Under the pieces are notes generated by a model. That model was not told where the DNA came from, did no database searches, and worked only from the letters and a program-made list of their open reading frames with translations. Below, one piece after another: positions 1-31,320 of a DNA stretch of 31,320 bases (position 1 is its first letter; each line of letters begins with the position of its first letter). The stretch comes from a virus. The stretch lies in the IMG/VR virus record IMGVR_UViG_3300042368_000355, positions 1-31,320 of that record; one strand, written 5' to 3'. Made by a program: the position numbers and the translations under genes.

Positions 1-993
1 TGGAGTTACAGTTACTGTTGCTCCAACTGTTACTGCTGCAGTGTTTGCTGTGTCAACTGTAATGGTTGTTGTTGAACCACTTGTTGAGATAGCAGTAATC
101 TTTGCACCAGATGCAATACCTGTTGCAGCAATCTTGTCGCCAACTTCGGCGCGAGATGCAATAACAGATGATGAAGCAACACCAATAGTAAATCCTGCTG
201 ATGTTCCTGCAACTGTTGCTGTTGTTGTTGCTAGTGCTGACTGGTCTGCACCAGTCTTAGCGTTGAACAAACGTGCTGATTCTACGTAGAATGCACCTTC
301 GTATTGTCCAATTTCTCCAGCATAGATGTTCTCTGGTGTGGAGTAATTGTGTGGGTCGCGCCATCCTGCTGCGCCTGTCTCTGCACGTAGGTCGTGTGAA
401 ACTTCTGGGTGGATACCTGTCCAGTATAGTGAACCCTTACGGTATGCAGCCTTGTTAGCACGCAACTTTGCGACAGCCTTGCGGATGTCTGGTGAGTCGA
501 TTGTTGCAGCAGCAGTGATTGTTGCTGTTGATGTCGCTGTTGAACCACCGTAGATTACGTTGCTTCCACTGCGTAGTGTTGTCATTGCAACCTGGTCGAT
601 TGAATCTGCAAGGTTGAATGCGATGATGTTAGCAATTGCTGGGTCTACATCTGCTAGAGAGAATAGTTCCAACGCACGTGTTACAAGAACAGAGTTACCG
701 TACTCGTTAAGAGTAATTGTAACTGTGTTAGGTGTTGACAATGCTACTGCATCTGGGTCAACTGTCTCTGTTAGTGTGCTTGTTGCTGCTGTTAGGTCCT
801 CGTACTTTTGTAGTACTACTGTTGAACCTGGGATTGATTGCTGTGCTGGAGTCTTGTCTGCGACTGAACGAATTAGTGGCTCTGAACGGAGAGCGAATTC
901 TAGAAGACGGTCGTATGCCTTCTGTACAAGACCTGCACCGCCGACGGTACCTCCGAGAGAAGTACTGCCTGTGGATGTATATGCGTTAGGCAT
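1..993 (-). CDS. Major capsid protein, N4-gp56-like family (partial, 3' end beyond window)
   Basis: Builds the icosahedral head. The first 331 residues are visible and the frame is still open at the left edge. Residues 25-145 read like N4 gp56-type coat proteins: an N-terminal helix with a run of LEFALRSEPLIRSVADK, an extended strand around 55-65, and a helix-rich stretch LALADSIDQVAMTTLRSG-like at 128-143. From about residue 255 the protein becomes rich in Thr, Ala, Ser and Val with the spacing of an Ig-like beta domain, possibly a surface decoration domain. The start is chosen because GGAGGTGA lies 6 bases before the ATG. It is directly downstream of the scaffold gene, the usual head-gene order. 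The family call rests on remembered motif similarity; other HK97-fold coat families are possible. Confidence 0.8.
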   Translation of the reverse strand, partial: MPNAYTSTGSTSLGGTVGGAGLVQKAYDRLLEFALRSEPLIRSVADKTPAQQSIPGSTVVLQKYEDLTAATSTLTETVDPDAVALSTPNTVTITLNEYGNSVLVTRALELFSLADVDPAIANIIAFNLADSIDQVAMTTLRSGSNVIYGGSTATSTATITAAATIDSPDIRKAVAKLRANKAAYRKGSLYWTGIHPEVSHDLRAETGAAGWRDPHNYSTPENIYAGEIGQYEGAFYVESARLFNAKTGADQSALATTTATVAGTSAGFTIGVASSSVIASRAEVGDKIAATGIASGAKITAISTSGSTTTITVDTANTAAVTVGATVTVTP

Positions 994-999
994 ATGCGG

Positions 1000-1007
1000 T
1001 CACCTCC
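1000..1007 (-). promoter_or_regulatory. Strong ribosome binding site of the capsid gene
   Basis: On the minus strand this reads GGAGGTGA, an almost full complement to the 16S rRNA 3' end, 6 bases before the capsid ATG. It is the strongest such site in the window, as expected for the most abundant virion protein, and it fixes the capsid start. Confidence 0.8.
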
Positions 1008-1026
1008 AAGTGACTATGAACGGATA

Positions 1027-1506
1027 TTATTGTTGTGAGCGTAGAATTGCCAGAATGTCTTCTTCAGACGTTGCCTGAGACATTCTGTATTCAATATCAT
1101 TTGCTCGGTCAGGGGTCATAGCATTCTGGGTAACCAAGTCCTGGTTGCGTAATGCAGCGCGGTCTTCTTGGGATATTCCTGATGCTTCTTCGTTAACCGT
1201 TAGTCCGAACAAGTCTGCATTATCATCGAGCCAGTTAGAAACTGAATCTTCGTTAATGTCATCCAAGTCCTTCATTACTAAACGGGCTGCTTTAAGATTG
1301 ACGCCCTTCTTTTCTAGTACTGACTTGACAATTGCCTCACGCTGCGTCTTGGAAAATCCCTCAAGTTGCTCAGTAAGTTCTTTGATACGCTTCTCATCTG
1401 CACGCTTGGCTTTTCGCAACTTTTTAAGTAAGTCGCTTCCATCCATCGGTGCTTCTTCGATTGTATCTAGGTCATCGTCTTCGTCGTCCCAGTAGTTGTT
1501 GCTCAT
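1027..1506 (-). CDS. Capsid scaffolding/assembly protein
   Basis: 159 residues. The first 25 residues are very acidic (DDEDDD, EE), residues 28-60 are a charged Lys/Glu coiled coil (LLKKLRKAKRADEKRIKEL), and the rest is helical and hydrophilic. This is the usual make-up of phage scaffolds that template procapsid assembly and are then expelled or degraded. The gene sits directly upstream of the major capsid gene with a 33-base gap. A GAAGGGTGG sequence precedes the ATG at suitable spacing. No catalytic motif is visible, so this is a scaffold without a fused protease. Assigned from position and composition, not from a sequence motif. Confidence 0.7.
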   Translation of the reverse strand: MSNNYWDDEDDDLDTIEEAPMDGSDLLKKLRKAKRADEKRIKELTEQLEGFSKTQREAIVKSVLEKKGVNLKAARLVMKDLDDINEDSVSNWLDDNADLFGLTVNEEASGISQEDRAALRNQDLVTQNAMTPDRANDIEYRMSQATSEEDILAILRSQQ

Positions 1507-1546
1507 AGCAACGCCACCCTTCTATTCGTAGTTAGTTCGCAAGCCT

Positions 1547-1572
1547 CAGATACCATTCGGGGAAATGGTCTG
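1547..1572 (-). promoter_or_regulatory. Intergenic hairpin upstream of scaffold and capsid genes
   Basis: In the 124-base gap before the scaffold gene the minus strand can form CAGA-CCATT / AATGG-(TA)-TCTG around a TCCCCG loop. No T tract follows, so it is not a standard terminator. It could be an RNA processing or stabilising element that lets scaffold and capsid mRNA accumulate separately from the upstream genes. Confidence 0.35.
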
Positions 1573-1630
1573 GCTCTTACTCCCAGTCTGTTACGCTGGC
1601 GGGGCTGGTCGGTCCGCTCAGGATTCTGTT

Positions 1631-3046
1631 TTAGATTACGCGATTAGCACGAGATTGTGAAGCAAGCGCTCTAGGACTTGTCCCAGCCTTGCCCATAAAT
1701 CGTGCTTCTTCTTGCATTGTTAAATCTTCTAGTGCCTTAAGTTCCTTGGCAGACTTGCCAATTACAGCATCTGTTAAACCAGAAACACCTAGTGACTTAA
1801 CTCCAGAGATTTCTGCAAGTTTCTGCTCTGTCTCTCGTGCACGAGAAATCTGACCAAACTGTGGAAGGGTGCTTTCAAATGTTCCACCACTTCTAGCAAT
1901 TTGTTGTGCTCGCTCATTGGTAATTCCACTAAGCAATGTAGGACTTACGCCAAGTCCTTGCTGCTCTGCAGCACTAAGTACTTCATAACCAGTAAGTTCT
2001 TGCTGTAGTTGCTTAGCACCCTTATCGCCAAGAGCCAAAGCCTTAGCAAGTTGCACTCTGTCAAGAGTTGGAAAGAATCTTCCAATAGTTTTTTTCATAG
2101 AATCTGGTGCTAAATCAATGCGGTCAAAGATGTTAACAATTCTATTACCAAATTCTGTGGCATTTACACCTTTGCTAAGTACATCTCCAAGAAAATCTTC
2201 ATTAGCCAATTCACCTAAATTAGATGCCTTAAGCATATCTCCCATCGTAGATTCTGTTTTAAAGTATTCAGCAATGGTTGGCACAGTAACTGCCTTGCCT
2301 GCTTGCTTCATATCTTGAAGTGCATAGATTCCTCTAAATCGTTTGGTAAAGTCAGCCATTGCTGGGTTATTACGAGACTCAAGAAGAGCCATATTAAATG
2401 ATTCTTCCGCTGATGCTCCAGTTTTATAAAACTTAGAAACAACCTTATAGAGTTCATTAGCCCAAGGTTTAGCCATCTCTGCTGCACCAAAGAAGGTTGC
2501 AAGTGTTTGCTTGAATACATCCGACGCTAAAGTAGGACCAGTATCTGTTGGGCTAGTAACTGTCGGTGTTGGTGGAGGAGTAGTACCTGGTGGAGGAGTA
2601 GTACCTGGTGGAGGAGTAGTACCTGGTGGAGGAGTAGTACCTGGTGGAGGAGTAGTACCTGGAGGAGTAGTAGTAGTTGGTGTTCCATCTACACGATTGC
2701 GACCAGGTTCCCAACCAGCGGCTTTTGAGCCTACAAGAGGTGAACCAATTGGCATAATAATTTGCCATTCACCGTCTACGCTACCAACCCATTTAACCTG
2801 CCCACCGCCAGCAATTTGCTCTGGTGACATAACTGGCTTGGCTGCTACAGCCTGTGCCGCTGCTACTTGTGCAGTAATATTTGCTGCATAGTCAACAGAA
2901 GAGCCAATATCTCTACCTAGTGCTTTTTCAACTGGTGACTGAAAAGTTTTAGTTGGAACAGGCGCCGCTGCAGCACGCATAGCAGCAGCCTTTGTCTGCT
3001 CATCAACAACAGTAAATGGAGTTAATACATAATCTTTGTCTCTCAT
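1631..3046 (-). CDS. Probable virion protein with proline/threonine repeat linker
   Basis: 471 residues, family not recognised. Residues 1-110 are Ala-rich with a short beta segment (VKWVGSVDGEWQIIMPIG) that looks like a small SH3-like or tail-associated fold. Residues about 120-165 are a Pro/Thr/Gly linker made of GTTPPP units. Residues about 170-471 are largely alpha helical. The start overlaps the stop of the upstream gene as TAATG, so translation is probably coupled. Its place between the giant virion protein and the scaffold suggests a minor or internal virion protein or head-to-tail connector. The linker would tether the N-terminal domain flexibly. No enzyme motif seen. Confidence 0.6.
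   Translation of the reverse strand: MRDKDYVLTPFTVVDEQTKAAAMRAAAAPVPTKTFQSPVEKALGRDIGSSVDYAANITAQVAAAQAVAAKPVMSPEQIAGGGQVKWVGSVDGEWQIIMPIGSPLVGSKAAGWEPGRNRVDGTPTTTTPPGTTPPPGTTPPPGTTPPPGTTPPPGTTPPPTPTVTSPTDTGPTLASDVFKQTLATFFGAAEMAKPWANELYKVVSKFYKTGASAEESFNMALLESRNNPAMADFTKRFRGIYALQDMKQAGKAVTVPTIAEYFKTESTMGDMLKASNLGELANEDFLGDVLSKGVNATEFGNRIVNIFDRIDLAPDSMKKTIGRFFPTLDRVQLAKALALGDKGAKQLQQELTGYEVLSAAEQQGLGVSPTLLSGITNERAQQIARSGGTFESTLPQFGQISRARETEQKLAEISGVKSLGVSGLTDAVIGKSAKELKALEDLTMQEEARFMGKAGTSPRALASQSRANRVI
2571..2660 (-). repeat. Five perfect 18-bp tandem repeats encoding GTTPPP units
   Basis: On the plus strand the unit is GGTGGAGGAGTAGTACCT, repeated five times without a mismatch and followed by a shortened sixth copy. 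It is in frame and codes for a Pro/Thr/Gly hinge in the overlapping virion protein. Perfect identity between units, down to third codon positions, points to recent expansion or active slippage. Confidence 0.9.
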
Positions 3047-4173
3047 TATACTCCGAATCCCATCGCTCGTGCTATTCCTACTGCAGAATCGCGTGCTAGT
3101 TCTTTAGACCAACTTGCCTTCTCTGAGTTAGGGTGATTCTTTAGGTAGTCAACCCAGTCAGATAGTGAACCCATCTGTACATTTCCTGCTGTTCCATCTG
3201 GACGAACAAACTTGTCAAGGTCTGGATTGTCTAAATCAATTGTATTTGGGTCAATCTCCCAGTACTTAGCCATCTGGTTGACATATGGTTCTACAACATC
3301 CATAACAGTTAAGCCAGGAGTATCTTGTAATCTCTTTGCAAACAATGGGTAACGCTTTGCAGCCTTGGCTCCTAGGTCTTTTTTAAGAGCATCAATAGTC
3401 TGCTTGCCTGAAGCAAGTGCTACGCCAAGGGCATTGATTTCTTTCTGGCTTAAATCAGATATTCCGTTATCTTTAAGAATAGATTTAATTGAGGCAATCT
3501 GTGTGATTGCGCTAGATGGCAACTTGGTTGTATCACCTAGGTTAACCTTTGCCCACAAGAAAGACTCTGTAAAATCTTTAGCGTTAAACAATGATGGTGT
3601 AACAACGGTCTCTGTGCCACCAGTGGCAGCCTTACGAGTAGTTGTCTTGCCAGAAGCCTTAGCCTCAACGTTTAACTTGTTAAAGAATTCTTTCTTATCA
3701 GCATCACTTAGTACGCTAATGTCAAATCCAATTGTGCTTGCAATTTTGCCTAGTAATGCATCTGCTGTAATTTGGTCGTACTCTGTGTATGTTACGCTTT
3801 CGCCATTAACAGCAGGAGAGTTCTTTGTTAGAACAGCAAGAACATCCCAAGGGCTTTTCTTCTGTCCTTCTTTAAAGGCAGCAATAGCACCATCTACAAT
3901 GTCATTCCATAGAGCCTGACGGGCAGAATCGGTTGGTTGCTTGTTAGCAATAGTAAGCAAGTACTGGGTAAGTGAAACTTGTGCACTTGATGGCAGTTTA
4001 GCAAAAGACTTCTTAACTACAGAAGCATCAGCCTTGACTAAGTTACCGTTTTTATCTGGCATCCAGATATAGGTAATTTTAGGACCCGCACTTGGCTTTC
4101 TAGGTACAACAATAGTAGGAGGTGCTGGAATACCAGAGGCAGAAGATGAAGACGTTTCTGGTGCTGTTGTCAT
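3046..4173 (-). CDS. Hypothetical structural protein, 375 residues
   Basis: Not recognised. Residues 1-30 are a low-complexity Ser/Pro segment beginning MTTAPE, the same first six residues as the 160-residue protein at 9502-9984. The remainder is mainly helical and soluble, with no transmembrane segment or catalytic motif. The start overlaps the stop of the 1709-residue gene as ATGA, and its stop overlaps the next gene as TAATG, so three virion genes are translationally linked. Position between the giant protein and the scaffold suggests a minor head or ejection protein. Confidence 0.6.
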   Translation of the reverse strand: MTTAPETSSSSASGIPAPPTIVVPRKPSAGPKITYIWMPDKNGNLVKADASVVKKSFAKLPSSAQVSLTQYLLTIANKQPTDSARQALWNDIVDGAIAAFKEGQKKSPWDVLAVLTKNSPAVNGESVTYTEYDQITADALLGKIASTIGFDISVLSDADKKEFFNKLNVEAKASGKTTTRKAATGGTETVVTPSLFNAKDFTESFLWAKVNLGDTTKLPSSAITQIASIKSILKDNGISDLSQKEINALGVALASGKQTIDALKKDLGAKAAKRYPLFAKRLQDTPGLTVMDVVEPYVNQMAKYWEIDPNTIDLDNPDLDKFVRPDGTAGNVQMGSLSDWVDYLKNHPNSEKASWSKELARDSAVGIARAMGFGV

Positions 4174-7100
4174 TCCTTAGGCTCCTTTATATTTAAACTA
4201 TCATTGCTGTAATAGCGCGTAATGATTCTTTGTAAGGTTGGGTCCCACAAAGGAAGGGTTTCTTCAAGATATAATTGCCATTGCTCTTCAATTGCACCCT
4301 TGTATCCTGTTGGTGCATCTAGCCGAGCCTTGCCAAATGATTCTCTGTATTCAATAAATTTCTTAGCGTGAGTCCAGAACTGTGTGTTTCCAAACTTCTT
4401 CATAAACTTTTCGTCGCTTATGATTTCCTTAAGACCAGCGGATTGATAGAAAGCACTATCTTTAGCACCTGCACCTCCGCCATACTCAAGGAACCAAGCC
4501 TTACTTACAGTGCCTAGCGTTTCAGCGTATGCTCTAAGTTGGTCCTTTAATTCTGGAACACTGAGATAACTCTTATAGTCAGCCGCCTTTGCTGCAGCAT
4601 TTAACTCATCTTTATATTCTGTATAAGCCTTCCAAAGACGTGACTTAGTAAGTTCGTCCTCAACCATTTGCGGTGTCTTAAGTTGTGAGTTAAGTACAGT
4701 TCCACCAGGAAGAGTTGCATTAGGGTCATTAAGGAACTTACCTACCTGAATGTTATAATCTCTTGGTAAGTCAGCAGTCATTAACCCAACAAGTGATGGG
4801 TCAAGACGTTCTAGTTGCTTAGCAAGACCAGAGAAATCTTCATAAATACGACTGTAAGCCTTCTGACTTGCTGGGAAATATGCAACTTTATCGCGTGCGC
4901 CACCAACAAATAGACGGTCTATTGGGAAGTCTGCACCACCTGCAAGACGCATTTGCTTCTGGAATTCATCTTCTGCAAGAGTAGATGCTTGCATTTCAGT
5001 AAATGGCTTACCAGTCTTAGGGTCAGTCTTAGCCTTGTACTTGTCATACAACATATAGTAGTAATCAGAGAACAGTGCATCAGGACGAGACTCAACATAT
5101 TGAGGTGTACCAAGTAGAGAAAACATCTGTGTGCGGAACTTACGGTAGTAGATGCTTTCCGTACCCTTACGAATACTCTCTTCTGTAGGCTTAGGACCTA
5201 TCTTCATCTCGTAAAGAATTTGCTGACGTTGAGCCTCAGAGAGTAGTGAGTTGACCCACATCTCATCTGTTGTACTCTTATTCAAAGCAGTTGCTAGATT
5301 ACGTGCCCAAGCAGGTGTAAATGTACGCCCTAATTGAGTCTTTAAATCAGGTTCAATTCCGTATGGGAACAACTCTTCGTATGAGTATCCAGGAATTCTT
5401 CCGACTGTTTTGTCGATAGTTTTCTTAATCTCATCCTCAGTACTTACCTTCCAAGATAAAGCACGTCCAATAGCAAGTGGTACTAAATAAGATGGACCAG
5501 GTAAGTTTGCAATGTAATTAGTTGAACGAGCACTAATAGTTACACCCTTGCCATCGTTGAGTCCCATTTCCTTTGTGCCAGGAATAAGCAGATATTCTGC
5601 TTCCATAGGATTCTCAACTGGGTTACCGTACTTATCTACACCAAATGAGTTGTATAAACCGTAGTAACTATTAAGGAATCCACCCATACGCCCAGGCTGC
5701 TTGACGGCAAACCCACCATAGCGATAGATACCAGAAGCAGCAGCATTAGGAAATGTAGTCAATGTTCTTGCAAGGTACAAAGCACGCTGCTGGCGTGGAA
5801 TTGTATAAAACGTCTTGCTAATGTTTGCAACCATTTCTGTTGCAACTGCTGGACGTAAAGCAAGAATTGTTGCAAGTGTTACTTCTTGTCCTTGAGCAAC
5901 AAGCATATTTGCTTTTTCAGTTAGACGCTTAGAAAAGTCAACAGTTCCATAAACTTCACGAATCAAATTTTCTGGCTTAAGTAAAAACTTCCAAGCACTT
6001 GACGTCCATAAATCAATTGCTTCATTCGCACCTTTTAAAAGATTAGTAGGCTTTCCGTATGGAACATCTAGTGGCTGAATGCCAACCATCTGGTCTAATT
6101 TATCACCCAGTAATTTTTCTAAATCAGTCTTCCTAACAGGACCTGCAGCAGCAAGTAGTTGTGCATCCTTAGTAGGTAGATAACGATTGACATATGAGAA
6201 TCCCTCATCAACCATATCTGTCAACTGGTCAATTGGACGACCCATTGAACGAGCATAAGATTTACCTTGATTAGTAGCAGCCCAAGCAAGAAGAGTTTCG
6301 CGTGACTTACCAGCAAGAATCTGGTCAACCAACATATCCCCACGCATAAAGTTGTTGACTACATAAGCCAACTCATCAAAGTATATAGGGTCTGCAACAT
6401 TGGTAATAGCCTGTGGACCATTTCTAAAGATTGTGTCAAACTTTGCTACAGTTGCTTTGCTACCAAGAATTTCAATTGTTCTTGTATTGTTGCTCGATAT
6501 TTCACTAAAGTAACCATCACCAAAATGCTCGCGGCTGCGCATAGATGGCATTTCAAATACTTGACCATCAGCCAGTACAATCTTTTCTGTTTCAGGCAAC
6601 AAAGGTTTTTTCTCGTAACGACCTTCTGCTACAGAGAATATCTCTCCACGTTCTTTAACCTTAGGTCCAAGTTCATCAAGAGCATCACCAATTGCTTTAT
6701 ATCTTGCTGCAATTAATGCATCTAAATCATTAATTTCTGGAGCAAGAGTATTGATAGTTTGAGATGCTTTAGCAATTAAAAGTTCTGCATTACGAATCTC
6801 AGAGGCATAACGCTCACCTGCACGAGCATCTGCTGGCAGGTCCTTAAGTGTCTGGATTCTACGGCGCAGACCATACAAAGATGGAACATTAACGGGCTTA
6901 CCATATTCAACGGTGTACCTATTGAGTTGTGCTTCAAGATAATCAACCATCTTCTCTGCAGCACGCAAGTCTTCCTTGACTACATCCGCCCATTCACGCT
7001 TGGTTGCTGGAGATACACCAGGAACATCTGCAAATAGTTGCTCGTACTTAGCGTATGTAATATCTCGATTCGTAATAGCCATATCGTATTGCTGTGACAA

Positions 7101-9299
7101 AGCCTTAATTTCTTTTTGAATCTCTTTTTTTGCACTAGGCAAAAGAGTTTTAGACTTTTCAATATTACGAATTACAAAATTTGCGCTGTTTTTAATAATC
7201 TGTCTACCCGCAGCACCAAACATAGCGGTAGCAAACTTGCTACCCTCAGCCATTGTTGCTGCTAATAAAGGTTCAAAGATTGAGTTCTTTGGAATATAAC
7301 TGAAACGATATAATGCTGAGATAGAGAAAGCCTTGTTTCCAAGTTCAAATATGCCACGCATAGAATCACGTGCAACTCCACCAGTAGTCTGAATAGCACC
7401 AGTTACCATATTTTGCTCACGACGTGCAGCACGGGCGAGCATTCTATCAAGTTCACCAAATGGCAAGACTGGCATTGAGTTAGCAAGTTGAGCCTGGACT
7501 TTTGGAGCAACCTGAATTCTTACGCCCGTTGGGTCCATTGCTGTACCCATACGGCTTAGATTTCCGTGCACAGTGTATACATCTTGCAATAAATTATCAA
7601 CAAAACCATCAATTCGTTCTGTATTGCGGAACCCACGAGTAAAAGCAATTGCGCGAGTTAACTCTACATTGAGATTGTTAATCATTGCTGCTCGTTCGCC
7701 GTCAGTCTTTGCTGACACAAACTTATCAATTATCTCAGTGCGATATTGAGAGACAGTCATTTTAACACCTTCGTGGTTTTCAATAATTCTGTCACCACGA
7801 GTAAACAAAGGAATATCATCAAAAGTAGCAATCAGTTCATCGATGCCATTTTGAGGACGGATACCTGAGTTAGTAATAAAACCCTTAGGCATCATTGTTC
7901 CAAATGTACGAATAAGAACCGTACTTGGTCCATTGAGATATTTGCTTTGCAGTACTGTTTGTGTAAATCCACCAACATTAGAAAAGTCGCGTTCAATGGT
8001 AGCAGTTCTAATTTTTCCAGCACGAGAGCGCACAGCAGCAAAGCCTTCACGTCCAAGGACTGGCTCTGCTGGCTTATAGTTCTTACCAAAAAATGTTGGT
8101 TCTGTTGAGACAATACCAGTAGTTGGGTCTTCAACTTCCTTTAAGAAAGCATCATAAATTTCTTGGTGCTTAGGGTTCTTTTTAATAGCATCATCAAATG
8201 CACCAAAAACACGACCAGAAGTTTCAGGAGTTACTCTTGGAAGTTGTCCAGTAGATGCGTAGTTTCCTTGAATAACCAAGTTACCATCACCTAATACCCA
8301 TAGGTCATCGCGCATACCCGCAGAAGCAAGGCGCTCAATTGCTGGAGCATAAGCCTTATCTGCAAGAATCAAGTCACGAACAAACTCTGGGTCCTTAGTA
8401 TCTCTAACAAGAGCAGGAAGTCGAGAGTTATTGCTATGCTTTTTAACAATTCTTGTAATGTCAATAATATTTTCTGATGCAGCAAGGTCTTCAATGTCTT
8501 GTCCAAAGACAGTCAAGTTGCCCTCTGTTCCACCAGACTTACGGAATGTAATGTGTTGGTTGATTAAATCCTCAGCCTCAGGCATAGCATTAACATCTCC
8601 TACACGGAAACGTGTATTAAGACCAGCCTTTAGTGCGCTAGCGCGTACACCTGCAGCAAGACCTACACCTGCAACGTTGATTGCAACGTTCTTAATTAAA
8701 AAGTCGTTTGTTCCTGTAATCCACTTGCCAAGAGTATTTTCCTCAAAGTTTTTCTGAATCTGTGCATCGTCCCACAGGTCAACATCTGCAACATCTATGC
8801 CACCATTTTTAAGAATAAGACTTTGAAAGTCGCCTAGCGGTGTAAGATTACTCTTAAGAAGAGATACACCAAGAGAAACTTTTTCGCTTCGCTCGTAAGC
8901 ATCAATTACATCCGAGAACTGAAAACCTTTACCATACTCACCAGCCTTATATAAACGGCTAGTTGGGTCAGTAAGTAAAAATGCTGTCGAAATGGGACGA
9001 GCAATGATAGGGCTAAATACATATTGCTCAGCCTTCTGTGCAGCGTAAAGAACTGGGTCAACAGCCTTTGCAACGCTTGTATCAACAGTAGAAAGTCCAG
9101 CCTTTTTCAAAGCCTTCTGTGTTCCAGCCTCAGCGGCAATACCTGCTGCAGCGGCAGCGGTTGGGTCACCTTTAAATGTTTGTGCAGCACCTAGTTGAGC
9201 GCCAGATGATGCAACATTTCCAACAAGTGCACCAGGAATCGATGCAATTCCTTTAGCAGCACCTTTAAGAGAGTTGATGAAGTCTTCCCATAACGGCAT
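4170..9299 (-). CDS. Giant 1709-residue virion protein, candidate internal/ejection protein
   Basis: The largest gene in the window. Residues 1-75 are Ala/Gly-rich and resemble a membrane-active or packaging segment (IASIPGALVGNVASSG). A hydrophobic stretch (NVAINVAGVGLAAGVRA) lies near residue 200. A long charged helical region around residues 700-860 (KKEIQKEIKALSQQYD and following) is probably coiled coil. No lysozyme, polymerase or protease motif is apparent. It lies between portal-side genes and scaffold/capsid, where short-tailed phages keep large internal virion or DNA-ejection proteins. A tape-measure role is less likely because no tail assembly genes flank it. Starts by TAATG overlap with the upstream gene. 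The role is inferred from size, position and composition. Confidence 0.6.
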   Translation of the reverse strand: MPLWEDFINSLKGAAKGIASIPGALVGNVASSGAQLGAAQTFKGDPTAAAAAGIAAEAGTQKALKKAGLSTVDTSVAKAVDPVLYAAQKAEQYVFSPIIARPISTAFLLTDPTSRLYKAGEYGKGFQFSDVIDAYERSEKVSLGVSLLKSNLTPLGDFQSLILKNGGIDVADVDLWDDAQIQKNFEENTLGKWITGTNDFLIKNVAINVAGVGLAAGVRASALKAGLNTRFRVGDVNAMPEAEDLINQHITFRKSGGTEGNLTVFGQDIEDLAASENIIDITRIVKKHSNNSRLPALVRDTKDPEFVRDLILADKAYAPAIERLASAGMRDDLWVLGDGNLVIQGNYASTGQLPRVTPETSGRVFGAFDDAIKKNPKHQEIYDAFLKEVEDPTTGIVSTEPTFFGKNYKPAEPVLGREGFAAVRSRAGKIRTATIERDFSNVGGFTQTVLQSKYLNGPSTVLIRTFGTMMPKGFITNSGIRPQNGIDELIATFDDIPLFTRGDRIIENHEGVKMTVSQYRTEIIDKFVSAKTDGERAAMINNLNVELTRAIAFTRGFRNTERIDGFVDNLLQDVYTVHGNLSRMGTAMDPTGVRIQVAPKVQAQLANSMPVLPFGELDRMLARAARREQNMVTGAIQTTGGVARDSMRGIFELGNKAFSISALYRFSYIPKNSIFEPLLAATMAEGSKFATAMFGAAGRQIIKNSANFVIRNIEKSKTLLPSAKKEIQKEIKALSQQYDMAITNRDITYAKYEQLFADVPGVSPATKREWADVVKEDLRAAEKMVDYLEAQLNRYTVEYGKPVNVPSLYGLRRRIQTLKDLPADARAGERYASEIRNAELLIAKASQTINTLAPEINDLDALIAARYKAIGDALDELGPKVKERGEIFSVAEGRYEKKPLLPETEKIVLADGQVFEMPSMRSREHFGDGYFSEISSNNTRTIEILGSKATVAKFDTIFRNGPQAITNVADPIYFDELAYVVNNFMRGDMLVDQILAGKSRETLLAWAATNQGKSYARSMGRPIDQLTDMVDEGFSYVNRYLPTKDAQLLAAAGPVRKTDLEKLLGDKLDQMVGIQPLDVPYGKPTNLLKGANEAIDLWTSSAWKFLLKPENLIREVYGTVDFSKRLTEKANMLVAQGQEVTLATILALRPAVATEMVANISKTFYTIPRQQRALYLARTLTTFPNAAASGIYRYGGFAVKQPGRMGGFLNSYYGLYNSFGVDKYGNPVENPMEAEYLLIPGTKEMGLNDGKGVTISARSTNYIANLPGPSYLVPLAIGRALSWKVSTEDEIKKTIDKTVGRIPGYSYEELFPYGIEPDLKTQLGRTFTPAWARNLATALNKSTTDEMWVNSLLSEAQRQQILYEMKIGPKPTEESIRKGTESIYYRKFRTQMFSLLGTPQYVESRPDALFSDYYYMLYDKYKAKTDPKTGKPFTEMQASTLAEDEFQKQMRLAGGADFPIDRLFVGGARDKVAYFPASQKAYSRIYEDFSGLAKQLERLDPSLVGLMTADLPRDYNIQVGKFLNDPNATLPGGTVLNSQLKTPQMVEDELTKSRLWKAYTEYKDELNAAAKAADYKSYLSVPELKDQLRAYAETLGTVSKAWFLEYGGGAGAKDSAFYQSAGLKEIISDEKFMKKFGNTQFWTHAKKFIEYRESFGKARLDAPTGYKGAIEEQWQLYLEETLPLWDPTLQRIITRYYSNDSLNIKEPKE

Positions 9300-9505
9300 T
9301 ACTTCACCTCCGCTGCTGTAAATGTATCAGGGCTACCACCTTGTACTTCATTACCAGTGATAGTAAGAATAAAGATATCTCTATCTTCTGGTGATTCCCA
9401 AGGAACCATTGCCAAAGGAATTGCTATTTCATAATTGTCATAACCTAGAGAGTTAGCAAACTTGTCTAGATGGTCAAAGAAGTTATTTTCTACCCATCTC
9501 ATCAA
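9299..9505 (-). CDS. Small acidic hypothetical protein, 68 residues
   Basis: Not recognised. A short soluble protein with an aromatic N-terminus (MMRWVENNFFDHLDKF) and an acidic C-terminus. It overlaps its upstream neighbour by ATGA and the giant gene by TAATG, so it is an integral part of the head operon and probably a small virion or chaperone protein for the giant protein downstream. Confidence 0.55.
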   Translation of the reverse strand: MMRWVENNFFDHLDKFANSLGYDNYEIAIPLAMVPWESPEDRDIFILTITGNEVQGGSPDTFTAAEVK

Positions 9506-9984
9506 AGTATCTGTTTTTTCAGATAGTTGACAAACTGCTTGTAAGAATCAGGTGCACCCTGTAAGCGAGTAGCATTCATCAAATCTGGAAGATAACGCTT
9601 AATTAGTGCTACGTTTTCATCTTGATTAATTGCAGATGTTAAACGTGGATTTAATGCTTCTGAACCACGACCACGACCCATATCTACACCATCAGAAATA
9701 GGTAACATCTCTGTAGGTTCAGCATCAAGTGGTGTAAGTCCAGCCAACATTGATTCCATTGGGTTTGTAGGAGCCTTTACTTCAGGAACTGGGTTACCAG
9801 CCATAGGTGCACCACCCTGCTGTGCCATAGTTTCTACTCCTGTTGAGCCTAAACTCTTCATACCTGGAATATACTTAGGTGCTTGCTTGCCAGTTCCACC
9901 TGCTCCGCCTGTAGCAGAAATGTTTGCAGGGTTATACTGAGGACCACCATTGGCGCCACCACGATTTTCTGGTGCAGTTGTCAT
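9502..9984 (-). CDS. Hypothetical protein with disordered Gly/Pro-rich N-terminus
   Basis: 160 residues. The first 100 are Gly/Pro/Asn-rich and probably disordered. The last 50 (ENVALIKRYLPDLMNATRL onward) form amphipathic helices. Begins MTTAPE like the 375-residue protein, and the DNA of the two starts is also alike, suggesting a shared targeting tag or an old duplication of the gene start. Overlaps both neighbours by ATGA. Possibly a head component or a chaperone. No known family recognised. Confidence 0.55.
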   Translation of the reverse strand: MTTAPENRGGANGGPQYNPANISATGGAGGTGKQAPKYIPGMKSLGSTGVETMAQQGGAPMAGNPVPEVKAPTNPMESMLAGLTPLDAEPTEMLPISDGVDMGRGRGSEALNPRLTSAINQDENVALIKRYLPDLMNATRLQGAPDSYKQFVNYLKKQIL

Positions 9985-10235
9985 TCGTCATCCTCTTCTT
10001 CTAAGAAAGTATCTTCAAGTTCACTGTTGTACTCTTCGGCTAAGCGCATCATTCCTACTGCGTTCCAAGGAGTCATTGCTTCGCTAACTTCTGTGTGAAG
10101 AAAGCGGTTACCTTCGTAATCTGCCCATTCGGATATTAAAACCCAGCCTGATGCAATGTAGTTCTTGCCTGTGTTGTCTGTATCTACAAGAAGTCGCAGA
10201 GCGTCTTCAACTGTTTTGCGGAATTCAGCACTCAT
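9981..10235 (-). CDS. Small acidic hypothetical protein, 84 residues
   Basis: Compact domain with aromatic residues (ASGWVLISEWADYEG), ending in a strongly acidic tail (EDTFLEEEDDE). ATGA overlaps at both ends tie it to the HslV-like gene upstream and the 160-residue gene downstream. Similar short acidic proteins are common in actinophage head operons without known function. Confidence 0.55.
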   Translation of the reverse strand: MSAEFRKTVEDALRLLVDTDNTGKNYIASGWVLISEWADYEGNRFLHTEVSEAMTPWNAVGMMRLAEEYNSELEDTFLEEEDDE

Positions 10236-10768
10236 TTCTTTAACTGAGTTTCTGTAATGAATGGTTCCGCTGTCTTACTGTCATTAAGTGCAGCAATAGA
10301 TGCTGCTTGTTCAGGTGTAGCACCTGCATAGAGTGCACCTAGGGCTAAATCGCCACCAGTGCCTAAGCCGTAGTAGCCTGAATCGCTACGAGATACTGCA
10401 AAGTCGCTGTCAATCTCAAACAAACTACCATTGAGTCCAACAATTATGTTAATCTCAAAGTCTTTATCTGGTGATTTAGAGTCAAGCAGACCAGCATCTG
10501 TAAGAAGTTGCTTAAGTGATGGTGCTACTTTGTTGACCATAAACTGAAATATGTTAGTTCTGTCTTTTGCTAGAAAGGCTGGTGGTTTCCAAGTGTGTAA
10601 TACAACCTGTAACGCACGAACATCTCCTGCAACTCCCACAAGATAGTTACCATTAATAATAACTTTAACCATATCTGGGTGAGAGTAAATCTTTGAGTCA
10701 CCTACAACGCGAGAATCGCCAAGAACTACACATCGATTTGCGTATTCAACACCAATAATTGTTGTCAT
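10232..10768 (-). CDS. HslV/proteasome-like Ntn-hydrolase (putative head-operon peptidase)
   Basis: 178 residues. The N-terminus MTTIIGVEY matches HslV peptidases, where Met is removed and the new N-terminal Thr is the nucleophile. Counting that Thr as 1, an Asp falls exactly at position 17 (VVLGD), as in HslV, and a Lys at 34 (DMVK) is within one residue of the usual Lys33. A GVAGDVRA segment resembles the glycine turn after strand S4. Later GYYGLGTGGDLALGAL matches the proteasome-fold motif before helix H3. No HslU or other ATPase partner is present here. Lying between portal and small head genes, it may process the procapsid, a role normally filled by serine proteases in other phages. The family is fairly certain, the role is inference. 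Confidence 0.75.
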   Translation of the reverse strand: MTTIIGVEYANRCVVLGDSRVVGDSKIYSHPDMVKVIINGNYLVGVAGDVRALQVVLHTWKPPAFLAKDRTNIFQFMVNKVAPSLKQLLTDAGLLDSKSPDKDFEINIIVGLNGSLFEIDSDFAVSRSDSGYYGLGTGGDLALGALYAGATPEQAASIAALNDSKTAEPFITETQLKK

Positions 10769-10783
10769 TGTCCCCTACCTTAA

Positions 10784-12571
10784 TTATCTACGTGCTACGG
10801 TTCTTACGCTTCCGCTGCCTTCTCCTGCGCCTGAAAGGCTAGAGAGAATACTCATAATGTCTGGTGGTGCTTGCTCTGGTGGTGCAATTTCTGGTCCACC
10901 TTCTGGAGCAATAGCGCCTCCTGCTGGAACGCCTTCGGGAGCAGGGGACATTTGCTCAACCATTTCTGGTGCCCCAGCAGGAGGAACTTGCTGCTGCGGA
11001 GCGAATGTGGCTTCAATTGCGTCTTCTAGTGCTTGACCCTTTTGACGAGCCTTGATAACCGCAGCAATCTTACGTACTACTTCTGAAGCATCCTGACCTT
11101 GTGTTGCCATCTGTGGGATGGCTTGTGTGTAGGCAGTTAGCGAACCAAGTAATGCGGCACGCATATCTTCAATTTCAATCTTCTCAAGTTCTTGTGTTAC
11201 GTTCACAGTAAATGGAAGTTCTCTCATAGCCATATCTCGGCTGATGAGTTTTCCTCCAAGTGCTTGAAGCATAAAGATAAGACCTTGCGCTGGGTTAAGA
11301 CCAGCAAGCATACCGTAGCGAACATCAGCAGAATAGTCATTCTTGATGTCTTTGGCTGGCTTGTATGTGATTTCATATGGAGAACCTGAATCTACTCCGC
11401 GAATTGTTTTTTCTTCTGGATACATACGCTCATCAACCTCAAAGCAAAGGCTTATAATGTCGCGTAGTGCCGCTGCAAAGATTGCTTGAGCAGACTTAAC
11501 CTGGGTATCAAATGCACCCATAAGAGCCTGTACGCCTTGTCCAGTGACGATAGAGGCATCAATGTTACCTGTACGTGATTCAGGATAACGAGTACCAACA
11601 CGAAGTTCTTGGTTAAGCAATGTCTGCTCAGTAAATGCACCTTGGGGAAGTGTTAGTTCTACGCGGCGTACACCTGCTGGGTTTGCAGTACGGATAACTG
11701 CGTCTCCACCAAGTTGTAGTTCCTGTACATCCTGTGGAAGTACGATAGGAGCCTGAACAGATTTCTCTGCTGCTTCCATTGCAAGCAATGCAAAGCGATT
11801 GCGTAGTAACTGAATACCCAAGACGTCATCAAATTGTCCACGAAGTTCACCATCAACAGATGGTTTACGTGCAACAACAACCATCATCTTACCCATTGGG
11901 TTTTTGACCTTTGAAAGAATTAGGTCTTGACGTGTTGGTAAGTAGATGATTGACTGGTCTTTGTCATAGTAGCGAATTAACTCAACCTCGTTATTAAGGT
12001 CTTGCTTGTAGCCTTGACCACCAAGCAATTCTCTTTCAAACTCTGGAAACTGAGTAACGAGTTCGCCCAATGTCATCAGGTATCTCTTAGCAAATGCCAC
12101 ACAGCGTCCATAGCGGTCAAACTCTGGATAGGAACCTATCGGGTTTTCTATGCGGATACGTGGCAGTTTTGCTTCTTCGTCCAATTCAATAATGAACGGA
12201 ACGAAACCATATGTAATATACCAGTCTGCACCTGAGTACATTTGTACCGATAGGTCAGAATGTGAAAAATAATTTGATGCAATTCGAGTGCGCTTGTCTG
12301 CAAAGGCACGCGCTCTGTCGTTGACAGCGTTGGCTGCAGAGCAGTTGACCGCTGGTAGTGGTGCCATAACCTCTGAAAGGTCACGTGCCACAACATCAAT
12401 GAAGTTAGCAACTACGTTGGCATCTACGCCATCTGGAAAGAAGTCAGGGTAAACCTGTGAGATTTGACCCTTACGGACAGCAAGGACGTCAAGGTTGCGA
12501 GCATCTCTCTCGCTATTGCGGTAGCGCAAAGATTGAACACGCGCTGCTACCTGTTCCATTGATAATGCCAT
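10784..12571 (-). CDS. Portal protein
   Basis: 595 residues, a usual length for a portal, which forms the dodecameric ring through which DNA is packaged and to which the tail attaches. Seen: an N-terminal helical clip/wing region, ADWYITYGFVPFIIELDEE (typical alpha/beta wing of actinophage portals), a central helical stem and crown, and a C-terminal Pro/Gly/Ala/Glu-rich tail from about residue 520 that is probably disordered. It follows TerL and two small basic genes, in the expected terminase-portal order. The ATG has an AGGA sequence nearby. A few actinophages fuse extra domains to the portal; none is apparent here. Confidence 0.85.
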   Translation of the reverse strand: MALSMEQVAARVQSLRYRNSERDARNLDVLAVRKGQISQVYPDFFPDGVDANVVANFIDVVARDLSEVMAPLPAVNCSAANAVNDRARAFADKRTRIASNYFSHSDLSVQMYSGADWYITYGFVPFIIELDEEAKLPRIRIENPIGSYPEFDRYGRCVAFAKRYLMTLGELVTQFPEFERELLGGQGYKQDLNNEVELIRYYDKDQSIIYLPTRQDLILSKVKNPMGKMMVVVARKPSVDGELRGQFDDVLGIQLLRNRFALLAMEAAEKSVQAPIVLPQDVQELQLGGDAVIRTANPAGVRRVELTLPQGAFTEQTLLNQELRVGTRYPESRTGNIDASIVTGQGVQALMGAFDTQVKSAQAIFAAALRDIISLCFEVDERMYPEEKTIRGVDSGSPYEITYKPAKDIKNDYSADVRYGMLAGLNPAQGLIFMLQALGGKLISRDMAMRELPFTVNVTQELEKIEIEDMRAALLGSLTAYTQAIPQMATQGQDASEVVRKIAAVIKARQKGQALEDAIEATFAPQQQVPPAGAPEMVEQMSPAPEGVPAGGAIAPEGGPEIAPPEQAPPDIMSILSSLSGAGEGSGSVRTVARR

Positions 12572-12612
12572 TATTGTCCTAACGTAGATTTACAATTATT
12601 AACAACTTTGTT

Positions 12613-12930
12613 TTACAGAGTGTCGTGTGTTTCTCTAAAAAGTTCGTCTTTAATAGCCTTCTTAATTTTACTTACTACAGATGGCTTATTCTTTTTAGGT
12701 AGTTGAGGTCCTTGAATTTTTGCAGGACCCATCATACCGCCTTGCAATGGCTTGTAGATAGGCGCAACAGACCTACCACCTGAACCACTAATTCCACTCG
12801 TTGTTCGAGTCATTGAATTAGAAACTCTTGGAGTCGTTGCTGCAGTTCCAGTAATTTTTACCTTAGTTGCTGGTTTTATTTTTTCTGTCTGTTTTTTTAT
12901 TTCAGACTTAGGAACACGCATTTCTGGCAT
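12613..12930 (-). CDS. Small basic protein with KITGTA motif
   Basis: 105 residues, rich in Lys, Arg, Thr and Pro, low complexity and probably disordered. Contains KVKITGTAATTPR near residue 24, shared with the next gene upstream (KTVKITGTAKSTGG). The basic character suggests nucleic-acid contact, either with DNA during packaging or as a minor head protein. No family recognised. Confidence 0.5.
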   Translation of the reverse strand: MPEMRVPKSEIKKQTEKIKPATKVKITGTAATTPRVSNSMTRTTSGISGSGGRSVAPIYKPLQGGMMGPAKIQGPQLPKKNKPSVVSKIKKAIKDELFRETHDTL

Positions 12931-12957
12931 AGTATTCTCCTATTGTAGAATTAAAAA

Positions 12958-13362
12958 TTAACGACGCTTGTTGCTTCCCATAAGTCGTGCAGGCTGGTCA
13001 CCTGTAATAGTCATATATTTCTTAGATGGTGTTCCTTTTGCGCCAGATGTTGCAGCCTTGGCTGTTTCGCCAACTTGCTTCTTAACTTCTTTTGCAGCAG
13101 CCTTAAGTTGGTTTGCTGTTCCACCAAGTGCGCCAGCATTTCCTTTGTCGCGTACTACAGCGCCGAGGTTTCCAACCGCTGTAACAATGTCGCGTGCTTC
13201 GCGTGCTGTTACGCGGAAACGATTAGTAATATCCTGAATTAGGCTTTCTTTTGCTTGTGTCTTTTTGACAGGTGTAAGTTCCTTCATTGGTTGATTTCTT
13301 GCATTTCCACCAGTTGACTTAGCGGTTCCTGTAATCTTTACTGTCTTTTTCATTTGTGCCAT
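12958..13362 (-). CDS. Small basic protein, paralogue-like partner of the next gene
   Basis: 134 residues, strongly basic. Residues 1-30 hold the KITGTA motif shared with the 105-residue protein. Residues 38-100 form helices (ITNRFRVTAREARDIVTAV and an Ala/Lys-rich segment), and the end is basic (RLMGSNKRR). It lies between TerL and portal, where phages often encode a small terminase partner or head-joining factor. A DNA-binding role is plausible but unproven. Confidence 0.5.
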   Translation of the reverse strand: MAQMKKTVKITGTAKSTGGNARNQPMKELTPVKKTQAKESLIQDITNRFRVTAREARDIVTAVGNLGAVVRDKGNAGALGGTANQLKAAAKEVKKQVGETAKAATSGAKGTPSKKYMTITGDQPARLMGSNKRR

Positions 13363-13374
13363 TTTGTTTTATCC

Positions 13375-15240
13375 TTATCCGTATTGTTGTGACCATTGGT
13401 CTGCAAATGCGTCATCTAGGTTGATAGCGAATCTGCGTTCCGTCTGAGCGCGTGTCGCCCAACGGTTGCTTTGATATTGCGATGCTTGACTTGACCTCTG
13501 CATTAACTCTCTAATACGGATGACCGCAAACCATAGAGCCATTACAACGTCAGTGGGGTTTCTAGTATCTGGCTTCCACGTAATGAGTTCCTGTACAAGG
13601 GTCTTTAAACCCTCAGAGCCTTCATTGCTTGGTAGTTCGATGATGTTGTTATCTTGGAATCTGCCATCTCGTGTGTTACCAAATAAGGTAGCCATAGATG
13701 CCACACCAAAAGAAGTGTCCCACTTATTCTTGCCAGTAAAATGTGAATTCAGTTGCGTACCGTAACCTGCTAAGAAGTTTCGTAGATGGTCGTCCAGCGC
13801 ATACGCTTTCTGATGAGCATTGATTTCGATACGCAATTCCTGAGGGCGGTATTTCTCCACCCAATCTTCGATTAAATTTTGAATCTTCTGTGGATTAGGG
13901 TCTGTCATATTGACAGCATCTAGCACATAGATTTTTCCGTCAGCCTTGTTGTAGGTACAGACCACGGCTCCTGTTGCACCTGCCATAGCAGGGTCAAGAC
14001 CAATGATGGTGTAGCCCTCAACGTGACGAGGATGTCCTGGGTTACCCGCCTTTAGCGGTCCTCTTTTTCGCATTCCATTGACTGAGCCAGCCACACAGGT
14101 TGGAGAGAATATCGAGTCTTCTTGGACGTCTTCTTGTTGGTAGACCATAGCCCAGACAGAAGGCGCCACCTCAGAGCGGCGCGTAAAGAGAGCGGGTCCA
14201 TCCCATTTCGGATAAAGTCCGTCGGCATCAGGTTCGTCCACATCTCCTTCGGGTCTATCAGTTTTAGCCCAAAGGGTTTTCCAATTTGCAGGTTTTTCGT
14301 CAAATTCTAAAACGGCTGGCATAGCCATATAAGTGAAGGGTGATTTGCCACCAGTCCACTGTGAGCCATCCCGTAGCATCTTGTAGAGGTCAATCGGTGA
14401 GACTCTGGTACCTACGATGATAAGTTTACCGTAGCGTCCAAGACGGGTAATAACTTCCTTCTGAAGCCATTCCATCTGCTTTTCCCACTCGTGGGCGTTA
14501 GAACCCATCACAGCGTCATCGACAATAATCAGGTCGGCACGAGCACCGTAAATCTGGGAACCAAGTCCTAGTGCTTGAACTGTTGGGTCTTTTTCGCCAC
14601 TATCGCGTCCTGTACCCAAATAAATCATATCTGCAGACCACGTAGTGGCGTCTGCCTTATATCCGCCATTTGGACCAAAAGCAGTCTGCAGTTTAATAAA
14701 GGCGGGGTGGTTAAGGCGAGTCTTAATCGCACCAAGGAACTTGCGTGCCATACCCTGAGTCTTTGAGACAATGATGACTCGTGAGTTAGGGTTGGTCACA
14801 ATCTTGTAGACCACGTAGTTGGTCGTGATGACCGTAGACTTTGCGTGCTCAGGTGGCACATTTACGAGCACTCTGTTGACAGCGCCTGGCTCGTAGGTCA
14901 TAGCAGGGTGTATCCAGCGCGGCTCGCGCCCCTCAATCAGGTCAATCCAGTTGAGGTGGTGAGGGAACATCTTAGTATCTAAGAACTGCTCACAGAAGTC
15001 TGGGAAGGAGATTTCCTTTAGGTCGCCTAGGTCTGCGATTACCCCTTTACCGACCAGTCGGGCTTTGTCGGCTCGTTCCTTAAACTCAGGTTCATTCATT
15101 GTCCACTGGCGGAAGGTGACGTCGTTACGTCCCACAGATGCCATAGCGGCGGTAATGGTCGAGCCTTGCTCTAGTTGGAGTAGAACTTTCTCCTGCGCCT
15201 CGCGCTTGGGGATGTTCTGAATTCCTGGCTTGCGTCCCAT
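13375..15240 (-). CDS. Terminase large subunit with N-terminal helix-turn-helix
   Basis: 621 residues; the DNA-packaging ATPase and nuclease. Walker A-like VPPEHAKST at 128-136 (the PPxHxKS variant common in phage terminases), Walker B LIIVDD at 237-242, coupling motif VGTR at 276-279. RNase H-like nuclease residues: D416 in GLDPAMAG, E472 in RIEIN, D564 in NPTDVVMAL. Residues 20-62 (GSTITAAMASVGRNDVTF and following) form a helix-turn-helix like that of small terminase subunits, so the protein may carry part of the DNA-recognition function; no separate small subunit gene is evident. First gene of the leftward head operon, facing the non-coding control region. Confidence 0.93.
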   Translation of the reverse strand: MGRKPGIQNIPKREAQEKVLLQLEQGSTITAAMASVGRNDVTFRQWTMNEPEFKERADKARLVGKGVIADLGDLKEISFPDFCEQFLDTKMFPHHLNWIDLIEGREPRWIHPAMTYEPGAVNRVLVNVPPEHAKSTVITTNYVVYKIVTNPNSRVIIVSKTQGMARKFLGAIKTRLNHPAFIKLQTAFGPNGGYKADATTWSADMIYLGTGRDSGEKDPTVQALGLGSQIYGARADLIIVDDAVMGSNAHEWEKQMEWLQKEVITRLGRYGKLIIVGTRVSPIDLYKMLRDGSQWTGGKSPFTYMAMPAVLEFDEKPANWKTLWAKTDRPEGDVDEPDADGLYPKWDGPALFTRRSEVAPSVWAMVYQQEDVQEDSIFSPTCVAGSVNGMRKRGPLKAGNPGHPRHVEGYTIIGLDPAMAGATGAVVCTYNKADGKIYVLDAVNMTDPNPQKIQNLIEDWVEKYRPQELRIEINAHQKAYALDDHLRNFLAGYGTQLNSHFTGKNKWDTSFGVASMATLFGNTRDGRFQDNNIIELPSNEGSEGLKTLVQELITWKPDTRNPTDVVMALWFAVIRIRELMQRSSQASQYQSNRWATRAQTERRFAINLDDAFADQWSQQYG

Positions 15241-15347
15241 AGGTGCCCCCTAAAGTTGCCCTCTGTAGAGGTTATAAAACGATGTATAAACGGTACCCGT
15301 TAGACGGCATAACTGTGGTAATTATAATTATATATTATATATATTAA

Positions 15348-15402
15348 GGATTAACCGTAGAGCAAACGGAGGTTAATCCGTTAAAGATTATTATTAATCT
15401 TT
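15348..15402. repeat. Two tandem inverted repeats in A/T-rich DNA
   Basis: GGATTAACC (15348-15356) pairs with GGTTAATCC (15371-15379), and right next to it AAAGATT (15383-15389) pairs with AATCTTT (15396-15402). Both are perfect. They follow an A/T-only stretch, an arrangement seen at replication origins and at transcript leaders. Upstream of TerL on the minus strand they would be in the 5' leader of the late mRNA if the late promoter lies to the right of them. Confidence 0.6.
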
Positions 15403-15490
15403 ACATATAAGATAACCCGTTCAAAGTACCAAAACCGAACACTTAATATTAATATATTTTTAAATATCTTTATAAGGGGGGCTAATATAT

Positions 15491-15510
15491 ATAAAAGCCC
15501 TGGTCAGGGC
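15491..15510 (-). terminator. Rho-independent terminator, leftward
   Basis: On the minus strand GCCCT-GACC-AGGGC is followed directly by TTTTAT. The stem is perfect with a four-base loop. No gene lies immediately upstream of it on this strand, so it would end a transcript that starts inside the control region (about 15.5-16.0 kb) or leftward read-through from beyond. Confidence 0.55.
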
Positions 15511-15644
15511 GCATTTAGCAAATATAACAGAAAATTATTGGGTGAGTATATATACAAGTAAGTGAGGCAGTTAAACAACCCTAGGGTCAAACATACCTGA
15601 CAGAGTTAGATTAGGCGAACCCTAACCCTTAACGGGAGGGTGAG

Positions 15645-15734
15645 TGTCTTGTCTAGGATATAAATCCCGCAGGATTGCGGGTTTAAATGCCAGAGTTTGG
15701 CAAGGAACTAAGGTTATGAGTGCAATACAAGACA
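15645..15734. ncRNA. Candidate branched structured RNA (strand unknown)
   Basis: TGTCTTGT (15645-15652) pairs perfectly with ACAAGACA (15727-15734) and encloses two perfect hairpins: CCCGCA-GGAT-TGCGGG (15666-15681) and TGCCA-GAGTT-TGGCA (15688-15702). The 90-base unit lacks a T-arm and so is not a tRNA. If transcribed leftward it would run into the terminator at 15491-15510, which would make a small phage RNA. It might instead be part of the early mRNA leader. Confidence 0.35.
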
Positions 15735-15837
15735 GGCGACTATCCCCCTACCAATTCCGCGGGGTCTAGTCTTTAAGAGTTCAGGCTATGAATTAGGGGA
15801 AGTGGTTTAAGTTTCAACTACTTACACCCTTTCAAAT

Positions 15838-15853
15838 TGTCGACATATCGACA
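15838..15853. promoter_or_regulatory. Operator-like palindrome TGTCGA-CATA-TCGACA
   Basis: A perfect 6+6 inverted repeat with a 4-base centre in the control region upstream of the early genes. Its size and symmetry suit a dimeric helix-turn-helix repressor. No repressor gene is recognised in the window. Confidence 0.4.
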
Positions 15854-15882
15854 GACCTAAACCCTCAACAGGTTCCGCAGGT

Positions 15883-15896
15883 GTGATGTAACTCAC
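15883..15896. promoter_or_regulatory. Operator-like site GTGA-N6-TCAC, copy 1
   Basis: GTGA TGTAAC TCAC followed by AAG. A related, longer copy lies 52 bases downstream, also followed by AAG, and a third is in the structured leader at 16849-16862. The same half-sites at the same spacing suggest a shared DNA-binding protein. Confidence 0.35.
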
Positions 15897-15947
15897 AAGA
15901 CATTGACCACTAATGACCAGATTATCGCTTGACATACGCTTAACAAG

Positions 15948-15965
15948 GTGAGAGAGTTATCTCAC
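15948..15965. promoter_or_regulatory. Operator-like site GTGAGA-N6-TCTCAC, copy 2
   Basis: Perfect 6+6 inverted repeat with a six-base centre, followed by AAG as in copy 1. It lies about 45 bases before the first early gene, a position where a bound repressor would block the start of rightward transcription or, as RNA, form a leader hairpin. Confidence 0.4.
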
Positions 15966-15992
15966 AAGGCAAGGCAACACCGCCAAGCCAAG

Positions 15993-16000
15993 GACAGGAG
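15993..16000 (+). promoter_or_regulatory. GACAGGAG start box of the first early gene
   Basis: GACAGGAG followed by AATAAGAGA and ATG. Only AGGAG is explained by pairing to 16S rRNA. The full octamer recurs at 16428, 16942, 17356 and 18656 on the plus strand, each a short distance before a gene start, and at 25939-25946 on the minus strand. A GACGGGAG variant precedes the genes starting at 17551 and 24563. Confidence 0.7.
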
Positions 16001-16009
16001 AATAAGAGA

Positions 16010-16177
16010 ATGAGTTACAACCCAGAGACGCAACAGAGTAGCCTTCTTCACGATTTAGCCGACGCGATTACATCATTTCAAGCACTAGACCAAGCGGTCA
16101 GCGTACTAATCGAATGGGGCTTAGTAGATGCAGACTTAGGCGCGGAATACATCAAGGAAGCACAGGGGGCGAACTAA
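16010..16177 (+). CDS. Small acidic hypothetical protein, 55 residues
   Basis: First gene of the rightward early operon, starting ATGAGTTACAAC behind a GACAGGAG box. Soluble, helical (SSLLHDLADAITSFQALDQ), ending DLGAEYIKEAQGAN. Its TAA overlaps the next ATG as TAATG. No family recognised. Being first behind the control region it is a candidate for a host-takeover or regulatory peptide. Confidence 0.6.
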   Translation: MSYNPETQQSSLLHDLADAITSFQALDQAVSVLIEWGLVDADLGAEYIKEAQGAN

Positions 16178-16344
16178 TGACACCGACAGGGCTAGCACTA
16201 AAGGTTACAAACAAGGACGGGCGCGAGTCTTTCCCTTGTTACGAGGCTTACGGGTGGGACAAGGTGAACCAAATCATCTCAAACACCCTAGAGATTGAAC
16301 ACGTTCTAAAGGTTGAAATCGTAGATATAAACGTCCTACGATAG
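16177..16344 (+). CDS. Small hypothetical protein, 55 residues
   Basis: The start is set at the ATG overlapping the previous stop (TAATG). A longer reading from 16114 would lie inside the upstream gene and is not supported. Compact alpha/beta composition (ALKVTNKDGRESFPCYEAYG, then a helix, then VLKVEIVDINVLR), perhaps an interaction domain. No family recognised. Confidence 0.55.
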   Translation: MTPTGLALKVTNKDGRESFPCYEAYGWDKVNQIISNTLEIEHVLKVEIVDINVLR

Positions 16345-16351
16345 GGCAACA

Positions 16352-16415
16352 GCCCCCGCCTAGCGGGTACGGGTTCACAATCCGACGGGGGCACTAGGTA
16401 GGCGAATGACTACCT
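16352..16415 (+). promoter_or_regulatory. Structured leader element 1
   Basis: GCCCCCG (16352-16358) pairs with CGGGGGC (16386-16392) around an interior that can form smaller pairs. It is followed by a second hairpin AGGTAG (16396-16401) / CTACCT (16410-16415), then a GACAGGAG box (16428-16435) and the ATG at 16445. The same order occurs in element 2 at 16849-16928, with conserved edges (CAGCCC before, GGGCAC and GGTAG after the main stem). No T tract follows, so it is not a plain terminator. Confidence 0.6.
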
Positions 16416-16444
16416 TGCAAGACCTAAGACAGGAGAACGAAAGA

Positions 16445-16606
16445 ATGGCAAAATATTTCGAAATAGGTTGGGATAAGTTCGGGTTTTACATTGAAACCCG
16501 CTTGATTGACTTATACATAGACAATAGAGGCTTAGCCCTAGGCGTCGCCGTAATCGTAGCACTACGAGTTCGCAAGGTTCTAAAAATGCGAAAGGTGGCT
16601 AAATAA
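16445..16606 (+). CDS. Small protein with a short hydrophobic segment, 53 residues
   Basis: The start at 16445 is chosen because GACAGGAG sits 9 bases upstream. An in-frame ATG at 16406 lies inside a leader hairpin and lacks a ribosome site. Residues about 28-44 are hydrophobic (GLALGVAVIVAL) and are followed by a basic tail (RVRKVLKMRKVAK), like a membrane-anchored peptide with the basic end in the cytoplasm. Function unknown. Confidence 0.55.
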   Translation: MAKYFEIGWDKFGFYIETRLIDLYIDNRGLALGVAVIVALRVRKVLKMRKVAK

Positions 16607-16848
16607 TGGAATGGAATCCGAAAGTGTCGAACAGTATCTACACGCGACAGACAAGCAAGGAGGGCACCACAAAAGCATTTGAATATTACTACATCAAAAG
16701 AGGAGGAGGGTACTACCTTTCTTACACAGCAGGACGGTACACATTCGGGCGGGAAATTGATTTCCGCGAGACATTTAACACCTTAAAAGAAGCGCGGGAA
16801 TTCTGCGAGAATGTAGACCGTGAGACGGTAATAATTCACGCGGTTTAA
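16606..16848 (+). CDS. Small hypothetical protein, 80 residues
   Basis: Starts by TAATG-type overlap with the preceding gene. Aromatic and beta-rich (FEYYYIKRGGGYYLSYTAGR), then a helix (TLKEAREFCENV). This pattern is common in small early phage proteins with an integrase-N/AP2-like or host-inhibitor fold, but no family can be assigned. The spacer after it holds structured element 2. Confidence 0.55.
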   Translation: MEWNPKVSNSIYTRQTSKEGTTKAFEYYYIKRGGGYYLSYTAGRYTFGREIDFRETFNTLKEAREFCENVDRETVIIHAV

Positions 16849-16928
16849 GTGAGGCAACTCACAGCCCGCCACTCTTGACAGAGGGCACAGGGAGCGAGAC
16901 CCTAGGCGGGCACGGGTAGAAATCTACC
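16849..16928 (+). promoter_or_regulatory. Structured leader element 2
   Basis: Begins with GTGAG-GCAA-CTCAC (16849-16862), a GNRA-type tetraloop hairpin that is also a third GTGA-N6-TCAC site. Then GCCCGCC (16864-16870) pairs with GGCGGGC (16905-16911), enclosing CTCT-TGAC-AGAG and AGGG-loop-CCCT, a three-way junction. A GGTAG-AAAT-CTACC hairpin (16915-16928) follows, then GACAGGAG (16942-16949) and the ATG at 16959. Its arrangement parallels element 1. Confidence 0.6.
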
Positions 16929-16958
16929 AGAACGACAAAACGACAGGAGAACACAGAA

Positions 16959-17282
16959 ATGCCAGCACTAAACCAGAAAGACGCGGAGCACTACATAGCA
17001 AAACGCAGACAATTCACAGCATCAGCTTTGCGCGGTGATTACTGTAAAGGGTGGGTACCTGATGCGGGACGTCTAAACGCTGAAGAGTACACAAAACTAG
17101 ACCAAGCAGCCCGTTACGATTCAGAGTGGGTCTATGTAGTTTGGTCATATGACACCCCAATCGCTTGGCACGACTCAGAGGGCTGGTATGTAGTCGCGCA
17201 GAAGTTCAGCCAGACAACAAGCAAGCACCAAAACCTTACCCGCCGCGCTATTGCAGAGAGTTTAGAGGGGGCGACAGTATGA
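16959..17282 (+). CDS. Hypothetical protein, 107 residues
   Basis: Starts behind GACAGGAG. Composition: a helical N-terminus, then beta segments with many Trp/Tyr (DSEWVYVVWSYDTPIAWH, EGWYVVAQKF), then a helix (LTRRAIAESLEG). Proteins of this pattern are frequent in actinophage early regions and have no known role. The stop overlaps the next start as ATGA. Confidence 0.6.
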   Translation: MPALNQKDAEHYIAKRRQFTASALRGDYCKGWVPDAGRLNAEEYTKLDQAARYDSEWVYVVWSYDTPIAWHDSEGWYVVAQKFSQTTSKHQNLTRRAIAESLEGATV

Positions 17283-17371
17283 CCGCCTTAATTTTAGCCC
17301 TTGCACCTCTTGCCTTGCTATGTATTGCGGGCATACTATTAGACAACGACCTAACGACAGGAGAAAATTAA
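17279..17371 (+). CDS. 30-residue membrane peptide
   Basis: Begins at the ATG overlapping the previous TGA. Residues 2-22 are a single hydrophobic segment (TALILALAPLALLCIAGILL), followed by a short acidic tail. Such tiny membrane peptides in early operons can act in superinfection exclusion or holin regulation; nothing in the sequence decides this. Confidence 0.5.
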   Translation: MTALILALAPLALLCIAGILLDNDLTTGEN

Positions 17372-17372
17372 A

Positions 17373-17549
17373 ATGGCACAACTTTTAGAACTTATCAACA
17401 CAGACTCAACAAACGCCCTGAGGGCTTGGTGTTTTGGTGAAGCACTCAGAACACGAGACCGCGACGCGTTGCGTCTGTGGCTCTCCGAATGGGAGAAGAG
17501 CGACGCGAGAAAAGCAAAACTCAACAACGAAAAGACGGGAGAATTTTAA
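17373..17549 (+). CDS. Small hypothetical protein, 58 residues
   Basis: Starts at an ATG 9 bases after GACAGGAG (17356-17363). Helical and highly charged (ALRTRDRDALRLWLSEWEKS), with a Lys/Arg-rich end. No family recognised. Its last codons form the GACGGGAG box of the next gene. Confidence 0.55.
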   Translation: MAQLLELINTDSTNALRAWCFGEALRTRDRDALRLWLSEWEKSDARKAKLNNEKTGEF

Positions 17550-17550
17550 A

Positions 17551-17886
17551 ATGCAAACCAAAATGGAAGACCTTCACCGCCTTGTTGCGGTGCTTGAAGA
17601 ATGCGTAAGACCTTTATTAGAGGGCGAAGAAATAGAGTCGCCTTATGAATCAATGAGACGCCCGCACCTAGTTCTACAAGAGGGGAGCAAAACTTACGGG
17701 CGAGCCTTTCGGGTTCACTTTACGGGCGGAAGTAAGTACGGCTCGGGACATTGGGAACCGCGAGGGTTTAGCGATTACCTAGGCGGCACCAAGGCAGAAG
17801 CGGAGCGAACTCTGCGAAGTCTGATTGCGGGCATTCGTACAGGCTCAATGATTGCAGAGAAACTAGAGGAAGAAGGCAACGAGTGA
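17551..17886 (+). CDS. Hypothetical protein, 111 residues
   Basis: The start at 17551 is chosen because of GACGGGAG at 17534-17541; an upstream in-frame start at 17434 would sit inside the preceding gene. N-terminal helix (MEDLHRLVAVLEECVRPLL), a central beta region rich in Gly and aromatics (RAFRVHFTGGSKYGSG), and a C-terminal helix. No family recognised. The stop overlaps the next GTG start. Confidence 0.55.
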   Translation: MQTKMEDLHRLVAVLEECVRPLLEGEEIESPYESMRRPHLVLQEGSKTYGRAFRVHFTGGSKYGSGHWEPRGFSDYLGGTKAEAERTLRSLIAGIRTGSMIAEKLEEEGNE

Positions 17887-18047
17887 ACGCCACGGAAACC
17901 AAGCCTTACACCGTCGAGCAATTATTAAATGAGATTTACGAAGACAACTATTCACACCTAGAGTTTGAATGGAATATGGGCGGGGAGCCTTGCGAGTGCA
18001 AAATCTGCCTAACAATGCAGACTATAATCAAATACAGGGGTGAGTGA
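17883..18047 (+). CDS. Small Cys-containing protein, 54 residues, GTG start
   Basis: A GTG overlaps the previous TGA as GTGA. The C-terminal half carries C37-E-C39 and C42 (GEPCECKICL), a possible metal knuckle. The TGA overlaps the next ATG as TGATG. One of a series of very small Cys-rich early proteins. Confidence 0.45.
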   Translation: MNATETKPYTVEQLLNEIYEDNYSHLEFEWNMGGEPCECKICLTMQTIIKYRGE

Positions 18048-18121
18048 TGCCAATTTGTAGAGATTGCTTACGCCCTGTCAATGAGTGCCACCACGGGCAA
18101 GAGATAAGGCGGAAGTGTTAG
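18047..18121 (+). CDS. 24-residue Cys/His peptide
   Basis: MPICRDC, then ECHH and a final KC: C4, C7, C14, H15, H16 and C24 could bind one zinc ion. Supported by the TGATG overlap with the upstream gene, but it overlaps the thermonuclease frame, so it may be only a translational bridge into that gene. Confidence 0.35.
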   Translation: MPICRDCLRPVNECHHGQEIRRKC

Positions 18122-18546
18122 CCCTCGCGCTAGCCCTAACCCTTACTCTTCCCGTCGCGGTGGATGGCGACACGATACAAAGCGGGGAGTCTTTCGTCCG
18201 ACTGGTTCAAATAAATACACCAGAAAAGGGCGAGTGTTACTACAAAGAGGCGACGGAATACACGCACAATTTTCTAAAACTAAATGGTAAATCGAAACTC
18301 ATACCTGATGCGAGATTGGATAGTTTCGACGAGTACGGCAGGGCACTAGGTTACTTGACAAAGGGAAACCGAAACCTTAATCTTGAACTCGTAAAGTATG
18401 GATACGCGAAGCCTTATTTCTACAAGGGAATGAGGGGAAAGTATGCAAACTTAATCGAGAAATATGCTAGACAAGCAAAGGCAAATCGCCTAGGCTTATG
18501 GAAATGCAACGACAGGAACGCACAATGGAACAAGAAGAGCAGTTAA
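18085..18546 (+). CDS. Thermonuclease-like (SNase fold) protein, possibly secreted
   Basis: Staphylococcal-nuclease-type phosphodiesterase. Conserved elements in the 153-residue reading: VDGDT at 26-30 (D27, D29), RLVQINTPE at 39-47 (R39, E47), DEYGRALGY at 82-90 (R86), NLELVKYGYAK at 99-109. R39, E47 and R86 correspond to catalytic R35, E43 and R87; calcium ligand D40 appears as N44. The hydrophobic run LALALALTLTLPVA just before the domain may be a signal peptide. The start is uncertain: GTG at 18085 or, giving a cleaner signal sequence, GTG at 18115, which overlaps the stop of the 24-residue peptide. An early secreted nuclease could degrade competing or environmental DNA. Confidence 0.8.
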   Translation: MPPRARDKAEVLALALALTLTLPVAVDGDTIQSGESFVRLVQINTPEKGECYYKEATEYTHNFLKLNGKSKLIPDARLDSFDEYGRALGYLTKGNRNLNLELVKYGYAKPYFYKGMRGKYANLIEKYARQAKANRLGLWKCNDRNAQWNKKSS

Positions 18547-18668
18547 GTTGGTCAGAGTTAGCAGAGTTGACACACGAAACACAGGTAGATAAGTTTGGTT
18601 GGTGTATGTGTGAAGACACAGAGCCACACGAATACCCATACGGCGATTGCCCAAAGACAGGAGAATGA
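18525..18668 (+). CDS. Small Cys-containing acidic protein, 47 residues
   Basis: Starts within the end of the nuclease gene, behind GACAGGAA, a near match to the early start box. The C-terminal half has C27-M-C29, H35 and C42, a possible zinc site. Acidic N-terminus (MEQEEQLSWSELAEL). No family recognised. Its last bases include the GACAGGAG box of the next gene. Confidence 0.5.
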   Translation: MEQEEQLSWSELAELTHETQVDKFGWCMCEDTEPHEYPYGDCPKTGE

Positions 18669-18669
18669 A

Positions 18670-18774
18670 ATGAGTACAGAGCAACAGATTCAAAGCGCAA
18701 TAGATAGCCTTAACGAGGCGATGAAGTTAATGAAAGAGTTGGGATTGATTACAGAGGGCGACGAAGATGAGTGA
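18670..18774 (+). CDS. 34-residue amphipathic acidic peptide
   Basis: Starts behind GACAGGAG at 18656-18663. A single helix (QQIQSAIDSLNEAMKLMKEL) with an acidic tail (EGDEDE). Overlaps the next start. Probably an interaction peptide; unknown function. Confidence 0.5.
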   Translation: MSTEQQIQSAIDSLNEAMKLMKELGLITEGDEDE

Positions 18775-18907
18775 GCCACAACTCAACGACCCAGTATTTT
18801 ACGACGACTCAGAATGGATTATGTGTAGCCAGTGTGACAACGAGTTCGACTTTAACACTTACAATTCCAAGACGTGTGAGTCTTGCGAGAACGGAGAGAC
18901 AGAGTGA
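18767..18907 (+). CDS. 46-residue zinc-ribbon-like protein
   Basis: Two CxxC knuckles, C20-S-Q-C23 and C37-E-S-C40, separated by 13 residues, the layout of a minimal zinc ribbon. Starts inside the end of the preceding gene, and its TGA overlaps the next GTG. Probably a nucleic-acid or protein-binding module. Confidence 0.55.
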   Translation: MSEPQLNDPVFYDDSEWIMCSQCDNEFDFNTYNSKTCESCENGETE

Positions 18908-19131
18908 ATAAAGAATTTCAAATTACTTATGAAGTTAAGGGAATTCAAGTTGTCAAGGTAACGCTACCAGAGGGCACCGACGTACCCGCAAACTGGAACT
19001 CTCTGGACATTCAAGAGCAGGACGAATGGCTCTATGAACACGAGATTAAAACCGAAAAATATTACGAAGATATTCACTACTCTTTGCCCGCTTCTATTTT
19101 GGAGATACGCCACCTAAAGGCGGTAATTTAA
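18904..19131 (+). CDS. Hypothetical protein, 75 residues, GTG start
   Basis: The GTG at 18904 overlaps the previous TGA (GTGA) and is preferred over an upstream TTG. Beta-rich N-terminus (FQITYEVKGIQVVKVTLPEG) followed by acidic helices, a pattern seen in many actinophage early proteins. The TAA overlaps the whiB ATG as TAATG, so it is co-translated with WhiB. Confidence 0.55.
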   Translation: MNKEFQITYEVKGIQVVKVTLPEGTDVPANWNSLDIQEQDEWLYEHEIKTEKYYEDIHYSLPASILEIRHLKAVI

Positions 19132-19484
19132 TGACGTTACCTGACCGAAGTTGGCACGCGAAAGGTAATTGTAATCAGCACCCAGACCCAGACCTATGGC
19201 ACTACGAGAACCCAAGGTTGTTAGATGAACAACAACTGGAAGTCTTGCGAAGTGTTCAGGCAATAGAGTTATGCCACACCTGTCCAGTCAGGCTTGATTG
19301 CTTGAAGCAAGGGTTAGATTCTGAGAACCTAGAATACACTGGCGGGCACGGTTCTATTTGGGGTGGGTTGCTCACAGTTGAGCGGTATTTACTCACAACT
19401 AAACACCCAAAACAGGTTCGAGTTAAGGCAGAGTCACGACATAGAGGGAATGTTCGACGAAAGATTGCTAGAATAGATAAATGA
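19131..19484 (+). CDS. whiB: WhiB-family iron-sulfur transcription regulator
   Basis: 117 residues. Four Cys ligands for a 4Fe-4S cluster: C14 (GNCNQ), C48 and C51 (LCHTC), C57 (RLDC), with the usual C-x2-C-x5-C spacing, then the G-I-W-G-G turn as GSIWGG at 74-79 and a basic C-terminal tail (RGNVRRKIARIDK) for DNA contact. WhiB proteins are confined to Actinobacteria and their phages and act with the host sigma factor; phage copies can repress host whiB-dependent genes such as septation genes. Overlaps neighbours by TAATG and ATGA. This is the strongest host indicator in the window. Confidence 0.92.
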   Translation: MTLPDRSWHAKGNCNQHPDPDLWHYENPRLLDEQQLEVLRSVQAIELCHTCPVRLDCLKQGLDSENLEYTGGHGSIWGGLLTVERYLLTTKHPKQVRVKAESRHRGNVRRKIARIDK

Positions 19485-19900
19485 AAAAACGATTTATAAT
19501 TCTATCAACTCTTGTTGCTATCGCGGTTATCACACCAGCAACCCACAACGTGGGTGTGCACGTGGACATTGAACCCAAAAAGCCAGAGGTTATACAAACC
19601 AAGGCAACAATGGAAGAGAAGAAAGCCAACAAGATTATGGCTATGAAGTTTGCCAAGGCAGGTTGGAACTGGGATAGAACTCAGCGCAAGTGTGTCTACT
19701 CGTTGTTTATGAAGGAGAGTAAGTTCGACCACTTAGCCAAGAACCAACAGGGCAGCAGTGCATTTGGGATTGGGCAGGTATTGAAGGAGACAAGCAAAGA
19801 CCCAGCGATACAGATACTCAACGCTTACAAATATATCAAGCACCGCTACGACACACCGTGCAAGGCGTGGTCACACAGCCAGCGCAGAAACTGGTACTGA
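19481..19900 (+). CDS. Secreted transglycosylase-like (SLT/lysozyme fold) protein
   Basis: 139 residues. Residues 1-22 are a signal peptide (KK, then FIILSTLVAIAVITPA). The C-terminal domain carries ES at 79-80 with E79 as likely catalytic acid, then AFGIGQ at 94-99, a helix with NAYKYIKHRY, and PCKAWSHSQRRNWY at the end, as in actinobacterial transglycosylase proteins. It would cleave peptidoglycan glycan strands outside the membrane. The gene lies in the early operon and directly overlaps whiB (ATGA), far from the lysis cassette, so its job is more likely wall remodelling, superinfection effects or lysogenic conversion than final lysis. Confidence 0.75.
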   Translation: MKKRFIILSTLVAIAVITPATHNVGVHVDIEPKKPEVIQTKATMEEKKANKIMAMKFAKAGWNWDRTQRKCVYSLFMKESKFDHLAKNQQGSSAFGIGQVLKETSKDPAIQILNAYKYIKHRYDTPCKAWSHSQRRNWY

Positions 19901-20079
19901 TGCTTGACTTAACTGGCAAGCCTATTGTAACCTGTATCTGTGGGTGCAAGATGTTTGTGGTCACAGTAATGTGGGACGAAGAGACAAGAGAAGTAGGTTG
20001 GTACGATTTAAAGCAGGAATGCAAGGAGTGTGGGGCAATTAGCACCGCACCAACACCAATAGACTGGAGAGATGAATGA
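19900..20079 (+). CDS. 59-residue zinc-ribbon-like protein
   Basis: Start at the TGATG overlap. Cysteines C12, C14 and C16 (VTCICGCK) and C41/C44 (QECKECG) form two knuckles either side of a beta segment, a zinc-ribbon layout. The TGA overlaps the next ATG. No family assigned. Confidence 0.55.
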   Translation: MLDLTGKPIVTCICGCKMFVVTVMWDEETREVGWYDLKQECKECGAISTAPTPIDWRDE

Positions 20080-20207
20080 GTGAAAAAAAGTTTGGAAAGT
20101 CTTGGCTTTACTGGGGCAAGATTAGTGGCTTTAGTATTGGATTTCAGATTAGCAGACACAACTTTGATTTGAGCATAGGGTTTTGGTACGTAGGGTGGGA
20201 GTTCTAA
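20076..20207 (+). CDS. 43-residue aromatic peptide
   Basis: ATGA overlap with the gene before and TAATG overlap with the FmdB-type gene after support it as real. Rich in Trp, Tyr, Phe and Gly with alternating polarity (FDLSIGFWYVGWEF), so a small beta-sheet or membrane-surface peptide. Function unknown. Confidence 0.5.
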   Translation: MSEKKFGKSWLYWGKISGFSIGFQISRHNFDLSIGFWYVGWEF

Positions 20208-20380
20208 TGCCCAACTACGAATACAGATGTCGTAAGTGCCACTCACTTACAGTTATAAATCGCAAAGTTGAAGAGCGAGATGATGAAGTTACTTGCCCTT
20301 GTGGGCAGGTGTCTAGTAGAATTTACAATACACCAGCGGTTCAGTTCAAAGGAACTGGATTCTATTCAACAGGAGGATAG
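20207..20380 (+). CDS. FmdB-type zinc ribbon protein
   Basis: 57 residues. The start MPNYEYRCRKC and the end VQFKGTGFYSTGG are hallmarks of the FmdB regulatory-protein family; cysteine pairs are C8/C11 and C33/C35. Members occur widely in bacteria and phages and bind zinc; their molecular role is poorly defined. TAATG overlap with the previous gene fixes the start. A CAGGAGGA ribosome site for the next gene lies within its last codons. Confidence 0.85.
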   Translation: MPNYEYRCRKCHSLTVINRKVEERDDEVTCPCGQVSSRIYNTPAVQFKGTGFYSTGG

Positions 20381-20381
20381 T

Positions 20382-20537
20382 ATGTGCACAGTATGTAAGA
20401 ACGGTGGTTGCAGTAATTGTGAACCACGCAATGAAACACTTCAGTTTGCTAGCGGTAAAGAGATAGAAGAATTCTATGACTCATACGGAGAATCACTCTG
20501 GGTAGACCCAGCAGAATCAACGCCTGAATCTTCCTGA
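20382..20537 (+). CDS. 51-residue Cys-rich acidic protein, last early gene
   Basis: ATG preceded by CAGGAGGATAGT, a strong ribosome site. N-terminal MCTVCKNGGCSNC has four Cys in 13 residues, a compact metal-binding start; the rest is acidic. The last 64 bases overlap, tail to tail, the sigma-like gene on the other strand. Confidence 0.6.
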   Translation: MCTVCKNGGCSNCEPRNETLQFASGKEIEEFYDSYGESLWVDPAESTPESS

Positions 20538-21160
20538 GGTACGTCGTCGTTATCGCGGAATGGTTTGAACCCACCAATCTTGTTGATGAGTTTACGAATG
20601 GCACGCTTGTGGCGCATACGCACCGCATCTTCTGTGCCCATATCTAATTCTTTTGCAATGTCACCGAAGTCCATTGACTCTGCATAGCGTAGGAATAATA
20701 CTTTCCTGTCATCCTTTGGTAGTTTCCAGAATGCGTAATCAACTTCAATCATCATAGCCATAAGGTTGCCACCCTCATTAGGTGCAGATGGACGACCAGT
20801 TCTACCAAGGTTTAGTTTGTGGGTTACGCCCCACTCTCCACGCAATACAGGAGGCAGCAATGCCTCAACCATATCTGCTTCGTAAAAGAATAAATCGGTA
20901 GTCTCATAGCCACCAGACTTTGCTTTCCAATGGTTGCAATAATCTAAGGCTTGATTGCGTAGGCTACGATAGATAAGGTTCTTTGCATCTTTGTCGCCTA
21001 TCTCTTCCCAAGCATCCAGTTTATTTGGGTGCTCAACAAACCACTGATATAAAGATTGTTTGATGTCTTCAATATCAACAGTCGGAGACTTACGAGAATA
21101 CTCAGAGGCAACAGCATCAACAACATACTGCCAGCGTTCTATCCTTGCCCACTCAATCAT
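20474..21160 (-). CDS. Sigma-70-like factor (ECF type) or related DNA-binding protein
   Basis: 228 residues. Residues 145-197 (LPKDDRKVLFLRYAESMDF, then DIAKELDMGTEDAVRMRHKRA) match a sigma region 4 helix-turn-helix, with the second helix expected to read the -35 element. Residues 25-85 contain a helical region-2-like part (DIEDIKQSLYQWF, KNLIYRSLRNQALDYCN). The acidic/Ser tail after 203 is unusual. Last gene of the leftward replication operon and so made late in that transcript, fitting an activator of the late genes. Its ATG overlaps the upstream TGA (ATGA). Similar actinophage proteins are often annotated simply as HTH proteins. Confidence 0.65.
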   Translation of the reverse strand: MIEWARIERWQYVVDAVASEYSRKSPTVDIEDIKQSLYQWFVEHPNKLDAWEEIGDKDAKNLIYRSLRNQALDYCNHWKAKSGGYETTDLFFYEADMVEALLPPVLRGEWGVTHKLNLGRTGRPSAPNEGGNLMAMMIEVDYAFWKLPKDDRKVLFLRYAESMDFGDIAKELDMGTEDAVRMRHKRAIRKLINKIGGFKPFRDNDDVPQEDSGVDSAGSTQSDSPYES

Positions 21161-21543
21161 TGAATCTTTGTCCCGTCCACTATCTTGAGGAAGGTAACTG
21201 GCTTCATCATCTTATTCTTGTTAGCAAACTCAGTTGTAACTGGCAACCACTTATCTTCCCACACAAGATTGTTCATCAGGTCAAGACGGAAAGACCACAC
21301 ACCCTCAGGTGTATAGTTAATGTAGTAAGGTGTTAGCCCAAGTTCAGCAGACTTAGTGATAAGAAAGTCATACTTCTTTTTCTCAAGCAATAACGTATCG
21401 TAGTGAGTGTTGCGTGACTTAAGTTCAATGAACATTTTATACTCATCTGTAATGCAGTCGAAGCCGTCGAATAATTCTGGGGAGTGTACTAAATCTGGGA
21501 AATGTTCCTGCTTCAGCCAGTTAAATAACTCCTGCTCTTTCAT
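21157..21543 (-). CDS. PD-(D/E)XK nuclease-like protein
   Basis: 128 residues. D29 in DGFDCITDEY and E40-x-K42 in MFIELKSR, both in beta-strand contexts, followed by a helix with KKKYDFLITKSAELG, give the core of a restriction-endonuclease-like fold. Probably a structure-specific or exo-nuclease in recombination or replication. Linked to both neighbours by ATGA overlaps. Exact family uncertain. Confidence 0.6.
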   Translation of the reverse strand: MKEQELFNWLKQEHFPDLVHSPELFDGFDCITDEYKMFIELKSRNTHYDTLLLEKKKYDFLITKSAELGLTPYYINYTPEGVWSFRLDLMNNLVWEDKWLPVTTEFANKNKMMKPVTFLKIVDGTKIQ

Positions 21544-21923
21544 TCATCCCACTTACCTCTTAGAACTAGCAGTCCAATGATTGCATAGTTAGCCATATCC
21601 TTGAAGGAATCTTCAAGAGATTCGTGCTCAGGGCTTGCACCACTATCAATCAAGTTGTTAATGCGTGCCAACTTATCGTGCATACGCACACGCAAGCCAT
21701 TGATTGCACCGCCTGGTGCTTGTGAGATATTCTTCGGACCATAATCTTTATGCTTAGAGATAAGCAGTTCAGACAATTCTTTATTTATATTGGCAAGGTT
21801 TACTTCGAGGTGGAGTTCGCGTGCAATAACGGAATGGCTAACGAAACCATCAATGAAGTTCCCTGAGTCTCCGTCTTTACTACGTTTAAACCCAAGTTTG
21901 TTAGATACTGAATAATCTGCCAT
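21540..21923 (-). CDS. Nmad1/DUF1599-like protein (MazG-type fold)
   Basis: 127 residues. The core HKDYGPKNI, MHDKLARINNLI, ESLEDSFKDMANYAIIGLL matches the nucleotide-modification-associated domain 1 family, an all-alpha MazG-like fold. Acidic residues in ESLEDSFKD could bind magnesium and a nucleotide. In phages it accompanies nucleotide metabolism or DNA base modification; no modification enzyme is evident in this window. ATGA overlap with the following gene. Confidence 0.75.
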   Translation of the reverse strand: MADYSVSNKLGFKRSKDGDSGNFIDGFVSHSVIARELHLEVNLANINKELSELLISKHKDYGPKNISQAPGGAINGLRVRMHDKLARINNLIDSGASPEHESLEDSFKDMANYAIIGLLVLRGKWDE

Positions 21924-21929
21924 ATCTCT

Positions 21930-22301
21930 TCACGCTCCGCTTTCGTTGTCATCTGGTTCCTCCGCTAGTAAATTTTGTAAGTCTCGGTCAAAGTCCTGAA
22001 GTGCAGACTTCACAATCATATCCTCAACTAACTCATCTACTAGGTCGTAACCATTCTCACTAGCAAATAGTGTAACATAAGTAGACTGAGTTATCAGTTT
22101 AATCTGGTCTGCATCGTGTGCATTGTCGAACAAGAACCGAAGCATTGACCCTAGCATAAGTTTAAATCCAGAGGGCAACAGATAGTACGGGTCGAAGGTC
22201 TCGTCCTCTTCCAAGTAATGGTCTATCAAAGCAAACGAATCGGGAAAGGTTATGTTGCAGTCGTGGCAATGATTATGGGGAGGCTCTTCCTCAATGTTCA
22301 T
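21930..22301 (-). CDS. Hypothetical protein with a C2H2-like zinc knuckle
   Basis: 123 residues. CHDCNITFPDSFALIDHY near residues 12-29 resembles a classical zinc finger N-terminal half (CxxC ... H). The remaining two thirds is helical and acidic. Overlaps the end of the primase gene by 11 bases. Perhaps a partner of replication proteins. Confidence 0.55.
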   Translation of the reverse strand: MNIEEEPPHNHCHDCNITFPDSFALIDHYLEEDETFDPYYLLPSGFKLMLGSMLRFLFDNAHDADQIKLITQSTYVTLFASENGYDLVDELVEDMIVKSALQDFDRDLQNLLAEEPDDNESGA

Positions 22302-22917
22302 TTACACCCATCTTTTGATTGAAGTAGTCAACACCGTCCTGCACGAACATTGAATTAACATCGTGTCCATCTGGGAGTTGAATGATAGTAACTGGTAGTT
22401 CGCGGGCAAGACTACGGGCGAATTCCGTTCCAGGCTGGTCGCCATCGGCGAATACAAAGACCCTTTCAAAGTCTGCCAGCAATCGTGTGTAGTGCTTCTT
22501 CCAACTGTTCGCACCTGGTACTCCAACACAGGGAATCCCAACGCAAGCAGAAAGAGTAAGGGTATCCAACTCGCCTTCACAAACTCCAATAAAGTCACTG
22601 GCTCTCTCCACATCTAGCACATTATACATCTTGGTTTCAGCCCCAGTCATACCCATATACTTTGGTTCAACTGCAGGGTTTAAACTTCTAAATCTTAAAT
22701 CAACTACGCCAGTCTTGGTAATGTAAGGGATAGATAACCTACCCTTGAATGCTTCGTGCCCTGTCTCAGGCTCCGCGACTACGCCTAATGACGCCAGACG
22801 TGCTACCTCCAGAGGAATACCTCTGCTTCTTAGGTAATCTTCCGCCTGATAAATGTTTTCCGCGTACCCTGCTGCTGCTTTCCCCAGTAATTCCTTCTGC
22901 AAAATGCTTTGCTTCAC
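22291..22917 (-). CDS. DNA primase, TOPRIM half (second frame of a split gene)
   Basis: 208 residues. Primase linker YLRSRGIPLEVARL, then a TOPRIM domain with E114 (VCEGELDTL) and D158/D160 (FADGD). Makes RNA primers for replication. The zinc-binding half is encoded upstream in another frame that overlaps this one by 152 bases. A GTG at 22917 could start it independently, with AGGGG some distance upstream; alternatively a +1 slip on a GGGG run (22882-22885) would fuse the two. Residues homologous to ordinary primases begin within a few codons of that run. Confidence 0.85.
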   Translation of the reverse strand: MKQSILQKELLGKAAAGYAENIYQAEDYLRSRGIPLEVARLASLGVVAEPETGHEAFKGRLSIPYITKTGVVDLRFRSLNPAVEPKYMGMTGAETKMYNVLDVERASDFIGVCEGELDTLTLSACVGIPCVGVPGANSWKKHYTRLLADFERVFVFADGDQPGTEFARSLARELPVTIIQLPDGHDVNSMFVQDGVDYFNQKMGVNEH

Positions 22918-23155
22918 TGAAACTCATCCCCTCTTGTCTGACAATAATTTGAATGCTGTTTCCTTGGACACCACAGGCGAAACAAATGAAGATGTTCTTA
23001 TCAAGGTTTGCACTTCCTGACTGGTGTGTGTCTGAATGAAACGGACACTTGAGATTAACTTGCCCGTGTGTTTGTCTAAGATTCGCACCGTAGTGTCTGA
23101 GTATGTCCGCGATTGGCGGAAGGTCGCTGTCAATTCTTATCACCGTATCCTGCAT
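22766..23155 (-). CDS. DNA primase, CHC2 zinc-binding half (first frame of a split gene)
   Basis: 129 residues. A CHC2-type zinc site is formed by C37, H40, C58 and C61 (LKCPFH and FICFACG), with the typical DKNIFICFACG context. It recognises template DNA. Domain-like sequence ends near residue 90; the following residues (SSSRVRGKHLSGG onward) look like out-of-frame translation of the TOPRIM half. So it is likely either the leading part of a frameshifted fusion or a separate subunit with a meaningless tail. Confidence 0.8.
   Translation of the reverse strand: MQDTVIRIDSDLPPIADILRHYGANLRQTHGQVNLKCPFHSDTHQSGSANLDKNIFICFACGVQGNSIQIIVRQEGMSFSEAKHFAEGITGESSSRVRGKHLSGGRLPKKQRYSSGGSTSGVIRRSRGA
22882..22885 (-). 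promoter_or_regulatory. Candidate +1 frameshift run (GGGG) in the primase gene
   Basis: On the minus strand the first frame reads ACT GGG GAA AGC. A Gly tRNA on GGG could re-pair one base forward on the next GGG, giving GGG AAA GCA in the TOPRIM frame. This is exactly where primase similarity changes frame. No pause-inducing rare codon or stop is adjacent, which weakens the case. Confidence 0.3.
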
Positions 23156-23477
23156 CTCTTAATAGTTTCACCGCATCCTCCAGTCTCAGTAAGCATACCC
23201 AATCGGACACACTCTTTTCTCCTTGACCATTCAAGCGTAGCACTACTATGCCTAGGTCTTTATCGTTTGCTCTATCCTTGAGTTGCTGTATAGCAGCACT
23301 AGGATTAAATCCTGTTCTTGCCTTTACTTCCCAATCAATACCCACAGTCCCAGTAACATCAGTACCACTGCGACCAGCCCCAGTACTCTCAGCAAAAGGG
23401 AAGCCATTGTCAACCAGATAATTAGCCAGTACTTTTTGACTACGATATCCCCGATGCTTGCGTGATTGCGAAGCCAC
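23130..23477 (-). CDS. Holliday-junction-resolvase-like nuclease
   Basis: 115 residues. GRSGTDVTG and DWEVKAR give D40, E50 and K52 of a PD-(D/E)XK active site, in the layout of archaeal/phage junction resolvases and VRR-like nucleases; the basic N-terminus (SRKHRGYRSQK) would contact DNA. Begins with GTG at 23477. Its stop overlaps the primase start by 26 bases. Confidence 0.7.
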   Translation of the reverse strand: MASQSRKHRGYRSQKVLANYLVDNGFPFAESTGAGRSGTDVTGTVGIDWEVKARTGFNPSAAIQQLKDRANDKDLGIVVLRLNGQGEKSVSDWVCLLRLEDAVKLLRDAGYGDKN

Positions 23478-23675
23478 TTACGAAGCACTCTTATCCTTAT
23501 TCAGAATACGAACAGCCCACGCTAAGCCAGCGTTGAGTCCATCAGTCCACTCATCTGTGACTGGAACCTTGGCTGCTTCAATCTTTTCAATCAATGCTGC
23601 CGTCTCTCGCTTAACTTCAAGCAAGATATAAGCACGCATCTCTTGTGTCATATCGTCTTCTTCTTCTCGTATCAT
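23478..23675 (-). CDS. Small coiled-coil protein, 65 residues
   Basis: An ATG at 23675 has TAGGAGAG a few bases upstream, which favours it over an internal ATG at 23651. Helical and charged (YILLEVKRETAALIEKIEA), with a conserved-looking C-terminal helix (GLNAGLAWAVRIL). Sits directly before the resolvase gene. Function unknown. Confidence 0.55.
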   Translation of the reverse strand: MIREEEDDMTQEMRAYILLEVKRETAALIEKIEAAKVPVTDEWTDGLNAGLAWAVRILNKDKSAS

Positions 23676-23682
23676 TACTCTC

Positions 23683-24465
23683 CTATGAGTTCTCTGGTAT
23701 GTCGTCCATAAACATATACTCAGGATTAAATGCTAGCCACGCTAGCAAATCCCCGTTTGCATCTGCTCTTCCATATCTATTCTTTACAGGTGCAATAGCC
23801 ATAGAAGTACCAACAACTCCAAGAGTACAGATAAGAGCAGGAAGTTGCGCGACCTTACCTTGAAGAGCCGACCTAGGCTGGCAAGGATTTCCAGGTACAG
23901 CCTCAGAAGTATGATGCAAAATAATAATAGCAGCGTTAGTATCACGAGCAAGGAATTTCAACTCCTTCATAATCGCACGCATAGATGCGAACTCTTCACC
24001 ACCATCGGTGGCAATGTCCATCAAGTTATCAACAAAGATTGCAGTAGGTGGACAACCCCACAACTCTTCGAAGGCTTGAACTTCCTCGTCTATATCTTGC
24101 AGAGTAGGAGATGATTCAAATGACCAGACAATGTGTGCACCTCGTGAGAGGGTTGCCTTAGTCCAGCCGTAGTCATTGTTCATTAATGTTTCAACATCAG
24201 TCTGATTCTTACCGCTAATCATTGATGCAAGGCGCATAGCCATAGTGTGAGCGTTGGTATCTGCTGAGATATACAAGCAAGGTACCTTCATCTTGAGGGC
24301 TAAAGCCAGTGCCAGAGTGGACTTTCCCACACCTGGAGTGCCTGCCAACATAGAGACTTCTGCTCTGCGTAAAATTATTTTATTGTTATCAAATGCACGG
24401 AACACAGAGGGCAATGGTTCTCCACCAATGTCTGCTCTGCCTACTGAACGGACAAGAGTTCTCAT
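23683..24465 (-). CDS. RecA-fold replicative helicase/ATPase (DnaB/RepA-like)
   Basis: 260 residues. Walker A GTPGVGKST at 42-50, Walker B IFVDN with D146, and a sensor strand IIILHHTSE with H184/H185. It lacks the N-terminal domain of full DnaB, resembling the compact RepA/AAA_25 class found in phages, and would form a hexamer that unwinds DNA or loads on it. Overlaps the upstream 33-residue gene by ATGA. No helicase loader is recognised nearby. Confidence 0.8.
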   Translation of the reverse strand: MRTLVRSVGRADIGGEPLPSVFRAFDNNKIILRRAEVSMLAGTPGVGKSTLALALALKMKVPCLYISADTNAHTMAMRLASMISGKNQTDVETLMNNDYGWTKATLSRGAHIVWSFESSPTLQDIDEEVQAFEELWGCPPTAIFVDNLMDIATDGGEEFASMRAIMKELKFLARDTNAAIIILHHTSEAVPGNPCQPRSALQGKVAQLPALICTLGVVGTSMAIAPVKNRYGRADANGDLLAWLAFNPEYMFMDDIPENS

Positions 24466-24563
24466 CCTTTAGTCTTCTCAATGTCTTCTAAAGCAGCGTT
24501 GTATCCTTCTTTGTAACCATCAACGTATGCTTCTTGTAATAAATACTTAATTGTTTTTTCCAT
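24462..24563 (-). CDS. 33-residue acidic peptide
   Basis: Starts behind GACGGGAG (24570-24577 read on the minus strand), the variant of the early start box, and overlaps the helicase ATG (ATGA). Repeated Tyr/Gly/Ala pattern (YVDGYKEGYNAALED), a short amphipathic helix. Perhaps only a translational lead-in for the helicase. Confidence 0.5.
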   Translation of the reverse strand: MEKTIKYLLQEAYVDGYKEGYNAALEDIEKTKG

Positions 24564-24582
24564 TTGTATCTCCCGTCTTAAG

Positions 24583-24629
24583 TTGGCAGAGGGGTAAATA
24601 TCTTCCCCTAATAAATACCCCTCTACCAA
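24583..24629 (-). promoter_or_regulatory. Hairpin with an alternative fold, upstream of the helicase genes
   Basis: TTGG-C-AGAGGGGTA (24583-24596) pairs with TACCCCTCT-A-CCAA (24616-24629) with one mismatch. Its AGGGG can instead pair with a second CCCCT inside the loop (24605-24609). Two exclusive folds between coding regions suggest attenuation or mRNA processing. A weak T-rich stretch lies on the plus-strand side only. Confidence 0.45.
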
Positions 24630-24648
24630 TTCTAGTTTATGTCAATGT

Positions 24649-25032
24649 CTAACCATTGACTGGTGAGCATTGCCCTTGGTCTTGTGGTTGCTGACAAACC
24701 CACATCCGATACGGCTTGCCGTTCTTCTTCGAGATTCCCGATAGGAACTTTCGCTCCCCGTGAAGACACGTTGGCGTGGTACCTGATGCTTCCGCTGTCG
24801 GGGCGGTTACGAAGGTAGGAGTTGCTGGCTGCGCGGGAGTTGAAGTAGGCGTTCCCAAAGGGGCTGCCACACCTGCACCATTAAGCATTCTTCCTGTTGC
24901 TGCAATCTGTGTTGAGTAATCAGAGATTCCCTCTAGCAATACGCTAAGTTCATCTGCAGTATTAGCGCGGACATTTACCATATCCCCACCGTTGGTCTTG
25001 TATGAGACCTGTAACTTCCAATCTTCTGCCAT
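24649..25032 (-). CDS. Hypothetical protein with C-terminal zinc ribbon, possible ssDNA-binding role
   Basis: 127 residues: an N-terminal beta-rich domain (residues 5-45, KLQVSYKTNGGDMVNVRA), a Pro/Thr/Ala linker, and a C-terminal domain with C89 (TCLHGERKF), C114 (MWVC) and C121 (QGQC). Proteins of this pattern sit beside recombination nucleases in actinophages and may bind single-stranded DNA. Begins by TAATG overlap with the 40-residue gene. Confidence 0.55.
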   Translation of the reverse strand: MAEDWKLQVSYKTNGGDMVNVRANTADELSVLLEGISDYSTQIAATGRMLNGAGVAAPLGTPTSTPAQPATPTFVTAPTAEASGTTPTCLHGERKFLSGISKKNGKPYRMWVCQQPQDQGQCSPVNG

Positions 25033-25154
25033 TACTTGTCCTCCTTCTTTAGGCTAGGAAAACCTAGTGCTTCCCTTGCTTCATCTTGTGTAATGATTTT
25101 CATCTCTAGCGCAACCAACACATCTTGTGCTGTTAGTGTATTTACTTTGAGCAT
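25032..25154 (-). CDS. 40-residue hypothetical protein
   Basis: ATG directly follows the nuclease stop, and its TAA overlaps the next ATG. Helical (TAQDVLVALEMKIITQDEA), then REALGFPSLKKEDK. The REALGF pattern resembles short C-terminal binding motifs, but no family is assigned. Confidence 0.5.
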   Translation of the reverse strand: MLKVNTLTAQDVLVALEMKIITQDEAREALGFPSLKKEDK

Positions 25155-25763
25155 TTATTTGTCCTTCGTGAATTGGCAATGTTCTGTGAGTCCACAGAAA
25201 TTGCACGATTGTAGGTTCGGTAGAAATATACCAGCCTTGCGTGCTTTGTCAAAGCCATCAACAAAGTATTCAAGCGTGTCCTGTGTATACCTACTTAGGT
25301 CAATCATCTCTCCTGTCCCCGACTCACGAGACATCCAGTAGTTTCCTAGATTGACTTCAACACCCAGCATCATCTCGACTCCTATTTTGTAGAAGCCCAA
25401 CTGAAGGTCAGACTGAGGACGTGCACGAGAAGTCTTTAAGTCAACGATAACTAACTTGCCGTCAACCTCAAAGATTCTATCGATGAACATCTTCACTGGT
25501 ACTCCAGCGATGACTGGGTTTAACTCTAACTCGATAGCCTTGGCACCCTGAGGTGTTGTCCAGAGTTTCCAGTTAGGGTTGTTCTTGCGCCATAGGATGT
25601 AGTTGTCAGTCCATATGGAACCTTGTTCGTACCACCAAGCAGCATCTTCCTTGTTAGGGTTGAGTTTAGTTGCTCGTCCTGCTACTCGTGCAGTGGTGAA
25701 GTCAAGACCTTCGGTCTCCTTACGCCACGCTTGTTCCCATAAAGGGTTAGTTGTCATAGTCAT
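25155..25763 (-). CDS. Cas4/AddB-like PD-(D/E)XK exonuclease, catalytic part (second frame of a split gene)
   Basis: 202 residues. Active site: D95 (MFIDRIFEV), D108-x-K110 (IVDLKTS), and QLGFY at 121-125, the Q-x3-Y motif of RecB/Cas4-family nucleases. Three Cys of the 4Fe-4S cluster lie near the end: C187, C190 and C196. The fourth Cys is in the upstream reading frame, so this part alone cannot make a normal cluster. Acts on DNA ends in recombination or replication. No strong ribosome site precedes its ATG. Confidence 0.85.
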   Translation of the reverse strand: MTMTTNPLWEQAWRKETEGLDFTTARVAGRATKLNPNKEDAAWWYEQGSIWTDNYILWRKNNPNWKLWTTPQGAKAIELELNPVIAGVPVKMFIDRIFEVDGKLVIVDLKTSRARPQSDLQLGFYKIGVEMMLGVEVNLGNYWMSRESGTGEMIDLSRYTQDTLEYFVDGFDKARKAGIFLPNLQSCNFCGLTEHCQFTKDK

Positions 25764-25932
25764 ACAACTCTGCCGCTAAGTGAAATGCTCGTCCGCCTGC
25801 TGACCAGATGGATGGTTCCTCTGGTACCTGAAGTAATCTACCTAGGTAGTACTGATATCCACAGGTCAGGTAAGTGGTAAATGCTGAGTAGGATATATGT
25901 GCTGGCAGTTCATAACTGTCCAATTTAATCAT
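25747..25932 (-). CDS. Cas4/AddB-like exonuclease, N-terminal part (first frame of a split gene)
   Basis: 61 residues, first gene of the leftward replication operon. ISYSAFTTYLTCGYQYYLG carries C24, the first cluster cysteine of Cas4/AddB nucleases, and GRAFHLAAE carries H51 of the usual G-x3-H motif. It ends just as the second frame begins (17-base overlap, +1 relation). It starts behind GACAGGAGAAGTCG. Both parts together would give a full-length, complete nuclease of about 260 residues. Confidence 0.8.
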   Translation of the reverse strand: MIKLDSYELPAHISYSAFTTYLTCGYQYYLGRLLQVPEEPSIWSAGGRAFHLAAELYDYDN

Positions 25933-25938
25933 CGACTT

Positions 25939-25946
25939 CTCCTGTC
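25939..25946 (-). promoter_or_regulatory. GACAGGAG start box of the replication operon
   Basis: Minus-strand GACAGGAG followed by AAGTCG and ATG. It is identical to the box used by the rightward early genes, although this operon is on the other strand. It is also exactly complementary to eight loop bases of the hairpin at 25957-26010. Confidence 0.65.
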
Positions 25947-25956
25947 TGAAAGTTGT

Positions 25957-26010
25957 TACATAGTCCTCCCTTAGAGGACAGGAGGGTACTCGATAAGGGA
26001 GAACTATGTA
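25957..26010 (-). promoter_or_regulatory. Long leader hairpin with anti-Shine-Dalgarno loop
   Basis: Arms of 17 bases (25957-25973 and 25994-26010) pair with a single mismatch. The 20-base loop, read on the minus strand, contains CTCCTGTC, perfectly complementary to the GACAGGAG box of the nuclease gene about 30 bases downstream. A loop-to-start-box pairing would hide the ribosome site of the first replication gene. Confidence 0.55.
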
Positions 26011-26097
26011 AATCTATTTAGTTATTATTATATAATTATATATATAATATCGGCGCTTCGCGCCTTATATTAATTAATATTAATAATTAATAATCTG

Positions 26098-26125
26098 AGT
26101 ATACACACAACCGACTTGACTGTAA
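26098..26125 (-). promoter_or_regulatory. Candidate sigma-70 promoter of the replication operon
   Basis: Minus strand: TTACAG (26125-26120), 16 bases, TATACT (26103-26098). The -10 element is good and the -35 is weak. It lies between the late terminator and the leader hairpin, pointing at the replication genes, which is the only place a promoter for them is expected. Confidence 0.4.
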
Positions 26126-26159
26126 GTTAGCGACACGCCGATGACCCTACAGAAATGAC

Positions 26160-26203
26160 AAAAAGACCCCCAAGCCATAGGTAATCCTATGACCTGAGGG
26201 TCT
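26160..26203 (-). terminator. Rho-independent terminator of the tail/lysis operon
   Basis: Minus strand: AGACCC ... GGGTCT outer stem (26198-26203 with 26164-26169), with the inner hairpin CATAGG-ATTA-CCTATG (26176-26191), followed by TTTTT. It lies 40 bases after the last leftward lysis gene and so ends that transcript before the replication operon. Confidence 0.75.
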
Positions 26204-26242
26204 AAGTGTCTTAAAACCGCCTTGGAAGGCGTGTGAATGGTA

Positions 26243-26428
26243 TTACTTTGAACCGCGACCAAACTCTGTAGCAGATGGGTCTAGCCACTTGAGTAGTGGA
26301 CCAGCGAATCCTGCTGCCGCAGCCATCGCTAGTGTCTTAAGGTCCGTCTCACCTGCAAGGTAAAGCGCAACCGCAGCAGATGCTGCAGCGCGGAACCAAG
26401 AAAGTGATAGTTGCTTGAATTGTTCCAT
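26243..26428 (-). CDS. Holin-like small membrane protein, 61 residues
   Basis: AGGAGG ribosome site just before the ATG. Two short hydrophobic stretches (FRAAASAAVALYLAG and LAMAAAAGFAGPLLKWL) with a polar link, as in several actinophage holin candidates that follow the endolysin gene. A basic C-terminus (EFGRGSK) faces the cytoplasm. With a second, clearer holin upstream of the endolysin, this may be a holin partner or antiholin. Confidence 0.55.
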   Translation of the reverse strand: MEQFKQLSLSWFRAAASAAVALYLAGETDLKTLAMAAAAGFAGPLLKWLDPSATEFGRGSK

Positions 26429-26445
26429 TGTATCCTCCTAGGGGA

Positions 26446-26949
26446 TTAGGCTTTTGCACCGTGCACTTTGCAACAGGTACAAACTTCGGTCTTGTATGCC
26501 TTCTTCGCAGGCACTGGTACTACCTTTGACACAACCTGGTTAATAATCTTTGGCTGGTTAAGCCACCAGAACCAAGGGCTTGTGTCGGCAGAGTGCTCTT
26601 CTTTGATAGAAATATGCAGATGCTTATTGTGCTGGTTGCTACCTGTGTACTTACGGTTGCCTTCTTTAGCACGAGCCTTTGACCAAATCTTTCCCTTGAA
26701 AATCAGGTACTCAACTCGTGCATCTTCCTTCAACTTCTCGAAGATGTCGAGGCAATCAATGCCGTGCTTAGGGTCGTGAGTCAAATCAACTGCTAGACCT
26801 GTGTTGTGGTCAGAGTTGGGACTGGCTTTCATATGCGCTTGGGAAGGAAGGAGTCCATCGCTGGCTTTCATACGCAAGGGTGCTATCGCTGTGGCTTGAC
26901 GCAGGACAGCAGTGGCGGCAGGCGTGGCTTTCGTAACAAGTTTCTTCAT
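26446..26949 (-). CDS. Endolysin, M15/VanY-like peptidase
   Basis: 167 residues. The start at 26949 overlaps the holin TAA (TAATG). A longer in-frame reading from 27036 lies inside the holin gene and is not supported. Zinc ligands of the M15 D-Ala-D-Ala-type fold: H48 and D55 in SDHNTGLAVD, and H112 in KHLHIS. It would cut peptide crosslinks of peptidoglycan. The C-terminal tail contains CTCCKVHG, an unusual Cys/His cluster that might bind metal or target the wall. No signal peptide, so a holin is needed. Confidence 0.8.
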   Translation of the reverse strand: MKKLVTKATPAATAVLRQATAIAPLRMKASDGLLPSQAHMKASPNSDHNTGLAVDLTHDPKHGIDCLDIFEKLKEDARVEYLIFKGKIWSKARAKEGNRKYTGSNQHNKHLHISIKEEHSADTSPWFWWLNQPKIINQVVSKVVPVPAKKAYKTEVCTCCKVHGAKA

Positions 26950-27224
26950 TATTCTCCATCTTTCTTTTCCTTTGGCTTTGACTTTAATCCGTTTCCTGCA
27001 AGTACGCCAGCAAGAGAACCAGTAAGAAACACGCACAAGGTACTAACAAGGTCAATAAATGCAGCATCGTTGGGTGCCTGTTCTCCTAATGGTTGTGTAA
27101 TAAATAGCAACGCATAGAGCAATCCAAATACGGAACCAGCAAACACAATGGCTAGTATGATTCCGATAGTTACAATCAGTCTTGCGTGTAAATCTTCGGG
27201 TGTGAATTTATTTCTTTGGTTCAT
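26949..27224 (-). CDS. Holin, two transmembrane segments
   Basis: 91 residues. Transmembrane segments at about 16-42 (LIVTIGIILAIVFAGSVFGL) and 56-78 (FIDLVSTLCVFLTGSLAGVL), with a basic end (KSKPKEKKDGE), the layout of class II holins. Directly upstream of the endolysin with a TAATG overlap. Forms the membrane lesion through which the endolysin passes. It overlaps the end of the lipoprotein gene. Confidence 0.75.
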   Translation of the reverse strand: MNQRNKFTPEDLHARLIVTIGIILAIVFAGSVFGLLYALLFITQPLGEQAPNDAAFIDLVSTLCVFLTGSLAGVLAGNGLKSKPKEKKDGE

Positions 27225-27399
27225 CTAATACTCCAGGCAAAATGTCTTTGGTACAAGTACCAGTGGGGATACATTGAGGTGGGTTACACTCTGGCTTTTG
27301 CCAGTTTTCGTACTCTTGGCAAGGATAACGAACCCAGCCCTGATACCCGCAGCCGCTAAGAGTTATTGCGAGTAAGAAGAATGCGATAAATCTCTTCAA
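27208..27399 (-). CDS. Small lipoprotein with Cys-rich mature part, outer-spanin-like arrangement
   Basis: 63 residues from a TTG at 27399 preceded by GGAG at 7 bases; an alternative TTG at 27420 gives 70 residues. Signal peptide KRFIAFFLLAITLSGC with a lipobox (LSGC), so a membrane-anchored lipoprotein. The mature part has four further Cys in about 25 residues. Its start lies within the end of the TM/coiled-coil gene, in another frame, as in Rz/Rz1 pairs. Those pairs act on outer membranes, which classical Actinobacteria lack, so the role is open. Confidence 0.6.
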   Translation of the reverse strand: MKRFIAFFLLAITLSGCGYQGWVRYPCQEYENWQKPECNPPQCIPTGTCTKDILPGVLDEPKK

Positions 27400-27559
27400 C
27401 TTGTCGCTCCAATCGCTCAACTGAATCCTTCATACTCGAACCACCATTGGGCTTAAGTTCATATAGGAAATGTTTTACTAGCCATCTAATCGATGCAGCA
27501 AATGCTGAAACGATTGTTAAGATAGATATGATTAAAGCAGCCCAGTCTGTGGCGGTCAT
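27356..27559 (-). CDS. Single-TM coiled-coil protein, inner-spanin-like
   Basis: 67 residues: an N-terminal transmembrane segment (WAALIISILTIVSAFAASI), a basic stop, then a short coiled coil (MKDSVERLERQVEEIYRILL). The AGGAG ribosome site is well placed. Located between the tail gene and lipoprotein/holin, overlapping the lipoprotein gene by 44 bases. Could be an inner spanin, a holin regulator or a scaffold for the lysis complex. Confidence 0.6.
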   Translation of the reverse strand: MTATDWAALIISILTIVSAFAASIRWLVKHFLYELKPNGGSSMKDSVERLERQVEEIYRILLTRNNS

Positions 27560-27574
27560 TTGCGCTCCTAAGAG

Positions 27575-29773
27575 TTATACGGTACGGATAGTGATTTGTA
27601 GTACGCCACCAAAGCCATCAAAGCGCTTATCAGGTGGGGTCAAGCGGGTGAACGTAACTTGTTCGATAACAGCCTGACGAGATTCGCCAGTTGTTAAGTC
27701 TTGCCAGGTGACAACATCTCCGTTGCCTTCGATGTCTTCAAGTAAACGAATCTTGTCAAAGGCTCTGCCTTCGTATCCAAGCAGTACGTTGTATCGGTCA
27801 GTCTCAATATCATAGCAATAGACAGGGAACTGCATCACACGCTGACGTGGAGTAGCAATCGTTGACTTTGCTTGGTAACCCTTGAACTGTGGACCCTTGC
27901 TTGGGTCTGTTCCATCTCTGTACATAATAAACTTATAAGCCAAGTACTCTTGTGCTGCAGATGGAGATGAAGTTGTTACTTCTGGCGCACCTACTGCTGC
28001 GTCATAAGAGATAACGTCATACTCTACGCCATTCTCATCAACAGTATCTAGTGTCATAGAACCGTAGGTAAAGTTACCTCGACCTAGTAGTCGCTTAAAG
28101 TTCTTCTTCTCAAGTGTGTTGTATCGAATATTGCCAGTCTTTAAGTAACCCGTAGGAGTTAGTTCAGTCAAATCCTCAGTGTAAATACTTCCAGTTGTTG
28201 CAACAATCGCAGCAGCAGATGTCACTGCTGTAGATGTTACGTTAGTTGCAGCCTTTGTGTATGTAAATGTAGTGGTAGTTGGCACTGTTGTTACTGTGTA
28301 CTCACCATTGAATGTAGCATCGACACCTTCGACCCAAATGGAATCGCTTACCGCTAGGTTATGTGCTGCACTTGTAGTCAGTGTTGCTACATTGCTAGTC
28401 AATGCCTTATTAACAATGGTACCCGCAGAAGTAGCAGATGTAGTAAATGCTAGTTGCTCAGTACCATTGACGAATGCACAGCCAGTAGTAATATGGTTTG
28501 TTACACCTGGGTAGTAAATATCATTTGCGTAAGCAAAGCGTAATGGTTCTATCTGTGTTCCTAGGTCAATACGGATAACCCCAGGCTCACCATTAACAGA
28601 GGTCGCGCACCACACAAAGCGGTCACGTGCTGCAAAGTCGTAGCAAGGCTGGCTTGTTTGAACAATGAGTGGACCGTAGTTGATTGAACCATCGACGTCT
28701 GAGACAGTTGCTGCTCGGATACCCTTGTTAGTTCCAATCATCATAAAGCCTAGGTAGTAATAAATCTTGTGACAGATTTCCCCCACTGGAAGTTCTGCTG
28801 CAACAACTGCTGATGTAAGAGTTGGCATTACTCCAGCAGTAGAGAGAGTAAACTTGACGATTGTTGACTGGATGCCGTTGTATCCTGCAACATAGATTGC
28901 AGAACCTGATGCTGCCACAGATGTGAAAACGTGTGCAGTTGATGGGTGTGTATAAACAGCAGTTGGCATAGCGGATGCAGATGATGAGAACTCGTACACC
29001 TTATTGTCGGCACACATTACGATACGTTCTTTGACGTACTCCATTGTTGCGTTAGCAACTGTTCCAATTTCATCAAACATTTTTGTAACGTCTGCAGTAG
29101 AGGCAGAGGTACCAGTCAGAGGTTTCTTATAAACAGTTTTCTTGGTTGCTGTGTTAGTAATCCAGAATGCTGTTGTGCCATCATCACAGATTCCATACAC
29201 AGCACTATCTGTTCCAGCGTTGTAATCAATAAAGTGAATAGGTGACGAACCTGGAACAATCTTGTCTACATCATATTCATCCCAGAGCAATACACCTTCG
29301 GTGTTGTTAAACTTAATAGAACGAACAGACTGGAATGGTCGACCATCGGGACGCACACGACCAGTTGTGATGTGGTTTACATCTACATTGTTAAGTAGAG
29401 TTACTTCACCCTGCTTGAATACATCTACGCCTTTACTATCTGCAAAGCGATAGTGACCAAACTCGTCTGCAGTTTGTGGGTCGAAGTAGACAATGCCTGT
29501 ACCACCGTGGAAAGAAGACTGTGAACGAATCCACCAGCCAGTTAGAGATTGCTCTCCTGGTTCTGTCTGGTTGTCGAACTGTTCTTTACGAAACGGTGCT
29601 GTCTGTCTAACATATGGTCGTGCATCATTGATTGCATAGATAAATGGGAGTCCACCAATTGCTACATCATAATTGATGTCAGTGTTCTGCCAGATTGCAC
29701 CGTCGGAAACGATACCAATATCAGTTGCGATGGCTCGCGTTGGACGACCTTCGGTAATATCACGACCAGCCAC
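27575..29773 (-). CDS. Large tail protein, beta-propeller-like (tail hub/nozzle candidate)
   Basis: 732 residues, GTG start behind AAGGAG. Largely beta, with repeated short strands and SxxxY/FxxSxxG-type turns (residues about 150-420) suggesting a propeller. A Thr/Val/Ala-rich Ig-like insert at about 450-530 (SNVATLTTSAAHNLAVSD and following) is a domain often found in phage and bacterial surface proteins. C-terminal beta segments resemble tail-nozzle or hub proteins of short-tailed phages. Located just before the lysis genes. Family not certain. Confidence 0.6.
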   Translation of the reverse strand: MAGRDITEGRPTRAIATDIGIVSDGAIWQNTDINYDVAIGGLPFIYAINDARPYVRQTAPFRKEQFDNQTEPGEQSLTGWWIRSQSSFHGGTGIVYFDPQTADEFGHYRFADSKGVDVFKQGEVTLLNNVDVNHITTGRVRPDGRPFQSVRSIKFNNTEGVLLWDEYDVDKIVPGSSPIHFIDYNAGTDSAVYGICDDGTTAFWITNTATKKTVYKKPLTGTSASTADVTKMFDEIGTVANATMEYVKERIVMCADNKVYEFSSSASAMPTAVYTHPSTAHVFTSVAASGSAIYVAGYNGIQSTIVKFTLSTAGVMPTLTSAVVAAELPVGEICHKIYYYLGFMMIGTNKGIRAATVSDVDGSINYGPLIVQTSQPCYDFAARDRFVWCATSVNGEPGVIRIDLGTQIEPLRFAYANDIYYPGVTNHITTGCAFVNGTEQLAFTTSATSAGTIVNKALTSNVATLTTSAAHNLAVSDSIWVEGVDATFNGEYTVTTVPTTTTFTYTKAATNVTSTAVTSAAAIVATTGSIYTEDLTELTPTGYLKTGNIRYNTLEKKNFKRLLGRGNFTYGSMTLDTVDENGVEYDVISYDAAVGAPEVTTSSPSAAQEYLAYKFIMYRDGTDPSKGPQFKGYQAKSTIATPRQRVMQFPVYCYDIETDRYNVLLGYEGRAFDKIRLLEDIEGNGDVVTWQDLTTGESRQAVIEQVTFTRLTPPDKRFDGFGGVLQITIRTV

Positions 29774-29782
29774 TTAGACTCC

Positions 29783-30505
29783 TTAAGGTTTGTCTTGCTC
29801 TATTTGCTTCTTTAATGTTTGCCAACTCCAGTAGAGACCGTAGTAATCTACGTCTAACGAGAATCGTTTCATATGTCGTACTAGCGCACCTGTGTGTGCG
29901 TAAAGTGGAACACCTGCTTCTTTAAGTTTGCGGAAGAAAACAATGTCTTCTCCTACATACTCATCTCCAATACCTTCTTGCTCTGCAAACATAGACTGAT
30001 TTGGAAACTTAGCACGTAGTGCTGGTACCACAGACTTATGCATTAGAACAAAACCAAAGCCTGCTGAGTCAACTTTTATTACTTGATTCTCAGGCAGTGG
30101 ATGTACGTGTTGGATTACGTGTTCACTAATATTGTGGAACAAAGCAGGGAATGGTTGGGCTAGTGTGCCTTCGTTCTGCTTAGAGATGAAGTAAGTGCCA
30201 GTTACAACTGGCTTACCAATCTTGTCTGCAGCGTCCCATACTTTAGCCAGCACGTGGATATCCATTACGATGTCCGAATCAACCCACAAAAGCCAATCAG
30301 TTTTAATCTGGTCTGCCCAGTAATCAAAGAGTACTTGGCGTTGTCTTCCAATTTGGTTACCTTGCACTCGCATACTGTGCGTAATCTCAATGCCGTTAGC
30401 AGGAGCCTGGAGGGCTATGGAAACCATACCCTCTGTGAACTTGCCATCAGTATTGCCATTGTCACACCAACCTAGTGCTACTGTTCCTTTATTTACTTTA
30501 GCCAT
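29783..30505 (-). CDS. Family-2-like glycosyltransferase (GT-A fold)
   Basis: 240 residues. A nucleotide-sugar binding DxD motif appears as WVDSD at residues 74-78 inside a strand context typical of GT-A enzymes; EDIVFFRKLKEAG near 196-208 fits the acceptor-loop ED. Related proteins occur in many freshwater and marine phages. Placed between integrase and tail gene, it could glycosylate virion proteins or modify host surface glycans to block further phage. GGGGAC precedes the ATG. Confidence 0.75.
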   Translation of the reverse strand: MAKVNKGTVALGWCDNGNTDGKFTEGMVSIALQAPANGIEITHSMRVQGNQIGRQRQVLFDYWADQIKTDWLLWVDSDIVMDIHVLAKVWDAADKIGKPVVTGTYFISKQNEGTLAQPFPALFHNISEHVIQHVHPLPENQVIKVDSAGFGFVLMHKSVVPALRAKFPNQSMFAEQEGIGDEYVGEDIVFFRKLKEAGVPLYAHTGALVRHMKRFSLDVDYYGLYWSWQTLKKQIEQDKP

Positions 30506-30513
30506 AGTGTCCC

Positions 30514-31317
30514 CTATAGTAGATTAACTAGGGAGCGTGTTCGCCCCTGTGATAACTGTGTGTAGATTTGAGTTGTAGCCACACTTGTGTGGCGCATTAA
30601 CTCCTTTACCGCAATCAAATCACCGCCTGATTTCTCAAGCATTGTAGTTGCAAAGTAATGTCGAAGGCTGTGAAAATGCTTAGCGTCTTTACCAAGGATG
30701 CGACGCATCTCATTGGCTGCTCTACTAGATAACTTATTAGGCGTTACCTGCCAAAGTCTTCCAAGGGTCTCATAAGACCTAATCATATCTGAGACGATAG
30801 GCGATACTGGGACTATCAGGTCTGTTCCACCTTTGCCCTGTACTCGTAGAGAGTACCCATCCTCGTGCTCTATCAGGTCTGAGCCTTTGATGTTGGCTAC
30901 TTCCATAGCACGAAGTCCTGCTGTGCCACCTAGTACGAACCAGTTGCGTAGCGTTGGGTTCTTGGCTTCTGCCAGCAACTTCTGATACTCACCCTTGGTT
31001 ACAGGCTTAGGCACACCGCGCCCTGGCTTGACCTGTGGCAGTTGTTCAGCGGGGTTGTTACCATCTACTAACCCCATCTTGTTGAGGGACTTGTAGATGC
31101 TTCTGAGCCTTGCTACATAGGTAGCCTTGGTAGATTGCTTAGTAGCCTGGAGTATCACCCGCTCTAAATCCTCGTAAGAGGCTAGAGCAGGGTGAACACC
31201 CAAGCGTCTAATAATCTGCATATCCTGCTTAAACAATTGCTCAGAGAACCCTGAGGTTCTATAACGATTGTGTAACTGTTCTGCTATCTGTTCTATAGGT
31301 ATAAGTTCCATACCCAT
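30514..31317 (-). CDS. int: Tyrosine recombinase/integrase (5' end may extend past window)
   Basis: 267 residues visible. Catalytic set R136 (GLRAMEV), K162 (QGKGGT), H216 and R219 (HSLRH), H243 (MRHTS) and Y252 (QIYTQL), with a SAM-like core-binding domain at 1-95. It integrates or excises the phage genome at att sites. The frame stays open to the window edge, so the start given (an ATG at 31317, or at 31311) could be internal. It is co-oriented with tail and lysis genes, atypical for a temperate phage, where integrase usually has its own promoter. No att site is recognised. Confidence 0.9.
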   Translation of the reverse strand: MGMELIPIEQIAEQLHNRYRTSGFSEQLFKQDMQIIRRLGVHPALASYEDLERVILQATKQSTKATYVARLRSIYKSLNKMGLVDGNNPAEQLPQVKPGRGVPKPVTKGEYQKLLAEAKNPTLRNWFVLGGTAGLRAMEVANIKGSDLIEHEDGYSLRVQGKGGTDLIVPVSPIVSDMIRSYETLGRLWQVTPNKLSSRAANEMRRILGKDAKHFHSLRHYFATTMLEKSGGDLIAVKELMRHTSVATTQIYTQLSQGRTRSLVNLL

Positions 31318-31320
31318 AGC

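Follow-up and report, generated by a model that had tools for sequence, protein, structure and literature searches.

The locus considered here raises the question of what is controlled by a hairpin in the leader of a phage replication operon whose loop is complementary to a ribosome-binding box found before many genes of the same phage: the operon that it precedes, or the boxed genes at large. The window, by which we mean the whole 31,320-nucleotide stretch analysed, comprises positions 1 to 31,320 of IMG/VR record IMGVR_UViG_3300042368_000355.

The leader hairpin and the start boxes of the window

The hairpin occupies positions 25956–26011 on the minus strand, where folding, covariation and a covariance model match all place it. 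Its outer helix of 18 bp pairs the 5′ arm TTACATAGTTCTCCCTTA (26011–25994) with the 3′ arm TAAGGGAGGACTATGTAA (25973–25956), and above it lie a 2-nt bulge (TC, 25993–25992), a 3-bp inner helix (GAG at 25991–25989 with CTC at 25976–25974) and a 12-nt loop, made up of TACC (25988–25985) and then CTCCTGTC (25984–25977). A preliminary description of this DNA had reported a 17-base inverted repeat; the repeat is present, but its arms are 18 nt long and 94% complementary, and the inner helix and bulge belong to the structure as well. RNA folding of positions 25915–26020 gives −32.3 kcal/mol (z −3.5). An intrinsic terminator, that is, a GC-rich hairpin with a T run, was considered for the window hairpin and rejected, as it has no T run and is absent from the intrinsic-terminator listing.

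Read as RNA, the last eight bases of the loop are 5′-CUCCUGUC-3′, the exact complement of the box GACAGGAG at 25946–25939 on the same strand, which precedes the first open reading frame (ORF; start codon ATG at 25932) on the transcript that includes the hairpin. The two lie 30 nt apart, just as had been described. That first ORF (25747–25932, minus strand) is the N-terminal piece of a split PD-(D/E)XK exonuclease, the main remaining part of which (25155–25763, minus strand) served as the query for collecting relatives. A DnaB-like helicase gene also follows in the operon, and with the exonuclease genes it makes the earlier label of replication operon a fair one.

Some features of this operon are recorded here in their own right. 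Within 25155–25932 (minus strand) the 61-aa N-terminal ORF and the 202-aa main ORF of the exonuclease overlap in different frames. In three relatives (L037, L067 and L072) the two parts are set apart by intervening DNA that contains additional ORFs, so the exonuclease looks truly split, and a frameshift was rejected. In many relatives, L034, L036 and L049 among them, the first ORF after the leader encodes a small acidic coiled-coil-like protein of about 41–60 aa. A copy of GACAGGAG followed by an ATG at 25317 (minus strand) also lies inside the exonuclease coding sequence (ESGTGEM), and may be a coincidence or an internal start.

The preliminary description further held that the box is common to many genes and that its match to the loop is unlikely to be chance, and both statements are borne out. 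On the plus strand GACAGGAG stands, each time with a 9-nt gap, at 15993–16000 before ORF 16010–16177, at 16428–16435 before ORF 16445–16606, at 16942–16949 before ORF 16959–17282 and at 17356–17363 before ORF 17373–17549; a fifth ORF (17551–17886) has, at the same spacing, the variant GACGGGAG (17534–17541), which G.U pairing tolerates. All five are small. A further GACAGGAG at 18656–18663 (plus strand), with an ATG 6 nt downstream, marks a candidate gene only. The 7-mer GACAGGA and the overlapping ACAGGAG precede seven ORF starts, the most among all 16,384 7-mers in the window, and so the loop/box match is not a chance one.

Directly upstream of the stem is an AT-rich segment (26012–26050, minus strand), which in several relatives carries TAYAATAGATT; this resembles a −10 element and would place the 5′ end of the RNA at the base of the stem. 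A promoter consensus scan of the leader gave two matches, no more than in shuffled sequences. An intrinsic-terminator-like hairpin of the upstream unit (26164–26203, minus strand) is consistent with a new transcript start between that point and the leader. Many relatives, though not all, keep ahead of the leader an AT-rich stretch with the palindrome GGCGCGAAGCGCC (26018–26099 in the window), a possible replication origin or bidirectional terminator.

Conservation of the hairpin and joint change of loop and boxes

Among relatives gathered through the exonuclease the hairpin is present wherever the contig reaches far enough, and an exonuclease alignment used as query returned the identical 80 loci to those of the single-protein query. 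In a structure-blind MAFFT alignment of 36 leaders, 96.1% of cells are paired and 11 of the 21 base pairs have changed on both sides. The corresponding values for 46 distinct model-aligned sequences, an alignment that, unlike the independent MAFFT one, was fitted to the structure, are 98.9% and 15 of 21; none of 500 shuffles of this alignment scored as high, and slid controls were 45–50% paired. The covariance model scores about 90 bits on the minus strand and 34.7 on the plus, which identifies the RNA of the minus strand as the one conserved. Nineteen of 20 phage records searched whole hold one copy, and the other holds two, possibly by way of a duplicated end. By these comparative measures the hairpin is a conserved RNA structure, and no Rfam family matches the window or its relatives at the gathering threshold.

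The loop CUCCUGUC is identical in every homologue examined, even in those with a wholly different stem (L047/L062, L037 and L144). The first homologue set was collected with the help of the loop 8-mer, and L037/L038/L040 and L144 were found with the covariance model, the score of which includes the loop; the fixed loop is also present in homologues first found by that model or by the box alone. The preliminary description had counted a kept stem with unrelated loops as evidence against pairing; the opposite is seen, invariant loops on stems that change.

It had also proposed a search for compensatory changes between loop and start box, and these exist between lineages. In a large sister lineage, the whiB-linked loci L421–L432 lack the hairpin that relatives with the first loop (type A) have after whiB (see below), and have in its place one of the same TT-bulge and GAG/CTC build with the loop UUCCAGUC (type B). 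As predicted, no 7-mer is more enriched ahead of ATGs than GACTGGA, in this set and in a second one, and no GACAGGA start boxes occur in the type B sets. In a kinase-based collection the loop UUCCAGUC occupies the same place in 61 of 66 DNMK-linked loci, on many unrelated stems. GACTGGA ranks first of 9,439 motifs in the pooled type B sequences, though it is not the top motif in some subclusters and single contigs contain only two or three type B boxes.

The two groups part cleanly at box position 4. Among GACNGGA starts that go with the first loop the counts are A163, G18, T9 and C0 (GAC[A/G]GGA, 181 of 190), and among those that go with a second or third loop all 62 are GACTGGA (A0, G0, T62, C0). 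Fisher's test for A versus T gives p = 2e-47 with the starts treated as independent, a value that is too small given that sequences within a group are related; the direction and completeness of the change are clear. The type B loop usually has another C after it, and an extra 5′ G is found in 44 of 96 type B boxes versus 12 of 197 type A boxes. All of these starts are predicted ORF starts, on contigs that are often fragments. Taken across lineages, the pairs CTCCTGTC/GACAGGAG and TTCCAGTC/GACTGGA are a compensatory change, and essentially represent one or a few evolutionary events. In the one pair tried, no similarity was found between boxed genes of types A and B. A third loop type, ACCAGUCC, is seen near the 3′ end of the kinase gene in a few contigs (L502–L504, minus strand), and, suggestively, L503 has GGACTGG immediately ahead of three starts that lie on the strand of whiB.

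The box also differs from what the host ribosome would favour. Host 16S genes were located with a 16S probe sequence, and only matches that proved to be acI/Planktophila were used, the others being from unrelated organisms; a search through the exonuclease for prophage-bearing host genomes found none. The 16S 3′ end is CUCCUUUC (also given as GGATCACCTCCTTTC) in all five of the acI genomes, which include two named Ca. Planktophila, so the perfect host box is GAAAGGAG. The C by which GACAGGAG departs from GAAAGGAG faces the G of the loop. At this position (3) the 69 distinct starts of 10 phages have C64, T3, G1 and A1, and the GANAGGAG starts of the five host genomes A28, C10, G10 and T7. GAC precedes RGGAG at 52 of 171 phage starts and is not among the triplets listed for 44 host starts, and the exact box with an ATG occurs zero to three times per host genome of 1.1–1.5 Mb. 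Predicted pairing energies are −13.8 kcal/mol for the loop with GACAGGAG, −7.6 for the loop with GAAAGGAG and −15.8 for 16S rRNA with GAAAGGAG. These sequences lead us to conclude that it is the loop, and not host 16S rRNA, to which the box is adapted. Predicted Planktophila starts with a strong Shine-Dalgarno sequence are few (44 RGGAG in 400 kb of host genomes G019–G020, loci L215–L234), and per kb far below those of the phages.

A second location and the proposed mode of action

A scan of viral contigs for the box only picked up many, most of them unrelated. When 24 box-found contigs were searched whole with the hairpin model, one strong and six weak matches resulted, and the six weak ones represent a hairpin of another build that carries the loop of the window hairpin. 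It stands 36–84 nt after whiB, where the boxed operon reaches its 3′ end; on its other side is a gene for a deoxynucleotide kinase, convergent with whiB, and no boxed gene follows. It is present in 62 of 75 whiB-linked loci, and of the 201 GAx boxes in these loci 188 share the strand of whiB. Directly upstream of this hairpin, at 1470–1510 of L356 and at the equivalent places in L360 and L361, lies what may be another one (ACCAGCCCC..GGGG..GGTTGGT).

With no neighbouring downstream box at the whiB site, pairing with one is impossible there, which favours action in trans or at long range within the same transcript. The same preference follows from leaders in which the loop is fixed and the hairpin's own box has drifted to a wobble or poor match (GACGGAGG, which pairs poorly with it, and GATGGGAG). 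Purely local control in cis, in which the loop would pair only with the box 30 nt downstream as an H-type pseudoknot and tune the replication operon, agrees with the exact complementarity of loop and own box in the window and most close relatives. It is nevertheless improbable in the face of the whiB location and the drifting boxes; moreover, the box is common to many other genes, and the 5 nt that separate the 21-bp stem from the box in some leaders are probably too short for such a pairing unless the stem frays. The preliminary description left a choice between cis and trans action of an anti-Shine-Dalgarno hairpin. The invariant loop and the joint change of loop and box support the hairpin's proposed nature, and of the two modes the data point to action in trans (or at long range) in preference to pairing confined to the adjacent box.

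Our preferred reading, which we hold to be very probable, is that a transcript-embedded anti-Shine-Dalgarno RNA shuts off a regulon of boxed early genes, mainly in trans. Ribosome binding at a set of phage genes would be blocked by the pairing of their extended Shine-Dalgarno box, 5′-GACAGGAG-3′, with the loop 5′-CUCCUGUC-3′; the pairing itself is strongly supported by the sequence comparisons. In the window group this set includes the first gene of the hairpin's transcript and small genes of unassigned function, and in relatives boxed genes include those for an SprT-like protein and a glutamine amidotransferase. The antisense hairpin would be carried in the replication operon leader in the window group, and after whiB at the end of a boxed operon in relatives. 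Since it forms one segment of a transcript, its level would reflect that transcript's abundance, and as it accumulated the boxed early genes would be turned down in trans, its own boxed gene included. The outcome could be simple feedback or a switch from early expression to replication. Three points are our inference: the production and accessibility of the RNA, a repressive effect of pairing on the targets (as opposed to, say, a stabilising one), and the early timing of shut-off.

Three other readings fare less well than local control. The box might be the site of a phage protein, either a repressor of translation or a nuclease like RegB, which would cleave GGAG within the ribosome-binding sites of early genes, with the hairpin unrelated or itself protein-bound. 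T4 RegB and RegA do act on early-gene initiation regions (PMC3014915), and an A-rich stretch often follows the boxes, as with RegB sites; we consider this quite unlikely nonetheless, for the loop is the complement and not a copy of the box, the two change together, and the substitutions seen in GACAGGAG include A to G and C to T, both of which preserve pairing with the loop through G.U. We give slightly less credence still to an ordinary terminator or 5′ stabiliser hairpin whose loop matches the box by coincidence or through a shared likeness to the 16S 3′ end. Type B hairpins do end in U-rich tracts, like intrinsic terminators, and termination may be an additional role, and the loop resembles the 16S anti-Shine-Dalgarno; however, invariant loops are not expected of terminators, loop and box share the one base that departs from 16S (G/C, not U/A), and type B shows the match again in a new sequence. 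Least credible is a DNA operator, with one 8-mer as the binding site both at starts and, inverted, in the leader. Mycobacteriophage stoperators are a precedent for this, and the loop as DNA is indeed the 8-mer inverted; but conservation of the stem, with its G.U pairs on one strand, is that of an RNA, and the 8-mer holds Shine-Dalgarno spacing at starts and stays in the hairpin loop through wholesale stem replacement.

Beyond the shut-off itself we suggest, tentatively and as less likely than not, a broader scheme in which one hairpin RNA per genome would silence all genes with a matching box through lineage-specific codes, and would also serve RNA-based superinfection control. The codes proposed are A, CUCCUGUC/GACAGGAG; B, UUCCAGUC(C)/(G)GACTGGA; and perhaps C, ACCAGUCC/GGACTGG. 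Since the code differs between lineages, the RNA could silence the early genes of a co-infecting phage of the same code.

Few phages are known in which an antisense RNA controls translation, and the targets in each case usually number one or two. In the present phages one unvarying loop is set against an entire group of starts, and the box has moved from host ribosome preference toward the loop; types A and B amount to a swap experiment already made by evolution. An RNA-run early-gene switch would be directly testable in cultured phages of Ca. Planktophila, which is among the most abundant freshwater bacterial groups. The work also offers a recipe for finding such regulons, namely start motifs that mismatch the host anti-Shine-Dalgarno yet match a structured loop.

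Comparison with known systems

The nearest cultured relatives are the Planktophila phages LanE43AprE7 and AprF5, with about 90% DNA identity over the region. They have the same hairpin and the same boxes as the window in deposited records that are unannotated, and the accessible part of their isolation paper makes no mention of such an RNA; nor did we find a description of one in the open-licence literature.

In its proposed action the hairpin RNA resembles two kinds of known RNA. The C4 antisense RNA of phages P1 and P7 lies inside a longer transcript, and its hairpin loops pair with target mRNA and partly occlude the ribosome-binding site (PMC5320573). The present RNA would likewise be a phage RNA embedded in a longer transcript, with a loop that pairs with a ribosome-binding site. 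C4, however, folds into three stem-loops with two target loops, is processed by RNase P and takes part in phage immunity, whereas here there is one hairpin with one conserved loop and many starts. The Rfam C4 model has no match at the gathering threshold in the window or its relatives, and is not among the weak matches of the leader.

In RsaA a C-rich unpaired motif pairs with the Shine-Dalgarno sequence and blocks initiation (PMC3961350), and the likeness to staphylococcal sRNAs of the RsaA/RNAIII type lies in this use of a C-rich motif against a Shine-Dalgarno sequence. Two features of the class of C-rich-loop anti-Shine-Dalgarno RNAs are found here, an unpaired complementary C-rich motif and compensatory change of motif and target. 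Those RNAs, though, are host sRNAs with ordinary targets, unlike the present RNA, which is inside mRNAs and whose targets would be phage genes with an extended box off the host consensus. The RsaA model (RF01816) scores 22.8 bits against a gathering threshold of 50. The hairpin RNA resembles C4 and RsaA-like RNAs and belongs to none of the Rfam families tested.

T4 encodes RegB and RegA, which inactivate many early messages by acting where translation of these is initiated (PMC3014915). That system is protein based, and the regulator proposed here is an RNA; its likeness to RegB and RegA would be one of purpose, and its likeness to C4 and RsaA one of action.
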